Both the position numbers and the translations under genes were made by a program. Shown here one piece after another: positions 1 through 64,000 of a stretch of DNA of 64,000 bases (position 1 is its first letter; each line of letters opens with the position of its first letter). Source of the DNA: Ignavibacterium sp. (GTDB lineage Bacteria > Bacteroidota > Ignavibacteria > Ignavibacteriales > Ignavibacteriaceae); the NCBI GenBank assembly GCA_032027145.1, contig JAVSMP010000001.1:2733116-2797115 (forward strand). Direction: 5' to 3'. The notes under the pieces were generated by a model that ran no database searches, was not told the DNA's origin, and was given only the letters and a program-made list of their open reading frames with translations.

Positions 1-150
1 ATTTAATGTTTGAACAACAAACTTTACATTATGTCCGTAAGCATCTGCTTTGACAACTGCCATAACTTTTACATTGCCAACTTTCTTCCGGATGTTCAGA
101 TAATTCTTTTTAAGATTTACAGCACTAATTAAAGCTTTTGTTGGACGCAT
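1..150 (-). CDS. alr: Alanine racemase, N-terminal part (cut by window edge)
   Basis: The reverse complement opens with ATG at 150 and reads 50 codons without a stop to the window edge. The protein begins MRPTKALISAVNLKKNYLNI and contains VMAVVKADAYGHN near residues 30-41. That is the pyridoxal-phosphate lysine motif of alanine racemase (usual form VVKADAYGHG; the lysine is residue 34 here). The family converts L-alanine to D-alanine for peptidoglycan in the cytoplasm. Only the first part of the TIM barrel is visible, so the C-terminal catalytic tyrosine cannot be checked. A fusion with MurF, known in Bacteroidetes, is made unlikely by the start so close to the motif. The gene is divergent from nuoA. 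Confidence 0.85.
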   Translation of the reverse strand, partial: MRPTKALISAVNLKKNYLNIRKKVGNVKVMAVVKADAYGHNVKFVVQTLN

Positions 151-702
151 AAATATCTTGAATTGCTTTTTTAGAAATTGTTAAGGTTTACTGATAAAAT
201 TTACGAAAATATTGCTATTTGATAAAACGTGCCGTAAGAAAATTGAAAATGCTAAACTTTTACTGCTGAGATTATTAATAATTATTGTCTAAGATTCGTA
301 TTCATAACATCAGCCTTAAAAGAAGGAAAGTCTTTTACTGAAATGCACAATGTATTTTAAAATTATTATCAGAGAATTAAATCAGTTAATTAAAAACATA
401 AATTATGCTTTACCTACTTTAACCCTATCTACATTTAAAATATTACTCAAAGAGTACTTGAAAGAAAAAAAGCAAATACAAAACTGGTTAAGGAAACATA
501 AAAGACTATTATTATTGATTAATCAGTTTATATCTGTTAAATCAGTTAAATCCGTGTTCCAATGTATGCAAAATAACAGAATAAGCTTTGAAGAAGCAGA
601 AAATCTAAAATAAAGATTAGTGTGAAACAGCAATTGACACAATAATTTACTAACAATAATTATCAACTTTTCTGAATCATCAATGTTTTTATTTAAGAAT
701 TC
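151..702. other. Gene-poor divergent region between alr and nuoA
   Basis: No recognisable gene is visible. An 87-codon open frame runs at 350-613 (+), but its product is lysine- and leucine-rich, matches no family I know, and includes the low-complexity run SVKSVKSVF that intergenic repeats in this group often produce. The alr promoter should lie near 151-300 on the minus strand, but no clear motif is seen. The nuo promoter follows at 703-733. Confidence 0.5.
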
Positions 703-733
703 TTGACATTCCACAAAGGCAATGGTAACTTTG
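703..733 (+). promoter_or_regulatory. Bacteroidetes-type promoter of the nuo operon
   Basis: TTGACA starts at 703 and TAACTTTG lies at 726-733. The 20 bases between TTG and TAACTTTG fit the Bacteroidetes primary-sigma consensus (TTTG about -33, TAnnTTTG about -7). The element ends 21 bases before the nuoA ATG. The same arrangement recurs before atpD and glgA. Confidence 0.6.
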
Positions 734-754
734 AGCCAATAATTTTTAAAAGTT

Positions 755-1183
755 ATGCTAACAGAATTCGGAAAAGCTTTTATTTTTATTTTAATAGCAA
801 TGATATTTGTTATTGGGCTTGTATTCCTTTCAAAACTTATTCGTCCCCACAGACCAACAAAAGAAAAGTTATTGACTTATGAATGCGGTGAAAATCCGGA
901 AGGCTCACCTTGGATAAAATTTAATATTAGATTTTATGTTGTCGCTCTTATCTTCCTGATTTTTGATGTTGAGGTTGTATTGCTTATTCCCTGGGCTTTA
1001 GGTTACAAAGCATTTGGAATGACCGGCTTCTTAGTTGGCTTAGTATTCTTAGTGCTCTTAGGTATCGGTATGGCTTATGAGTGGCGTAAAGGTGATCTGG
1101 AATGGGAAAAGCCAAAAGTTCAACCTCCGGTAATAAATAAGCAGCCTGCAGCAAAAGTAGAAGAAGAATTAGTTGAGGTTTAA
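755..1183 (+). CDS. nuoA: NADH-quinone oxidoreductase subunit A
   Basis: Small membrane subunit of respiratory complex I. The 142-residue protein has three hydrophobic helices at about 8-29, 59-82 and 87-108. The first loop carries YECGENP (42-48) with the conserved cysteine 44, the residue of the ND3 loop that moves between active and deactive enzyme. The FDVEVVLL stretch in helix 2 is also typical. The C-terminal 25 residues are a proline-, lysine- and glutamate-rich tail, slightly longer than in many homologs. First gene of nuoABCDHIJKLMN; its TAA overlaps the nuoB ATG by one base, suggesting coupled translation. Confidence 0.96.
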
Positions 1184-1674
1184 TGGGTTTACTCGATAAA
1201 GAATTTACTGATGGTAACATTGTTATAGCTAAAGCTGAAGACTTAATGAACTGGGCAAGATTGTCATCATTATGGCAAGTTAGTTTTGGATTAGCCTGTT
1301 GTGCAATCGAAATGATGGCAACATCAGCATCGCATTATGATTTTGACAGATTTGGAGTTATTCCCCGCCCTTCTCCAAGACATGCAGATATTATTATCAT
1401 ATCTGGTACTGTTACATTAAAAATGGCAACCCGGATTAAAAGACTTTATGAACAAATGCCTGAACCAAAGTATATTATCTCGATGGGCAGTTGTTCTAAT
1501 AGCGGAGGACCTTACTGGGAGCATGGTTATCACGTTCTTAAAGGTATTGATAGAGTAATTCCGGTTGATGTTTATGTACCAGGTTGCCCACCAAGACCTG
1601 AAGCATTATTGGAAGGATTAATTAAACTTCAGGAGAAGATCCGGAAAACAAGTTTAGTAAAAAAATCAACATGA
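1183..1674 (+). CDS. nuoB: NADH-quinone oxidoreductase subunit B
   Basis: Peripheral-arm subunit that binds the terminal N2 [4Fe-4S] cluster handing electrons to quinone. The 163-residue sequence shows the unusual tandem-cysteine ligand set: C39-C40 in [11 protein letters not shown]104 in [11 protein letters not shown] and C135 in [27 protein letters not shown] (51-66) is also characteristic. Length is normal. The start overlaps the nuoA stop by one base, and the end overlaps the nuoC start by four (ATGA). Confidence 0.97.
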
Positions 1675-2159
1675 AAAACACTGAAGAAATTTTACAGGTA
1701 TTAAAAGATAGTTTTCCAGATTTTAGTTTTGAACTTAAATCAGATTTACCTGTTGAAAGTTTTATTATTTGTAGTTCGTTAGTAATTGACAAAGTAGCAC
1801 ACTTTTTACACGATACTGCCGAGCTTAATTTTGATTCGTTAATCAATTTATCCGGAGTTGATGAAATTAAAGCAAATCAATTAAGCGTGTATTATCATCT
1901 CGAATCAACAGAATTAAAACATAAATTAGTTTTGAAAGTAGTAACAGATAGAAATAATCCGGAAGTAGCATCCGTTGTTGATATCTGGCAAGGCGCTAAT
2001 TGGCACGAACGCGAAGCTTATGATATGTTTGGAATTAAATTTTTAAATCACCCTGACCTAAGAAGAATCCTGATGCCTTATGATTGGGAAGCCGGCTATC
2101 CTTTAAGAAAAGATTATGAAAATCCTGAGTTTTACCAGGGAATGAAGGTACCATATTAA
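1671..2159 (+). CDS. nuoC: NADH-quinone oxidoreductase subunit C
   Basis: The 30-kDa hydrophilic subunit of complex I, located in the connecting arm next to NuoD. The signature is in the C-terminal half: [19 protein letters not shown] near 105-123, then a [13 protein letters not shown] stretch and GYPLRKDY. At 162 residues it is a stand-alone NuoC and is not fused to NuoD as in some proteobacteria. The start overlaps nuoB by four bases and nuoD begins two bases after its stop. Confidence 0.96.
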
Positions 2160-2161
2160 TT

Positions 2162-3310
2162 ATGTCACAAGATTTACTGACAAATACTAAAAGCTCTGTA
2201 ATCCGCACCGAAGAAATGGTTCTTAATATGGGTCCTCAACACCCATCCACACACGGAGTATTAAGATTAGAGCTTACTATTGAAGGTGAAATTATAACTA
2301 AGGTTACTCCTCATATAGGCTACTTACACAGATGTTTTGAAAAGCATTGTGAAGCAATGACTTATCCTCAAATAGTTCCTTATACAGATCGTATGGATTA
2401 TTTAGCATCAATGGGTAATGAATTTGGCTATGCTGTAGCAATGGAAAAACTTCTTGGTATTGAAGTTCCTCAAAGAGTTGAATATATCAGGGTGATAATG
2501 GCTGAGTTTCAGAGAATTGCTTCACACCTTGTTGCTTTGGGTACTTATGGAGCTGATATAGGAGCTTTTACCCCATTCCTTTATTGTTTTAGAGATAGAG
2601 AAAAAATTTTACATCTGTTTGAAATTACCTGCGGTGCAAGATTACTTTATAATTATATATGGGTCGGTGGATTATCTCACGATTTACATCCTGACTTTGT
2701 TAGAAAAGCAAGAGATTTTGTTAAAGAATTCAGACCAACTATTAAAGAGCTTAATGATCTGTTAAGTTATAATAAGATTTTTATCGATCGTACTGCAAAT
2801 GTTGGTATCCTGCCGGTTAAAACAGCAATTAATTTTGGAGTTTCAGGTCCAAATTTAAGAGCATCAGGAATTAAGTGGGATATAAGAAAAGATGATCCGT
2901 ATTCTGTTTATAATAAATTTGATTTTGATATTCCTGTCGGCAAAGGAACGCACGGATCCGTTGGTGATAGCTGGGATAGATATTTCGTACGAATTTTAGA
3001 AATGGAAGAAAGTCTTAAAATCATTGAACAGGCGTTAGATCAGCTGCCTGAAGGTGATGTGCAATCAGCAATCCCAAAAAGAATTAAACCAAATGCAGGG
3101 CAGGTTTATGGCAGAGTTGAAAATCCTAGAGGAGAATTAGGATATTTTATTATTAGTGATGGCTCTACAACTCCCTACAGAGTTAAAGTAAGAGCTCCTT
3201 CATTTGTTACATTGCAGGTGCTTGGAGAATTGTGTAAAGGTTATATGATAGCTGATGTTATTACAATTCTCGGTAGTATTGATATTGTATTAGGAGAGAT
3301 TGACAGATGA
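2162..3310 (+). CDS. nuoD: NADH-quinone oxidoreductase subunit D
   Basis: The 49-kDa subunit that forms the quinone-binding pocket with NuoB. It descends from the large subunit of [NiFe] hydrogenases. Diagnostic stretches are [19 protein letters not shown] near residues 23-41 (with the quinone-site histidines), GYLHRCFEK, and [19 protein letters not shown]. The C-terminus ends DIVLGEIDR, as is usual. The length of 382 is normal for an unfused NuoD. Its stop overlaps the nuoH start by four bases. Confidence 0.97.
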
Positions 3311-4392
3311 TGTACGATTTTTTTGTTGATTTATTTGGAAATACTGTTATTGCAGCAATAGCTTCGGGAATTCTTATGAGCCTGCTGCCGTTGTTTTTGT
3401 TTATTCTGCCTTATGCTCTCTTTGCAGTTTTGGCTGAACGAAAAGTTTCAGCACATATGCAGGACAGGCTTGGTCCGATGAGAATCGGCTGGCATGGCTG
3501 GAACCAAACTATTGCTGATATAATAAAACTTATTCAGAAAGAAGATATTGTTGCTTCTGATACAGATAAACCATTGTTTAATTTTGCACCCGTTCTTGTT
3601 TTTGCTGGAAGCTATGCTGCTTTTGCCGCTATTCCATTCAGTAGTTATTATATAGGCTCAGAAGTTGACTTAGGTATATTTTATATTATTGCAGTTACGG
3701 GATTAGTAGTTGCCGGAATATTAATGGCAGGCTGGGCATCAAATAACAAATACTCGCTGCTCGGCTCAATGAGATCAGTTGCACAGATTGTAAGTTATGA
3801 AATTCCAACTATGCTGGTTGTGCTTAGTCTGGTAATGGTTAGTGAAACTATGAGTCTGCATAAACTAAGTGAAATGCAGACCGGATATTTCTGGAATTGG
3901 TATATCTTTGGCGGTCCCGGCTTTGGTCTCACTAAATTTTTACTCATTCCATCAATGCTGATTGGATTTATTATTATCTATATAAGCACCTTGGCTGAAG
4001 TTAACCGCGTTCCTTTCGATATCCCTGAAGCCGAATCTGAACTTGTAGCTGGTTATCATACAGAATATTCAGGGATGAAATTTGCAATGTTCTTTTTAGC
4101 TGAATATGCAAATATGTATGCTGTTTCTGCTATTGTTGCTGCACTGTTTTTTGGAGGTTATCAATCACCTGTCGGGTATATTGGAAATTTGTTAGGCGTT
4201 GAATGGCTTATACCGATTGAACAGTTTTTTTGGTTTACTGCAAAGGGATTGTTCTTTGTTTTCGTACAAATGTGGCTCCGATGGACATTACCCAGACTGC
4301 GTGTTGATCAGTTAATGGCAGTAAGCTGGAAGTATCTGATTCCAATTGCATTTGTAAATCTTATAACCATTGGTTTTATTACGTTAATTTAA
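3307..4392 (+). CDS. nuoH: NADH-quinone oxidoreductase subunit H
   Basis: Membrane subunit that closes the quinone tunnel and connects the peripheral arm to the proton-pumping arm. The 361-residue protein has eight or so hydrophobic segments. Conserved loops include [16 protein letters not shown] (about 42-57) and [20 protein letters not shown] (around 231-250), whose acidic residues belong to the E-channel. The start is the first of two tandem ATG codons; the second would shorten it by one residue. It begins four bases inside nuoD. Confidence 0.97.
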
Positions 4393-4400
4393 AGTTTGAA

Positions 4401-4964
4401 ATGAAAGAATATTTCTCAAATATTTATACAGCTCTGGTAACAATCTTTATCGGTATGAAAGTAACATTAAAGCATTTGTTTGTTCCATCTGTAACAATAC
4501 AATATCCGGATGTAAAACCTGAATTACCTGAGCGCGAAAGAAATAGATTATATGTAAACATGGATGATTGTATAGGATGCGACCAGTGTGCAAGAGCATG
4601 TCCTGTAAGCTGTATTCAAATTGAAACTACCAAAGGTCTGCCTTCAGAGGATCTTGGAAAAACTTCAAATGGAAAAAAGAAAGCCTTATGGGTTACAGGA
4701 TTTACTATTGATTTTTCTAAATGCTGTTATTGTCAGTTATGTGTTTTTCCTTGTCCAACTGATTGTATTTATATGACTGATGTTTATGAATTTTCAGAAT
4801 ATCAGCGTGATGACCTTATTTTTGATTTTGTAACCTTAACTCCTGAAGAAAGACAGCAGAAGCGCGATAATCTGGCTAAGTTTAATGCAGAAAAAGAAGC
4901 TGAAAAGTTAAAAGCTGCATCTGAAACAAAACCAAAAGCTGAAGCTGAGCAGAAAAAAGATTAA
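4401..4964 (+). CDS. nuoI: NADH-quinone oxidoreductase subunit I (2x[4Fe-4S])
   Basis: Ferredoxin-like subunit with clusters N6a and N6b, which carry electrons to NuoB. Two ligand sets are visible: C57, C60, C63, C67 (CIGCDQCARACP) and C108, C111, C114, C118 (CCYCQLCVFPCP). Each is followed by a further cysteine (C71, C122) that serves the partner cluster. A highly charged lysine/glutamate/alanine tail of about 40 residues follows the folded part. The ATG sits eight bases after nuoH. Confidence 0.96.
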   Translation: MKEYFSNIYTALVTIFIGMKVTLKHLFVPSVTIQYPDVKPELPERERNRLYVNMDDCIGCDQCARACPVSCIQIETTKGLPSEDLGKTSNGKKKALWVTGFTIDFSKCCYCQLCVFPCPTDCIYMTDVYEFSEYQRDDLIFDFVTLTPEERQQKRDNLAKFNAEKEAEKLKAASETKPKAEAEQKKD

Positions 4965-4980
4965 CCAAAGGAATAATGAA

Positions 4981-5475
4981 TTGAACCTTTACGATTTAAT
5001 GTTTTACTTGTTTGCTGCATTGACAGTTATTTCTGGTTTTTTTGTTGTAACTAACAGAAATATCATCTACTCCGGTTTCTTTTTATTGTTCACATTCTTT
5101 GGTGTTGCTGGTATTTATGTTTTACTTGGTGCAGACTTTGTTGCTATAGTGCAGTTGATTGTTTATGTGGGCGGCATTCTGATATTACTGCTCTTTGGTG
5201 TGATGCTTACAAACACGATTACTAATGTAGAAATTAAAACCGGTACCATTAACATTTATCCTGCTACAATAGCTATTGGTTTATTAACCGGTTCATTACT
5301 GGCTGCTTTGATAAATTCATCTTGGTTAACAGTATCTACTGCAGCACCTGAGCCAACAACAAAAGCACTCGGTACTTTGCTTATTCAAGAGTATGCACTG
5401 ATCTTTGAATTACTTGGAATTATTTTATTGATTGCACTTGTAGGTGCAGCATCAATGGCAAGAAGAGAAAAATAA
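4981..5475 (+). CDS. nuoJ: NADH-quinone oxidoreductase subunit J (TTG start)
   Basis: Integral membrane subunit of complex I. The 164-residue protein begins (M)NLYDLMFYLFAALTVISGFF and has five hydrophobic segments, with the conserved GADFVAIVQLIVYVGGILIL (about 50-69) in helix 3, the pi-bulge helix implicated in coupling. The start is TTG at 4981, preceded by AAAGGA at 4967-4972. The closest upstream ATG (4976) reads only ATG AAT TGA. The next in-frame ATG would remove conserved residues. The end overlaps the nuoK ATG by one base. Confidence 0.93.
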   Translation: MNLYDLMFYLFAALTVISGFFVVTNRNIIYSGFFLLFTFFGVAGIYVLLGADFVAIVQLIVYVGGILILLLFGVMLTNTITNVEIKTGTINIYPATIAIGLLTGSLLAALINSSWLTVSTAAPEPTTKALGTLLIQEYALIFELLGIILLIALVGAASMARREK

Positions 5476-5783
5476 TGGAAGTAGGCTTAAATCATTTTTT
5501 AGTTGTAAGTACCTTGTTGTTCTCAATGGGTATTTATGCAATCGTAACAAGAAAAAATGCTATTCTGGTTTTAATGGGAATCGAATTAATCCTTAATTCA
5601 GCAAATATTAATTTTATCGCATTTTCACGATTTGGTAATTTCGGATTACAGGGTCATCTGATAGCATTATTTGTTATTGTGCTTGCAGCCGCCGAAGCTG
5701 CAATAGCACTGGCAATCGTTTTAAATATTTATAAAACATTATCAACTGTAAATATAGATGAGATTGATAATCTGAAAGATTAA
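5475..5783 (+). CDS. nuoK: NADH-quinone oxidoreductase subunit K
   Basis: Small three-helix membrane subunit (ND4L homolog) of the proton-pumping arm. The 102 residues include GIYAIVTRKNAILVLMGIEL (about 20-39) with the conserved helix-2 glutamate, and VLAAAEAAIALAIVL near 70-84 with the second conserved glutamate in AAAEAA. Both take part in the chain of buried charges. Its start overlaps the nuoJ stop by one base and nuoL starts two bases after its stop. Confidence 0.96.
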   Translation: MEVGLNHFLVVSTLLFSMGIYAIVTRKNAILVLMGIELILNSANINFIAFSRFGNFGLQGHLIALFVIVLAAAEAAIALAIVLNIYKTLSTVNIDEIDNLKD

Positions 5784-5785
5784 TA

Positions 5786-7858
5786 ATGACAGAATCAGTT
5801 TTAATAAATTTATCAAATGCTATCTTATTCCTGCCCCTGCTGGGTTTTGTTGTAACCCTTCTACTTGGTAAAAAAGTTAAATCAATTTTTCTTTTTGAAG
5901 TTTTTATTCTGACTATTGTTCTGATAGCATCAATTGTATTAGCCTTTGGTAAGTTATCTTACTTCGTTGATGATAAAATTACAGCAGAGTTCGAATGGTT
6001 CAGGCTTACAGATACCTTCGCAATTAAACTTGGTTTTTTGATTGACAATATTACAGTGCTGATGCTGTTTGTTGTTGCACTTATTAGCGGACTTGTTCAT
6101 TACTTTTCTATTGCATATATGAAGGGTGATGAAAGATATAACCGTTACTTTGCATATCTTGGTTTGTTTACTTTTTCTATGAATGGAATCGTTCTGACAC
6201 ACAGCATTATAATGATGTATATGTTCTGGGAGCTGGTCGGTCTTTCATCTTATTTACTGATTGGATTTTGGTTTGAGAAAAAATCTGCTGCTGATGCCGG
6301 TAAAAAAGCATTCCTCGTAAATAGAATCGGTGATACCGGAATGTTAATTGGAATTTTAATTTTATACCTAACCTATCACACTTTTTCATTTGATCAGATA
6401 TTTGCTTCTATAAGCTCCGGTGTTTTGCCGTTCAATTCAGAATTCTGGCTGACAATGGCTGGTATTCTTCTTTTTATGGGTGCGATTGGAAAATCTGCTC
6501 AATTCCCTCTTCACGTTTGGTTACCTGATGCAATGGAAGGTCCCACTCCAGTTAGTGCTTTAATTCATGCTGCTACAATGGTTGCTGCGGGTGTTTATCT
6601 TACTATCAGAATATTCGGCTTGCTTACCGCTGATGCAATGATGTTTATTGCGATTATTGGAATGTTATCAGCATTTATACCGGCAACAATAGCTTTAACA
6701 CAAAATGATATTAAAAAAGTTCTGGCTTACTCTACTGTTTCACAGCTTGGATATATGGTTATGGCACTTGGAGTCGGAGCTTATAAATTTGCTTTCTTCC
6801 ACCTGGTTACTCATGCTTTCTTTAAAGCCTGTTTATTTCTGGGTTCTGGTTCTGTTATTCATTCTATGCACCACGAACAGGATATTAGAAATATGGGTGG
6901 GCTTAGAAAAAAGATGCCTTTAACTTATGCTACTTTCCTGATTTCATCATTAGCTATTTCAGGTATTCCGTTAACATCAGGATTTTTAAGTAAAGATGGA
7001 ATACTTGCAAGCACTTTTGCTTTCGGATCGTTAACAGGTTATTGGATCTTTACAATAGTAGGTCTTCTTGTTGCACTTTTAACTGCTTTCTATATGTTTA
7101 GATTGATCATTGTTACATTTCATGGTGGACCAAAAGATCAGCATAAATATGAACACGCAAAAGAATCACCTTTTGTGATGGCAATGCCATTAGCAGTGTT
7201 AGCAGCATTATCAGTTTTTATTTTCTATACTCCAAATCCTTTAAGTGCAGAACAAGGATGGTTTTTAACCAAATGGATTAATAATCCTGAATTACATTCT
7301 CCTAATTCGACACGTTTTGATTTTATGCAATCTGATATGGTTGAACAAGCTTCTGTTTCTGAACATAATTCGATTTTGTATTCTGAACAATATACTGAAG
7401 CAATGCACGGCGCTCATTATCCAGCAATGCTCTTATCATTATTTGTTGCAGTACTTGGAATCTTTACTGCATTTGTGTTTTATCAATGGAAAAAAGTTGA
7501 CGTTGATAAACTTAAAGGTTCATTAAAACCATTATATAATTTTTCACTTAACAAATGGTTCTTTGATGAGTTTTATCAAAAAACATTTGTTGCTGGATTA
7601 TTCAGCTTCAGCAGACTTATGTACTGGTTTGATTCAAAAATTGTTGATGGAATTGTAAATGGTTCAGCAGCAGTTACGCATGCTCTCTCAACATTTATGG
7701 GCGGATTTGATAAATACGTTGTTGACAGATTTGTAAATTTTATGGCGTATTTAAGCGGCTTTTTCGGATTACTTTTCAGAAGAGTACAAACCGGAAAAGT
7801 TCAGACATACATCGTACTGGTTATATTCTCGATTATAATTTTTTTCTTTTTCTTTTAA
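5786..7858 (+). CDS. nuoL: NADH-quinone oxidoreductase subunit L
   Basis: Distal antiporter-like proton-pumping subunit. The 690-residue length includes the C-terminal extension with the long lateral amphipathic helix. Conserved segments are MYMFWELVGLSSYLLIGFWF (about 143-162, with the key glutamate of helix 5), AQFPLHVWLPDAMEGPTPVS and LIHAATMVAAGVYL (about 230-275), and NDIKKVLAYSTVSQLGYM. The protein ends in a run of phenylalanines (IIFFFFF), the coding of a T-rich stretch, which is unusual but in frame. nuoM begins about 31 bases downstream. Confidence 0.96.
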   Translation: MTESVLINLSNAILFLPLLGFVVTLLLGKKVKSIFLFEVFILTIVLIASIVLAFGKLSYFVDDKITAEFEWFRLTDTFAIKLGFLIDNITVLMLFVVALISGLVHYFSIAYMKGDERYNRYFAYLGLFTFSMNGIVLTHSIIMMYMFWELVGLSSYLLIGFWFEKKSAADAGKKAFLVNRIGDTGMLIGILILYLTYHTFSFDQIFASISSGVLPFNSEFWLTMAGILLFMGAIGKSAQFPLHVWLPDAMEGPTPVSALIHAATMVAAGVYLTIRIFGLLTADAMMFIAIIGMLSAFIPATIALTQNDIKKVLAYSTVSQLGYMVMALGVGAYKFAFFHLVTHAFFKACLFLGSGSVIHSMHHEQDIRNMGGLRKKMPLTYATFLISSLAISGIPLTSGFLSKDGILASTFAFGSLTGYWIFTIVGLLVALLTAFYMFRLIIVTFHGGPKDQHKYEHAKESPFVMAMPLAVLAALSVFIFYTPNPLSAEQGWFLTKWINNPELHSPNSTRFDFMQSDMVEQASVSEHNSILYSEQYTEAMHGAHYPAMLLSLFVAVLGIFTAFVFYQWKKVDVDKLKGSLKPLYNFSLNKWFFDEFYQKTFVAGLFSFSRLMYWFDSKIVDGIVNGSAAVTHALSTFMGGFDKYVVDRFVNFMAYLSGFFGLLFRRVQTGKVQTYIVLVIFSIIIFFFFF

Positions 7859-7889
7859 AATAAAAGTTTGAAAAACAGGTAATACAAAA

Positions 7890-9494
7890 ATGAATAATTT
7901 TCCGATACTAACTTTTTTAACCTTCCTGCCTATACTAGGAATGGTTATTGTTCTTCTGCTTCCCAAAAAGCAGGTGCAATCAATTAAGATAACTACTCTA
8001 TTAGTTACAGGAATACAGATAGTATTATCAATCTTTCTTTTAATGGGCTATAATTTTTCTGCTGCAGGTATTAATGACCCAGCCTCCTTTCAGTTTGTAG
8101 AAAAATTCAGATGGATTGATATTACCGGCTTTGCTTGGATTGGTAAAATTAAAATTGACTATTTTCTCGGCGTTGACGGATTAAGCACGCCGTTAGTGCT
8201 GCTTACAGCTATTGTAGTTTTTATTGCAACAATATCATCCTGGAGTATTGATAAATCTGTCAAAGGATATTTTGCAATGTTTCTTTTGCTTGATACCGGC
8301 ATGATGGGAACATTTGTTGCCCTTGATTTCTTTTTATTCTATGTTTTCTGGGAATTGATGTTACTCCCAATGTATTTCTTAATTGGTATTTGGGGCGGAG
8401 CAAGAAGAGAATATGCTGCAATTAAGTTTTTCCTCTATACTTTATTTGGAAGTATTTTCATTTTACTGGTAATGATAGGTTTATATTTCAGCTCAATGGA
8501 AACACTTGCCGATGGTACAAGAGTGTTTACATTTAATATGCTTGAGATGATGAATCCAGCTAATTATACTTCTAACGGAATATTATCTCCATTGAATCCG
8601 AATAACTTAAGACTTTTAGCATACATTGCTCTTTTTGCCGGCTTTGCAATTAAAATTCCTATGTTCCCCTTCCATACCTGGTTACCAGATGCACACGTAG
8701 AAGCTCCTACAGCAATCAGTGTTATTCTTGCCGGAGTGCTGCTTAAAATGGGAACCTACGGAATACTAAGATTGTGTTTTCCTGTTTTTCCGGAAATTAC
8801 ATATCAGCTTGCATGGTGGATTGCAATGTTTGGTATGATCAACATTATTTATGGCGCATTAACCGCTATGGCTCAAAAGGATTTTAAAAAGCTAATTGCA
8901 TATTCATCTGTTTCGCACATGGGATTTGTATTACTTGGTATGTCAGGTCTAAATACTATTGGTATATCTGGAGCAATTCTTCAGATGTTTAACCACGGAA
9001 CAATTACTGCTATGCTCTTTTTAATTGTCGGAGTAATTTATGACCGTGCCCATATCAGAGACTTAGACGCTTTTGGTGGTTTAGGTAAACAAATGCCTAT
9101 ATATACCGGATTTGTAACGATAGCATTCTTTGCAGCAATCGGATTACCTGGTTTGAGCGGTTTCATTTCTGAAGCTTTGGTATTTTTAGGCGGATTTGGT
9201 TCAGCTACTACACGTGTCTTTACAGCAATATCAACACTTGGTATTTTATTGGGTGCAACTTATATGCTCTGGACTATGCAGAGAGTATATCTCGGCTCAT
9301 TAAATGAAAAATGGAAAGAACTGAAAGATCTTACTACAAGAGAGTATTTTATGCTTGTCCCGCTTACAGCTATTGTTATCTTTTTAGGTGTTTATCCCTC
9401 GCCTATGCTTGATTTGATGAATACATCTGTAAATGCAATGGTTAAGTTTATTACTGATGCACAGGGAGTTTATAGTGCTTTTAATTCATTCTAA
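7890..9494 (+). CDS. nuoM: NADH-quinone oxidoreductase subunit M
   Basis: Second antiporter-like subunit of complex I. The 534 residues include FYVFWELMLLPMYFLIGIWG (about 150-169, with the helix-5 glutamate), IPMFPFHTWLPDAHVEAPTA (about 254-273, with the helix-8 region lysines and histidines) and DFKKLIAYSSVSHMGFVLLG. These distinguish NuoM from NuoL. Size is normal. It follows nuoL after a short gap without a strong Shine-Dalgarno motif and is followed nine bases later by nuoN. Confidence 0.96.
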   Translation: MNNFPILTFLTFLPILGMVIVLLLPKKQVQSIKITTLLVTGIQIVLSIFLLMGYNFSAAGINDPASFQFVEKFRWIDITGFAWIGKIKIDYFLGVDGLSTPLVLLTAIVVFIATISSWSIDKSVKGYFAMFLLLDTGMMGTFVALDFFLFYVFWELMLLPMYFLIGIWGGARREYAAIKFFLYTLFGSIFILLVMIGLYFSSMETLADGTRVFTFNMLEMMNPANYTSNGILSPLNPNNLRLLAYIALFAGFAIKIPMFPFHTWLPDAHVEAPTAISVILAGVLLKMGTYGILRLCFPVFPEITYQLAWWIAMFGMINIIYGALTAMAQKDFKKLIAYSSVSHMGFVLLGMSGLNTIGISGAILQMFNHGTITAMLFLIVGVIYDRAHIRDLDAFGGLGKQMPIYTGFVTIAFFAAIGLPGLSGFISEALVFLGGFGSATTRVFTAISTLGILLGATYMLWTMQRVYLGSLNEKWKELKDLTTREYFMLVPLTAIVIFLGVYPSPMLDLMNTSVNAMVKFITDAQGVYSAFNSF

Positions 9495-9503
9495 TTATTT
9501 GAA

Positions 9504-11012
9504 GTGAATAAATTGATTATACCAGATTTAATAAATAGTCTTAATTCTATTTTACCTGAGATAGTACTATCTCTTACCTTAGTTGCAATTATTCTATCAG
9601 ATTTGATATTTCATAAAAACAAAAAATATCTGCCGTATATTGCCTTAATCGGACTGATAACAACTTTTGTATTTTTAATAAATCAATTTGGTAAATCTGA
9701 TCCCGCTTTCCCTGTTTCAGCACAATTGAGTCTTCTTTCACTCGATCCGTTTTCTTTGTTCTTCAAAGTCATCATACTTATTAGTTCGTTCTTAATCATT
9801 TTGTTTTCAATGTCATCAAAAGAAATTGAAACTGGTTTAAACAGACACGGTGAATATTACGGACTGATATTTGGAATGATAATCGGTATGTTCTTTATGA
9901 TCTCTGCAAACGATCTCATTCTGATTTATTTATCATTAGAGCTTCTTTCACTTTCATCTTATATCCTTGCAGGATTTGTAAAAACTTCTCTTAGAAACAG
10001 CGAAGCTTCGTTGAAATACCTTATTTACGGTGCAGCATCATCAGGTATTATGCTTTTTGGTATATCTATTTTATTTGGAATTTTTGGCTCGACAAATCTT
10101 CAGGAAATAAATGCACTGATTAACACCCCTGCAGCAAGTCAGCTTACTTTTTTAATATCTGTTATTTTAATTTTTGCCGGTATCGGATTTAAAATTTCTG
10201 TAGTTCCTTTTCACTTCTGGACACCCGATGTTTATGAAGGCGCTCCGATTACTATAACTGCTTTCCTTTCTGTAGCAAGTAAAGCTGCTGGTTTTGCAGT
10301 GCTGATACGCTTTCTTAAGGTTACATTTATTGATTCATTAACCGGAAATGGTTACTGGCAATTGATTGGTTATATTGACTGGCAAATTCTTCTGATTATT
10401 ATTGCGATTATTACAATGACCTTTGGAAACTTTGCAGCTCTTTGGCAGGATAATTTGAAAAGAATGCTGGCTTATTCAAGCATTGCTCATGCCGGTTATT
10501 TAATGCTCGGAGTATCTGTTTTTTCTGATCAAGGTTTAATTGCAGTATTGGTTTACTTCTTTATTTACATGTTTATGAACCTTGGCGCTTTTTACGTTGT
10601 TATGCTTATTGCAAATAAAATCAATTCAGAAGATATTGAAGATTATAAGGGGCTCGGTTATTCACTTCCATTTCTTGGAACCTTATTAGGATTGTTTTTG
10701 GTCTCACTGACAGGATTACCTCCTACTGCCGGATTTATCGGTAAACTTTATCTCTTCATTGCATTAGTTGATGCAAACATGATAACTGTTGCAATTATCG
10801 CTTTGCTGAACACTGTCGTTTCACTTTACTATTATATAAGAGTTTTAAGAGTGATGTACTTGATTAAATCTGAAAAAACTGTTTCTATTAATTTGAACCC
10901 GCTTAGTTTTGTTGTGTTGATGTTTATGGCTATCCCTACATTAGTACTTGGGGTTTATTTTAGTCCATTGGTAAACTTTGCTAAAGAGTCAGTACAGTTA
11001 TTAGGATTTTAA
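9504..11012 (+). CDS. nuoN: NADH-quinone oxidoreductase subunit N (GTG start)
   Basis: Third antiporter-like subunit, at the junction with NuoK in the membrane arm. The 502-residue protein shows LIYLSLELLSLSSYILAGF (about 144-162), KISVVPFHFWTPDVYEGAP (about 227-245) and NLKRMLAYSSIAHAGYLMLG. These are NuoN-type rather than NuoL/M-type versions of the shared motifs. Translation probably starts at GTG 9504, since no earlier in-frame ATG exists and the first helix follows directly. It ends the operon: nuoE, nuoF and nuoG are absent, so the electron donor module is missing from this locus. Confidence 0.95.
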   Translation: MNKLIIPDLINSLNSILPEIVLSLTLVAIILSDLIFHKNKKYLPYIALIGLITTFVFLINQFGKSDPAFPVSAQLSLLSLDPFSLFFKVIILISSFLIILFSMSSKEIETGLNRHGEYYGLIFGMIIGMFFMISANDLILIYLSLELLSLSSYILAGFVKTSLRNSEASLKYLIYGAASSGIMLFGISILFGIFGSTNLQEINALINTPAASQLTFLISVILIFAGIGFKISVVPFHFWTPDVYEGAPITITAFLSVASKAAGFAVLIRFLKVTFIDSLTGNGYWQLIGYIDWQILLIIIAIITMTFGNFAALWQDNLKRMLAYSSIAHAGYLMLGVSVFSDQGLIAVLVYFFIYMFMNLGAFYVVMLIANKINSEDIEDYKGLGYSLPFLGTLLGLFLVSLTGLPPTAGFIGKLYLFIALVDANMITVAIIALLNTVVSLYYYIRVLRVMYLIKSEKTVSINLNPLSFVVLMFMAIPTLVLGVYFSPLVNFAKESVQLLGF

Positions 11013-11052
11013 TCACACCAGGTTGATAATAAAACTATTTTATTTTAAGTTG

Positions 11053-11075
11053 ATAACCGACTAATTTAGTCTTAT
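11053..11075. promoter_or_regulatory. IscR-type dyad operator upstream of the Rrf2 gene
   Basis: A 23-base element runs from ATA at 11053 to TAT at 11075, with the core GACTAATTTAGTC (11059-11071) forming 6-base arms around one central base. Its overall form ATA-N3-GACTAA-N-TTAGTC-N-TTAT resembles the type 1 site bound by cluster-loaded IscR. It ends six bases before the start codon, so binding there would be expected to block expression. Autoregulation is an inference. Confidence 0.6.
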
Positions 11076-11081
11076 TTCAAT

Positions 11082-11486
11082 ATGCTAAAACTTTCAAAAA
11101 AATCTGAATATGCATTGATGGCTGCCGGATATATGGCAGTTAAAAATCAGGGAACTGCAATTACAGCCAAAGAAATTGCAAATAGTTTTAATCTCTCGTA
11201 TGAGTTGATATCCAAAGTTTTACAAAGCTTATCAAAAAATCAGATCGTGGTTTCTTATAAAGGTGTTAAAGGCGGATATGTTTTATCAAAATCACCGATT
11301 GATATTTCACTAATAGATTTGATCAAAGCAGTTGAGCCTGATTATCAAATTGCAGAATGCTTAAGATATGAAAGCAAAAAATCTTGCTGCTATGAAGAAC
11401 ACTGCACAATAAAGGATCCGCTTGCATCTGTTCAGCAGAAAATTGATAAAGTATTTTTAGAAACTAAGCTATCACATATTATTTAA
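11082..11486 (+). CDS. Rrf2-family (IscR-like) iron-sulfur transcription regulator
   Basis: A 134-residue winged-helix regulator of the Rrf2 family, which includes IscR and NsrR. The DNA-binding domain covers about residues 1-72, with SEYALMAAGYMA (8-19), the recognition helix around 38-52 and the wing GVKGGYVLSK (61-70). The C-terminal region holds four cysteines, C93, C102, C103 and C108, spaced differently from E. coli IscR but compatible with a [2Fe-2S] or [4Fe-4S] ligand set. It heads a group with an unknown small protein, an A-type iron-sulfur carrier and superoxide dismutase, so it probably senses cluster status or oxidative stress. A matching operator overlaps its leader. Confidence 0.9.
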   Translation: MLKLSKKSEYALMAAGYMAVKNQGTAITAKEIANSFNLSYELISKVLQSLSKNQIVVSYKGVKGGYVLSKSPIDISLIDLIKAVEPDYQIAECLRYESKKSCCYEEHCTIKDPLASVQQKIDKVFLETKLSHII

Positions 11487-11526
11487 GTAAAAGTAAATTT
11501 TATAAATCAAAGAAGAGTGTAATAAT

Positions 11527-11841
11527 ATGAGTAACAAAAATGTTCAGAGCTTATTTGAAAGCTTAAAAATGGAAAATGAAATTTTCTTGAATTATCTGAA
11601 AGCTAAATTTCCTCTATTTCATAATTCAAATGTTTTTTCAAGAGATTTTGAATATGGATTAGAAAGCTTTCTTGAAAAAAGAGGAATATACCTATCGTAC
11701 CAAAAACTCGAAGAGCTTTCTAAACTTTTTTCTGATTACTTTGAATCAACCGGCATATTTGTTAAAACAAGTAAAATAGGCTGGAGATTGAATTATCCGC
11801 AATTTGTTACAACAAAACCAGGTGATCCTTTTTCATTTTAA
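11527..11841 (+). CDS. Small hypothetical protein in the Fe-S/oxidative-stress group
   Basis: A 104-residue protein that I do not recognise. It has no signal peptide, membrane segment or cysteine. It is rich in aromatic and charged residues (for example FLNYLKAKFPLF and LSKLFSDYFESTGIF) and looks like a small mostly helical cytoplasmic protein. It lies 40 bases after the Rrf2 gene and 45 bases before the A-type carrier gene, all on one strand, so co-expression is likely. The start ATG at 11527 follows the weak ribosome site AAGAGTG. Confidence 0.7.
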   Translation: MSNKNVQSLFESLKMENEIFLNYLKAKFPLFHNSNVFSRDFEYGLESFLEKRGIYLSYQKLEELSKLFSDYFESTGIFVKTSKIGWRLNYPQFVTTKPGDPFSF

Positions 11842-11886
11842 TCTAACAATACTCACACTTCTGTCTGAGTAAAATAATGAGAAAAT

Positions 11887-12225
11887 ATGAATACAGATAA
11901 AACAGAAGCTGAAATTACCGTTACTGAAAAAGCAGTAAACGAGATAAAAAAAATTATGGAGGAAAATAAAATTACTCCGGAATTTGGATTGAGAATCGGA
12001 GTAAAAGGCGGTGGAGCTGCAGGATTAACATATTCTTTAGGATTTGATCCTGACACAAGAGATGGTGATACAATTATCGAACAAAACGGACTTAAACTTT
12101 TGATAGATGGTAAAAGTTTATTTTATCTAAGCGGTATCCAGTTAGATTATTCTGATGGTTTGAATGGAAAGGGATTTGTTTTTAAAAATCCTAACGATAC
12201 TAAAAGCTGTGGTTGTGAAGGTTAA
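11887..12225 (+). CDS. A-type iron-sulfur carrier (HesB/IscA family) with atypical cysteine set
   Basis: The 112-residue protein has the HesB/IscA fold signature: ITVTEKAVNEIKKIM at 10-24, LRIGVKGGGAAGLTYSLGF at 35-53 and a C-terminal SCGCEG with C108 and C110. The family delivers [2Fe-2S] or [4Fe-4S] clusters or iron to target proteins. The usual first ligand cysteine in GG-C-SG is replaced: here the sequence is GGGAAG, encoded unambiguously by GCT GCA. Only the C-terminal pair remains, so cluster binding may differ. It lies between the Rrf2 operon start and the SOD gene. Family membership is clear; the biochemical role is inferred. Confidence 0.85.
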   Translation: MNTDKTEAEITVTEKAVNEIKKIMEENKITPEFGLRIGVKGGGAAGLTYSLGFDPDTRDGDTIIEQNGLKLLIDGKSLFYLSGIQLDYSDGLNGKGFVFKNPNDTKSCGCEG

Positions 12226-12252
12226 TTTGAAATAAACAGAGAGGTAACATTT

Positions 12253-12969
12253 ATGCAAAGAAGAAAGTTTATTATTGCATTGGGTAGTATTCCCGCTGTT
12301 TCTTTGATTAGTAATACAGAAGACAAGTTAAATAAAATCAATAAATATATAAGGAGAAATACTATGGCTAAATTTGAATTACCCCAACTTCCCTATTCGT
12401 ATGATGCACTTGAACCTTACATTGATAAAATGACAATGGAAATTCATCATACAAAACATCACAACGCTTATGTTACAAATCTTAATAAAGCATTGGAAGG
12501 AACTGAACACGAGGGAAAATCTTTAGAAGAAATGTTTACAATGATTTCAAAACTTCCTGCCGGAGTTAGAAATAACGGCGGCGGTCACTGGAACCATTCC
12601 TTGTTTTGGACATTGATGAAACAGAATGGCGGCGGAAAACCAAACGGTAAAGTTGCTGATGCAATTAACTCAGCTTTTGGTTCATTTGACGAATTTAAAT
12701 CTAAATTCAATACTGCTGCTGCAACTCGTTTTGGTTCCGGATGGGCTTGGTTACTTGTTCAGGATGGAAAACTTGTTGTTTCTTCAACTCCAAATCAGGA
12801 TAATCCTTTAATGGATGTTGCTGAAGTTAAAGGTACACCAATCTTAGGTATTGATGTTTGGGAACACGCTTATTATCTGAAGTATCAGAACAGAAGACCT
12901 GAATATGTTGATAATTGGTGGAATGTTGTTAACTGGGATAAAGTTAACGAGCTTTTTTCTAAAGCATAA
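12253..12969 (+). CDS. Superoxide dismutase (Mn/Fe type), two possible starts
   Basis: Converts superoxide to hydrogen peroxide and oxygen. Counting from the inner ATG at 12364 (201 residues, the normal size), metal ligands are H28 ([12 protein letters not shown]), H78 ([11 protein letters not shown]), D164 and H168 ([11 protein letters not shown]). TPNQDNPL with glutamine 145 favours manganese or cambialistic chemistry over iron. The inner ATG has AAGGAG at 12351-12356, seven bases away. The outer ATG at 12253 also has a ribosome site (GAGAGG at 12239-12244) and adds 37 residues that start [20 protein letters not shown], like a Tat signal. Dual cytoplasmic and exported forms are possible. 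TatC is encoded in this window. Confidence 0.93.
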
Positions 12970-12982
12970 GTCTCTTTTGAAA

Positions 12983-13031
12983 TAGTGGAGTTTTGGAATA
13001 AAACATTATTAAAATTTCCATCACTCCACTA
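12983..13031 (+). terminator. Hairpin downstream of superoxide dismutase
   Basis: TAGTGGAGT (12983-12991) pairs with ACTCCACTA (13023-13031), and an inner TGGAA/TTCCA pair extends the stem toward an AT-rich loop. A T-containing stretch but no long T tract follows, so it may be a weak terminator or an mRNA 3' end structure. Confidence 0.5.
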
Positions 13032-13090
13032 CTTCTTTATTACATTGCTCTATTATTTGATTATTCCATTTTATTTGCATCTTAAATAAT

Positions 13091-13711
13091 ATGAAAACAA
13101 TACCTATTTTCCCGTTAAACTTAGTAGTATTCCCAGGTTCAAAATATCCATTACACATATTTGAAGAACGATACAAGATTTTAATTCAAAAATGTCTGAG
13201 GGAAAAATCAGGATTCGGAATTGTTTCTTCATTTGATAATAAAATATCTGATGTAGGTGTTTATGTATTAATAGATTCAGTATTGAAATACTATGATAAC
13301 GGGGAATCAGATATTGTTGTTACAGGGATTGAAAGATTTTTGATTGCTAATATTTATACTCATCCTGATGGATATAGTATTGCTGAAGTTGAAAAATATA
13401 CTGATGCCAGTTTTAATATTGATGACAGTCTTATCTCTTATTTGAAATCGAAATTTGAAGAAATTGTTGAATTAGCAAACTATAAACTGGAAGAATCATT
13501 CTGGAATAATTTCAAAAATGCAGAGCTTAAATCGTACAAGATTGCAGAAAAATCGGGACTTAGTTATGAGCAGCAACAGGAATTTTTAATCCTGAAAAAT
13601 GAAAACGACAGATTAACTTATCTGATAAATTATTTTCTATCGATTAAAGAGAAAGTATCTGCTGCAGAAAACCTGAAACGCATTATAATGAATAATGGAT
13701 ATTTGAATTAA
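13091..13711 (+). CDS. Lon N-terminal (LAN) domain protein, no protease domain
   Basis: A 206-residue protein homologous to the N-terminal substrate-binding domain of Lon protease. The opening MKTIPIFPLNLVVFPGSKYP, followed by LHIFEERYK at 22-30, is the typical PUA-like beta barrel entry. A helical region follows (about 120-206). No ATPase or protease domain is present, as in the free-standing LON_substr_bdg proteins common in bacteria, whose role is not settled; protein quality control is a guess. It is transcribed alone, after the SOD terminator-like hairpin. Confidence 0.85.
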   Translation: MKTIPIFPLNLVVFPGSKYPLHIFEERYKILIQKCLREKSGFGIVSSFDNKISDVGVYVLIDSVLKYYDNGESDIVVTGIERFLIANIYTHPDGYSIAEVEKYTDASFNIDDSLISYLKSKFEEIVELANYKLEESFWNNFKNAELKSYKIAEKSGLSYEQQQEFLILKNENDRLTYLINYFLSIKEKVSAAENLKRIIMNNGYLN

Positions 13712-13786
13712 GAATATTTTCTTAAAAAGTTATGATATTAATTTTTCGGATTCTCACTTAATAACATAACCGGCTATTTGTAAATC

Positions 13787-14030
13787 TCACCCTTTCCCAT
13801 TCAATCCTTCAATAATTTCCTTAAAGCTTGCCAGTCCTGTTTCTACATTTTCAGCAGTCTTTTTCTAACTGTTTCTCCTGCACCGCCTTCAACAAAACAT
13901 TATCAGGAACAACTACTGCAGCTTTGCCATCTGCTTTGAGCATTGATCGTACATGCTGAACAAAATTCAACTGCTTGTTTGAAGTTGTTGTCCAGAAATC
14001 CTGTCTTCCGTAAGTGAGTGCTTCCCTGCA
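13787..14030 (-). pseudogene. Relic of a type I restriction-modification methylase gene (hsdM)
   Basis: The minus strand from about 14030 encodes EALTYGRQDFW, TSNKQLNFVQHVRSMLKADG and KAAVVVPDN, closely like the C-terminal half of HsdM (usual DFW..TSNKQLNFVQH...G.AAVVVPDNVLFEGGAGE). After VVVPDNVL the frame is broken by one base; the next frame continues EGGAGETVRK. A further jump leads to TAENVETGLASFKEIIEGLNG and a TGA at 13787-13789. The N-terminal half and the HsdS/HsdR genes are absent. This is a decayed fragment, not a functional gene. Confidence 0.8.
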
Positions 14031-14191
14031 AAATAACGAAAAAAACTTTGGATGGTAAGGATTAGCTACTTTAATAAAGTAAAGTTAACTGGGAAATTCA
14101 TTAATACACATTCGAATAAGAATCACTTATATAAATAGCAGAGATAAGCGATCAATATCTGTCAATAATTTAATCTAAAAAAGTCTGTTAC
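14031..14191. other. Spacer between the hsdM relic and atpC
   Basis: No gene or RNA is recognised. With the relic, the gene-free interval from the Lon-N gene to atpC is about 480 bases. Confidence 0.5.
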
Positions 14192-14598
14192 CTATTTATA
14201 CTTTTCCTTGATCTGGATTCTATTATTAGCTCTTGCCAGTGCAGCCTCAGCCCTTGTAATATTTATCTTGCTGTTCTTTGCAGATAATCTCTCTTCTGCT
14301 CTTTGTTTAGCTTTTAATGCACGTTCTTCATCTATTTCAGATACTTCTTCAATTGAATCAGCTAACACAAGAACCTTGTTGTCAAGAACTTCAATTGTGC
14401 CGCCTGCTGTTGCATAGTAATCTGATTTTCCATCAGGCAGATCAACTTTAATCATTCCGACTTCGAAAGTACTGATTATTGGAGCGTGATTTTTTAGTAC
14501 CTGAAATCTGCCCTTTGTTCCCGGGACTGTAATTGCTTTTATCTCACCATTAAAAGCAGACTTTGATGGAGTAATTATTTCTAAATTTAATTCAAACA

Positions 14599-14599
<1 letters not shown>
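14192..14599 (-). CDS. atpC: ATP synthase epsilon subunit
   Basis: Central-stalk subunit of F1-ATPase that couples rotation and inhibits ATP hydrolysis. The 135 residues show the N-terminal beta sandwich (MFELNLEIITPSKSAFNGEI, then VPGTKGRFQVLKNHAPII near 25-42) and a C-terminal two-helix part with EIDEERALKAKQRAEERL and ARANNRIQIKEKYK. It starts immediately on the last base of atpD, so the two are co-translated. No gamma, delta, alpha or F0 genes lie nearby. Confidence 0.95.
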
Positions 14600-16014
<1,415 letters not shown>

Positions 16015-16041
16015 TTACCTTATTAGTTATAATTTAAGTAA

Positions 16042-16072
16042 CAAAGTTAAGTTTAATGCCCTTTTTTTACAA
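16042..16072 (-). promoter_or_regulatory. Bacteroidetes-type promoter of atpDC
   Basis: On the minus strand TTG (16072-16070) is followed after exactly 20 bases by TAACTTTG (16049-16042). This is the same spacing and the same -7 octamer as before nuoA. It ends 30 bases upstream of the atpD ATG. Confidence 0.6.
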
Positions 16073-16269
16073 CTTTTTTATATCATAAGAATTAAATTTA
16101 TCTATTCATTTTCAAGCAGTTAATAAATTGAATCTTTTCTCATTTTCCGGTTAATTTCAGACAGTATTTATTAACAAATTGCAGTTCTAAGGTAATTATA
16201 TTCTTCTTTTACTTTGTCAATTGATTTAGTTATTTTTTATCTTAAATAAATAACTGTGTTCATTAAGAT

Positions 16270-17034
16270 ATGGCTTCAATTAAAAAGCAACTGTTAGTTA
16301 TTCCATCTATCGATATTCAAAATGGAAAAACTGTCAGAATTATTAAAGGAATTCCTGAACTAGACTGCCGTGAATACGATGATGATCCTGTTGAGATGGC
16401 AATGCTTTGGCGTGCAGAAAATGCAAAGATGCTGCATATAGTTGATTTTGATGGAGCATTTGATCATTCTAATAAAAATCAGGATATAATTAAAGAAATA
16501 TGTAATTCCGTAATCATACCAATTGAATTTGCAGGTGGTGTAAGAAGTATTGATGAAGCTAAAGCAATCTTTGATCTTGGAGTTTATCGTATCGCTATCA
16601 ATACAATGGCATTGGAAAACCGTCCTGAGTTTATAAAATTATTTGAAAAATTCGGACCCACCAAAATAGTACTTTCAATAGATATTCTTAATAATAAGCT
16701 TGTATCCCGCGGCAGACAAAAACAATCAGATTTAAATTATTTTGACTTTGTTAAGGAGATGATACAAATAGGAATTGACCGGGTTATTGTTACAGACGTT
16801 AATCGTAACGGGGTTATGCAAGGACCTAATATACAGTTATCTAAATCTATTGCTGAAAAATGCAAAGTAAAAGTAACTCACTCAGGCGGAGTTCGAAATA
16901 AAGATGAATTATTTGATCTTCAAGAATTAATTCCGATTGGAATAGATTCTGTTATTATTGGAAGAGCATTTTATGAAAACAGATTCCCCTGCCAGAAATT
17001 ATGGCGGGTAGCTGAATCCGGATTATTTAACTGA
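16270..17034 (+). CDS. HisA-family phosphoribosyl isomerase-like protein
   Basis: A 254-residue TIM barrel of the HisA/HisF family. Paired catalytic aspartates fit HisA: D15 in VIPSIDIQNGKTVR and D138 in VLSIDILNNKLVSRG. Phosphate-binding loops are FAGGVRSIDEA (about 88-98) and HSGGVRNKDEL (204-214), and VTDVNRNGVMQGPN (175-188) corresponds to the TDI-RDG region of HisA. HisA opens the ring of ProFAR in histidine synthesis. No other his gene is adjacent; the neighbours are a cNMP-binding protein and UspA. It may be the genome's only HisA or a paralog with another substrate. Confidence 0.8.
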   Translation: MASIKKQLLVIPSIDIQNGKTVRIIKGIPELDCREYDDDPVEMAMLWRAENAKMLHIVDFDGAFDHSNKNQDIIKEICNSVIIPIEFAGGVRSIDEAKAIFDLGVYRIAINTMALENRPEFIKLFEKFGPTKIVLSIDILNNKLVSRGRQKQSDLNYFDFVKEMIQIGIDRVIVTDVNRNGVMQGPNIQLSKSIAEKCKVKVTHSGGVRNKDELFDLQELIPIGIDSVIIGRAFYENRFPCQKLWRVAESGLFN

Positions 17035-17043
17035 GGATTTTAT

Positions 17044-17601
17044 ATGGAAAAAGAAAAAGTTGTTCATAGTAGTTTTTGGGTAAATATTTTTAATTCACCT
17101 ACTGAAGAAACTGATTTAATAAATTCACTTAAATCTATTCCTATATTCAAAGAGCTTAATAAAAGAGATATCACATCACTGATGAGTATTATTCATAGCC
17201 GTACTTATGTTGCCGGCGAAATTATATTTTATCAGGGTGATCCCGGAATTGGTCTTTACCTTATCCGTGAAGGAGAAGTTGAAATCAAAAGGACTAATGA
17301 TTTTGGTCTAGAAAATACACTTGCTGTTTTTTCGCGAGGTGATTTTTTTGGAGAACTTGCACTGGTTGATGGTGAGAAAAGATCTGCATCGGCTGTTGCT
17401 AAAACAGCTTGTAAAATATCTGTAATATTCAAACCTGATCTGGACGAATTTATTGAGAAGTATCCAAAGAAAGGGATAAAAATTCTTACCGGTATTTGCA
17501 ATATTCTTGCATTAAGATTAAGAACAGTCAACGAAGATTTCCATAATCTGCAATACAATAAACCACAAGAGAAAGGGAATGAAGATGGAATCAACAATTA
17601 A
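17044..17601 (+). CDS. Cyclic nucleotide-binding domain protein without HTH
   Basis: A 185-residue protein built around a Crp/Fnr-type cNMP-binding domain. FKELNKRDITSLMSII starts the domain, VAGEIIFYQGDPGIGLYLI (about 58-76) and GDFFGELALVDGEKRSASAV (about 100-119) form the beta barrel and phosphate-binding cassette, whose arginine R116 is the usual cyclic-phosphate contact. The sequence ends soon after the C-helix with a polar tail, so the helix-turn-helix of true Crp is missing. It could be a ligand-binding regulatory partner rather than a transcription factor. It lies ten bases after the HisA-like gene and its end overlaps uspA. Confidence 0.85.
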   Translation: MEKEKVVHSSFWVNIFNSPTEETDLINSLKSIPIFKELNKRDITSLMSIIHSRTYVAGEIIFYQGDPGIGLYLIREGEVEIKRTNDFGLENTLAVFSRGDFFGELALVDGEKRSASAVAKTACKISVIFKPDLDEFIEKYPKKGIKILTGICNILALRLRTVNEDFHNLQYNKPQEKGNEDGINN

Positions 17602-18064
17602 AAAAGTTCTTGTACCTATTGATTTTTCTGACTATTCCAAAAGTGCATTAAAATATGCAGTTAATTTCTCAAAACTTTTTAATGCTGAAATTATTCTGAT
17701 ATATGTTGTCGAACCTGTTATATATCCTTTGGATTTTAGTATGGGTCAGATTGCTATGCCTTCTTTTAGTACTGAATGGGATACACGTGCAAAAGAGGAG
17801 CTTGATAAACTTGCTAAGAAAGAAATTAATTCAAATGTAAAAACTATAATTAAAACGGGAAAACCATTTCTTGAGATCATTGAGACAGCAAAAGAGGAAG
17901 ATATTGACTTGATTATAATTGCAACTCATGGTCATACAGGTGTAGAGCATATAATATTCGGAAGCACTGCTGAGAAGGTTGTAAGAAAAGCACCTTGTCC
18001 TGTTTTAACATTGCGCGAACCAATTAAAGGTTATAATCATAAGGAAGAAAACAATAAAGCTTAG
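17585..18064 (+). CDS. Universal stress protein UspA family
   Basis: A single-domain Usp, 159 residues from the ATG at 17585. The opening KKVLVPIDFSDYSKSALKYA is diagnostic, and the nucleotide-loop region reads IIATHGHTGVEHIIFGSTAE, keeping HG-9x-GS of the ATP-binding subclass (the first glycine of the full motif is alanine). It ends APCPVLTLREP. I chose the ATG at 17585 rather than 17579 because GAAAGGG at 17571-17577 is correctly spaced only for the later codon. Either way the gene overlaps the end of the cNMP-domain gene, implying coupling. Role: stress resistance or signalling in the cytoplasm. Confidence 0.9.
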   Translation: MESTIKKVLVPIDFSDYSKSALKYAVNFSKLFNAEIILIYVVEPVIYPLDFSMGQIAMPSFSTEWDTRAKEELDKLAKKEINSNVKTIIKTGKPFLEIIETAKEEDIDLIIIATHGHTGVEHIIFGSTAEKVVRKAPCPVLTLREPIKGYNHKEENNKA

Positions 18065-18163
18065 TAAATTTTCTGTTATATAATTTAATAATAATATCAA
18101 ATCTGATTTGACAGGAAAGTTTTTTGATTAATAAGGATAATTTCAATAAAGCGGTTTTTCTGA

Positions 18164-19138
18164 TTAGTTTTCTCTTTGTGTAACAAAGTCAACTAAATTT
18201 ATCAGAGATGATTTCATCTCAGATTCGGGGAAGATATTAAGAGCATCTTTGGCTTGAACAGAATAATCTTGTGAAATCTTCAAAGCATAATCGATTCCGT
18301 TATTAGCTTTTACAAAACCAATAATTTCCTTTACTTTAGTCTTGTCATTACCATTCTTAAGGATATTCCTTATTCTTGCTGCTTCACTTTTAGATACTTT
18401 GTTAAGAGCATAAATTAAAGGAAGAGTTATTTTCTTTTCTTTAATATCACCGCCTACAGGTTTGCCAATTAAATTAGTTGTTCCTTCATAATCGAGAATG
18501 TCATCTCTGATCTGAAATGCCATTCCTATTGAGTGACCAAACTTTTTCATAGCTTCAATAAATTCTGAATTACTGGTTGTACTCATAGAGCCAATCAGGC
18601 AGCAAGTCTCCAACAAAGAAGCAGTTTTATCTGAAATAACTTTAAAATAAGTTTCTTCATCAATATCAAGCTTTCTTGTTTTCTGGATTTGCAGCAGCTC
18701 TCCCTCAGACATTCTTTTTACTGCTTCTGTAATAACTTTTAGAAAATCATAATCCTTACCTTCAACAGAAATCATCAGACCGCGTGAGAGTAAATAATCA
18801 CCCATTAGTACCGCAACTTTATTTTTAAAGATTGCGTTGATAGACCATATTCCCCTTCTCTTATCAGCATTATCTACAACATCATCATGAATAAGTGTAG
18901 CTGTATGAAGTAATTCTACAAGGTTGGCACCGCGAAAAGTTCTTTCAGTTATTCCGCCGGATATTTTAGCAGAAAGAAGAACAAGTATTGGGCGAATCTT
19001 CTTTCCTTTCTGTCTGATAATGTATCTTGCAACCAGATCAACAATTCCAACATTAGAACGCATAGCAGTTTTGAATATTTCTTCAAATTGAGCTAATTCA
19101 TTTTTAATTGGTCGGCTTATTTTAGTAAGAGAAGACAT
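18164..19138 (-). CDS. Polyprenyl diphosphate synthase (trans-isoprenyl, long chain)
   Basis: Elongates allylic diphosphates with isopentenyl diphosphate to make the side chain of respiratory quinones or a similar lipid. Both aspartate-rich motifs are present: LIHDDVVDNADKRRG (first DDxxD) and FQIRDDILDYEG (second), with GKKIRPILVLLSAK at the start of the fold. Size (about 324 residues) fits the IspB/HepT group. I place the start at ATG 19138 (MSSLTKIS); an alternative TTG at 19144 overlaps the tatC stop. Chain length cannot be read from the sequence. It follows tatC directly on the same strand. Confidence 0.9.
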   Translation of the reverse strand: MSSLTKISRPIKNELAQFEEIFKTAMRSNVGIVDLVARYIIRQKGKKIRPILVLLSAKISGGITERTFRGANLVELLHTATLIHDDVVDNADKRRGIWSINAIFKNKVAVLMGDYLLSRGLMISVEGKDYDFLKVITEAVKRMSEGELLQIQKTRKLDIDEETYFKVISDKTASLLETCCLIGSMSTTSNSEFIEAMKKFGHSIGMAFQIRDDILDYEGTTNLIGKPVGGDIKEKKITLPLIYALNKVSKSEAARIRNILKNGNDKTKVKEIIGFVKANNGIDYALKISQDYSVQAKDALNIFPESEMKSSLINLVDFVTQREN

Positions 19139-19140
19139 TA

Positions 19141-19902
19141 TCAAGACTTTTTTTGTGAAAATTTGGATATCAAAATACTTATTTCATATAACAGCACTAA
19201 TGGAACTGCTAAAACTATTTGTGATACGGGATCGGTTCCGGGAGTCAAAAAAGCAGCAGCAACCAAAATAAAAACGAATGCATGTCTTCTGTATTTTCTC
19301 ATAAAACTCGGTTTAAGGATTCCAAGTTTAGATAAAAAAAATGAAATCATAGGCAACTCAAATACTAATCCAGCTGCAAGCATAACACTTATAATAATTG
19401 ACATATACTCATCTACTGCAAACTCATTCTTAATTGACTCAGATCCAAATTGTGCTGCAAACTTAAGAGATAAAGGAAGCATTACAAAATACGCAAATGC
19501 TATACCGGCTAAGAAACAAAGTGAAGAAAAGATAACAATCCAAAGTATATATCTTCGTTCTTGTTTTCTTAATGCTGGTGCAATAAACTGCCATAGTTGA
19601 TAAAACAGATTTGGAATACTAAGAATTATCCCGACCATTATCGCAATTTGCACATATAAAAATAACTGACCGAATGGTTTTAAATTCTGTAGTGAAGCAT
19701 TTGAATCTTTAGCAGGTTTTAGTAAAACTACATCAACAAGAAAATCAATAAATATCCAGGCAACAATTGTCCCGACAACAACACCAATAAGCGAATAAAT
19801 TATTCTCCACCTGAGTTCCTCAAGATGTTCAAGAAACGTCATTTCTCTTTCAGAAGCTGCATCCTCCTGTTTTATATCTTCTTTTGCTAATTCTTCAGTC
19901 AC
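19141..19902 (-). CDS. tatC: Sec-independent protein translocase TatC
   Basis: Core of the twin-arginine translocase, the receptor for RR signal peptides. The 253-residue protein has six hydrophobic helices. The conserved cytoplasmic entry MTFLEHLEELRWRIIYSLIG (about 21-40) contains the glutamates that bind the twin arginines, and WQFIAPALRKQERRY (about 105-119) is also typical. The N-terminus has a 20-residue acidic extension. It lies 12 bases after glyA and next to the polyprenyl synthase gene. TatA/TatB are not in the window. A possible substrate is the long form of the superoxide dismutase. Confidence 0.95.
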   Translation of the reverse strand: MTEELAKEDIKQEDAASEREMTFLEHLEELRWRIIYSLIGVVVGTIVAWIFIDFLVDVVLLKPAKDSNASLQNLKPFGQLFLYVQIAIMVGIILSIPNLFYQLWQFIAPALRKQERRYILWIVIFSSLCFLAGIAFAYFVMLPLSLKFAAQFGSESIKNEFAVDEYMSIIISVMLAAGLVFELPMISFFLSKLGILKPSFMRKYRRHAFVFILVAAAFLTPGTDPVSQIVLAVPLVLLYEISILISKFSQKKS

Positions 19903-19914
19903 GATAATAGAATA

Positions 19915-21210
19915 TTACTTCATTTCTGCAAATAATGGGAATGGTGCAGTTAATTTCTTTACTTCTTGCTGTAAATCGCTAAGTATTTTTTTGTTCTCGA
20001 AACCATTGATTGCTTTATTAATTATATCTGCAATTATTTCCATTTCCTTTTCTTTCATTCCACGGGAAGTTAGAGCAGAAGAACCAATCCTAATTCCGCT
20101 TGTAACAAACGGACTTCTCTTATCAAAAGGCACCATATTTTTGTTGACTGTAATTCCGGCATCTTCAAGAGCTATTTCAGCTTGTTTGCCGGTAATATTT
20201 TTATTTGATAAATCAATCAGCATAAGATGATTATCTGTTCCACCGGAAACAATATCAAAATTATATTCAATCAATTTTGCTGCTAATGTCTGAGCATTTT
20301 TTCTTACCTGTAAAACATAATCTTTGAATGAATCAGAAAGTGCTTCTCCAAATGAAACTCCTTTTGCCATAATGATGTGCATCAATGGTCCTCCCTGAAT
20401 TCCCGGCATAACCATACTGTCAATTAATTCAGACATCATTTTTACTCTATCACCTTTTGGTGTAGTCAATCCCCATGGATTCTCTTTATCTTTTCCAATG
20501 AGAATTATACCGCCTCTTGGTCCTCTTAAAGTTTTATGTGTAGTTGAAGTAACCGCATCACAATATTTTAACGGATTATTAAGCAATCCTTTAGCAATTA
20601 AACCTGCAGGATGAGCCATATCGCACATCAATAAAGCACCAACAGAATCTGCTATTTCTCTGAACTTTTTATAATCCCAATCTCTTGAATATGCACTTGC
20701 ACCTGTAATGATCAGTTTTGGTTTTTCTTTATTAGCCATATCAGAGATTTTATCATAATCAAGTAAACCGGTCTGTTCATTTAATTCATACCCTACTGCT
20801 TCATAAAGCTTACCTGAAAAGTTAACAGGTGAGCCATGTGTTAAGTGCCCACCATGGGCTAAACTTAACCCGAGAAATTTATCTCCTGGTTTTAGAAAAG
20901 TCATTAGAACAGCCATATTTGCCTGAGAGCCGCTATGAGGCTGTACATTAACATACTCAGCATTAAAAAGTTTCTTTAATCTTTCTCTGGCAATATCTTC
21001 TGCCTGATCAACAAACTCACAACCACCATAATACCTTTTACCCGGATAACCTTCAGCATATTTATTCATAAGTACTGTACCAGAGGCTTCCAGGACTGCT
21101 GGGCTTACATAATTTTCCGAAGCAATCAATTCAAGTTTATTCTTTTGTCTATCAATTTCTAATTGCAGGACATTAAATAATTCTGAGTCTTTTTTTAGAT
21201 GTGATTCCAT
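19915..21210 (-). CDS. glyA: Serine hydroxymethyltransferase
   Basis: Pyridoxal-phosphate enzyme that interconverts serine and glycine while charging tetrahydrofolate with a one-carbon unit. The 431-residue sequence shows [18 protein letters not shown] near 21-38, [18 protein letters not shown] (about 52-69) and the cofactor lysine in [13 protein letters not shown] (about 222-234). Length is normal. It is the first gene of a minus-strand unit glyA-tatC-polyprenyl synthase and is separated from the upstream envelope operon by a terminator at 21251-21282. Confidence 0.97.
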
Positions 21211-21250
21211 TTTAACCGCTTAATTTGATGAATGAATGAAGTAAAATTAG

Positions 21251-21282
21251 AAAAGGTTTCCTGAAATCTCAAGAAACCTTTT
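21251..21282 (-). terminator. Terminator of the glgA-gmhB-envelope operon
   Basis: AAAAGGTTTC (21251-21260) and GAAACCTTTT (21273-21282) form a 10-base stem with a 12-base loop. T-rich sequence lies on both sides, so it may act in both directions. It sits 24 bases past the stop of the TPR gene and ahead of glyA. Confidence 0.7.
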
Positions 21283-21305
21283 TAACGAAAATTAACAAAA
21301 GTGAG

Positions 21306-22538
21306 CTATTGTACAGTAACACTTCTACCGATCCAACCAACACAAGTTATTGGTATGGAAGTGCCTGATTTAATATTTCTAAAGAATAAATCTTCTTTAG
21401 TTGGAACAACACCAGATAAAGCATTTATTCTATCTTTAGCTTCATTAAGATTGGGATCCATATTTAATGCTTTTCTGTATGTTTGTTGAGCTAACAAATA
21501 AACAAGTTTTCTATCAAAATCCGAACAACTATTTGCAGATTGTTCATATAAAAATCCTTCATAAAAAATAGGTAAAGCCCAGTTATTCCCTAGTTCACTT
21601 GCTTTTAAAAATTGAGTTCTTGCCTGAGAATATTTTCCGGCATCCATTAAAGCTTTACCATAATAGAAGTAATGATCCTTATTTTCTGGTTCGAGTTTAA
21701 TTAGCTTGGAGAAAACTTCTTCAGATTTTTTAGTATTATCTAACTTTGTATATGCATTACCAAGTTGAGTTAAGAATCCCACATTATCTGGTTCTTTACT
21801 TATTAAAAACTCCAAAGGTGCAATTGCTTCATTCCACTCGCTTGCCTGAATTGCAGTAGCAGCTAATGCTTTAGCCTTCTTTATATTTTCAGGATCTTTT
21901 TGCCAGGCTTCCTTCTGAAAAGCTAATATTTCATCAATACTTCCAAACAATTCGGTAACAATACTTCCCCAAACCGGATTATCAGGTTCTCTTTCAGAAA
22001 GCAATGTATAGATATCAATTGCTTTTTGCTTAAAATCGTTCGTACCATCATCATTATTTATATAAAGCTGACCTAATCTGTTATAATAGAATGAAGATAA
22101 ATCAGGCTGCCATTGAATTGCCTGTTCGTAATCCGGAATTGTAATTGAAGCTGGCAAATGCAGCCATATTTCCGAAACATAAGCTTTGCGAGCTTGAAAA
22201 TATCCTCTATCCTCTGGTCTGTATTTAATTGCAAGATCATAAAAATATAAAATTGTATCCTGCACTTCTTTAACCATTTCTTGAGAAGTAGTAGAAGAAT
22301 CGTGTATTGCCCATAGTGATTCTTCCATTTTATAATATATCCATTTACTGAATTTTACCGGATTTGCTTCAACAACTGACCAGAAATAAGGCATTGCGCT
22401 TTCAAAGTCCTTATTCTTATGATACTCAGTACCTAAGCTATAATCAGTAATTATTTTCATTGAATCAGCAGTTTGTCCAAATGTAACAACAGTACTTATA
22501 ATCAATGTTAATGTTATAGTTTGTATTAGTGTTTTCAC
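21306..22538 (-). CDS. Secreted tetratricopeptide-repeat protein
   Basis: From a GTG at 22538 (preceded by AAAGG, seven bases away) the protein is 410 residues with a signal peptide, MKTLIQTITLTLIISTVVTF then GQ. The rest is a series of TPR-like helical pairs; the clearest are PDNVGFLTQLGNAYTKLDNT and PENKDHYFYYGKALMDAGKY in the C-terminal half. The C-terminus ends with a short non-repeat tail, CVGWIGRSVTVQ. TPR proteins mediate protein contacts; here probably in the periplasm next to the barrel protein and lipoprotein of the same operon. An upstream ATG at 22577 would overlap the previous gene and put hydrophilic residues before the signal, so I prefer the GTG. Confidence 0.8.
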   Translation of the reverse strand: MKTLIQTITLTLIISTVVTFGQTADSMKIITDYSLGTEYHKNKDFESAMPYFWSVVEANPVKFSKWIYYKMEESLWAIHDSSTTSQEMVKEVQDTILYFYDLAIKYRPEDRGYFQARKAYVSEIWLHLPASITIPDYEQAIQWQPDLSSFYYNRLGQLYINNDDGTNDFKQKAIDIYTLLSEREPDNPVWGSIVTELFGSIDEILAFQKEAWQKDPENIKKAKALAATAIQASEWNEAIAPLEFLISKEPDNVGFLTQLGNAYTKLDNTKKSEEVFSKLIKLEPENKDHYFYYGKALMDAGKYSQARTQFLKASELGNNWALPIFYEGFLYEQSANSCSDFDRKLVYLLAQQTYRKALNMDPNLNEAKDRINALSGVVPTKEDLFFRNIKSGTSIPITCVGWIGRSVTVQ

Positions 22539-22566
22539 TTTATGCACCTTTGTGATTATTAGTGAA

Positions 22567-23814
22567 CTATTTATCATATCTCAAAAACCAGAGTTCGCCA
22601 AGACTTAAGCCAAGGTAAACTCTTATTGAATTTTCATTTAATAAGCTGTTTTCTGTAGTCCCGCGTTTCGAATATTGCAGCGCAACATCAATTGAATTTT
22701 CTGCACCTAATGGATAAGAAAAGCCAACAAAAGCTCCTAGCTGATCTATTCCTGTACCATTAAAAATATATTGTGTTTGTTCTAAACTTAAACCCAAACG
22801 CCAGATAATTTGTTCCCATTCACTCATTCCCATACCTTTCTTAGGTTTATATTCAAAACCTACACTGAATTTATTTATATCTCGCAGATTAATTTCTGTT
22901 TTTTCATTAAAAGTATATTCACTCATTGGCTGATACATATAATCAAAATTAAAAGAAAACAATTCATTAAAAACAAAACTTATGCCGCCGTTAAATCTTT
23001 GTGGAATCTTCATTTTTGTCTGCCCTGAAGAAATAGTGTCCACCAAATAGAGCGATGTAGAGGTAAAAAGAGTATCAGTATCCAGATTTCCCAATACATT
23101 ATATGAAAAACCAAGTCTTAAATCATCTAAAAATGAAATTGAAAGCTCATTTGCCAGATTTGGAGAAATGATTCCAAATGAACCTCCAAATCCTGTTGAT
23201 CTTCGCAGACTTTCGTACTTTGTATTAATAAGAGTTTCACTTTGATTAAAATTAATATTAGAGATATAGTCAATATTACCAAAGTAATAATCCAGTGATG
23301 CACCAGCAGAAAAACCTAAAGGTAAATAAACAGACGATCCGACAAATAATTTAGAAATACCGCCTTTGCCTTCATACTCAACAGAGTATTCCGGAATTTC
23401 ACTTTGTGCTGAAAAATTCTCTTTAGCTTTATAACTAACCCGTGAAAATGGAACAAGACCAGTCACAACTCCAATACCAAGATCCCGACTAATAGGAAAA
23501 CCGAAAGTAAATCCTTTAAAATCTGTTTCACTATTATATACTGAGCGATTTGCATCAGAGATTAAAACACCTTTGTAACCAAAACCAAATTCAATTCTTG
23601 TTTTGGACATTACAGTCCACCCGGCAGGATTTGCAACCAATAAATGATCCTGATCCAGAAGTGCAGCACCAATATCTCCAATAGAAATAAGCTTAGATGA
23701 GTAACTATATTCAAAATCACCAATTCCATATCTGGAATAAACAGAAGAGTTCTGGGCAAAAAGAATTTCAGAAAGAATAATTAAAAAAATGGAGGTTGAT
23801 AACAGAGTTTTCAT
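22567..23814 (-). CDS. Outer-membrane beta-barrel protein (FadL/OMPP1-like)
   Basis: A 415-residue secreted protein with signal peptide MKTLLSTSIFLIILSEILFA before QNSS. The mature part starts with YSRYGIGDFEYSYSS, the pattern (SRYGIGD) seen in Bacteroidetes proteins related to OMPP1/FadL transporters. Alternating hydrophobic strands and glycine/aromatic residues run to the end, and the last strand reads IRVYLGLSLGELWFLRYDK. The ligand is unknown. It starts on the last base of the upstream lipoprotein gene and is followed by the TPR gene, so the three are very likely one translation unit. Confidence 0.8.
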   Translation of the reverse strand: MKTLLSTSIFLIILSEILFAQNSSVYSRYGIGDFEYSYSSKLISIGDIGAALLDQDHLLVANPAGWTVMSKTRIEFGFGYKGVLISDANRSVYNSETDFKGFTFGFPISRDLGIGVVTGLVPFSRVSYKAKENFSAQSEIPEYSVEYEGKGGISKLFVGSSVYLPLGFSAGASLDYYFGNIDYISNINFNQSETLINTKYESLRRSTGFGGSFGIISPNLANELSISFLDDLRLGFSYNVLGNLDTDTLFTSTSLYLVDTISSGQTKMKIPQRFNGGISFVFNELFSFNFDYMYQPMSEYTFNEKTEINLRDINKFSVGFEYKPKKGMGMSEWEQIIWRLGLSLEQTQYIFNGTGIDQLGAFVGFSYPLGAENSIDVALQYSKRGTTENSLLNENSIRVYLGLSLGELWFLRYDK

Positions 23815-25004
23815 TATCGTTTACCTCCTTTGGAATAAATTATTTCCAGCCTTGGACGATCAGAAATATTAGAAGCATTGCTTCCTTTAATTGCAAAAAT
23901 CTCTAATCCCCAAAACTCCTGTGTTGATTTTATCAAAATTCCCTGATTATCCACATTATTGTTAAATGCACGGATAATATAAGTTATATCACCTGAAAAA
24001 GTGTTACCATTTCTACTTAATTTATAAGAATAATTTTTATTCAAGCTATCTTTAGTTGAATCAGCAATAAGGAAAACACTCAACGAATTTTCAAAATCAC
24101 TGCCAAATTTTGATTGGAGTGTGTCAATAGTCAAAGTCAGTTTTGCTGAATTAATAGCAATATCTTTAGGTAAAACAGAAAAATCAAAGTTAAGCTGCAT
24201 TTCAGATGTAAGACTTGATTGTATAGCAAGATTTTCAGTTCCAACATCTGCCACTGAACCAATTATTGCACTAACATCTAAAGTAATATACCCTATCAAA
24301 GTGTCTATATAAGCTCCGGGTTTCTGAACCACAACTCTCAGGATAGGAACATTAACATCACTTACATTATATGCCGTAAAACCCAGTACTTTCTGTGTAT
24401 TATCCTCAGGTGAAAGTAAGATACCATAATTGTTACCTAATGAAGTATCAGCATAATTCTTCAGCCAGGATGTTGCTAGTTCGTTGCTAAGATGAAATGT
24501 ATAGGTTGTATCGTTTAATGATGTTCTGTTAGAACTTAAATCAACATTATCAACAGACAGAGAGGCAAAATCATCTGAGGTAAAATCAGAAGAACTCCAA
24601 AACTCATTAATCTTAAATACTTTATAATCAAAACTGCCATTTGAATTTCCAAAGGAATAATCTTTAGTTAATGTAACGTATGAATCAATAACATTTATAG
24701 TCTGAGATTTAATTTCACTAACTATTGAGTCAGGTAAAAGAAAGGCAAACTTTAATAAAATATGCGAAGTTACATTTTCAGTTTTACCTAATAAAACATG
24801 CGATGCATTGCCAAGAATATAAACTTTTTTGAAGTCAAATGAGTTTTGTGATATAGAATCAACCATTGAGTCAAATTTCTTTACTTCAACACCATCCTGA
24901 TTAAGAAAATTACTTCCTAAATCAGTTGGAGAATCATTACAATGGGATAATAAAATACCTGTTATAATTAAGGCTAGAAATGAAAATATTTTTTTAAATA
25001 TCAA
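23814..25004 (-). CDS. Putative surface lipoprotein, unknown function
   Basis: A 396-residue protein with an N-terminal hydrophobic signal, SFLALIITGILLSHCND, whose cysteine 22 could be lipidated, although histidine before the cysteine is unusual for a lipobox. The following SPTDLGSNFLNQDGVEV resembles the beginning of Bacteroidetes DUF4270-type lipoproteins. The rest looks like beta-rich domains with many serine, asparagine and threonine residues. No catalytic motif is seen. It is directly adjacent to gmhB (no gap) and overlaps the barrel gene by one base, which suggests a joint envelope function. Confidence 0.7.
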   Translation of the reverse strand: MIFKKIFSFLALIITGILLSHCNDSPTDLGSNFLNQDGVEVKKFDSMVDSISQNSFDFKKVYILGNASHVLLGKTENVTSHILLKFAFLLPDSIVSEIKSQTINVIDSYVTLTKDYSFGNSNGSFDYKVFKINEFWSSSDFTSDDFASLSVDNVDLSSNRTSLNDTTYTFHLSNELATSWLKNYADTSLGNNYGILLSPEDNTQKVLGFTAYNVSDVNVPILRVVVQKPGAYIDTLIGYITLDVSAIIGSVADVGTENLAIQSSLTSEMQLNFDFSVLPKDIAINSAKLTLTIDTLQSKFGSDFENSLSVFLIADSTKDSLNKNYSYKLSRNGNTFSGDITYIIRAFNNNVDNQGILIKSTQEFWGLEIFAIKGSNASNISDRPRLEIIYSKGGKR

Positions 25005-25577
25005 TTAAACTCCGGTGGAATCGTTAATTATATGTTTAGATGCTTCAGTAAAATTTTCGGCTACAAAACTTGGAAAATTATTGTCATTTTGCAAGATAGA
25101 AAAACTTAGATCACCTTTTCCTGTTCTAACAAGAATTGATTTCAAGCCTGCATTTTTAGCAGCTAAAATATCAACTTCTGAATCACCTACAAAATATGAT
25201 TTTGATAAATCAACATTAAATTTATTTACGGCTTCGATGATCATTCCGATTTCTGGCTTTCTGCATTTACATAGTTCTATATCATTAAAATCGGGATGAT
25301 AAGGACAATAAAAAAAGGCATCAATTTGTACATTAAATTCTTTTAGCTTGGTATTGATGGCTTCATTTATTTTTTCGACCTGTTCTTTGGTAATCAAACC
25401 TCTGGCAATTCCGGATTGATTTGATATTACAATCAATTTGAAATGATAGATATTCTTAAGCTCTGCCAAACATTTGCCAACATCTGGAAACAATTCAACT
25501 TTTTCAGCATCACCGATATAACCAGTATCAAAGTTAAGCGTACCATCACGATCCAAAAAAACAGCTTTATTCAGCAT
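25005..25577 (-). CDS. gmhB: D-glycero-D-manno-heptose-1,7-bisphosphate 7-phosphatase-like HAD enzyme
   Basis: A 190-residue HAD phosphatase with nucleophile/acid pair D9 and D11 in FLDRDGTL, VISNQSGIARG (50-60) and the zinc-binding set C91, H94, C103, C105 in CPYHP...CKCRKP, characteristic of GmhB and HisB-N. FVGDSEVDILAAKNAG is the final metal motif. GmhB removes a phosphate in ADP-heptose synthesis for lipopolysaccharide core. A histidinol-phosphatase role is possible in this family but the context (glgA, envelope genes) favours heptose metabolism. It starts four bases after glgA. Confidence 0.85.
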   Translation of the reverse strand: MLNKAVFLDRDGTLNFDTGYIGDAEKVELFPDVGKCLAELKNIYHFKLIVISNQSGIARGLITKEQVEKINEAINTKLKEFNVQIDAFFYCPYHPDFNDIELCKCRKPEIGMIIEAVNKFNVDLSKSYFVGDSEVDILAAKNAGLKSILVRTGKGDLSFSILQNDNNFPSFVAENFTEASKHIINDSTGV

Positions 25578-25581
25578 TAAA

Positions 25582-27078
25582 TTATTCGGTATTAATCATT
25601 GACTTGTAAAGTTCAATATATTGTTTTGCAGAAACATCCCAGCTAAAATCCATCTTCATTCCGTTACGCATTATCCTCTGCCAAACTTTTTTATTTGCAA
25701 ATACTTTTACTGCTCTTTTAATTTCCTTTAACATTTCGATAGAATCATACTTCTTAAAAACGAAACCAGTACCTTCTTCCGTTTTTTCGTTATACTTTAT
25801 CACTGTATCGGCTAATCCGCCTGTTTCACGAACAATAGGCACAGTACCATAGGCAAGGCTGTACATCTGATTTAATCCGCAAGGTTCATATTTAGACGGC
25901 ATTAAAAATATGTCTGCTCCTGCTTCAATTAAATGCGCAAGCTCATCATTAAATCCAAGATAAACTGCAAATTTTTCGGAATGTTTCATTGCCATTTTTT
26001 CGAAGAAAGAATGATATTTAGAATCTCCTGTTCCAAGAACTATTAACTGAATATTTAATTTCATTAAATCCGGAAAAGCTTTTTGAAGAAGATCAATACC
26101 TTTTGAATTAAACAAACGCGAAATTAATCCAATTATCGGCACATCTTCTCTGAACTTTAATCCGAATCTATCAGCAAGCTCTTTTTTATTCTCAAGTTTT
26201 GCTTCAATATTCTTAACCGAGAACTTAGCAGGAATCAACTTATCTTTTTCAGGATTCCAAACATTTTTATCAATTCCATTTACAATACCAAATAATGAAT
26301 CTTTTCTCTTGGACAGAACTTCCTTAAGTCCTTCGCCATATTCTTCTTTTGTCCTTATTTCATTGGCATAAGTTCGACTTACAGTATTAATTACATCCGC
26401 AAACATAAGTCCGCTTTTCATAAAGTTTATTTTTCCGTTATGCACAATACCTTTAGAAGCACTCTCTAATTCTTTCGGAAGACCGGTTTTATGAAAAGTT
26501 GCAATAGGAAATTCGCCCTGATAAGCCAGGTTATGAATTGTGAATAGTGTGTTAAACTTATCAAAACTTTCGTGGTCTTTGTAAATTGTTTTTAGATATG
26601 CAGGTATTAATCCGCACTGCCAGTCATTCAGATGAATTACATCAGGTATCCATCCAAGTTTAATAATTAATTCCATTACAGCGCGGCTTAATAGAATAAA
26701 TCTTTCATCGTTATCCGGATAATCTTTTCCTGTTCTTGGATCTGTATAAAGACTATTCCGGCTGCCGAAATATTCTTGATTATCCAGAAAGTAAATCTGA
26801 ACCCGTACTCTAGGTCCAGGCAAAAAACAAGACTTTAAAGAAAAAACAACATCTTTATCCCCTATCTTTACTTGCAGATCTTTTAATCTCACGATTTCAT
26901 GAATCTTAAATTTTCTTTCGTCAACTGCACCATATTTGGGTACAACGATTCTTACTTCGTGTCCCAATTCAGAAAGCATTTGAGGCAATGCTGAGGATAC
27001 ATCAGCTAATCCACCTGTTTTTACAAATGGAACTACTTCTGATGTTACAAACAATATTTTAAGTTTTTTTGCAGCCAT
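25582..27078 (-). CDS. glgA: Glycogen synthase (ADP-glucose type)
   Basis: GT5 glycosyltransferase that extends alpha-1,4-glucan from ADP-glucose in the cytoplasm. The 498-residue sequence has K20 in VVPFVKTGGLADVSSALP, the ADP-glucose-binding loop; LTIHNLAYQGEF near the middle; and the C-terminal domain with GLISRLFNSKGIDLL and FLMPSKYEPCGLNQMY, whose glutamate is catalytic. It is the first gene of a minus-strand operon that continues into gmhB and envelope proteins, an unusual mix. A promoter and a 19-base palindrome lie upstream. Confidence 0.95.
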   Translation of the reverse strand: MAAKKLKILFVTSEVVPFVKTGGLADVSSALPQMLSELGHEVRIVVPKYGAVDERKFKIHEIVRLKDLQVKIGDKDVVFSLKSCFLPGPRVRVQIYFLDNQEYFGSRNSLYTDPRTGKDYPDNDERFILLSRAVMELIIKLGWIPDVIHLNDWQCGLIPAYLKTIYKDHESFDKFNTLFTIHNLAYQGEFPIATFHKTGLPKELESASKGIVHNGKINFMKSGLMFADVINTVSRTYANEIRTKEEYGEGLKEVLSKRKDSLFGIVNGIDKNVWNPEKDKLIPAKFSVKNIEAKLENKKELADRFGLKFREDVPIIGLISRLFNSKGIDLLQKAFPDLMKLNIQLIVLGTGDSKYHSFFEKMAMKHSEKFAVYLGFNDELAHLIEAGADIFLMPSKYEPCGLNQMYSLAYGTVPIVRETGGLADTVIKYNEKTEEGTGFVFKKYDSIEMLKEIKRAVKVFANKKVWQRIMRNGMKMDFSWDVSAKQYIELYKSMINTE

Positions 27079-27106
27079 TTTTGTATTTCTTTAATTATTT
27101 GACTTA

Positions 27107-27136
27107 CAAAAATACTAAAAAGCATATGTTTCTCAA
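27107..27136 (-). promoter_or_regulatory. Bacteroidetes-type promoter of glgA
   Basis: On the minus strand TTG (27136-27134, within CTTTGAG) is followed after 19 bases by TATTTTTG (27114-27107), matching TAnnTTTG. It ends 28 bases before the glgA ATG. Confidence 0.5.
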
Positions 27137-27150
27137 AGATTTACAGCTTT

Positions 27151-27169
27151 CAATCATTAGTAATGATTG
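27151..27169. promoter_or_regulatory. 19-base palindromic operator candidate
   Basis: CAATCATTAGTAATGATTG is a perfect inverted repeat with 9-base arms around one central base. It sits about 15 bases upstream of the glgA -33 element, where an activator or a divergent-promoter repressor could bind. No regulator family is identified from the motif. Confidence 0.45.
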
Positions 27170-27484
27170 CTAATTTCATTGTTGATTAAACTATCAATAA
27201 GCAAAAATGGATTTATAGTTCAATTAAATTTTTAATAATTGACAGTTTTTTTTTGAAATCTAACTTCTCGGTTGAATGATTATTAAATCTAAAAGTTATA
27301 TAATCATCTTAGAAACCTCAGTTTTTTATTGATTAATAATTAGAGTTAACATCACTTATTCCATTGTAGGATTTTAATCGCAGATCTGATTATCTGTTAA
27401 AGATTACTGAGTTTCAGATTTATTTGGAATTTAATTCTATGTATAAAAAGATTATATTTGATTAAAATTATTGAGAAATTTTAA

Positions 27485-28027
27485 ATGCTAAAATCAAGAG
27501 TTTATTATTCTTTCGTTTTAGTCCTTTATTTTGTATTGGTATCCTGTTCAGCATCAACCGGAAGCCGGTATGAAAATGAAAACAATAGGGTTAATAATGA
27601 CAAACATAAAAGTACTACTCAAAAAGATGAAGAAAAATTAAACGAAGATTTTGATATAACGCCTTATAAAACGAAAATCACAATCGCTGAGAAGAAAACT
27701 ACTGAATCTGTTTCTGATGAAATTTGGTTTACATATAAGTCAAACTCTAACGAAGCAAAGAAAAAAACTATTGTTGGAAGCGCAGATGGTTTCAGAGTTT
27801 TGATTTTAATTACTGATGATATTGATGAAGCGAATCAAGTACGTTCAGAAATATATTTTAGTAATAAATCCGAAGAAGTTTATATTGATTTTGAACCGCC
27901 TTTTTATAAAGTAAAAATGGGCGATTTCGATTCTGAGCGAAACGCAAATGAACTTAGATTCAAGTTAAATCAGCAAGGTTATCTTGAAGCAAAAGTAATA
28001 AAAGATAAGATAAATAAGTTTGAATAA
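27485..28027 (+). CDS. SPOR-domain lipoprotein
   Basis: A 180-residue lipoprotein. The signal YSFVLVLYFVLVSC ends in a lipobox LVSC with cysteine 21. A low-complexity charged region (about 25-95) leads to a SPOR domain near 98-178: GFRVLILITDDIDEANQVRS, then PPFYKVKMGDFDSERNANEL and a final strand EAKVIKD. SPOR domains bind denuded glycan strands of peptidoglycan, often at division sites. Its stop overlaps the hutI start by one base, so the two are translated together although their functions are not obviously linked. Confidence 0.88.
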   Translation: MLKSRVYYSFVLVLYFVLVSCSASTGSRYENENNRVNNDKHKSTTQKDEEKLNEDFDITPYKTKITIAEKKTTESVSDEIWFTYKSNSNEAKKKTIVGSADGFRVLILITDDIDEANQVRSEIYFSNKSEEVYIDFEPPFYKVKMGDFDSERNANELRFKLNQQGYLEAKVIKDKINKFE

Positions 28028-29268
28028 TGAGGAAGCTGCTAACAGGTTTTGCACAAATAATTACCTGTAATACAAACGGCAATAATTGTAAACGGGGTAA
28101 TTACCTTTCCGATATTACTGCTCTTGAAAATCACTCTATAATTATTGAAGATGAAATAATTAAAGACATCATACCGGATTCTTCAATAGGTAATATAAAA
28201 GCAGAACAAAACTTAAATTTCAAAGGCAGAACTATTCTGCCAGGTTTAATTGATTGTCATACACATACAGCATTTGCCGGTTCACGGGCAAAAGAATTTA
28301 AGGAAAAGATAGCGGGTGTACACTATGAGGAAATTGCAAAACGCGGCGGTGGAATTTTAACAACTGTAAATGCAGTTAGAAGTTCATCATTTAAGGATTT
28401 AATTGAACTGATTAAACCAAGAGTTCAGGAATTTATTGCACAAGGTGTTACTACACTTGAAATTAAGAGCGGTTATGGATTGGATTTTGAGAATGAAATT
28501 AAATTACTTCATGCTATTAATTTTCTTGATGAAATCTTTCCGATAGATATCGTACCTACTTTTTTAGGTGCTCATACTTTTCCATCTGATTTTAAAGATA
28601 ATCATAAAGGATATGTTGATCTGATTATTGATAAGATGATTCCGCATATAGCAAAAAATAATCTTGCAGAATTTTGTGATGGATTTTGTGAAGCAACAGC
28701 ATTTAATTCCGAAGAAATTGATCAGATATTTACTTCTGCTGAAAAATCGGGATTAAAACTTAAACTGCATACTGAGCAGTTTAATAATGTAGGTGGTTTA
28801 GATATAGCCATTAAACATAATGCTGTAAGCGTAGATCATCTTGAGGTAATTGCTGAAAAGGATTTAAGTAGATTTGCGGATTCTGAAACAGTTGCAGTTT
28901 TATTGCCGGGTGTTTCTTTGTTTCTTGATTATGATTTTGCACCTGCGAGAAAATTGATTGAAAACAATGCTATTGTTGCTTTGGCGACTGACTATAATCC
29001 CGGCTCATCTCATATTCTTAACCTGCATTTAATTATGAGTCTGGCTTCTATAAAAATGAAAATGAAAATGGAAGAAGTAATCAATGCTGTTACAATTAAT
29101 GCGGCAAAGGCACTTAATAGGGAAAATGCAATCGGCAGTATTGAGCTGGATAAGAATGCTGATTTTGCAGTGTTTGATGTTGAAGATTATTCAGAAATTA
29201 TATACAATGCCGGAAGAAATCTGGTTACTCATACAATTAAAAACGGCGAAATAATTTTTCAAAGATAA
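28027..29268 (+). CDS. hutI: Imidazolonepropionase
   Basis: Amidohydrolase of histidine degradation that turns 4-imidazolone-5-propionate into N-formimino-L-glutamate. The 413-residue protein has the metal motif DCHTHTAFAGSRAKEF with H78 and H80, KSGYGLDFENEIKLL, FLGAHTFPSDFKD, LHTEQFNNVGG and the metal aspartate in ALATDYNPGSS. No hutH, hutU or formiminotransferase gene is adjacent. A one-base overlap joins it to the SPOR lipoprotein. It converges on the Ig-like lipoprotein gene with only 21 bases between. Confidence 0.94.
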   Translation: MRKLLTGFAQIITCNTNGNNCKRGNYLSDITALENHSIIIEDEIIKDIIPDSSIGNIKAEQNLNFKGRTILPGLIDCHTHTAFAGSRAKEFKEKIAGVHYEEIAKRGGGILTTVNAVRSSSFKDLIELIKPRVQEFIAQGVTTLEIKSGYGLDFENEIKLLHAINFLDEIFPIDIVPTFLGAHTFPSDFKDNHKGYVDLIIDKMIPHIAKNNLAEFCDGFCEATAFNSEEIDQIFTSAEKSGLKLKLHTEQFNNVGGLDIAIKHNAVSVDHLEVIAEKDLSRFADSETVAVLLPGVSLFLDYDFAPARKLIENNAIVALATDYNPGSSHILNLHLIMSLASIKMKMKMEEVINAVTINAAKALNRENAIGSIELDKNADFAVFDVEDYSEIIYNAGRNLVTHTIKNGEIIFQR

Positions 29269-29289
29269 TTAGCAGCTAAGACACTTTTA

Positions 29290-30942
29290 CTAAAACTCAA
29301 TGTTATAATCATTCACACTCCATCTTGGTCTAAGATTTAAAGTATCGGTAATAACTTTAAACTCTTCCGAAAACTCAAATGGCTCAGGGTAACCTTTAGA
29401 ATAATTATTACTGCTGTCTTTATCAGAATACACCCATAAAGTATAGATACCGGGATTAATCCTTTCGAAAGAATAAACAGATGTATTGTCAGGGATTGCA
29501 GTAAAAATTATTTTCTCATCTTTTAAGTTTTGTAAAATTATTTTAACATTTTCTTTCTTAGTGTTTATTTTACCTGAAAGACCTGTAAACTCAATTCCTG
29601 TTATCGTTGAAAACTTCAATGTAAAAACCGAATCTTTTTTATTTCCAGCAGCATCATAAAATCCTGAAAGATTAAGCGTAACTAAGTAATCAGTGTCCGG
29701 TTTAAGATCTTTTTCCGGTTTGATTTTCAAAATAGCGTTATCAATAAAAGTGCAGTTAAATGAAAGATTGTTTTTTAGAGTATCAGAAAACTGTATAAGA
29801 TTTTTAACATCTTTATTTGAAATAGCATCATCAAAGTGAATAAATATTTCAGGATTTTTAAAATCAGTTGTATTCCCCTTACCAGGCAAAGTATTGATAA
29901 TTTGGGGTGAATTGGTATCCGGTCTTTCAGAAATAATCAACTCATTCATTTCATTCTCAAATCTATTACCTGATGCATCAGTTAAAAACCTTCCTCTAAG
30001 ATAGTACAAGTTTTCTTTTATAAGCTGATGATTAAATACAAGAACAAGTTCGGTTTTCTTTGATTTGTTTAAATAAGAAAATTCTACTGAAATAATTTGA
30101 TTTAAAGTCGAATCAATAATAGAATAATTCTCCGGTGTATATGTAACAGAATCACATTCTTCACTTAAAGTAATTAAAATATGATTTCTATCAGTCATAA
30201 CAATATTGTGAATACGGGGTTTAACAGTATCAATTTTAGTAAGAAAAAAATCTAAGCCAGCAAATGATGAATCACTATTTAACAATGGGATATCAATAAA
30301 CGGCATTCCTATCAAATCCTGATCAGCCTGATAAAGAAGATCACGAAACTGATCTTTTACTGCAAACACTCTATATTCAGCTTCTGCCAAGCCTTTAAGT
30401 TGATAATCACCTTTAGATCCAACCTGTGAAATATAATCAGGTTTTCGTGAAAGATATTTTGTAGTATCATCTTTAAATCTATAAGCATAAATCAAAGTGC
30501 CGCCGGCATCTTTACCATATACTTTTCCGCTAATTACTCTTTTATCAATCTTATTGCTTTTAGAAAATGTAATTGAAAAAGCATCAGCCATTCTGTTTTT
30601 ATTATTTACATCAACTACATCGGTTCCGATTGTAACAACATAAGTTACACCGTCTTTTAGTCCTTCTGGAAAATAAACCTCAACTGATTTCCCGCTCCAG
30701 TTAATTTCTGGTTCCTTATCCAAAGCTGGTGAAATAAATAAAGCTTCTTTAAATGTCCTTTTATCAACATATTCAGAAAATTCAAATTCTATATAATCAT
30801 CATCAAAGTTGATGGCTTCATTTTCAGGATACGTAAAAACTATTTCAGGTGGAATTAAATCAATCTCTCCTCCGCCTGGGGGAAGCTGATTAGCACAGCT
30901 AACTAAAAATAAAAACGATAAAGAAAATAATATTGTTCTCAT
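29290..30942 (-). CDS. Ig-like domain (Big_5) lipoprotein
   Basis: A 550-residue lipoprotein with signal MRTILFSLSFLFLVSCAN (lipidated C16) followed by QLPPGGGEIDLIPPEIVFTY, the typical start of Bacteroidetes Ig-like lipoproteins. The first domain (about 30-130) is a Big_5/SbsA Ig-like fold (ENEAINFDDDYIEFEFSEYV ... TIGTDVVDVNNKNRM); a second similar domain occurs around 345-450 (TDYLVTLNLSGFYDAAGNKK). It probably sits in the outer membrane facing the periplasm or surface. Its start overlaps the mltG end by four bases, which suggests a cell-wall-associated role. Confidence 0.85.
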   Translation of the reverse strand: MRTILFSLSFLFLVSCANQLPPGGGEIDLIPPEIVFTYPENEAINFDDDYIEFEFSEYVDKRTFKEALFISPALDKEPEINWSGKSVEVYFPEGLKDGVTYVVTIGTDVVDVNNKNRMADAFSITFSKSNKIDKRVISGKVYGKDAGGTLIYAYRFKDDTTKYLSRKPDYISQVGSKGDYQLKGLAEAEYRVFAVKDQFRDLLYQADQDLIGMPFIDIPLLNSDSSFAGLDFFLTKIDTVKPRIHNIVMTDRNHILITLSEECDSVTYTPENYSIIDSTLNQIISVEFSYLNKSKKTELVLVFNHQLIKENLYYLRGRFLTDASGNRFENEMNELIISERPDTNSPQIINTLPGKGNTTDFKNPEIFIHFDDAISNKDVKNLIQFSDTLKNNLSFNCTFIDNAILKIKPEKDLKPDTDYLVTLNLSGFYDAAGNKKDSVFTLKFSTITGIEFTGLSGKINTKKENVKIILQNLKDEKIIFTAIPDNTSVYSFERINPGIYTLWVYSDKDSSNNYSKGYPEPFEFSEEFKVITDTLNLRPRWSVNDYNIEF

Positions 30943-31973
30943 TTGTTGTTTTTCTCTCTGACAATTTTCCGGTACTCAGCAACATATTTTAAATGTTCAG
31001 AATAAGTTTTTGCAAATTTATGTGCGCCATTTCCATCAGCTACAAAATACAAATAATTATTCTTTTCGGGATAAAGTGCAGCAAGAATTGCATCAGCGCC
31101 CGGGTTGTTAATCGGACCGGGAGGTAAACCTGAATATTTATAAGTGTTATAAGGCGATTCAATTTTCAAATCAGTATAAGTTAATCTTCTCCATCCACCG
31201 GTCAGCAAGTACTGGATAGTTGGATCTGCCTGAAGACGCATACCGATCCTAAGTCTGTTATGATAAACACCTGATATTATCGGCATCTCATCAGGCTGAT
31301 TTGTTTCTCCTTTAATGATGGAAGCGAGTGTTAAAACCTCGTGAACTGTAAATCCGATTTGTGATGCTCTTTTTTGTAATGAGTCATTAAAAAAATCTGT
31401 AAATGCTTTGTAAAATATTTTTATCGCTTCTTCGGGTGAAGAGTTTTCGTAAATCTTATAAGTTTTAGAAAATAAATATCCTTCAAGCGTGTTAACATTT
31501 AGCCCAAGTGATTTTATGAACTCTTTATCATTTGCAAGATTTACAAATGCTGCCGAATCAATTTTAACATCTCTTTTCACTTTAGCACCAAGCCATTTAA
31601 GCGTTTGTCCATCATTTATACGGATAGATCGCAAATAATCTGCTGGACCATTAACAAACAAATCAAGCAGATCCAAGTAACTAAGATCATTTGGAATCTT
31701 AAATCTTGCAGCTTTTATTTTTGTTTCTGCGCCATAAATAAATGCAGCCAATTTAAAATTAAATTTACCCGGGATTATTCCTTCGTTATAAAGTCTATCT
31801 GTTACATTTGAAAAAGTTTCACCTTCTTTAATTTCAAAAGTAAAAGGTGCACTTTTATCAAAGTGATTTGGGGTAAAAAAAGTATAATAACCTGCACCAA
31901 GTATTGCTAAAAAAACAGAAATAATCATTACCCATTGAAACTTGTTGAATATGTCGGATAGTTTTACAGACAA
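30939..31973 (-). CDS. mltG: Endolytic murein transglycosylase MltG
   Basis: Inner-membrane lytic transglycosylase that cuts nascent glycan strands and sets their length. The 344-residue protein has one N-terminal membrane helix (about 13-33), a LysM-like region including GETFSNVTDRLYNEGII, and the YceG catalytic domain with LTLASIIKGETNQPDEMPII near 215-234 and YHNRLRIGMRLQADPTIQYL. Of the usual two glutamates in this motif (EKE) only the second is kept here (KGE). NTYKYSGLPPGPINNPG and AHKFAKTYSEH are also conserved. Confidence 0.93.
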   Translation of the reverse strand: MSVKLSDIFNKFQWVMIISVFLAILGAGYYTFFTPNHFDKSAPFTFEIKEGETFSNVTDRLYNEGIIPGKFNFKLAAFIYGAETKIKAARFKIPNDLSYLDLLDLFVNGPADYLRSIRINDGQTLKWLGAKVKRDVKIDSAAFVNLANDKEFIKSLGLNVNTLEGYLFSKTYKIYENSSPEEAIKIFYKAFTDFFNDSLQKRASQIGFTVHEVLTLASIIKGETNQPDEMPIISGVYHNRLRIGMRLQADPTIQYLLTGGWRRLTYTDLKIESPYNTYKYSGLPPGPINNPGADAILAALYPEKNNYLYFVADGNGAHKFAKTYSEHLKYVAEYRKIVREKNNK

Positions 31974-31989
31974 ATACTTTATTATTGAT

Positions 31990-32129
31990 TTTTTAGAGTG
32001 AATAAATTATTAAGTGGTAATATAAAATAGTTAATTGAGAATAATAGCCCATAGTTCTGTATGTAATCATCTTTATTTAAACTTGAAACTTTAATCCAAT
32101 ACCTAAAATAAAACTTAGAACTTTTGCGA
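31990..32129 (-). other. Gap with a coding-like tail, possible barrel-protein relic
   Basis: Between mltG and tsaD the minus strand reads, in one frame, VIAKVLSFILGIGLKFQV then stop, and in another frame KDDYIQNYGLLFSINYFILP and on to a stop near 31982. Both look like final strands of an outer-membrane barrel, but there is no start codon and the frame changes. It may be decayed gene sequence; chance cannot be excluded. Confidence 0.25.
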
Positions 32130-33146
32130 TTACATTATTAAAAAATGATTTTCACTCAAAGCAGGAAATGTTTTACAAGAAAGCGTATCTCTAACTCCAT
32201 TTTCAAAAAGTGATTTTCCTCTGAATGCTATCATTGCAGCATTATCACCACAAAATTGTAAATCGGGAACAACTAAAATCTTTTTGTACTTCTCGGCAAT
32301 TTTTGTCATTTCGGATTTTAAATGAGAGTTTGCCGCAACTCCGCCTACAACTGAAATTGATTTAACTTCATATTGTTCAAGCGCACGCTTAACATTTCTG
32401 GTTAAAGCATTAACCGCAGCAGATTGAAAACAAGCAGCGATATCATTTTTATTCTGTTCACTCAATCTCTCAACACCGCCCTGCGATTGTATATAACGAA
32501 GCACTGCAGTTTTTAATCCGCTGAAAGAGAAGTTTAATTTTTGTTTAAGATCAGAAACCGGAAAGTTAATTTTGTCAGCATCACCAAACTTTGCAGCATT
32601 TTGTATCTTCGGTCCGCCGGGATAACCCAAACCGAGCAGCTTAGCTACTTTATCAAAAGCTTCGCCAACTGCATCATCAACGGTATTGCCAAGCTTATAT
32701 ATTTCAGTAAAACCTTTTACCAAAAGCAAAAGTGTATGCCCGCCTGAAACAACAAGACACAGAAATGGAAACTCAGGTTTTTGAGGCATTAAAAACCCTG
32801 AGAAAATATGTCCTTCAATATGATTAACACCTATGAATGGTTTATTCATTCCAAGTGCAAGACCTTTTGCATAAGTTAGTCCAACTAATAAAGCACCAAT
32901 TAAACCGGGTCCTGCAGTTGCAGCAATTAAATCAACATCAATTAAATCTATTCCGGATTTTTTTAAAGCATCCTTAACTAGCGGATTAACAATTTGCAGA
33001 TGTGCACGGCTGGATAGTTCAGGTACAACACCGCCATAATTTTTATGAAAATCCTGAGAAGAGATCAGGTTTGCAGAAAGTATATCATCTTTTATTACAG
33101 CTACTGAAGTTTCATCACAAGAACTTTCAATACCGAGAACAATCAT
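32130..33146 (-). CDS. tsaD: tRNA N6-adenosine threonylcarbamoyltransferase TsaD
   Basis: Catalyses the last step of t6A37 formation on ANN-decoding tRNAs together with TsaB and TsaE. The 338-residue protein shows LGIESSCDETSVAVI at the start, metal-binding histidines in GVNHIEGHIFSGF (about 107-119), FPFLCLVVSGGHTLL and SVVGGVAANSHLK. All are Kae1/TsaD hallmarks. It overlaps the end of the proline dehydrogenase gene by four bases. TsaB and TsaE are not in the window. Confidence 0.96.
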   Translation of the reverse strand: MIVLGIESSCDETSVAVIKDDILSANLISSQDFHKNYGGVVPELSSRAHLQIVNPLVKDALKKSGIDLIDVDLIAATAGPGLIGALLVGLTYAKGLALGMNKPFIGVNHIEGHIFSGFLMPQKPEFPFLCLVVSGGHTLLLLVKGFTEIYKLGNTVDDAVGEAFDKVAKLLGLGYPGGPKIQNAAKFGDADKINFPVSDLKQKLNFSFSGLKTAVLRYIQSQGGVERLSEQNKNDIAACFQSAAVNALTRNVKRALEQYEVKSISVVGGVAANSHLKSEMTKIAEKYKKILVVPDLQFCGDNAAMIAFRGKSLFENGVRDTLSCKTFPALSENHFLIM

Positions 33147-34048
33147 CTTTTACCGAAAGTTAAAAAGCTCTTGGCTATATGACCAGCAACTGATGGATTT
33201 TCTTTTAAGCGTCTTACTGAGTATGCATACCAATCTTTACCAAATGGTACATAAATTCTAATTTTATAACCATCATTGTTTATCTTGTCGCGTAAATCTT
33301 CTCTTACACCAAGCAGCATTTGGAATTCAAACTTATCTTTAGAAATATTTTTTTCTTTGATTCGCTTATATGCTTCATCAATAAGGTATTTGTCGTGAGT
33401 AGCAATACCTACATAATTTCCATCCTTAAACATTGCATCAAGAAGCTTTAAATAATTATTTCTAACTTCTTGTTTATCCTTATAAGCAATTGAAGCCGAC
33501 TCAACATAAATTCCTTTACAAAGTCTGTAATTAGTTCCAATTTTATTTAATGTAATAACATCATCATAAGACCGGCGCATATACGATTGAATAACAACAC
33601 CAACATTTTTATAATCCTGATAAATACGCTTATAAACATTGATTGTCTTATCTGTATATGGAGAATCTTCCATATCAATACGCACAAAGTTCTTAATCTC
33701 AGCTGCTTTTTTAACAATTTCAAAGATCTGCTGGTAAGCAAATTCTTCATCGATTGCCAGACCCATTTGTGTTGGTTTGATTGACAGATTAGCTTTTAAC
33801 TTATTTTGTTCGATAGCTTCTAAAACTTCAATAGCTTCATTTTTACAACGGATTGCTTCTTCTTTATTAGAGACTGATTCGCCAAGTACATCCATTGTTG
33901 CGTAAATACCTATTGAATTTAATTTTTTTACATAATCAACAGCAGCTTGAAGTGTAACACCAGCGATATATTTTTTAGAAAAGAATCCAACAACCGGTTT
34001 AGGCATCAGTTGTACAATTTTAACGATAAGATGATTGATAGCTTCCAC
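33143..34048 (-). CDS. Proline dehydrogenase
   Basis: FAD enzyme that oxidises proline to pyrroline-5-carboxylate and passes electrons to quinone. The 301-residue, monofunctional protein has the PRODH barrel: FVRIDMEDSPYTDKT (about 141-155), GVVIQSYMRRSYDDV, NYRLCKGIYVESASIAY, GIATHDKYLIDEAY and the substrate-binding YSVRRLKENP near 277-286 with the paired arginines. No pyrroline-5-carboxylate dehydrogenase domain is attached. It is coupled to tsaD by a four-base overlap, a pairing without an obvious metabolic reason. Confidence 0.92.
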   Translation of the reverse strand: MEAINHLIVKIVQLMPKPVVGFFSKKYIAGVTLQAAVDYVKKLNSIGIYATMDVLGESVSNKEEAIRCKNEAIEVLEAIEQNKLKANLSIKPTQMGLAIDEEFAYQQIFEIVKKAAEIKNFVRIDMEDSPYTDKTINVYKRIYQDYKNVGVVIQSYMRRSYDDVITLNKIGTNYRLCKGIYVESASIAYKDKQEVRNNYLKLLDAMFKDGNYVGIATHDKYLIDEAYKRIKEKNISKDKFEFQMLLGVREDLRDKINNDGYKIRIYVPFGKDWYAYSVRRLKENPSVAGHIAKSFLTFGKR

Positions 34049-34219
34049 AAAATACTCCTGAATTTTTGCTTTACAAATTTAGTGTATTTTACAGATGTAA
34101 TAAAAATACAGTTTTGTGTTTTTTTGTTGTGTTTGTTTGTTTAGCAGAATATTAAAATTACCATAGGTTTAATAATATCTTTAATAAACTCAGGTTTGAA
34201 TTGAATGAAAGAAGCTGTA

Positions 34220-34804
34220 CTACAAAATACCTAACGATAGAAGCAGCAAGTTAAATTTGGAATGCAAATCATCAATACTCCCGTCATTGGCAAAGATAAA
34301 ATCAGCACGTTTTCTTTTTTCATCTTCAGCAATTTGGCTGGATTCGCGTTTAACAAAATCTTCTTCTGTTATACCCGATTTAAGCTTTCTTTGTAAACGA
34401 ATATTTCTGTCAGAAATTATCAACACTACATAATCAAACATTCTTTCCATATCGGCTTCGTATATCAAAGCAGATTCCACAAAAACTGTTTTATTATCTT
34501 TTTCCAGACTCTTAATTGTATCATTAATCGATTTGATAACTCTTGGATGAAGTATAGATTCAATCTTATTCAAACTAACAGGATCAGAAAAAACCTTTTG
34601 AGCTAGATATTTAATATCAGGTTTATTGTTTATAAATGATTGTTTTCCAAAAGCTTTAATTATTTCATTACGAACTTCAGAATCCTTACTTAGGATTTCT
34701 TTTGAAATATCATCGGCTTTTAAAACAATAAATCCCTTTTTCTCAGCAAAAGAAGAAAAGAGGCTTTTACCAGATCCGATATTTCCGGTGATAGCAATTT
34801 TCAT
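34220..34804 (-). CDS. coaE: Dephospho-CoA kinase
   Basis: Final enzyme of coenzyme A synthesis, phosphorylating the 3'-hydroxyl of dephospho-CoA. The 194-residue P-loop kinase has GNIGSGKS at 7-14, KADDISKEIL near 29-38, a HPRVI segment around residue 85, and VFVESALIYEADMERMFDYV (about 105-124). It is the last gene of the minus-strand block that starts with thrS, 36 bases after rny. Confidence 0.94.
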   Translation of the reverse strand: MKIAITGNIGSGKSLFSSFAEKKGFIVLKADDISKEILSKDSEVRNEIIKAFGKQSFINNKPDIKYLAQKVFSDPVSLNKIESILHPRVIKSINDTIKSLEKDNKTVFVESALIYEADMERMFDYVVLIISDRNIRLQRKLKSGITEEDFVKRESSQIAEDEKRKRADFIFANDGSIDDLHSKFNLLLLSLGIL

Positions 34805-34840
34805 TTTTTAAATTAAGCTCATAAACAATACCATATTAAC

Positions 34841-36403
34841 TTACTTTGCAATTCCGATCTTTCTTACTTCACGTATAACTACCACTTTAATTTGTCCCGG
34901 ATATTCCATCTCTTCCTCAATCTTCTGAGCGATTTCACGGGCTAATCTATCTGCAACGATATCATCAACTTTATCATTTTCGACCATAACTCTTATTTCT
35001 CTACCAGCTTGTATTGCATAAGTTTTAGCAACACCTTCAAATGATTTAGCCATTTGTTCCAGATTTTCCAATCGTTTAACATAGCTTTCCAATGGCTCTC
35101 TTCGTGCACCGGGTCTTGCACCGCTTATTGCGTCAGCAGCTTGAACCAATGCTGCAATCGGATGCTCCATTTCAATATCTTCATGATGTGATCCAACTGC
35201 ATTTACAACAATAGGATGCTCTTTGTATTTCTTAGTAAGATCATAACCAAGTAAAGCATGCGGACCCTCAACATTCTTATCAACTGTTTTACCAACATCA
35301 TGTAATAATCCGGCTCTTTTTGCAAGTATGGGATCAAGTCCCAGTTCAGCCGCCATAATTCCTGTAAGATATCCTACCTCAATACTGTGCTGTAACAGAT
35401 TCTGTCCATAGCTGGATCTGTATTTCATTTTGCCAACAAACTTAATAAGATCAGAATGCATATTATGAAGTCCAAGCTGCAGAATAGTATTTTCACCTTC
35501 TCGTTGAATTTCTTCTTCGAGTTCCTGAGTAACTTTTTCAACAACTTCTTCAATTCTTGCAGGATGTATTCTGCCGTCAGCAATCAATCTTTCTAGTGAT
35601 AATCTTGCAATCTCTCTTCTAAACTGATCAAAAGATGAAAGGATAACAGCTTCCGGAGTATCATCAACGATAACATCAACACCTGTGGCGGATTCAAAAG
35701 CACGTATATTTCTTCCCTCTTTACCGATTATTCTTCCCTTCATTTCATCGTTTTGAATTTGAACTACCGAAACAGTAGTTTCAATAGAATAATCGGCTGC
35801 AGTTCTTTGAATAGCCTGAACAATTATTTTCTGAGCTTCTTTTTTAGCATCAGTTTTTGCGCGGTCGTGTATTTCTTTAATGGTTTGTGAAGCATCAATC
35901 TTTGCCTGATTAATCATGTTTTCAACCAGCATTTTCTTTGCTTCTTCAGAGGTCAAACCTGAAATCTTCTCAAGTTTGTCATTCTGTTCAGCTTCAAGCT
36001 TTTTAATCTCAACATTTTTTTCATCAAGATTTATTTTAAAATCCTGAAGTTGTTTTTCAAGTTTTCTTAATTCTTTTTCTTTTTGAAGCACCAGATCAAA
36101 TTTTTTCTCGCTGTTTTCTTCACGTTGTTGAACTTGTTTTTCAAGATTTTGTAATTTTTGTTTTTTCTGATTTACTTCATTGTCAAATTCAACTTTTTTC
36201 TTGTACCACTCGTCTTTAACTTCAAGAAGTTTTTCTCTTTTAAGATTCGCAGCTTCTTTTTTGGCATCCTGAATTACTTGTTCGGCTTTTTCTTCTGCTG
36301 CACTAATACTTTTTTTGCCAACTCTAGTGTTGAACATCCATCCTAAATAAAAGAACAGAACAATCAGCACTACTATCATTGGTATTATAATAATCAGATC
36401 CAT
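34841..36403 (-). CDS. rny: Ribonuclease Y
   Basis: Membrane-anchored endoribonuclease that starts mRNA decay. The 520-residue protein has an N-terminal membrane helix (3-25), a long coiled coil (about 35-200, rich in K, E, Q), a KH domain with [20 protein letters not shown], and an HD domain with [15 protein letters not shown] and [15 protein letters not shown]. The HD pair provides the metal site. Architecture and length match the family exactly. It lies directly downstream of the 6S RNA candidate and zapA. Confidence 0.97.
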
Positions 36404-36436
36404 ATTAACATTCTCCGGCTGTATAGTTTATTAAAT

Positions 36437-36631
36437 ACCGACACTGCCGCCGCTAATAGGAAAAACCCTATAAGCACGGTGGGAAAGCGCTCGAAAGCTT
36501 TTTACTTCCACTGCTCTGAAACAAGTTCAGAATCTCCGACAAGTCGGGGTGAGGCCTGTAATACACTCCGAAGTTCACAATCCCTGTTTAATTTAACTGT
36601 TAGTTTTTCATTAAAAAAACGGCAGTGCGGT
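36437..36631 (-). ncRNA. ssrS: 6S RNA candidate
   Basis: On the minus strand a sequence of about 195 bases is closed by a terminal stem: ACCGCACTGCCG at the 5' end (36631-36620) pairs with CGGCAGTGTCGGT at the 3' end (36449-36437) with one mismatch. The 3' part contains GCGGCGGCAGTGTCGG, very like the 3' end of E. coli 6S RNA (GCGGCGGCATCTCGG). Inner segments can form an imperfect long hairpin with an open central bubble. Size and position just downstream of zapA are those of ssrS in many bacteria. 6S RNA mimics an open promoter and binds the housekeeping RNA polymerase. I have not folded it computationally. Confidence 0.75.
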
Positions 36632-36635
36632 AAAC

Positions 36636-36932
36636 TTAAGATGGGTCAGACATTTCAGGTTCTTTAAGAAGAAGCTTTATTCTTTTAATCTTATCTGTAG
36701 CTTGAATTAGAAATTCACGGTTTTTATTCTTCTCGATAAATAAATCATAAGCAATATTCAAACAGGCAATAATTGCAATAGTCTGTGCCGGCTGATCTGG
36801 CAATTCATCCTTAGTTTCTTCCATCACTTTATTAACATAAAGTGCCAGTTCTTTTGCAATTTCTTCATTCTCAACCAAAAGAGAATATTCTTTATCAAAT
36901 ATTTTAATTTTAAGCTTCTTTTTTTCTGTCAT
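36636..36932 (-). CDS. zapA: Cell division protein ZapA
   Basis: Small FtsZ-ring-associated protein that cross-links FtsZ filaments. From ATG at 36932 it has 98 residues: MTEKKKLKIKIFDKEYSLLV is the typical beta hairpin start, followed by EEIAKELALYVNKVMEE, then QTIAIIACLNIAYDLF in the C-terminal helix that forms the dimer coiled coil. A TTG at 36956 would add eight residues but has no better ribosome site. It stands between a coiled-coil protein gene and the 6S RNA candidate. Confidence 0.9.
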   Translation of the reverse strand: MTEKKKLKIKIFDKEYSLLVENEEIAKELALYVNKVMEETKDELPDQPAQTIAIIACLNIAYDLFIEKNKNREFLIQATDKIKRIKLLLKEPEMSDPS

Positions 36933-36975
36933 TGAACTATCTTCACCATCAAACAATCATTTAATTTATAAGAAC

Positions 36976-37299
36976 TTAAACCTGCCTGGAACCAGACAGA
37001 TGAAAATCAATTTTAGAAATAATATCCTGTAATTTTAGTTTTAAGTTTTCTTTCTCCTTGCTATTTAAAGAATTAAATATATTTCCTTCTTCGTCCTGTT
37101 TAACTAAAACAATTTCCTGCTCCATATCTATAATTTTTTTTTGCAGAAACGCGTTTTCCTGACGAAGTTTTGCAATTTGTATTTCAAGTTCGGTTTTGCG
37201 TATTTCAGTATCTTTTAATCTGCTGCCAATTGTGGCAATCTCTGCTTCGATTGCAGAAAGATCCTGAATTATGGTATCGTATTTAGCCAGATCTACCAA
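36976..37299 (-). CDS. Small coiled-coil protein, unknown
   Basis: A 107-residue protein, cytoplasmic by its composition, dominated by heptad repeats (about 8-75: EAEIATIGSRLKDTEIRKTE, QIAKLRQENAFLQKKIIDME). No enzymatic motif is present. It starts one base after the pheT stop and precedes zapA by about 40 bases. By position and fold it could act with ZapA in the division ring, like the unrelated coiled-coil ZapB, but sequence similarity to ZapB is not evident. Confidence 0.75.
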   Translation of the reverse strand: MVDLAKYDTIIQDLSAIEAEIATIGSRLKDTEIRKTELEIQIAKLRQENAFLQKKIIDMEQEIVLVKQDEEGNIFNSLNSKEKENLKLKLQDIISKIDFHLSGSRQV

Positions 37300-39705
37300 C
37301 TATTTACCTCTTAATTGAGCATTAAATTCTTTTGTAACTAAAGTAATTAAGTTATTAAAATCTTTCTCAACTTCTTCTTCGGTCAATGTTCTGTTATTAT
37401 CATAATATTCAAGCGTAAAAGCAATACTTTTCTTTCCTTGTCCTAACAATTCACTTTCAAACAAATCAAAAACTGAGACTTCTTTAAGAAGTTGAGAGCT
37501 TTTCTTTTTAATAAACTCTTTAATATCAAGATATTTTACCGATTCATCGAAGATAAATGCAAAATCACGAATAACTTTAGGATATTTTAGTGGTTCTGTA
37601 AATCTTCTTTTTTGAGTACTTACATTCTTAAGCTCGGTTAAATTGAACTCAAAACAGTAAACATCCTGATTAATATCAAATTGTTTAAGAACTTCCTTTT
37701 TTATTTTCCCACCCGAACCAATTTCCACATTATTATAGTTTTTCTTAAAATAATAAGCGAAAATTTCATTTGCAGTGGAATAATAGGAATCAATTAAAAC
37801 ATTGTCAAGTGATAACTTAAGTAAAAATGAATCAACAATACCTTTAAGATTAAAAATATCAGATTCTTTTTCTGATATATTCCAGCCTTTCAGCTGTTCT
37901 TTACCGCTTATTAAAAACAAAAGATTCTGATTTTCTGAAAAATCATCAAAAGATTTAATTCCGTTTTCAGTCTTTTTATTAAAAACATTTCCAATCTCAA
38001 AAAGATTTATTTCCTTAACACCTTGTCTCAGATTTCTTGATACTGTTAATAATGCACCAGAAATCAATGTAGTTCGTAAATACTCCATATCAACACTTAA
38101 GGGATTTGAAACTTTTACTGGATTCCCAAAAATTTTAACATCATTTTCAGACTGCAACGGATTATTGATCATTTCAAAAAGTCCTAATCCACAAGCTACT
38201 TGTCTTATCGTCTCATCAATTTCAGTTTCATCGTGCTTCTGCTCAAGTGTAATATTTATTTTAGGAACAGTAGGAATATTATCATAGCCATTAATTCTCG
38301 CTATTTCCTCAATAAGATCAATCTCCCGTTCAATATCAGGGCGATATGTTGGAACAGAAACAAGTAAGTTATCATCATCCAAAACTTTAATTACTAAACC
38401 AAGCCGAGATAAAATTGTTTTTATTTTATTATGCGAAACTTCATAACCTAGAATCTTAGCTGTTCTGGAGAATCTTAATTTAATTTCTTTGGGCAGGATT
38501 ACTTTTGGATAAACATCAATTAAACCATCAACAATTTTACCGTCTGCTAACTGTTCTATTAAACTTGCACATCTTTCTGCAGCAAACTTTGTAATATTGG
38601 GATCAGTTCCTCTTTCAAAACGATAAGAGGCATCTGTGCTTAAAGCAAGAGCCTTTGAAGTTTTCCTTACACTTGATGGATTAAAGTAGGCACTCTCAAT
38701 CAATATATTTTTTGTTGATTCGGTTATTTCAGAATTCTCCCCACCCATTACTCCGGCGATAGCTACTTCTCTTTTTCCATCACAAATCATTAAAGTATTA
38801 ACAGGCAGTTTTCTTTCTTTTGAATCAAGCGTTGTAAAGTCTTTTTCTGTTTTTGTACTTTTAACAATTATTTTTTTATCAGCAAGCTTATCAAGATCAA
38901 AAGCATGTAATGGCTGCCCGCACTCGTATAAAACAAAATTAGTAATATCAACAATATTGTTCCTCGGTCTCAATCCGATCTTTTCTAATCTGTCTTTCAG
39001 CCACTCAGGTGATTCTTTAATCTGAACATTCCTAATAACCTTTGCAATATAACGCGGACAATTGATTGCATCTTCAATTATTACGGAAGCTTCTTTACCC
39101 GCATCTTCTCCTTTATCGGAATAAGTCACTTCAGGCATTCGCAAATCTCTATCGAATAAAGCCGCAAGGTCTCGTGCAACTCCTATGAATGAAAGCGCAT
39201 CTGGACGATTTGGAGTAATTGCGATATCAAGTATTACATCATTAAGATTTAATGCTTCAGTTATCGGTGTCCCGGTTTCAAGATTTTCATCCAAAACCAT
39301 AATACCAGAATGATCATCACTTAATAAAAGTTCATCTTCAGCACAGATCATTCCATTTGATTCAACTCCTCTGATCTTTGCTTTTTTAATTACAAAATTT
39401 CCGTTAGGAATTTCGGTGCCAATTGGTGCAAAAACAATTTTCTGACCAGCTTTTACATTTGAAGCACCACAGACAACTTGCAAGACTTCTTTACCGTCAA
39501 AAACTTTACATATAGTAAGTTTATCTGCATTGGGATGTTTTTCTGTTTCTTTTACAAATCCAACAACAAAACTTTTATAAAGGTTTGCCTGATTAATTAC
39601 ATCTTCAACTTCCAGCCCGGACATTGTTAGTTTGGAAACAATTTCATCTGTTGTAATGCCCTCCAGATTAACTAATTCTTTTATCCAGCTTAGTAAAATT
39701 TTCAT
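37300..39705 (-). CDS. pheT: Phenylalanine-tRNA ligase beta subunit
   Basis: Large subunit of the alpha2-beta2 enzyme, 801 residues. Domains in order: tRNA-binding OB fold near 40-150 (VVGFVKETEKHPNADKLTIC), B3/B4 editing domain around 205-390 (GVMGGENSEITESTKNILIE), B5 around 405-480 and C-terminal ferredoxin-like anticodon-binding domain from about 705 (KYPKVIRDFAFIFDE). Full length and intact. It follows pheS by 13 bases and closes the translation part of the operon. Confidence 0.97.
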   Translation of the reverse strand: MKILLSWIKELVNLEGITTDEIVSKLTMSGLEVEDVINQANLYKSFVVGFVKETEKHPNADKLTICKVFDGKEVLQVVCGASNVKAGQKIVFAPIGTEIPNGNFVIKKAKIRGVESNGMICAEDELLLSDDHSGIMVLDENLETGTPITEALNLNDVILDIAITPNRPDALSFIGVARDLAALFDRDLRMPEVTYSDKGEDAGKEASVIIEDAINCPRYIAKVIRNVQIKESPEWLKDRLEKIGLRPRNNIVDITNFVLYECGQPLHAFDLDKLADKKIIVKSTKTEKDFTTLDSKERKLPVNTLMICDGKREVAIAGVMGGENSEITESTKNILIESAYFNPSSVRKTSKALALSTDASYRFERGTDPNITKFAAERCASLIEQLADGKIVDGLIDVYPKVILPKEIKLRFSRTAKILGYEVSHNKIKTILSRLGLVIKVLDDDNLLVSVPTYRPDIEREIDLIEEIARINGYDNIPTVPKINITLEQKHDETEIDETIRQVACGLGLFEMINNPLQSENDVKIFGNPVKVSNPLSVDMEYLRTTLISGALLTVSRNLRQGVKEINLFEIGNVFNKKTENGIKSFDDFSENQNLLFLISGKEQLKGWNISEKESDIFNLKGIVDSFLLKLSLDNVLIDSYYSTANEIFAYYFKKNYNNVEIGSGGKIKKEVLKQFDINQDVYCFEFNLTELKNVSTQKRRFTEPLKYPKVIRDFAFIFDESVKYLDIKEFIKKKSSQLLKEVSVFDLFESELLGQGKKSIAFTLEYYDNNRTLTEEEVEKDFNNLITLVTKEFNAQLRGK

Positions 39706-39718
39706 TTCTTATTCCGAA

Positions 39719-40732
39719 TTAAAACTGTTTTAAGAATCTGATATCGTTATCAAAAAAGATTCTGATATCGGTAATACCATATTTTAGCAATGCAATTCTT
39801 TCAATACCCATTCCGAAAGCATATCCGGAAAATTTTTCAGAATCATAATTAACAAATTTATACACATTTGGATCAACCATACCGCAGCCAAGAATTTCGA
39901 GCCAGCCGGAATCTTTACAAATCTTGCATCCTTTACCTTTACATAAATAACAGGTAATATCCATTTCGGCACTTGGCTCAGTAAATGGGAAGAAACTTGG
40001 ACGGAATCTGTATTTTAGATCCGAGCCATAAAACTGTTTAGCAAAGGATACCAATGTTCCTTTAAGTTCTGCAAAGGTTACATCTGTATCAACATAAATT
40101 CCATCTACCTGATGGAACATACAATAACTTCTTGCACTAACTGCTTCATTGCGATAAACCCTGCCGGGCATAATAGCACGTACAGGCGGTGCTTGCTTTT
40201 CCATAATTCTTATTTGAACCGGAGTGGTATGTGTACGAAGTAAGAAATCTTTACTGACAAAAAAAGTATCCTGCATATCTCTTGCCGGATGGTCGGATGG
40301 AAAATTTAATGATTCAAAGTTATAATAGTCAGATTCAAGTTCTGGTCCTGTAACTACAGAAAACCCCAATCCCTTAAATATGGATTTAATTTCGTCAAGA
40401 GTTTGAGTTAAGATGTGTTTGCTTCCGATAATATATTGATTACCAGGTAAGGTTAAATCTATTTTTTTTTCTTTGTTATATTGAAGTGAAGCAATTCTTT
40501 CTTTCATTTCTTCAAAATGTGCAGATACTTCGTCTCTAAGCTGATTTAATTTTTTACCGAGTATTGGTTTTTCTTCTTTCGCAGTTTCTTTAAGCTGTTC
40601 AAAAAGTTGTGATACTAATCCGTTTCTGCTGAAATATTTAATCCTTATTTCTTCAATATCTTTTAACGAATTAACAGATTTAATATCTGCTAAAAAACTG
40701 TCTTTTATTTCAGTAATGTTTTTTTCGAGCAT
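39719..40732 (-). CDS. pheS: Phenylalanine-tRNA ligase alpha subunit
   Basis: Catalytic subunit of the class II synthetase, 337 residues. N-terminal coiled coil (about 1-90), then the aminoacylation core with motif 2 region FLLRTHTTPVQIRIME and MPGRVYRNEAVSARSYCMFH, PSFFPFTEPSAEMDI and GYAFGMGIERIALLKYGI (motif 3). A cysteine-rich insert, CYLCKGKGCKICKDSGW, follows FTEPSAEMD; zinc-ribbon-like cysteines occur at this point in several bacterial PheS. A strong hairpin lies in the rplT-pheS gap. Confidence 0.97.
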   Translation of the reverse strand: MLEKNITEIKDSFLADIKSVNSLKDIEEIRIKYFSRNGLVSQLFEQLKETAKEEKPILGKKLNQLRDEVSAHFEEMKERIASLQYNKEKKIDLTLPGNQYIIGSKHILTQTLDEIKSIFKGLGFSVVTGPELESDYYNFESLNFPSDHPARDMQDTFFVSKDFLLRTHTTPVQIRIMEKQAPPVRAIMPGRVYRNEAVSARSYCMFHQVDGIYVDTDVTFAELKGTLVSFAKQFYGSDLKYRFRPSFFPFTEPSAEMDITCYLCKGKGCKICKDSGWLEILGCGMVDPNVYKFVNYDSEKFSGYAFGMGIERIALLKYGITDIRIFFDNDIRFLKQF

Positions 40733-40752
40733 AAGATTTCTTTAAATAGAAA

Positions 40753-40799
40753 ATACCCCCGACGGATAAAATAATTTTCAATAAATCCGAAGAGGGTAT
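40753..40799 (-). promoter_or_regulatory. Hairpin between rplT and pheS, possible attenuator
   Basis: On the minus strand ATACCCTC...CGGAT (40799-40785) pairs with ATCCG...GGGGGTAT (40767-40753) with a small internal loop, around an AT-rich apical loop. A T-rich stretch (TTTTCTATTT) follows just before pheS. It could be a partial terminator, an attenuator or an mRNA processing site. Confidence 0.5.
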
Positions 40800-40803
40800 A
40801 AAA

Positions 40804-41151
40804 TTAATTATTGGAAAACTTAACAACTTCAGCAAAAGCTGAAGGATTTTCAACTGCAAGACTTGCCAGAACTTTTCTGTTGATATCAACACCTTTTTTA
40901 TTCAGTGCATCTATCAATCTTGAATAAGTTGTACCGTTAGATCTTGCTGCTGCATTAATTCTGGTTATCCATAAAGATCTAAAAACTCTCTTCTTCAATC
41001 TTCTATCTCTGTACGCATGGGTTAAACCTTTTTCGATTGCATTTTTTGCTGAGGTTAAAACATTACCTTGATTACCCCAATACCCTTTTGACAGTTTTAA
41101 CAGTTTTCTTCTTCTTCTATGTGAAGCAACTTTATTTCTTGATCTTGGCAT
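40804..41151 (-). CDS. rplT: 50S ribosomal protein L20
   Basis: Early-assembly 23S rRNA-binding protein of the large subunit. The 115 residues begin [20 protein letters not shown] and include [20 protein letters not shown] and [20 protein letters not shown], which are standard L20 blocks. Length is normal. It follows rpmI by 15 bases, the conserved infC-rpmI-rplT order. In several bacteria L20 represses this operon; no clear mimic site was identified here. Confidence 0.98.
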
Positions 41152-41166
41152 TTTATCATTACTCCT

Positions 41167-41358
41167 TTATTGAACCATTATCTTTACGCGTTTTTGTTCT
41201 GCATCGCTTACTAATGTTCCTTTTCTTAAACTTCTTTTTCTCTTTGTAGATTTAGAAGTTAGAATGTGGCTTTTATAAGCTTTTTTTCTTTTGAATTTTC
41301 CTGATGCAGTCTTTTTAAATGTTTTAGATGCACCACGATTGCTTTTCATTTTTGGCAT
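41167..41358 (-). CDS. rpmI: 50S ribosomal protein L35
   Basis: A 63-residue strongly basic ribosomal protein. [20 protein letters not shown] is the L35 signature, followed by [20 protein letters not shown]. It starts six bases after infC and precedes rplT. Confidence 0.97.
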
Positions 41359-41364
41359 ATATAA

Positions 41365-41910
41365 TTATTCCTGCTTATTAGTTTTCTTACCTTTTTTAGA
41401 TTGAGGAACTAATATGGTAGCCATATTTCTTCCTTCAAGTTTTATGGGAGACTCAACTTTAGATATGTCTTCCAGTTTTTCAATAAATTTTTTCAATAAT
41501 TCTTCCCCTTGTTCAGTATAAGCCATCTCCCGACCTTTAAACATCACACTTACTTTAACCTTGTTACCATCTTCCAGAAAATTTAGAGCGTGTTTTACTT
41601 TAAAATCAAAATCATGTACATCAGTATTAGGGTGTAATCTTATTTCTTTTAAAACCGAAACAATCTGATTTTTCTTTTGAATTTTTTCCCGTTTCTGCTG
41701 CTCATATTTATATTTACCAAAATCAATTATCTTACATACTGGCGGAACAGCCTGTGGTGCAATCTCGACCAGATCTTGTCCTCTTTCTTCTGCAAATCTT
41801 AAAGCATCTCTAACAGTATATACTCCCAATTGTGTTCCATCAATATCTATCACCCTTATTTTTGGTGCCTTTATTTCTTCGTTTACCCTGACTGATTGTT
41901 TCTGTGTGAT
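41365..41910 (-). CDS. infC: Translation initiation factor IF-3 (probable AUC start)
   Basis: Prevents premature subunit joining and checks start codon choice. The conserved N-terminal block SVRVNEEIKAPKIRVIDIDG lies partly upstream of the first conventional start (GTG at 41853), so a start there would remove about 19 conserved residues. Upstream in frame there is no ATG, GTG or TTG before the stop except TTA/CTT-type codons; ATC at 41910-41908, preceded by AGAGG five bases away, is the best candidate. It gives 181 residues, the normal IF-3 size. AUU/AUC starts are well known for infC and allow IF-3 to repress its own synthesis. The C-terminal domain ends MATILVPQSKKGKK. Confidence 0.9.
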   Translation of the reverse strand: MTQKQSVRVNEEIKAPKIRVIDIDGTQLGVYTVRDALRFAEERGQDLVEIAPQAVPPVCKIIDFGKYKYEQQKREKIQKKNQIVSVLKEIRLHPNTDVHDFDFKVKHALNFLEDGNKVKVSVMFKGREMAYTEQGEELLKKFIEKLEDISKVESPIKLEGRNMATILVPQSKKGKKTNKQE

Positions 41911-41940
41911 ATAAACCTCTTGCCTTGTTAAAGAATGTAA

Positions 41941-43878
41941 TTACACTTTATTATTTATTTCGACTACAATTTTATCAATAAAATCTGATAAATTCAAAGA
42001 ACCTTGATCTCCAATTTTATGCTTTCTTACTGAAACAGAACATGATTCCATTTCCTTTTCACCAACAATTAACATATAAGGAACCTTTTTCATTTCCCAA
42101 TCACGGATCTTGTAACCAATCTTTTCATTCCTTTCATCTATCTCAAATCTAATTCCGGCTTTTCTAAAGCTCTCTGCAACTTTATTTCCATATTCAACAA
42201 AATTTTGAGATACAGGAATAATGGCAGCTTGTGTCGGTGCAAGCCACAATGGAAATTCTCCGGCTAAATGTTCGATAAGAACGCCGATAAATCTTTCAAG
42301 TGAACCAAATGGCGCACGATGTATCACAACCGGGCGGTGTTTCTGTCCATCACTTCCAACATATTCCAAATCGAATCTTTCAGGCATAACATAATCAATC
42401 TGAACAGTTCCCAACTGCCATTTTCTGCCTAAAGCATCTTTAACCATAAAATCTATTTTAGGACCATAAAAGGCAGCTTCACCCTCTTCAATTGTATAAA
42501 CTAATTTCATCTCATCTGCAGCTTCTTTAATTTCTGCCTGAGCTTTTTCCCAAAGTAAAATATCTCCACCGTATTTTTCAGAATTCTCATCTCTAAAAGA
42601 AAGTTGTGTTGTAAAATCAGCAAAACCCATAACCTTAAAAACATATTGAATCAATTCTATTACACTAAATAATTCTTCTTTAAGTTGATCCTGTCTGACA
42701 AACATATGAGAATCATCAACTGAAAAACATCGTACCCTGGTTAATCCGTTAAGCTCACCAGATTGTTCATAACGATATACAGTTCCAAATTCTGAATATC
42801 GAATAGGCAAATCTCTGTAGCTTCTTGGTTTTGAAGCGTAAATTTGAAAGTGATGAGGACAGTTCATAGGTTTTAACAGATATTCTTCTTCCCTATCACC
42901 AAATTTCATTGGAGGAAACTGACTGTCACTATAATACGGATAATGTCCACTGGTTTTATAAAGATTTATATTTCCAATGTGAGGAGTAATAACAGGTAAA
43001 TAGCCTCGTTTGGTTTGTTCTTCTCTTAAAAACCTTTCCAAAGTTTCTCTTAATATTGTTCCTTTGGGCAGCCAGATTGGTAAACCAGTGCCAACGTTAG
43101 GTGAAAAGAAAAACAACTCCAATGCTTTACCAAGTTTTCTGTGATCTCTCTTTTTTGCTTCTTCAAGCATGTAAAGATAATCATCAAGCATTTTCTTTTT
43201 AGGAAAAGTAATACCATATATCCTTTGCAATTGCTTATTCTTTTCATCACCTCGCCAATAAGAACCTGATATATTAAGCAGTTTAATATATTTTATCTTA
43301 CCGGGATTAGGAAGATGAGGACCTCTGCATAAATCAGTAAATGAGCCTTCTTTGTAAATACTGATTGTTTCTTTGCTTTCATCCATTTCAGATAAAAGCT
43401 CCACTTTGTATTGATCGCCCTTCTTTTTAAAATAATCAATTGCTTCCTGCTTAGATAGTTCTTCCCTTTCAAATTTGGAATCAGCTTTTGAAAGTTCAAT
43501 CATTCTATCTTCTATCAGCTTAAGATGATTTTCGGACAATTGAGTATTAATGTCTATATCATAGTAAAAACCTGCATCTATCGCTGGTCCAACACCAAAC
43601 TTTGCTTCCGGAAAAATATCCTGAATTGCATGTGCCATAAGATGCGAAGATGAATGCCAGTAAATTTCTTTTCCTTCTTTATCTTCAAAAGTTAAAAACT
43701 TTACATTTCCATCTGAAGTGATTGCTCTGTTTAAGTCAATCACTATATCATTAAATTTTACGGCTAATATATCGTCAGCTAATCTTTGTGAAATTGATTG
43801 AGCAATCTGATATCCAGTTATTCCGCTGTCATATTCTTTAACAGCACCATCCGGAAATGTTATTTTAATTTTTTGCAT
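41941..43878 (-). CDS. thrS: Threonine-tRNA ligase
   Basis: Class II synthetase of 645 residues. Domains in order: TGS (1-60), the editing domain with HSSSHLMAHAIQDIFPEA (about 75-92) and CRGPHLPNPGKI, the catalytic core with the zinc cysteine in KPMNCPHHFQIY, VRCFSVDDSHMFVRQDQL and VIHRAPFGSLERFIG, then the anticodon-binding domain from about 540 (LAPTQAAIIPVS). All intact. AGGTGA just before the ATG is the ribosome site. It leads the thrS-infC-rpmI-rplT-pheST operon and ends about 30 bases before the infC start. Confidence 0.97.
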   Translation of the reverse strand: MQKIKITFPDGAVKEYDSGITGYQIAQSISQRLADDILAVKFNDIVIDLNRAITSDGNVKFLTFEDKEGKEIYWHSSSHLMAHAIQDIFPEAKFGVGPAIDAGFYYDIDINTQLSENHLKLIEDRMIELSKADSKFEREELSKQEAIDYFKKKGDQYKVELLSEMDESKETISIYKEGSFTDLCRGPHLPNPGKIKYIKLLNISGSYWRGDEKNKQLQRIYGITFPKKKMLDDYLYMLEEAKKRDHRKLGKALELFFFSPNVGTGLPIWLPKGTILRETLERFLREEQTKRGYLPVITPHIGNINLYKTSGHYPYYSDSQFPPMKFGDREEEYLLKPMNCPHHFQIYASKPRSYRDLPIRYSEFGTVYRYEQSGELNGLTRVRCFSVDDSHMFVRQDQLKEELFSVIELIQYVFKVMGFADFTTQLSFRDENSEKYGGDILLWEKAQAEIKEAADEMKLVYTIEEGEAAFYGPKIDFMVKDALGRKWQLGTVQIDYVMPERFDLEYVGSDGQKHRPVVIHRAPFGSLERFIGVLIEHLAGEFPLWLAPTQAAIIPVSQNFVEYGNKVAESFRKAGIRFEIDERNEKIGYKIRDWEMKKVPYMLIVGEKEMESCSVSVRKHKIGDQGSLNLSDFIDKIVVEINNKV

Positions 43879-43887
43879 ATATCACCT

Positions 43888-43909
43888 AAAAAAATCGGAG
43901 TTGACTCCG
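43888..43909 (-). terminator. Terminator or attenuator immediately before thrS
   Basis: On the minus strand CGGAG-TCAA-CTCCG (43909-43896) is followed by A and seven T residues (43894-43888). This is a classic intrinsic terminator. Its T tract lies directly against the thrS ribosome site (AGGTGA, about 43887-43882). It may end the upstream tRNA transcript or regulate thrS. Confidence 0.7.
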
Positions 43910-43929
43910 AAAACTATTCAAATCAGTTG

Positions 43930-44003
43930 TGGGCTCTAAAGGAGTCGAACCTTTGACCTCCTGCACGTCAAGCAGACGCTCTAACCAACTGAGCTAAGAG
44001 CCC
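43930..44003 (-). tRNA. tRNA-Val (anticodon GAC)
   Basis: The minus strand starts GGGCTCTTAGCTCAGTTGGT. The acceptor stem GGGCTCT pairs fully with AGAGCCC. The D arm is GCTCAGTTGGTTAGAGC, the anticodon loop TTGACGT gives anticodon GAC, and the T arm has GGTTCGACTCC. CCA is not encoded (A then CAA follow). Confidence 0.95.
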
Positions 44004-44019
44004 AATATTTATTTTTAAT

Positions 44020-44085
44020 ATTGCTTCGTAATCTTTGACCTTGCAAACAAAGTTGCAACGCTCTGTCAATTGAGTTAAAAGAATT
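44020..44085 (-). pseudogene. Degenerate tRNA relic
   Basis: Between the two intact tRNAs the minus strand reads AACTCAATTGACAGAGCGTT (D-arm-like), then GCAACTTTGTTTGCAAGGTC (a distorted anticodon arm) and AAAGATTACGAAGC (a decayed T arm). The acceptor stem does not pair and the anticodon loop is not seven bases. It appears to be a dead tRNA copy. Confidence 0.6.
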
Positions 44086-44155
44086 ATAAATTGCCCAATA
44101 AATTAAAAATGCACAATTAACCTAATAACTGTACATCTTTAATTAACATTATATT

Positions 44156-44244
44156 TGGTACCGAGGGCCGGACTCGAACCGGCACGGGAACAAGTTCCCA
44201 CAGGATTTTAAGTCCTGTGCGTCTACCAATTCCGCCACCCCGGC
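44156..44244 (-). tRNA. tRNA-Leu (anticodon TAA)
   Basis: A class II tRNA with long variable arm (TGGGAACTTGTTCCCG). GCCGGGG pairs with CCTCGGT using two G-U pairs. D arm GCGGAATTGGTAGACGC, anticodon loop CTTAAAA with anticodon TAA, T arm GCCGG-TTCGAGT-CCGGC. The discriminator A is followed by CCA in the DNA. Confidence 0.95.
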
Positions 44245-44281
44245 AACAAAAAAGTTACAAACAGTATTAAAAATTAGAGTG

Positions 44282-44312
44282 TAAAAATAGATAATTTGAC
44301 TATTCTGTGCAA
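44282..44312 (-). promoter_or_regulatory. Probable promoter of the tRNA cluster
   Basis: On the minus strand TTG (44312-44310) is followed after 20 bases by TATTTTTA (44289-44282), seven of eight matches to TAnnTTTG-type -7 boxes. It lies about 38 bases upstream of the tRNA-Leu 5' end. Confidence 0.4.
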
Positions 44313-44496
44313 GAAAGTTTAAGAAGTTTTTACTTAATCACTTATAACATTAATGAAAAGCAAAACTCTAACTGAAATACTTTATTTCTCATAAACAGGA
44401 ATATCAATAATTGATTTTTCTTGTAATAAGGATTGATTAACAATTATCAAATTCAACAAATAAGCATAATTCCACTTATATTTAATTAATCAATGC

Positions 44497-44512
44497 TGGC
44501 ACTAACTTTGCA
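44497..44512 (+). promoter_or_regulatory. Sigma-54 (RpoN) promoter
   Basis: TGGCACTAACTTTGCA matches the -24/-12 consensus TGGCAC-N5-TTGCA exactly, with GG and GC ten bases apart. It lies about 60 bases before the methylmalonyl-CoA epimerase start. The same stretch contains TAACTTTG, the -7 box of the nuo and atp promoters, but no TTG box lies at the needed distance. Confidence 0.7.
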
Positions 44513-44570
44513 AAAATACAGCGATTTTAATTATTTACTTATCATTTAATTAATCAAAAAAGTAACAAAG

Positions 44571-44975
44571 ATGAATATAACACACATTGAACATATCGGT
44601 ATTGCAGTTAAAAACATTGATGAAGCAAAAAAATATTATGAGGGAGTACTTGGATTAAAATGTTATTCCATTGAAGAAGTAGCTGATCAAAAAGTTAAAA
44701 CTGCATTTTTTATGGTTGGTCAAACAAAAATAGAATTACTTGAATCAACCTCGCCTGATGGACCAATCGGAAAGTTTATAGAAAAAAAAGGCGAAGGTAT
44801 CCATCATCTTGCATTTGCAGTAAAAGGATTGCAAGATTCATTGGATGAAGCTAAATCCAAAAATATAGTTTTAATAGATGAGAAAGGTAGAAAAGGTGCA
44901 GAGGGACTAAACATTGCTTTTCTTCATCCTAAATCTACATTTGGTGTATTAACCGAGCTTTGTGAAAAACCATAA
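44571..44975 (+). CDS. mce: Methylmalonyl-CoA epimerase
   Basis: Converts (S)- to (R)-methylmalonyl-CoA, linking methylmalonyl-CoA mutase with the carboxyltransferase. The 134-residue VOC-fold protein begins [20 protein letters not shown]; the metal ligands are expected at H8, at [11 protein letters not shown] (about residues 72-82) and at the glutamate of VLTELCEKP. Length is normal. It is the first gene of the sodium-pumping decarboxylase operon; mmdA starts 90 bases downstream. No mutase gene is in the window. Confidence 0.94.
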
Positions 44976-45065
44976 TTAAACTGACTATAAATTCAATTTA
45001 CCACGATTTGTAAAGCTGAAATTATTTTAGAATAACTAAAAAGTATTACAGAAAGCAAAATAGCT

Positions 45066-46619
45066 ATGGAAAATAAAATAAAAGAGTTGATGGCGCTGCG
45101 TCAGCAAGCCAAGCTTGGCGGCGGTGAAAAGCGTATTGCATCACAACACAAGAAAGGCAAACTTACTGCCAGAGAAAGACTTGAACTGCTGCTGGATGAG
45201 GGCAGTTTTGAAGAATTTGATATGTTCGTTTGCCATAGAAGCATTGATTTTGGATTAGATAAAGAATCATATCTGTCGGATGGAGTTGTTACCGGTTATG
45301 GAACAATAGACGGACGATTAGTATATGTTTTTTCACAGGACTTTACAGTCTTTGGCGGATCGCTATCTGAAATGTATGCTCAAAAAATATGTAAGGTTAT
45401 GGATAAAGCACTCAAAGTTGGTGCACCTGTAATCGGAATAAATGATAGCGGCGGTGCCAGAATTCAAGAGGGTGTTAAATCACTTGGCGGATATGCAGAT
45501 ATTTTTCAGCGGAATATTTTAGCCTCTGGTGTCGTTCCCCAAATATCTGCAATATTTGGACCTTGTGCCGGCGGTGCTGTTTATTCACCTGCCTTAACAG
45601 ACTTTATTGTAATGTCAAACAAAACCAGTTATATGTTTGTAACTGGTCCAAAAGTAGTTAAAACAGTTACAGGCGAAACAGTAAGCGAAGAAGAACTTGG
45701 CGGTGCAATGATTCACGGTGCAAAATCCGGAGTTACGCATTTCGTAGCTGATACTGAAGAAGAAGGAATACAATTAATCAGAAAACTTTTGAGTTATTTA
45801 CCTCAAAACAATCTTGAAGACCCACCTGTTCTTCCTTCTGATGATCCAATTGATAGACTTGAAGATGCACTTAATACACTTATACCTGAGCAGACTAATA
45901 AACCTTATGATGTTAAGGATGTAATTCACGCGGTAGTAGATCAGCACGAATTTTTAGAAATTCAGAGACATTATGCTCCTAACATAGTTATTGGATTTGC
46001 AAGATTTAATGGAATGCCAGTCGGTATTGTTGCTAATCAACCAAACTATCTTGCAGGTGTACTTGATATTAACTCTTCACGTAAAGCAGCAAGGTTTGTA
46101 AGATTTTGCGATGCATTTAATATTCCAATTGTTACTTTTGTTGATGTTCCGGGATTTTTGCCAGGCACAACACAGGAATACGGTGGAATCATTATACATG
46201 GTGCAAAATTATTATTTGCTTTTGGTGAAGCTACTGTTCCCAAAGTTACAGTCATTTTGCGTAAAGCTTATGGTGGTGCGTACGATGTGATGAGTTCAAA
46301 ACATCTAAGAGGTGATATTAATTATGCATGGCCCGGAGCTGAAATTGCTGTAATGGGTCCAAAAGGTGCGATAGAAGTTCTTCATCAAAAAGAACTTCAA
46401 TTGATTACAGATCCAGAAGAGAGAATTAAATTTGTTAAGGATCGCGAAGAAGATTACAGAAAGAAATTTGCTACTCCTTATGTTGCAGCAAAATATGGAT
46501 ATATTGATGATGTAATTGAACCGAGAAACACAAGATTCAGAGTTATAAGAGCTTTGCAATCACTTGCTACAAAGAAGGATACAAATCCTCCGAAAAAACA
46601 TTCTAATCTTCCATTGTAG
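45066..46619 (+). CDS. mmdA: Methylmalonyl-CoA decarboxylase alpha / propionyl-CoA carboxyltransferase subunit
   Basis: A 517-residue carboxyltransferase of the acyl-CoA carboxylase beta family, which moves a carboxyl group between methylmalonyl-CoA and biotin. Two crotonase-like halves are visible: the first with [20 protein letters not shown] and [20 protein letters not shown] (about 130-150), the second with [18 protein letters not shown] and [19 protein letters not shown]. No biotin carboxylase lies nearby, while gamma, biotin carrier and beta-pump genes follow, so the decarboxylase function is favoured over an ATP-driven carboxylase. Confidence 0.93.
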
Positions 46620-46631
46620 AAAGGAGCTAAA

Positions 46632-47042
46632 ATGTTTTTAGGATTAATACAACAAACTGCAACAGATTCTTCAGCGGCTGTAATTCATAAAAATTCAATT
46701 AAGTTTTTAGAGTTGGATCCCTGGGGTATTGGTATGGCAGTTATCGGTTATTTAGTAGTATTTGCAGCACTATTATTTCTATATCTGATTTTTGCCAATT
46801 TAACAAAAGCTCTTAATCTTAATATTAAAAGAATTTTGAGAAGAGAAGGAAAAACCGAAGATATTAAAGAAGAGCAAAGTATATCGGGCGAGGTTAATGC
46901 TGCAATTGCAATGGCTATCCATCTTTACTATTCAGAAATGCATGATAAAGAAGATACCGTTTTAACAATAAGTAAAGTATCAAGAACTTACTCTCCGTGG
47001 AGTTCAAAGATCTACGGATTAAGACAACATCCCAGATTTTAG
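46632..47042 (+). CDS. OadG-like gamma subunit of sodium-pumping decarboxylase
   Basis: A 136-residue protein with one membrane helix (about 35-58: GMAVIGYLVVFAALLFLYLI) and a cytoplasmic tail. DPWGIGMAVIGYLVVF is the typical OadG/MmdD start. The subunit holds the alpha and beta subunits together at the membrane. The C-terminal SPWSSKIYGLRQHPRF resembles the tails seen in Bacteroidetes homologs. AAAGGAG upstream is a strong ribosome site. It lies 12 bases after mmdA and 13 before the biotin carrier gene. Confidence 0.85.
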   Translation: MFLGLIQQTATDSSAAVIHKNSIKFLELDPWGIGMAVIGYLVVFAALLFLYLIFANLTKALNLNIKRILRREGKTEDIKEEQSISGEVNAAIAMAIHLYYSEMHDKEDTVLTISKVSRTYSPWSSKIYGLRQHPRF

Positions 47043-47055
47043 AGGATAAAAAATT

Positions 47056-47499
47056 ATGAAAAAATTTAAGTTTACTATTCAGGGTAATAAATACGATGTA
47101 AATATCATTACTGTTGAAGAAAACATTGCTGAAATTGAAGTAAACGGTGCAACATATAAAGTTGAGTTAGATAAAGTAATCGCACAAAGTAAAACACCTA
47201 AGCTTGTAAGATCAGTAGCCGTACCTTCAACTGATATTGCCCCATCCCAACAAAAAACAAGTGCACCAACCTCACCAAAAGGTGCTGGATTTGTCAAATC
47301 ACCACTACCAGGTGTCATACTTAATATTCACGTTAAAGAAGGTGATCAGATTAAAGTTGGAACAAAACTGATAACACTTGAAGCAATGAAAATGGAAAAC
47401 AATATTAATGCTGATAAAGAAGGTGTGGTAAAAGCAATTAAAGTTAAAACTGGTGACTCTGTTCTTGAGGGTGAAGTACTTGTAGAAATCGGAGAATAA
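47056..47499 (+). CDS. Biotin carrier protein of methylmalonyl-CoA decarboxylase
   Basis: A 147-residue biotinyl carrier with an N-terminal beta-rich part (1-50), a flexible proline/serine/threonine linker (about 52-78) and a C-terminal biotinyl domain. The biotin attachment site is K112 in LEAMKMENN, and SPLPGVILNIHVKEGDQI starts the domain. It carries the carboxyl group from the alpha subunit to the membrane beta subunit. Spacing of 13 bases before and 2 bases after ties it to the gamma and beta genes. Confidence 0.93.
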   Translation: MKKFKFTIQGNKYDVNIITVEENIAEIEVNGATYKVELDKVIAQSKTPKLVRSVAVPSTDIAPSQQKTSAPTSPKGAGFVKSPLPGVILNIHVKEGDQIKVGTKLITLEAMKMENNINADKEGVVKAIKVKTGDSVLEGEVLVEIGE

Positions 47500-47501
47500 T
47501 T

Positions 47502-48665
47502 ATGGGAAATTTATTTGATTTTATGACTCACGGTTTCGAGCAGTTTTTCCAATATACTGCTTTCCCTCATTTTACAATTGGTCACATCGTAATGATAATA
47601 GTAGCCCTGGCATTTATCCATCTTGCTATTAAAAAGGAGTATGAACCATTATTACTTATTCCAATAGGTTTCGGAATTCTGATTGGTAATATTCCCTTTT
47701 TACAAGATGCCAATTTGCAGATAGGCGTCTATGAACCTGGCAGTGTAATGAGCTATCTTTATTTCGGAGTAATAAAAGGAATATATCCTCCGCTGATCTT
47801 TTTAGGTATTGGTGCAATGACTGATTTTTCAACTCTGCTATCAAATCCAAAACTTCTTTTACTTGGTGCTGCTGCTCAGTTAGGAATTTTTGGTGCGTAC
47901 ATAATCGCACTTTCATTAGGTTACTTGCCCGAGCAAGCTGCTGCAATTGGTATTATCGGCGGTGCAGATGGACCCACTGCAATATTTCTTGCATCTAAAC
48001 TTGCACCTGATTTAGTGGGTGCAATAGCTGTTTCAGCTTATTCTTATATGGCACTGGTTCCGGTTATTCAACCGCCAATAATGAGATTGTTGACAACTGA
48101 TAAGGAACGTGTTATTAGAATGAAACCACCGCGTTCTGTTTCAAGATTAGAAAAAATACTGTTCCCTATTGTAGGGCTTATTTTGACAACCTTAATCAGT
48201 CCAAGCGCTATGCCTTTATTAGGTATGTTATTTTTTGGAAACTTATTAAAAGAAAGCGGGGTTACTAAAAGATTAGCTGATACTGCAAAAGGAGCAATGA
48301 TAGACATCGTTACTATTTTAATTGGACTGACAGTTGGAGCATCTACACAAGCAACTACTTTTTTAACTGCAAAATCAGTTGGAATATTTGCACTTGGTGC
48401 TGTTTCATTTATGATAGCTACTTGTGGCGGAGTGATGTTTGCTAAAGTTATGAATCTTTTCTTAAAAGAAGGGAATAAAATTAATCCACTAATTGGTAAT
48501 GCTGGTGTATCTGCAGTACCTGATAGTGCTCGCGTATCTCAAGTAGTGGGGTTGGAATATGATAAAACAAATCACTTGTTAATGCATGCCATGGCACCTA
48601 ATGTTGCTGGAGTAATTGGAAGTGCAGTTGTTGCAGGTATTCTCCTAAGTTTCTTTATGGGATAA
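47502..48665 (+). CDS. Sodium-pumping decarboxylase beta subunit (OadB/MmdB)
   Basis: Integral membrane subunit of 387 residues that decarboxylates carboxybiotin and exports sodium ions. Typical stretches are FLGIGAMTDFSTLLSNPKLL (about 99-118), IGIIGGADGPTAIFLASKLA (about 149-168, with the sodium-site aspartate) and NPLIGNAGVSAVPDSARVSQ near the C-terminus. About ten hydrophobic helices are seen. It closes the operon and is followed by a strong bidirectional terminator. Confidence 0.95.
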   Translation: MGNLFDFMTHGFEQFFQYTAFPHFTIGHIVMIIVALAFIHLAIKKEYEPLLLIPIGFGILIGNIPFLQDANLQIGVYEPGSVMSYLYFGVIKGIYPPLIFLGIGAMTDFSTLLSNPKLLLLGAAAQLGIFGAYIIALSLGYLPEQAAAIGIIGGADGPTAIFLASKLAPDLVGAIAVSAYSYMALVPVIQPPIMRLLTTDKERVIRMKPPRSVSRLEKILFPIVGLILTTLISPSAMPLLGMLFFGNLLKESGVTKRLADTAKGAMIDIVTILIGLTVGASTQATTFLTAKSVGIFALGAVSFMIATCGGVMFAKVMNLFLKEGNKINPLIGNAGVSAVPDSARVSQVVGLEYDKTNHLLMHAMAPNVAGVIGSAVVAGILLSFFMG

Positions 48666-48729
48666 AATGATTTTCTGATTTTGATTATAATTTAACTGCT
48701 TCAAGAGTTTTACTTTTTACTCAGTAAAA

Positions 48730-48761
48730 ACAAACCCAATTTCTAAAAAAATTGGGTTTGT
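48730..48761 (+). terminator. Bidirectional terminator
   Basis: ACAAACCCAATTT (48730-48742) and AAATTGGGTTTGT (48749-48761) form a perfect 13-base stem with a six-base loop. On the minus strand it is followed directly by TTTTT. It separates the decarboxylase operon from the convergent aminotransferase gene and probably serves both. Confidence 0.85.
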
Positions 48762-48880
48762 CATTTACACCAGAAAATAGATTTCAATTTGATATCTGCT
48801 TTTTTTAATTCCAGGAAAGATTTCAAAAAACTTAAAATCAATTAGATTTAATCAATCAATACACTACTAACAAATTCATT

Positions 48881-50209
48881 TTATTTCTTATGATCTTCAT
48901 TAAACTTCTTCAGCCTGTATTCTAAGTCCTTAAATTGCTCTCGCTTAACTAAAGAAACACAAGCTCTAATTCCTTCAAGTCTTTCACTGCCGGTAATTGC
49001 CAAAGAGATTGCACTAATACCATAATATAAAAGCTCATTTAATAATTCTTCACCTGTAAAACCTGGATATGAAAATGTAAAATAGAATCCATCAGCGATT
49101 GGTTCGTCTTCATCTTTATCATATACGATTTTAAATCCATTATTAATAAAAAGGTTTTTCATGATATGTGCCTTTTCACCATACTCTTTAACCTCTTCAA
49201 CAAAATTAAGTTTACCATCATTTGCAGCTTTAAAGATTGCGGCGAGAGCGTACTGTGTTGAATGAGTAATACCAGCACTTAAAGCATAAATTGTCCCAAA
49301 AATAATTGAATGACCAAATAAATCTCTTGCATAATATTTTTTTAAATCCGGATAACTCCGGTTAAAAATCTCATCTGAAATTACAAGCATACCAATTCTT
49401 TGTCCGGCATAGCTAAAAACTTTTGAACTGGAAATGGTAAGTATGTAATTATTCGTGTATTTTGCTACCGTAGGCTGGTAAGGCGGTTCTCCTGGTTTTG
49501 ATAAATCTCTTCTGAAATCCATAGCAAAATAAGCTAAATCTTCTATTACAATTACATCATATTTATTGCAGAGATCACCAATTATTTCTAATTCAGTTTC
49601 AGTAAAACATATCCATGATGGATTATTGGGATTAGAATAAAGCAGACAGGAAATATTTCTTTTGCTTAAAATTGATTCAAGTTTATCTCTTAATTTATTT
49701 CCACGATAATTATAAACATCAAAAGATACCATCTTCTGATTAAGTACTTTCAACTGCTGACGATGAACCGGAAAACCAGGATCAATTAATAATGTAGTAT
49801 CTTTTTCAGGATTGCATCTGTTGATCGTCATAAAGGCTGCTAAACTTCCCATCATTGAGCCGCAAGTTGGGATGCAACCTTCAGGACTAACATCAATATC
49901 CATGAATAATTTTACAAACCTGGAAGTTTCTGTTTTAAGTTGTGGTATTCCATAAATATCCGGATAAATAGCTGCAATACCGGTTTTCAAAGCTTCTATC
50001 TCAGCTTCAATACCAATTCTTGTTGGAGGTAAACCCGGAACACCCATTTCCATCCTGACAAATTTTTCTCCGGTTGCTTTTTCAATATCATCAATTAGTT
50101 TTTTGATCTCACGAATTGATGCTTTGCCAGGGCTTTCCAGTTTACTTTCCTTTATTTTTTGGGTAACCATTTTAAAATCAATTGGGGTGCTTCTTGTAGT
50201 AGTATTCAT
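48881..50209 (-). CDS. Class I/II pyridoxal-phosphate aminotransferase
   Basis: A 442-residue fold-type I aminotransferase. Landmarks are the substrate loop region RMEMGVPGLPPTRIG (52-66), YSNPNNPSWICFTETEL (about 198-214), IEDLAYFAMDFRRD and the cofactor lysine in ISSSKVFSYAGQRIGMLV. It belongs to the AAT-like group, but the substrate cannot be inferred. It is not a DegT-type sugar aminotransferase, so it does not fill the WbpE gap in the nearby polysaccharide locus. It is transcribed alone on the minus strand. Confidence 0.85.
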   Translation of the reverse strand: MNTTTRSTPIDFKMVTQKIKESKLESPGKASIREIKKLIDDIEKATGEKFVRMEMGVPGLPPTRIGIEAEIEALKTGIAAIYPDIYGIPQLKTETSRFVKLFMDIDVSPEGCIPTCGSMMGSLAAFMTINRCNPEKDTTLLIDPGFPVHRQQLKVLNQKMVSFDVYNYRGNKLRDKLESILSKRNISCLLYSNPNNPSWICFTETELEIIGDLCNKYDVIVIEDLAYFAMDFRRDLSKPGEPPYQPTVAKYTNNYILTISSSKVFSYAGQRIGMLVISDEIFNRSYPDLKKYYARDLFGHSIIFGTIYALSAGITHSTQYALAAIFKAANDGKLNFVEEVKEYGEKAHIMKNLFINNGFKIVYDKDEDEPIADGFYFTFSYPGFTGEELLNELLYYGISAISLAITGSERLEGIRACVSLVKREQFKDLEYRLKKFNEDHKK

Positions 50210-50738
50210 TTCATACCTGATTATATATTGTATAAAATTGTTTCTTCAAAAATAACTATGCTGTGATGGTATAACAAATAATTAAGCGGAATATAGATTA
50301 AATGTTGTGAGTTAATATCTCTACGAGATAAAAATAACTTTCTCTAAGCTCTTAAATGCAGTGGGAGAAGCTTGTCAACAATAAACCGATTTATAAGCAT
50401 ATTCTGAAAGAAAATTTACATTAGTCTATAAGAATTAATAAGTTCTTCCATCTGTAAGTGATGGGTTGGAATGAGTCATAAACTTAGAAGATAGTATATA
50501 TTATTTTATCAAAATTAATTTTAATTCAAGAATGACAACCTGGACAGACTTGCGTGTTTAATTAAATGAATATTAAAAAATCATTCGACTATTCACATCA
50601 ATTAAAAATGTCTGATTTTTTTTACTAAATTTGGGATAAGCATAAATTAAAAAAAGTCGTAATAACGATTGGACTTTTTACTTACTAAAACAGATCATTA
50701 AAAAGTAAATCAATTATATTAACAAGAAAAAGGATTTT
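50210..50738. other. Long divergent region before the polysaccharide locus
   Basis: No gene is recognised in these 529 bases. A short dyad TATCTC-TAC-GAGATA lies at 50316-50330. TAAATTTG at 50626-50633 fits the -7 consensus and could be the promoter of the polysaccharide operon, though no TTG lies 19-20 bases upstream. The leader to 50739 would then be about 100 bases. Confidence 0.4.
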
Positions 50739-52082
50739 ATGAATAATAATCTATTAAAGAAGATAGAAAATAATTCAGGGGTAATTGGTGTAATAGGTCT
50801 TGGTTATGTAGGATTACCTTTAGCTCTTGAATATGCATTAAAAGGTTTTAAAACAATCGGTTTTGATGTGGATGAAAAAAAGATACCAATACTAAATTCA
50901 GGTAAAAGCTATATAAAGCATATTAAAAAAGAAAAGATTCAGAAAGTAATAAGAGCCAGAAAATTTATTGCAACAGCCGACTTTTCTAGATTAACAGAAA
51001 CTGATGCAATTATAATTTGTGTCCCAACTCCATTAAATGAACACCGCGAACCTGATATGACTTACATTATTAATTCAGGAAAGATTATAGCTGAATATCT
51101 GAAAAAAGGTCAGTTTGTTTCGTTAGAATCATCAACCTATCCAGGGACTACAGAAGAAATTCTTCTGCCGATGTTTGAAAATGCACCGTTAACACAGAAA
51201 ATAAGTACTCAAAAATTTGTAGTTGGAAAAGATTTTTATTTAGCATTTTCTCCGGAAAGAGAAGACCCAAATAATCTTAAATACTCAACAGCTACTATTC
51301 CAAAAGTTGTTGGAGGGGTTACACCAAATTGTCTGAAGATAGCTTTAGCTCTTTACAATAAAGTAATAATAAAAACTGTTCCTGTTACTTCGCCTCGTGC
51401 AGCAGAAGCAACCAAACTGCTGGAAAATATTTACCGCTCAATAAATATAGCGCTTGTCAATGAACTTAAAATGGTCTTTGACAAGATGAATATTGATATT
51501 TGGGAAGTAGTTAATGCAGCTAGTACTAAACCATTCGGATTTCAGCCATTCTATCCGGGACCAGGCTTAGGCGGACATTGCATTCCAATAGACCCTTTTT
51601 ATCTAACTTGGAAAGCAAGAGAATTTGAAATCAGTACTAAGTTTATTGAACTTGCCGGTGAGATCAATACCTTTATGCCATATTATGTTGTCGAAAAGGC
51701 ATCCGAGGTATTAAATAAATTCAAGAAATCTATCAATGGATCTAAAATACTTATACTTGGTGCTTCTTATAAAAAAGATGTAGATGATATGCGTGAATCA
51801 CCTTCACTTAAACTAATAGAAATTTTTAGAGATAAAGGTGCTAAGATAGATTATAATGACCCTTTTGTACCTCAGCTCCCAAAAACCAGAAAATATCAGT
51901 ATGATATGAGATCTGTTGAGTTAACAAAAAATAATCTTGCTAAATATGATTTGATTTTATTAAGTACTGATCATTCTGACTATAATTATAAATTTATTAA
52001 TTCAGCCTCTAAACTTATATTAGATACACGAAATGCATTTGAAAGAGCTGGAATTAAATCGGATAAAATATACAAAGCCTAA
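50739..52082 (+). CDS. wbpA: UDP-N-acetyl-D-glucosamine 6-dehydrogenase (WbpA-like)
   Basis: NAD-dependent nucleotide-sugar dehydrogenase that oxidises C6 to a carboxylate. The 447-residue protein has the Rossmann GVIGLGYVGLPLALEYALKG (about 17-36), PTPLNEHREPDM, the linker AEATKLLENIYRSINIALVN and the catalytic cysteine in GPGLGGHCIPIDPFYLTWKA (about 275-294), then a C-terminal domain with LGASYKKDVDDMRESPS. The EPDM/HREPDM version and the following WbpB and WbpD genes point to UDP-GlcNAc as the substrate. It opens the locus, with AAAAAGGA before its ATG. Confidence 0.9.
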   Translation: MNNNLLKKIENNSGVIGVIGLGYVGLPLALEYALKGFKTIGFDVDEKKIPILNSGKSYIKHIKKEKIQKVIRARKFIATADFSRLTETDAIIICVPTPLNEHREPDMTYIINSGKIIAEYLKKGQFVSLESSTYPGTTEEILLPMFENAPLTQKISTQKFVVGKDFYLAFSPEREDPNNLKYSTATIPKVVGGVTPNCLKIALALYNKVIIKTVPVTSPRAAEATKLLENIYRSINIALVNELKMVFDKMNIDIWEVVNAASTKPFGFQPFYPGPGLGGHCIPIDPFYLTWKAREFEISTKFIELAGEINTFMPYYVVEKASEVLNKFKKSINGSKILILGASYKKDVDDMRESPSLKLIEIFRDKGAKIDYNDPFVPQLPKTRKYQYDMRSVELTKNNLAKYDLILLSTDHSDYNYKFINSASKLILDTRNAFERAGIKSDKIYKA

Positions 52083-52141
52083 CATAATATCAGACTGTTA
52101 AACTGATGAAATAAAATTAATAATGGAAATAGAATTTTGAT

Positions 52142-53086
52142 ATGAAAAATTTTGCTTTAACCGGTGTAGCAGGCTACATTGCTCCAAGACATTTACAGGC
52201 AATCAAAGATACAGGCAACAGACTTGTTGCTGCAGTGGATCCCCACGATTCAGTTGGAATATTGGATAAATATTTTCCAAAAACAAGTTTTTTTACTGAG
52301 TTCGAGAGATTTGATAGACATTTGGAAAAACTAAGACGTACCCATTCAGATGAAAAAGTAGATTATCTTTCCATTTGCTCCCCAAACAATCTGCATGATG
52401 CACATATCAGGCTTGCTTTACGTGTAGGAGCAGATGCTATTTGTGAAAAACCACTTGTGCTTAATCCCTGGAATCTGGATCAATTGCAGGAAATTGAAAA
52501 AGAAACGGGTAAAAAAGTATTTACAGTTCTCCAATTGAGAGTCCACCCTGCTCTGATAGCAATAAAAGATAAGATAGATAAAACTATTTCTAGAAATAAA
52601 TACAATGTTGAGCTTACATATATTACATCAAGAGGACCCTGGTATAATTTCTCGTGGAAAGGCAGAGAAGATATTTCGGGCGGTGTTGCAACAAATATCG
52701 GAATTCACTTCTTCGATTTATTACTGTGGTTGTTTGGAGAAGTAAAGCAAAATTATTTGTTTCTAAAATCTTTTAATAAGGCTTCAGGATATATTGAATT
52801 AAAAAATGCTAATGTTAAATGGTATTTGTCTATAGATTCCAAAGACCTTCCGCAAGAAGCAATAAAAAAAAATAAAACTACACACCGCTCAATAACAATA
52901 GATGGAAATGAACTTGAATTTACTGATGGCTTTACAGATCTGCATACCAAGATATATGAAGAAATATTACAAGGTAAAGGATTTGGGATTGAAACTGCCA
53001 GAGCATCTATTGAAACAGCTTATACAATAAGACATCTTTCTGTTTCAAATATTAAAGAACTATTGCATCCAATGCTAATTAAATAA
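52142..53086 (+). CDS. wbpB: UDP-N-acetyl-glucosaminuronate 3-oxidase (WbpB-like, Gfo/Idh/MocA)
   Basis: A 314-residue NAD-binding oxidoreductase. MKNFALTGVAGYIAPRHLQA is the characteristic start of the WbpB/WlbA group; SICSPNNLHDAHIRLALRVG (about 77-96) and ICEKPLVLNPWNLDQL (about 101-116) form the cofactor and catalytic region with the EKP lysine, and GGVATNIGIHFFDLLLWLFG (about 182-201) carries the conserved histidine. It would make the 3-keto sugar that an aminotransferase (WbpE) then uses. It lies 60 bases after the dehydrogenase. Confidence 0.88.
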   Translation: MKNFALTGVAGYIAPRHLQAIKDTGNRLVAAVDPHDSVGILDKYFPKTSFFTEFERFDRHLEKLRRTHSDEKVDYLSICSPNNLHDAHIRLALRVGADAICEKPLVLNPWNLDQLQEIEKETGKKVFTVLQLRVHPALIAIKDKIDKTISRNKYNVELTYITSRGPWYNFSWKGREDISGGVATNIGIHFFDLLLWLFGEVKQNYLFLKSFNKASGYIELKNANVKWYLSIDSKDLPQEAIKKNKTTHRSITIDGNELEFTDGFTDLHTKIYEEILQGKGFGIETARASIETAYTIRHLSVSNIKELLHPMLIK

Positions 53087-53122
53087 AATGGAAATAAAAA
53101 CTGATCACTATAAGGAAAAACC

Positions 53123-53710
53123 ATGAACGAAAAACCTATCTTTTATATAAACGAGCATGCAGTTGTAGATGATAATGTTGAGATTGGAGAAGGAACTAAA
53201 ATTTGGCACTTCTCACATATACAAAGCGGAAGCCGTATTGGTAAGAATTGTGTATTCGGACAGAATGTTAATGTTGGAAATAATGTTTCGATCGGAAATT
53301 ATTGTAAAATCCAGAATAATGTTTCTATTTATGAAGGAGTAACATTAGAAGACTATGTTTTTTGCGGTCCCTCAATGGTTTTTACAAACATATTAGATCC
53401 CCGATGTAAATATCCGCAAGTCGGTGCAAAATACTATGTTAAAACATTGGTGAAAGAAGGTGCATCAATAGGTGCAAATGCTACTATTGTTTGCGGACAT
53501 ACAATCGGTAAACATTGTATGATAGGAGCAGGCTCTGTTGTAACTAAAGACGTACCGGATTTCGCACTTGTAATCGGAAATCCTGGAAGAGTTGTTGGCT
53601 GGGTGTCTGAAGCGGGAAAAAAATTAAGATTTGATGAAAATGGTAACGCATTTTGTGAAAAATCTGGGAAGACTTACACTCTAACGAATAACCATGTTAT
53701 AAGCGATTAA
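53123..53710 (+). CDS. wbpD: UDP-3-amino-GlcNAcA N-acetyltransferase (WbpD-like)
   Basis: A 195-residue left-handed beta-helix acetyltransferase. Hexapeptide repeats run from about 14 to 150 (VVDDNVEIGEGTKIWHFSHI, GNNVSIGNYCKIQNNVSIYE). The WbpD-type loop MVFTNILDPRC and the late GANATIVCGHTIGKHCMIGA are present. The C-terminal RFDENGNAFCEKSGKTY has the small cysteine-bearing strand common in this group. It acetylates the 3-amino group of the uronic acid nucleotide sugar. WbpE, required between WbpB and this enzyme, is missing from the window. Confidence 0.88.
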   Translation: MNEKPIFYINEHAVVDDNVEIGEGTKIWHFSHIQSGSRIGKNCVFGQNVNVGNNVSIGNYCKIQNNVSIYEGVTLEDYVFCGPSMVFTNILDPRCKYPQVGAKYYVKTLVKEGASIGANATIVCGHTIGKHCMIGAGSVVTKDVPDFALVIGNPGRVVGWVSEAGKKLRFDENGNAFCEKSGKTYTLTNNHVISD

Positions 53711-54608
53711 ATAAATCATTTAACTTGATATTTTATAAAGAGTTATATTTTTCTTCTCATTTACATTTAATCGGCAGTCAGATAAATAAATTTTCTTTTT
53801 TTAATTAACATTTCTGTTATATCTTTAGAAACAAACAGATAAAGATTAATCTCACATATATCCTATCTTTTTGTATATAAAATTTTTCCTGCCTCATTAT
53901 ACTCCCCTAGGTTATTCAGTCTTAGAAATTATAAAACTCACAACATATGATAAGTTTTTTAGTAAAATTTCAATTGCAGAAATCACCAGTTAAAGATTTT
54001 TATTATTATCAAAAAATTTAGAGTTACGTTAAACAAAAAAAATAAAGACCAGACAATTAAGAATCATTATTTTAATATAATTACAACACGGATAGATTTA
54101 TTCTTCTATTAAAGATTAAGTTGTACGGCTTTCTTCAAAATTGTGAGTCAATTTAGTTATTGAGTCTTATTTGAACTTATTCCAACCTAGCCCCTACAAT
54201 GAAATGGGCTTATGATAGCCTATTAACAAAATGTAAATTTTCTGTTCAACTTTTCTCATAAATTGGTTTAGCGTTAAGAAGTCTCGCCAACAAAAAGACT
54301 TGTTTGGCTAAGTGAAAATTTTTTATGGATTCAAGTGGAAAAAAGAAAAACAGTTTTTGTTTTCACTGATAATTTAATATGACAGAGGAAATCTTTATTT
54401 TTGTTTACAAATAGTCTGATATGTTAGTAAATTTTACTATAAGTTGATTATTCTGCTCAAAATAAGAGACTATTTTCGGTCTGAAAATTGTTTTAATAAG
54501 TCTTTGAGACTTCTAAAACGAAAATTAATTTTTGTATAGTTGAAAAAGCTTTTTGAATAACAAATCATTATTTATAGATAAACAATAATCTGATAGAGAA
54601 ATAACAAA
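53711..54608. other. 898-base gene-free stretch
   Basis: No protein-coding or known RNA sequence is recognised on either strand. Short dyads occur: AAGTCT-TTG-AGACTT at 54498-54512, and an imperfect A/T-rich hairpin around 54335-54370 (GTGGAAAAAAG ... TTTTGTTTTCAC). The stretch is strongly AT-rich and may hold a terminator for the wbp genes and a promoter for the barrel gene, but none is clear. Confidence 0.4.
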
Positions 54609-55775
54609 ATGAAAATACCATCATTTATAATGTTAATTTTAATTGTTGTTCTTTTTCCAATATTAATTAATGCTCAGGAGGAAGAAGAACAGATTTTATA
54701 TTATCAAATGGAACCCCTTGATGATAGTTTATTCATTCATATTCAGGAAGAGCTGTTTATAGATCCTCCAGATCCAAAAGCAGAAATAGTAGTTGATCTG
54801 AGAAATGTTACTGATCAAACAATATCAGTAAAAGGTAGTCTCTATCCATTACTCGCATTAAAACCTGAAACACGTGCAAGAATAATAACTTACCCTTTTA
54901 AACTTAATCTGGAAGAAACTATAAATTTTGGAAGTGTATTTACAAGAGTTGTAGATAAATTACGTTTTAATAACATATTGAATCCGCCAACTGTATTTCA
55001 GATATCACCCACATTAGGCTATATCAACCCTTATGTGCAAGTAATGGGTGGTGAAAGGTTTGGAATTCCATTGAAGAAAGATATTGGATTATCAATTGGT
55101 TTTGGAACACCCTACTCCGGAGCACTAGAAACAAACTACTCTGAGGTGAATTTCCATATTCTTGGAGCTAAGGTAGGGGCTTATTTAAGTGTCGATGCAA
55201 TGACAGAGCTTAAAAGCTCTGAGAATCATAATAATCTTTATGTAACTAGTGGAATCCAAATGTCTTATACTATACCATTTGGCAACTTCTTTGAAGTTGG
55301 ATATTTAAGTACTACTTCAGAATTTGACTCTTCTTTGATTAGAAAATACCAGAAGAACACTGTTAATAAAGGTAACATTGTCAGAAATCCTGATGGAACA
55401 ATTAAATACCAACCTTATTTATTAGACGGAGGATTTGTAAATTGGGAATTCAGATATCCTGTTAAAATATTAGGAGCACTTCGGAGCAAATTTTATGCGG
55501 CTTACTTTATTGATGAATACCACATTGGTTTTACAGGCAGAGAGCTTACACTAGCCGGAAGCGTGTTTGATCTTAGAATGGATTATATGTTCAACAGTCC
55601 AATACGCAATAATCAATTTGTAATGGATATCGCAATTCAAAAGATATTTGACTATTGGGCTTACAGTTCCATTGCAATCGGACCAAGTATTATTATTACA
55701 AACTTAAAAGGCGGCGGAATCGGATTTTCCTCTTTCTTTGTGAATATTAGAGTTAAAGTAGGCAGCTCACTTTAA
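54609..55775 (+). CDS. Secreted protein, predicted outer-membrane barrel, in polysaccharide locus
   Basis: A 388-residue protein I cannot assign to a named family. The signal peptide MKIPSFIMLILIVVLFPILI ends NAQEEEE. Residues about 45-110 form a soluble part (KAEIVVDLRNVTDQTISVKG). From about 118 the sequence alternates polar and hydrophobic residues with glycine and aromatics (GYINPYVQVMGGERFGIPLK, LRSKFYAAYFIDEYHIGFTG), ending IGFSSFFVNIRVKVGSSL; these look like transmembrane strands. It sits between the sugar-nucleotide genes and the SLBB/kinase pair, so a role in polysaccharide export is a reasonable guess. Confidence 0.7.
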   Translation: MKIPSFIMLILIVVLFPILINAQEEEEQILYYQMEPLDDSLFIHIQEELFIDPPDPKAEIVVDLRNVTDQTISVKGSLYPLLALKPETRARIITYPFKLNLEETINFGSVFTRVVDKLRFNNILNPPTVFQISPTLGYINPYVQVMGGERFGIPLKKDIGLSIGFGTPYSGALETNYSEVNFHILGAKVGAYLSVDAMTELKSSENHNNLYVTSGIQMSYTIPFGNFFEVGYLSTTSEFDSSLIRKYQKNTVNKGNIVRNPDGTIKYQPYLLDGGFVNWEFRYPVKILGALRSKFYAAYFIDEYHIGFTGRELTLAGSVFDLRMDYMFNSPIRNNQFVMDIAIQKIFDYWAYSSIAIGPSIIITNLKGGGIGFSSFFVNIRVKVGSSL

Positions 55776-55788
55776 GTTAAAATATTAA

Positions 55789-55956
55789 ATGAACAATGTG
55801 TATGTCTTTTTTTTCTATAGCTATTTTCTTAATAGAAGATTCAATAAGACAAAAGTTGGATTAGAACGATCACTATTGGACAATGGTATTATGAAATATT
55901 GGAATGGTGATGTAATAGTTTTGGGGAATGATGATAGTATTATTAAAGACTTCTGA
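55789..55956 (+). CDS. Possible 55-residue small protein or gene fragment
   Basis: An ATG at 55789 opens a frame of 55 codons ending at TGA 55956. The product begins MNNVYVFFFYSYFLNRRFNK and ends GDVIVLGNDDSIIKDF. The C-terminal half has normal coding composition, but there is no ribosome site and no family match. It may be the tail of a lost gene. A chance frame is also possible. Confidence 0.25.
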   Translation: MNNVYVFFFYSYFLNRRFNKTKVGLERSLLDNGIMKYWNGDVIVLGNDDSIIKDF

Positions 55957-56161
55957 AATTTTTTGTTATGATATTACCATTCCGGTTGAGTAACCATTTT
56001 AAACTGATTCTTAAGTAATATACCTTTGGGAGGAAGAAAGTTATTCTTTACTTTACTCTTTAGATAATGTTTCGAGGGCTGCGGTAATAATTCTATCCCG
56101 GATTTAACTAAATTCAAAATTTCCCTATATTTGAAACACTAACAATATTAACAATTTAATC
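55957..56161. other. Leader of the export operon
   Basis: Contains TATATTTG at 56126-56133, which fits the -7 consensus TAnnTTTG about 30 bases before the SLBB gene, though no TTG box lies at the usual distance. A short element ATGATATTACCAT occurs near 55968-55980. Nothing else is recognised. Confidence 0.4.
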
Positions 56162-56671
56162 ATGAATAAAATTTGTTTTTTACTTTTTATATTATTTTCA
56201 TTTTCAATACTATTAAATGCACAGGATGATGTGCAGATAGGCAGTAATCTGAACAATTACAGACAGACTCAAGGCGGATTATTTGATTACTCTGATCCGT
56301 CAGGTATAAATATTAAGGTACAATTATGGGGGTATGTTAAATATCCCGGTTACTACATAATTCCATCATACTGCAGTATGAATGACCTTATTTCGTTTGC
56401 CGGTGGTCCATTAGAAGACGCATTGATGGAAGATGTGAAGATATACAGAAAATCAGACGAAAAACTTGAACTGTTTAAATTCAATTTTAATGACCTGCTT
56501 TGGGAGGACACTATACTTACTGAAATAAGCTTTCCAAAATTAATTGCCGGAGACGTAGTAATTGTTCCGGGTGAACCAAGGTACTTCTTAAGACAAGATG
56601 TATCGTTCTACCTGTCAATCACAACTGCCCTGGCATCAATTGTTGCAATAATCATCAGTTTAACCAAATAA
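56162..56671 (+). CDS. Small SLBB-domain polysaccharide export protein
   Basis: A 169-residue protein with signal peptide (CFLLFILFSFSILLNA before QDD), one SLBB domain (about 48-135: VQLWGYVKYPGYYIIPSYCS, MNDLISFAGGPLEDALMEDV, LIAGDVVIVPG) and a C-terminal membrane helix (about 147-166, YLSITTALASIVAIIISLTK). Wza-type exporters normally have a Poly_export domain before the SLBB domains and end in an amphipathic helix; here that domain is absent. It lies ten bases before the tyrosine autokinase gene, so it acts in the same export machine. Confidence 0.85.
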   Translation: MNKICFLLFILFSFSILLNAQDDVQIGSNLNNYRQTQGGLFDYSDPSGINIKVQLWGYVKYPGYYIIPSYCSMNDLISFAGGPLEDALMEDVKIYRKSDEKLELFKFNFNDLLWEDTILTEISFPKLIAGDVVIVPGEPRYFLRQDVSFYLSITTALASIVAIIISLTK

Positions 56672-56680
56672 AATTTTATT

Positions 56681-58897
56681 ATGAACAATCAGAATTCATT
56701 TGAACCTGGCTTTGAAGAACAGCAAAGCAGTACATTAAAAGATTATTTAATATTATTCAGCGTTAATCTTAAACCTGTATTAACAATATTGGCGGCAAGT
56801 CTTATTATATCAATAATATATGCTTTAACTGCACCTGATATATTTAAAACAACTACTGCATTGAAGATAACAAAACCCGGCGGCAGCATTTTACAATCAC
56901 CACTGCTTCCGGAGATAAATGATTTTGGCAATGACAGATTTATTGCTAATGAAATTGAAATACTTAAAAGCTATAACCTGCGAGAACGAATTGCAAAAAT
57001 TTTAACAGACTCCCTTTTAAAAAGTCCTGACAGGGAAGATTTCTCATTATTGCTTATTAACGAACTGGGGAAAGATAAAACACCTGCAAGTGTACCTGAA
57101 GCAGCTAAAATACTTGAAGATGCTGTTCAAATAGAACAAAAGCGCGGGCTTGATATAATTGATATAAGCGTTCAATCGAAAGAACCTGCTGAAGCTGTTT
57201 TGATAGCAAATGTATATGCTAAAGAATATCTTATATATAATTTAGAAATAAACAGGAATCAATTGATATTTGTTCGGAAGTTTCTGGATAATCAAAGGCA
57301 GGAGAAAAAGGAACAACTTAATGAAGCTGAAGAAATATTAAGATCATATCAGGAAAAAGGCGGAATAATAGCACTTGATCAACAGGCACAAACTTTAATA
57401 CAACAGCTTGCACAATTTGAAGCTCAGAGAAACGCTGTACAAATTGAGCTTGAAGCATCTAATGAAATATTAAAACAATATAGAAATGAACTTCAGCAGC
57501 AGGATCCAAAACTTGCAGATTATCTGACCAGCGCAACATCTGAAGCTTATATCAAAGCACTTCAGAATCAGATTGCAGAACTTCAGATACGCCGCGATCT
57601 ATCTATGACAAATGCTGAGCCCAAGAGTAATTTTACAACTCAGTTGAAAGAATATGACATAAAAATAAACGAACTTAAAAAGAAACTTGATGAAAAAATT
57701 AAAGTGCTGAAAGCAGGTATTTTTGCCAGCAGCCCTGAGGAGGTAAAAAATCTTAGCCAGAAAATAATTGAGGAAGAGATTAAAAACGGATCACTGCATA
57801 CAACATTAGCAGAATTAAATATAGTGGTAAAAAGATACGATGAAAGATTTAACAGACTGCCAAAAACATCTATTGAACTTGCAAGGTTTCAGAGAAACAG
57901 AGAATCTTTAGAAAAGCTTTATACTCTGGTTGAAGAGAGATATCAGGAAGCATTGATTAATGAGCAATCTCAGCCGGGCAACGTGCTGATAATTGATAAC
58001 GCACGTATTCCCGACAATCCAAGCAAACCAAACAGAGTACTTATAATTATTGTGGGTATATTTATCGGATTTGGATTAGCATTTGCGTATGTCTTTCTTA
58101 AAAATTATTTTGATAACACTGTTAAAACTCCTGAAGATATTCAGAATAGCAAAATGAATCTGCTTGGATGGATACCACAGGTTGATGAACTTATTGACAA
58201 AGAGAACAGTAAAATTGATTTTATTATTTCACACAAACCTGATTCAGTAACAAGTGAATCATTCAGAGCACTACGAACCAGAATTCAGTTTTCCAGACCT
58301 GATAAAGAAAATCTAAAAACAATCGTCCTTACTTCACCGGCACCACAGGAAGGAAAAACTTTTGTTACGGTAAACCTTGCAGGAAGTTTTGCACAGGCGG
58401 AAAAGAAAGTTCTTTTAGTTGACTGCGATCTTAGAAAGCCGAGGGTACACCGTATATTCGAAGCTCAAAAAGATCCCGGACTGATTGATTATCTTGTCGG
58501 TGAAAAAACTCTTGATGAAGTTATTCATAAAAGCACACTGAAAAATTTGTACTATATAACTTCAGGTACAATTCCGCCAAACCCTGCTGAGATGCTTGAT
58601 TCAATACAGATGGATGAATTTCTAAAACTTGTTAGAGATAAGTTTGATTATGTAATAATAGATTCCCCTCCCATTATTGCAGTTACGGATGCTGAGATAT
58701 TAACAAAAAAAGTGGATGGAACTATACTTGTTGTATCTTCAGAGGTAACCGAATATCGTATGATGGAAAGAGCTAATCAGCTTATTCAGCACGATAATAC
58801 TACTTTGATTGGTATTGTGCTTAATGGGTTTGATACTAATAGTGCTTATGGAACATATTATAAGTATAAGTACTATTATTATTACGCTGCTAAGTAG
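56681..58897 (+). CDS. Polysaccharide co-polymerase / tyrosine autokinase (Wzc type)
   Basis: A 738-residue BY-kinase. Wzz domain from about 15, first membrane helix about 32-50 (LKPVLTILAASLIISIIYAL), large periplasmic coiled-coil region (about 180-400), GNVR motif region, second membrane helix about 448-466, then a kinase domain with Walker A SPAPQEGKTFVTVNLAGS (about 548-565), Walker A' KVLLVDCDLRKPRVHR and Walker B YVIIDSPP. The C-terminus is a tyrosine cluster, YGTYYKYKYYYYYAAK, the autophosphorylation tail. It controls chain length and export of the polysaccharide. Confidence 0.95.
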   Translation: MNNQNSFEPGFEEQQSSTLKDYLILFSVNLKPVLTILAASLIISIIYALTAPDIFKTTTALKITKPGGSILQSPLLPEINDFGNDRFIANEIEILKSYNLRERIAKILTDSLLKSPDREDFSLLLINELGKDKTPASVPEAAKILEDAVQIEQKRGLDIIDISVQSKEPAEAVLIANVYAKEYLIYNLEINRNQLIFVRKFLDNQRQEKKEQLNEAEEILRSYQEKGGIIALDQQAQTLIQQLAQFEAQRNAVQIELEASNEILKQYRNELQQQDPKLADYLTSATSEAYIKALQNQIAELQIRRDLSMTNAEPKSNFTTQLKEYDIKINELKKKLDEKIKVLKAGIFASSPEEVKNLSQKIIEEEIKNGSLHTTLAELNIVVKRYDERFNRLPKTSIELARFQRNRESLEKLYTLVEERYQEALINEQSQPGNVLIIDNARIPDNPSKPNRVLIIIVGIFIGFGLAFAYVFLKNYFDNTVKTPEDIQNSKMNLLGWIPQVDELIDKENSKIDFIISHKPDSVTSESFRALRTRIQFSRPDKENLKTIVLTSPAPQEGKTFVTVNLAGSFAQAEKKVLLVDCDLRKPRVHRIFEAQKDPGLIDYLVGEKTLDEVIHKSTLKNLYYITSGTIPPNPAEMLDSIQMDEFLKLVRDKFDYVIIDSPPIIAVTDAEILTKKVDGTILVVSSEVTEYRMMERANQLIQHDNTTLIGIVLNGFDTNSAYGTYYKYKYYYYYAAK

Positions 58898-58964
58898 TTT
58901 GATTGTGAACCGGAGATAGGATTAGGTGCATTGGGTCGTTATTCGCAATACTTCAAGCTTCTAA

Positions 58965-59346
58965 CCAAAACAAACTCACCTAACCTCTCTTATAAAGAGA
59001 GGGATAGGACAGAAAATAAAAAGCATTTGATCAATAAAGCCATTCAGTGTTTTACTTCTTGCTTCTTATTTTTAGCCAAAACAAACTCACCTAATCTCTC
59101 TTATAAAGAGAGGGATAGGACAGAAAATAAAAAGCATTTGATCAATAAAGCCATTCAGTGTTTTACTTCTTGCTTCTTATTTTTAGCCAAAACAAACTCT
59201 CCTAGCCTCTCTTATAAAGAGAGGGATAGGACAGAAAATAAAAAGCATTTGATCATTAAAGCCATTCAGTGATTTATTTCTTGCTTCTTATTTCTAGCCA
59301 AAACAAACTCACCTAACCTCTCTTATAAAGAGAGGGATAGGACAAA
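58965..59346. repeat. 111-base tandem repeat, about 3.4 copies, with hairpins
   Basis: Units start at 58965, 59076, 59187 and 59298 with CCAAAACAAACTC, exactly 111 bases apart. Copies are nearly identical, with a few substitutions. Each contains CCTCTCT-TATAA-AGAGAGG or a near copy (58984-59002, 59095-59113, 59206-59224, 59317-59335). The last copy stops shortly after its hairpin and is followed by ACAAAAAAAAGTC. Confidence 0.95.
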
Positions 59347-59385
59347 AAAAAGTCATTAAATTATTTGTAGTCATTTAATCATAAT

Positions 59386-59466
59386 ACTTCTGAGTTCTGT
59401 GTTCTGACTCCTGACTTCTTACTTCTGAGTCCTGAGTTCCGAGTTCTTTCCTCCTCCCCCCTCTTG
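59386..59466. repeat. Degenerate TTCTGAG/CCTGA micro-repeat
   Basis: Starting ACTTCTGAGTTCTGTGTTCT and running to a CCTCC-rich end, the stretch repeats a 7-8 base theme (TTCTGAG, TTCTGAC, TCCTGAG, TTCCGAG) about eight times. Strand asymmetry is strong: almost no A-rich segments on the plus strand. Such low-complexity tracts are seen in intergenic DNA of related genomes. Confidence 0.7.
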
Positions 59467-59544
59467 AGTTAGATGAAAAAAAATTCAGTTATTAATTCTG
59501 AAAATTTGTAAATTGACTACAGAAAATTTTTAATAGGGAATATT

Positions 59545-60483
59545 TTGAAATTCTTAGTTACCGGCGGAGCCGGATTTATAGGCTCAAATATAGTTGAAGA
59601 ATTATTGCAGCGTGGAAATACCGTTCGTGTATTAGATAATTTCGCTACAGGTAAACGTGAAAACTTAAAAGACTTTACAAAGGATATTGATTTAATCGAA
59701 GGTGATATCCGCTCATTTCATATTGTACAGCAGGCTGTTAAAGGTATTGATGTAATTCTTCATCAGGCGGCTTTGCCTTCCGTCCCCCGCTCTATTAAAG
59801 ACCCAATAACAAGCAATGAAGTTAATGTTGTCGGAACATTAAATATTTTAGAAGCTTCTAAGGATGCGGGAGTAAAACGTGTAGTTTATGCGTCGTCATC
59901 ATCTGTGTATGGTGATAACCCCGAGCTGCCGAAGCATGAAGGAATGATTCCAAATCCATTATCTCCTTATGCTGTAAGCAAATTAGCGGGCGAAAAATAC
60001 TGCAGTGTGTATTCCCGATTATACGGAATTGAAACTGTTGCATTAAGATATTTTAATGTATTCGGTCCAAGACAGGATCCTAACTCACAGTACTCTGCAG
60101 TAATTCCATTATTTATAAAAGCTATTATGAATGATAAGCAGCCAATAATATTTGGCGACGGCAAACAGAGCAGGGATTTTACTTATGTTGCTAATGTTGT
60201 AGAAGCAAATATTCTTGCCGCTACAAAAGATGTTGAAAGTGGGTTGGTTATGAATTGTGCCTGCCACGGACAGATAACCTTGAATTCATTGGTGCATGAG
60301 TTGAATGTTCTGCTGGATAAAGATATTAAACCATTTTATGCTGATAAAAGACCGGGTGATATATTACACTCTTTTGCAGACATTACTAAAATTCAGCACG
60401 AGCTTGGTTTTAATCCTAAGGTTGATTTCAATATTGGGATTAGAATGACATTAACGAGCTTCCAAAAGGTAGTTCAAGTTTAA
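59545..60483 (+). CDS. NAD-dependent nucleotide-sugar epimerase (GalE/WbpP-like, TTG start)
   Basis: A 312-residue short-chain dehydrogenase-type epimerase. The Rossmann motif KFLVTGGAGFIGSNIVEELL opens the protein, VIYASSSSVYG-type catalytic serine appears as VVYASSSSVYGDNPELPKHE (about 111-130) and the YxxxK pair as YAVSKLAGEKYC (about 147-158). The start is TTG at 59545; no ATG is available upstream, and the glycine loop follows immediately. Probably a UDP-GlcNAc or UDP-Glc 4-epimerase. The next gene starts on the base after its stop. Confidence 0.88.
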   Translation: MKFLVTGGAGFIGSNIVEELLQRGNTVRVLDNFATGKRENLKDFTKDIDLIEGDIRSFHIVQQAVKGIDVILHQAALPSVPRSIKDPITSNEVNVVGTLNILEASKDAGVKRVVYASSSSVYGDNPELPKHEGMIPNPLSPYAVSKLAGEKYCSVYSRLYGIETVALRYFNVFGPRQDPNSQYSAVIPLFIKAIMNDKQPIIFGDGKQSRDFTYVANVVEANILAATKDVESGLVMNCACHGQITLNSLVHELNVLLDKDIKPFYADKRPGDILHSFADITKIQHELGFNPKVDFNIGIRMTLTSFQKVVQV

Positions 60484-61971
60484 ATGCAATTATCAAATCT
60501 TTTTCGGCTAGAATCTGCTTCTCTCAAAAAACTTAGTACTGTTCTATTTATAGGGCAAGTAACTGCATTTGTAATATATTACTTATCTACATTTATATTA
60601 GTTAGAATACTTAATACAAATGATTATGGAGTCTTCCAACAATTTAATTTGTTGATTACTACGTTTACACCAATATTTGGTTTTACATTAGTTACCAGTC
60701 TCTATTATTTTTACCCCATATCCAATGAGTTGGACAAAAAATCCTTTGTAATCCAAACTTATTTATTATTAATAGTAATAGGTATTTTTGCAGCAACCCT
60801 GTTTATTTTATTTAAGAATGAATTATTGCTCTTTCTTAATTTTAATGAACTGAATCAGGTGAATAAATGGCTATTTTTATCAATGAGTATCTTCTTAGTA
60901 AGCACGATCTCTGAGAATATCTTTATCCTTGAAAAAAAAGTTTGGTTCATTTTACTATTTGCCCCTATAGAAAAAACAGTTTATTTAGTTTTTGTAATTA
61001 TCTGTGCAATAAATAATAAAAATTTTGAAGGTGCAATATTTGGATATTTTTTATATGTGGTATTAAAATTAACACTTGTGTCAACTTATATTTATGTAAA
61101 ATATTTAGGAAACTTTCATATTATAATAAAAAAGAAAAATATTTTGGATCAAATTAAATATTGTGCACCATTTTTTGGGGGATTGTTAATTTATACATTA
61201 TCTCAAAAATTTGACAAAGTATTAGTAAACCAATACATCACGTCTACTGATTATGGTATTTACAGTATATCGTTTTTAAGTGTACCACTGTTGGCAAACC
61301 TAATTTCCTCAATTAACAATGTATCTATCCCAAAATATGTAGAAATGTACAAAAATGGTGATATTTATGGGATGATTATTTTATATAAAAAAATTGTATC
61401 AACTACCTCTGCTATAGTAATACCAATGGTTGTTTTTTTTTTCACCTTTGCAGACAAAGTTATAATAGTTTTATTTACATCAAGATTTGAAAATGCAATA
61501 CCATATTATAGAATTTTTATCATAACATTTTTGCTTTTAATGACATCATCTGGTCTTATTCTTCGTGCATCTAATAAAACAAAAATTATATTTTACACTA
61601 ACTTTGCAGCCTGCCTAGTTGTATTAATAGTTGGATTTATTATTATACCGAGATACAAACTTTTAGGAGGTATAATTACTGCATCAGTTTCAATAATCAC
61701 ACCTATAATTTTGCAATTAGCTGCGGAGTCAAGATTACTAAAGGTAGGTTTATTAAAAATGTTGCCATACACCACGATTGTTAAAATATCAATAATCTCT
61801 ATTATCCCGCTACCTGTATTTATTTACTTACATTTACTTGTGAATAACGACCTGTTATTTTTATTGTTCAGTTTTGTAATTTATAGCGTATTAGTTGGTA
61901 TTTTCGAATATATATTGGATATTATTCCCTATAAAGAAAAAATCCGACAATTGTGTAAAATATTTTTTTAA
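60484..61971 (+). CDS. Polysaccharide flippase (Wzx-like, MATE/MOP superfamily)
   Basis: A 495-residue integral membrane protein with about 12-14 hydrophobic segments. Residues 18-40 (LSTVLFIGQVTAFVIYYLST) and the conserved LVRILNTNDYGVFQQFNLL (about 38-56) are typical of polysaccharide biosynthesis proteins that flip lipid-linked repeat units across the inner membrane; the second half repeats the pattern with FDKVLVNQYITSTDYGIYSI. It is more AT-rich than the housekeeping genes, as is common in O-antigen loci. It is directly adjacent to the epimerase gene. Confidence 0.88.
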   Translation: MQLSNLFRLESASLKKLSTVLFIGQVTAFVIYYLSTFILVRILNTNDYGVFQQFNLLITTFTPIFGFTLVTSLYYFYPISNELDKKSFVIQTYLLLIVIGIFAATLFILFKNELLLFLNFNELNQVNKWLFLSMSIFLVSTISENIFILEKKVWFILLFAPIEKTVYLVFVIICAINNKNFEGAIFGYFLYVVLKLTLVSTYIYVKYLGNFHIIIKKKNILDQIKYCAPFFGGLLIYTLSQKFDKVLVNQYITSTDYGIYSISFLSVPLLANLISSINNVSIPKYVEMYKNGDIYGMIILYKKIVSTTSAIVIPMVVFFFTFADKVIIVLFTSRFENAIPYYRIFIITFLLLMTSSGLILRASNKTKIIFYTNFAACLVVLIVGFIIIPRYKLLGGIITASVSIITPIILQLAAESRLLKVGLLKMLPYTTIVKISIISIIPLPVFIYLHLLVNNDLLFLLFSFVIYSVLVGIFEYILDIIPYKEKIRQLCKIFF

Positions 61972-61989
61972 GCAAGTTACGATAGATTT

Positions 61990-63324
61990 ATGGATTCTAA
62001 CAAAAATTATTTTTTACTCTATATACTTAGTGTCGCTCTCATAATTTCTTTTTCAGTTATTGGTAAGCATCAGTACGCACTGTATTTACTAATATTTGGA
62101 TTAGTTATACTCACTTTTATTAATAATAAATATATTATTTTTTTAACAATAGTTTTTTTACCAACAAACGGGATTTTCCCAAGAGAGATTTATATAGGCG
62201 GTGTATTAGGACTAAAACAGATTTTGTCTTTCTTTGTAATGATACCATTATTATTAATCAAGTTTAATGGAAAAGACAAAGTCGAGAAGAAATATCTTAA
62301 TAGTATAATTGCTTTACTTTTTGTGCTAACTATTTACCAAACATACACTGCTATTAAAAATGCAATTTGGGGTATCGGAGATACATATAACAGTGATTTA
62401 GCTACAATGAAAGTGATTGGAATAATAGCTTTGTTGGTACCTCTAATTCTGATAATTAAAAAAAGTCCAATAATTAAAAATGAAATTTCAATTGCAGTAA
62501 CTTATGGTATAGTAAATATGTCCATTTTTACATTTATTAGTCCAATTTTGCCCGATCTAGGTCTAAAATCCACCGGTATAGTTATTTCAGAAATGACATT
62601 TGACAGATTTGCTGGTATTATGGCTGATGGTGACACAAATACGTTAGGTGTTTTTTTTGCAATGAGTATTGGATATCTAATCTTAAAATATCAATACTAT
62701 AATAATTACATTTTGTTTACATTAATTTGTACTTCATTATTTGCATTAGCATTAACAGGATCACGGACTGCATTTTTTGCATTAACAACAGTTTTTTTAT
62801 TATTCATGTTGAGAAAAACAAAAGTGAAAATCAAAGGTAAAGTATTATTTTTTTTACTACTTACTGTAGTTTCAACTTTTTCATTTTGGGTGATACTTTT
62901 TGAGCGAGTTTTGTTATCCGGATTACAGCTAGATACACAGACCGGAGCAAACAGGATTGGAAAATGGATTTTATATTTTGCATTTTTTGAGAAGAATCCG
63001 CTAATATATCTTCGAGGTACTGACAAGGATATAATGATCACTTGGAATAATGCATATTATGCGGCACATAATTTTTATATTCAAGTTATTTATAATGCCG
63101 GGCTTATTGCACTTTTTCTATTTCTCTTGAGTTATTGGAAAATATATAATAGTGGGAAAAAATTATTTAGCACTATTGATTTTCTATTCATAGCAATCCC
63201 TTATCTATTTATTACTTCTTTTGTGAGCGATATCGGAATAATTTACTACGCACTATTATATGCAACTTTGTTACCATTGCGCTTGTATCCGAACAGTAAG
63301 ATCGTATCAAATAATAATCATTGA
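61990..63324 (+). CDS. Polysaccharide polymerase / O-antigen ligase-like (Wzy/WaaL)
   Basis: A 444-residue membrane protein with ten or more hydrophobic helices and a large periplasmic loop near 295-365 (QLDTQTGANRIGKWILYFAF, then NNAYYAAHNFYIQVIYNAGL). GDTNTLGVFFAMSIGYLILK and LALTGSRTAFFALTT are typical of the Wzy_C/O-antigen ligase family, whose loop histidine (AAHNFYI) is functionally important. Which of polymerase or ligase cannot be told from sequence; next to a flippase and a Wzc protein, polymerase is favoured. AT-rich like its neighbour. Confidence 0.82.
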   Translation: MDSNKNYFLLYILSVALIISFSVIGKHQYALYLLIFGLVILTFINNKYIIFLTIVFLPTNGIFPREIYIGGVLGLKQILSFFVMIPLLLIKFNGKDKVEKKYLNSIIALLFVLTIYQTYTAIKNAIWGIGDTYNSDLATMKVIGIIALLVPLILIIKKSPIIKNEISIAVTYGIVNMSIFTFISPILPDLGLKSTGIVISEMTFDRFAGIMADGDTNTLGVFFAMSIGYLILKYQYYNNYILFTLICTSLFALALTGSRTAFFALTTVFLLFMLRKTKVKIKGKVLFFLLLTVVSTFSFWVILFERVLLSGLQLDTQTGANRIGKWILYFAFFEKNPLIYLRGTDKDIMITWNNAYYAAHNFYIQVIYNAGLIALFLFLLSYWKIYNSGKKLFSTIDFLFIAIPYLFITSFVSDIGIIYYALLYATLLPLRLYPNSKIVSNNNH

Positions 63325-63331
63325 ATTGCCA

Positions 63332-64000
63332 ATGAAAAACGCACTACTTTTTAAATTATTCACTTCAAAATTTTTTAATGAATATCAGGCCATAAAATTT
63401 GGAGAGGATCAAAAAAAATCTTCAAAAGATAAATTAGTACATTTCTGGGAGATTATCAGAGAAGAAGTTCCGTATTATAGATCATTAAATATAAAGGAGG
63501 ATAACTTCTTTAATTTGCCTTTTTTGACTAAAGAAATTATTAGGAGCAATTTTATAAATCTTAAAAATCCGAGCTACTCTGCTTCAAGATTTATATTAGA
63601 TTCAACAAGTGGCTCAACAGGTGAAACTCTAAAATTTTTCAGTGATGTAAAATTAAGATATAGACGTATGGCATACGCTGAATTCGGAGATTCATTTTCA
63701 GGATGGGAATTAGGCGAACCACGACTGATAATTTGGGGTGCCGAAAGAGACATCAATAAAAAACTGTCGCGAAAAATCGCACATTCAAAATTTTTATTTA
63801 ATACTAAAATTTTGTCTTCGTATTACTTAACAAATGACGATTTAACCGAGATAATTAACACAATAAATTTATTTAAACCTGTGCTGATTTCAGCTTACCC
63901 ATCTACACTTGATTTTATTTCAAATTATATCAGAAGTAAGGGGGGACTAGTGCATTATCCTCGAGTCATTGTAATAGGAGGAGAAACCTTGTACGATTTT
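63332..64000 (+). CDS. CapK / phenylacetate-CoA ligase-like adenylate-forming enzyme (cut by window edge)
   Basis: An ATG at 63332, seven bases after the polymerase stop, opens a frame of 223 codons that runs off the window. The sequence has EEVPYYRSL, then the adenylation signature DSTSGSTGETLKF (about residues 90-102), and later LISAYPSTLDFISNYI and PRVIVIGGETLYDF. These are arranged as in CapK, a member of the phenylacetate-CoA ligase (AMP-binding) family found in capsule and O-antigen loci, often proposed to attach an acyl or amino-acid group to the sugar. The C-terminal part is outside the window. Confidence 0.85.
   Translation, partial: MKNALLFKLFTSKFFNEYQAIKFGEDQKKSSKDKLVHFWEIIREEVPYYRSLNIKEDNFFNLPFLTKEIIRSNFINLKNPSYSASRFILDSTSGSTGETLKFFSDVKLRYRRMAYAEFGDSFSGWELGEPRLIIWGAERDINKKLSRKIAHSKFLFNTKILSSYYLTNDDLTEIINTINLFKPVLISAYPSTLDFISNYIRSKGGLVHYPRVIVIGGETLYDF

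Follow-up and report, generated by a model that had tools for sequence, protein, structure and literature searches.

The window, that is, the whole stretch of 64,000 nucleotides analysed here, holds an operon for a putative sodium-pumping methylmalonyl-CoA decarboxylase, which raises the question of which sigma factor and which regulator would control its transcription. The first-pass annotation had claimed a full match to the RpoN consensus located 60 bases before mce and in the right direction. The match is exact (TGGCAC-N5-TTGC) and lies on the strand of mce, whereas the distance between the element and the mce ATG at 44571 is 58 bp, not 60 (Table 1). The genome also encodes RpoN, as the proposed sigma-54 control supposes (TIGR02395, 430 bits).

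Table 1. Positions in the window of the mce operon genes and of the elements upstream.
Feature	Position	Strand	Basis
Dyad TTCTCATAAACAGGAA, candidate upstream activator site (enhancer)	44386-44401	+	Found with the -24/-12 site in 14/14 orthologs
Weak second dyad TTCTTGTAATAAGGAT, possible second half of activator site	44418-44433	+	Low score; 32 bp past the first dyad
Predicted sigma-54 -24/-12 promoter element TGGCACTAACTTTGCA	44497-44512	+	Exact consensus; GG 44498-44499 (-24), GC 44510-44511 (-12)
Predicted transcription start	44523	+	About 12 bp past the -12 C, from usual sigma-54 geometry
mce, methylmalonyl-CoA epimerase	44571-44975	+	TIGR03081, 150 bits, above cut-off
mmdA-like carboxyltransferase (alpha) subunit	45066-46619	+	PF01039; TIGR01117, E 1e-245, 816 bits, below the cut-off (999)
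OadG-like gamma subunit	46632-47042	+	PF04277, above gathering score
Biotin carrier subunit	47056-47499	+	PF00364; MmdC model match below cut-off
mmdB-like sodium-translocating beta subunit	47502-48665	+	TIGR01109, 495 bits, above cut-off; aligned to OadB 6iva

Because thrS and two tRNA genes lie upstream on the opposite strand, the operon starts at mce. As in known sodium-pumping methylmalonyl-CoA decarboxylase operons, the alpha, OadG-like, biotin carrier and beta subunits are encoded together, in a gene run that includes mce. By contrast with those operons, the alpha subunit and the biotin carrier fall here below the curated cut-offs, so that methylmalonyl-CoA is assigned as the probable substrate mainly from the neighbouring epimerase gene. 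Comparison of the MmdB sequence with the OadB structure 6iva showed that the GGADGPTAI, AYSYMALVP and GVSAVP stretches, which we take to be those expected of a sodium pump, are intact.

The element TGGCACTAACTTTGCA is the only zero-mismatch match to the sigma-54 consensus in the window, in which 141 matches with at most three mismatches were counted compared to 131 expected by chance. TGGCAC-N5-TTGC occurs once in the 3.67-Mb genome, both strands included, and 0 times in the backward control, and a sigma-54 weight matrix run over 864 kb gave the mce site the top score of 19.8, the runner-up reaching 16.9. It should be noted that a rough estimate predicts one or a few such matches by chance when both strands of 3.67 Mb with this composition are counted. 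Since a genome this large may well contain one exact match of such length, the motif match alone is not significant, and the significance of the mce site lies in its conservation before orthologs.

Relatives of mce were found in 71 of 80 genomes of the family, with 67 readable upstream regions. A TGGCA[C/T]...TTTG[C/T] site precedes mce in 14 of these 67 orthologs, belonging to genera g1, g11, g19 and g29. The GG-N10-G[C/T] pattern, which the first-pass annotation had proposed to seek in related genomes, is thus kept before orthologous mce genes, and it comes with an upstream dyad: TTCTCA-N7-GAA was present in all 14 site-bearing orthologs, while the site-dyad pair was found in 0 of the 53 other family orthologs. 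Neither site nor dyad was detected at 80 other GTDB mce loci (Bacteroidales, Flavobacteria, Melioribacteraceae and others), so that the arrangement is limited to part of the family. When the 14 upstream regions were aligned on the site, only 9 of 120 columns were invariant, and these correspond to TGGCA and TTTG; the site carried 1.60 bits of information per column, compared to 0.60 in the upstream flank and 0.73 in the downstream one, the regions having diverged outside the conserved elements. In 6 of the 14, the -12 element ends with GT instead of GC. That the site is a chance match devoid of function, as the frequency expected at this genome size might suggest, is contradicted by its retention amid diverged flanks in 14 genomes of four genera with the dyad co-occurring, and the probability left to this explanation is negligible.

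Sigma-54 control of mce is supported for this genome but is not universal in the family, most other members having no site. In these members mce seems, judging from a sequence pattern, to lie downstream of a methylmalonyl-CoA mutase gene. G078, a family member with a close mce, has neither site nor dyad.

Two observations were made along the way on individual orthologs. In genus g29, site and dyad are present in one genome and both absent from the other; the g29 mce is 87-90% identical to that of the present genome and the g29 regulator copy only about 70% (L024, L027), and a transfer of the mce operon involving g29 is possible. In a close relative, the mce frame at G043:C1:1233363-1233761 (L138) contains 3 stop codons with site and dyad intact, and may be either a pseudogene or the result of a sequencing error.

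The site also contains TAACTTTG, which corresponds to TAHHTTTG, the -7 element described for the primary sigma factor of Bacteroidota (PMC6847099). The operon could accordingly be served by a housekeeping promoter, the sigma-54 match being accidental, and upstream of the genes of this genome TAHHTTTG is indeed enriched on the sense strand (171 versus 96). However, only 7 of the 14 orthologs retain the TA of the -7 box whereas all 14 retain TGGCA, which sigma-A does not explain, together with the dyad, and the other composite promoters described below carry no TAHHTTTG box. The -7 box was rejected as the explanation on this conservation, and we regard a housekeeping promoter as very unlikely. 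A dual promoter, in which a genuine sigma-54 element is overlapped by a TAHHTTTG box giving basal sigma-A transcription in some species including this one, would agree with both elements being intact here and in 7 of the 14 orthologs; as the overlap could be a coincidence in AT-rich DNA, we consider this improbable too. Comparison of the orthologs supports the reading of the site before mce as a sigma-54 promoter.

The upstream dyad scored 13.8 with its matrix in this genome. The distance between the end of the dyad and TGGCA is 68-95 bp in 13 of the 14 genomes and 176 bp in the remaining one. The weak dyad that follows the first one has similar degenerate counterparts, 20-32 bp past the first, in g1 and g29 and none in g11 and g19; a conserved paired dyad at mce was rejected, given the weakness of the second dyad and its restriction to these first two genera. 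The notion that the dyad is a common genomic repeat was likewise discarded, as TTTCTCA-N7-GAA gave 14 matches compared to 23 in the backward control. The matches other than that at mce lie within or overlap predicted genes.

The composite formed by the dyad and the sigma-54 element is shared with other operons. The family genomes were searched for the dyad followed, after a gap of 67-97 bp, by GGCA-N6-TTG, a search that yielded very few control matches. Composites were found before korD-type ferredoxin genes in g1, g11, g16, g25 and g27, before nuoA in G066 and G067, before a small cytochrome c gene in G010 and G060, before the PFOR gene in G077 and before a MerR-like regulator gene in G004, G011, G060 and G066. 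Some matches fall inside coding sequence, such as a glmS-like gene, and are surely due to chance. A stricter search returned 45 composites in the family genomes versus 1 in the control, and 6 versus 2 in 78 genomes of other families of the order, which makes the composite module a feature of the family. In three other genera, the gene downstream of a composite encodes a MerR-like regulator with a cysteine-rich tail (L292, L295, L313, L317).

In the present genome, of which 2.08 Mb (57%) were scanned, 5 composites scored at least 28 compared to 0 with mirrored geometry. They precede a 2-oxoacid:ferredoxin oxidoreductase, which has the composite in relatives too, mce, two group A6 [FeFe]-hydrogenase operons and an acyl-CoA dehydrogenase, the HydA-like proteins being above the NF040763 cut-off. 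Weaker composites were found before rnfC and before the gene adjoining an AtoC/NtrC-like regulator; as the mirrored control also gives matches at a score of 22 (11 versus 7), the rnf assignment is tentative. The methylmalonyl-CoA mutase genes near 99.6 kb, which unlike the copy at 2.95 Mb fell within the scan, gave no composite.

Two side observations can be added. A protein encoded in the gene run of a group A6 hydrogenase with a composite promoter, at G000:C1:480081-482093(-) (L374:81-2093), combines a sensory [FeFe]-hydrogenase domain and a histidine kinase in one fusion and is a possible H2 sensor. Sigma-54-like sites were seen before dnaK (TGGCACCTTGCTTGTA, G000:C1:2912503(-), L111) and before a clpC-like gene (TGGCATTTGAATTGCC, G000:C1:3190212(-), L112), and sigma-54 control of these chaperones is possible.

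The genome encodes 12 strong sigma-54 activators. An FlgR-type activator for mce had a distribution that fitted three genomes, and it was abandoned as this fit failed in the family; FlgR is encoded in a flagellar cluster and is missing from three genomes that have the mce site. The favoured candidate is the AtoC/NtrC-like response regulator encoded at genome position 3066187-3067539, with a PAS histidine kinase gene just upstream and cytochrome genes downstream. From Pfam matches and sequence, it comprises a receiver domain, an AAA+ domain with GAFTGA and a Fis-type HTH; it lies below the curated AtoC and NtrC cut-offs and can thus be given neither name. The cytochrome c gene that is a composite target in G010 and G060 has an ortholog adjoining the candidate regulator in G000, G047 and G035.

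A dyad matrix trained on the mce and oxidoreductase promoters only was applied to the loci of the activators. It gave 70 matches in 16.4 kb at the AtoC/NtrC-like regulator loci (27 of 30 loci), often paired about 32 bp apart, compared to 9 matches in 17.4 kb at the FlgR loci (8 of 30 loci), a difference with a binomial p of about 1e-13 and a Fisher p of about 1e-6 per locus, the independence of these related loci being overstated. TGGCAC-N5-TAG sigma-54-like sites lie downstream of the regulator-locus dyads in several genomes. The AtoC/NtrC-like regulator is present in 73 of 80 family genomes, and its distribution does not discriminate because the gene is nearly universal in the family. On the enrichment of dyads beside its gene, this regulator is likely the activator that binds the mce dyad. 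The sigma-54 promoter could also be real and its dyad bound by another activator, the AtoC-like regulator being a target and not the binder: the genome encodes 11 other strong activators, and the link between regulator and dyad is positional. Against this, dyad matches at the loci of the other activators in three complete genomes are no more than marginal, and regulators of the AtoC-like type commonly adjoin their targets; we judge it unlikely. The orphan enhancer-binding protein to be sought according to the first-pass annotation is therefore unlikely, the activator being probably a two-component response regulator with a PAS kinase as its partner.

Taken together, the features computed from the genomes, namely the site, its conservation, the linked dyad, the shared dyads at other operons and the dyad enrichment beside one activator gene, point to a mechanism that we hold to be probable: the sigma-54 promoter would drive mce, mmdA, oadG, the biotin carrier gene and mmdB via a dyad-bound NtrC/AtoC-type regulator shared with other anaerobic operons. 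RpoN RNA polymerase would wait in a closed complex at TGGCACTAACTTTGCA until a signal perceived by the kinase leads to phosphorylation of the response regulator, which would then bind the dyad TTCTCA-N4-TRRGAA about 95 bp upstream. By DNA looping, the bound regulator would contact the polymerase and its AAA+ domain would open the complex with ATP, transcription starting from about 44523. The same regulator would serve the 2-oxoacid:ferredoxin oxidoreductase, the group A6 [FeFe]-hydrogenases, the cytochrome operon adjoining its gene and probably rnf, so that the whole fermentative module, decarboxylase included, would be induced together. Binding, activation and co-induction are in this scheme modelled on established sigma-54 biochemistry.

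Sigma-54 with an NtrC-type activator is a classical combination. The locus resembles such NtrC/AtoC two-component systems in the -24/-12 spacing, in a dyad located about 70-175 bp upstream and in a receiver-AAA+-HTH protein with GAFTGA whose gene adjoins that of a PAS kinase; it differs in its lineage and in its predicted targets, which are ferredoxin-linked fermentation and a sodium-pumping decarboxylase. In Desulfovibrio vulgaris, operons for pyruvate, lactate and energy metabolism are under several activators of the sigma-54 regulome (PMC4641369). Energy-metabolism operons under sigma-54 activators, predicted ones in the present case, are common to both systems, whereas D. vulgaris belongs to another phylum and a text search of that study found no Rnf, hydrogenase or decarboxylase targets (PMC4641369). 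The genome paper of Melioribacter roseus places bifurcating hydrogenases and Rnf in fermentation, and a text search of it brought up no treatment of sigma factors (PMC3534657). Methylmalonyl, propionate and Ignavibacteria are all absent from the main text of a cross-phylum survey of sigma-54 dated 2025, and a search of the open-access literature returned no paper joining sigma-54 and methylmalonyl-CoA decarboxylase.

We would put at about even the chances of a broader proposal, in which one two-component sigma-54 switch governs the whole fermentative module of the family. The module would comprise the oxidoreductase, the A6 hydrogenases, which are likely bifurcating, Rnf and, in certain genera, complex I or PFOR, and the decarboxylase would have been recruited to it in four genera only. 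As the distribution of its promoter suggests, the sodium-pumping decarboxylase would have come under the wider regulon in a subset of the genera. The analysis offers a concrete candidate circuit for fermentative energy conservation, with its site, dyad, activator and target list, in a little-studied and mostly uncultured lineage. If the proposal is true, energy conservation based on ferredoxin and ion gradients would have a sigma-54 master regulator in the Bacteroidota-Ignavibacteria lineage.
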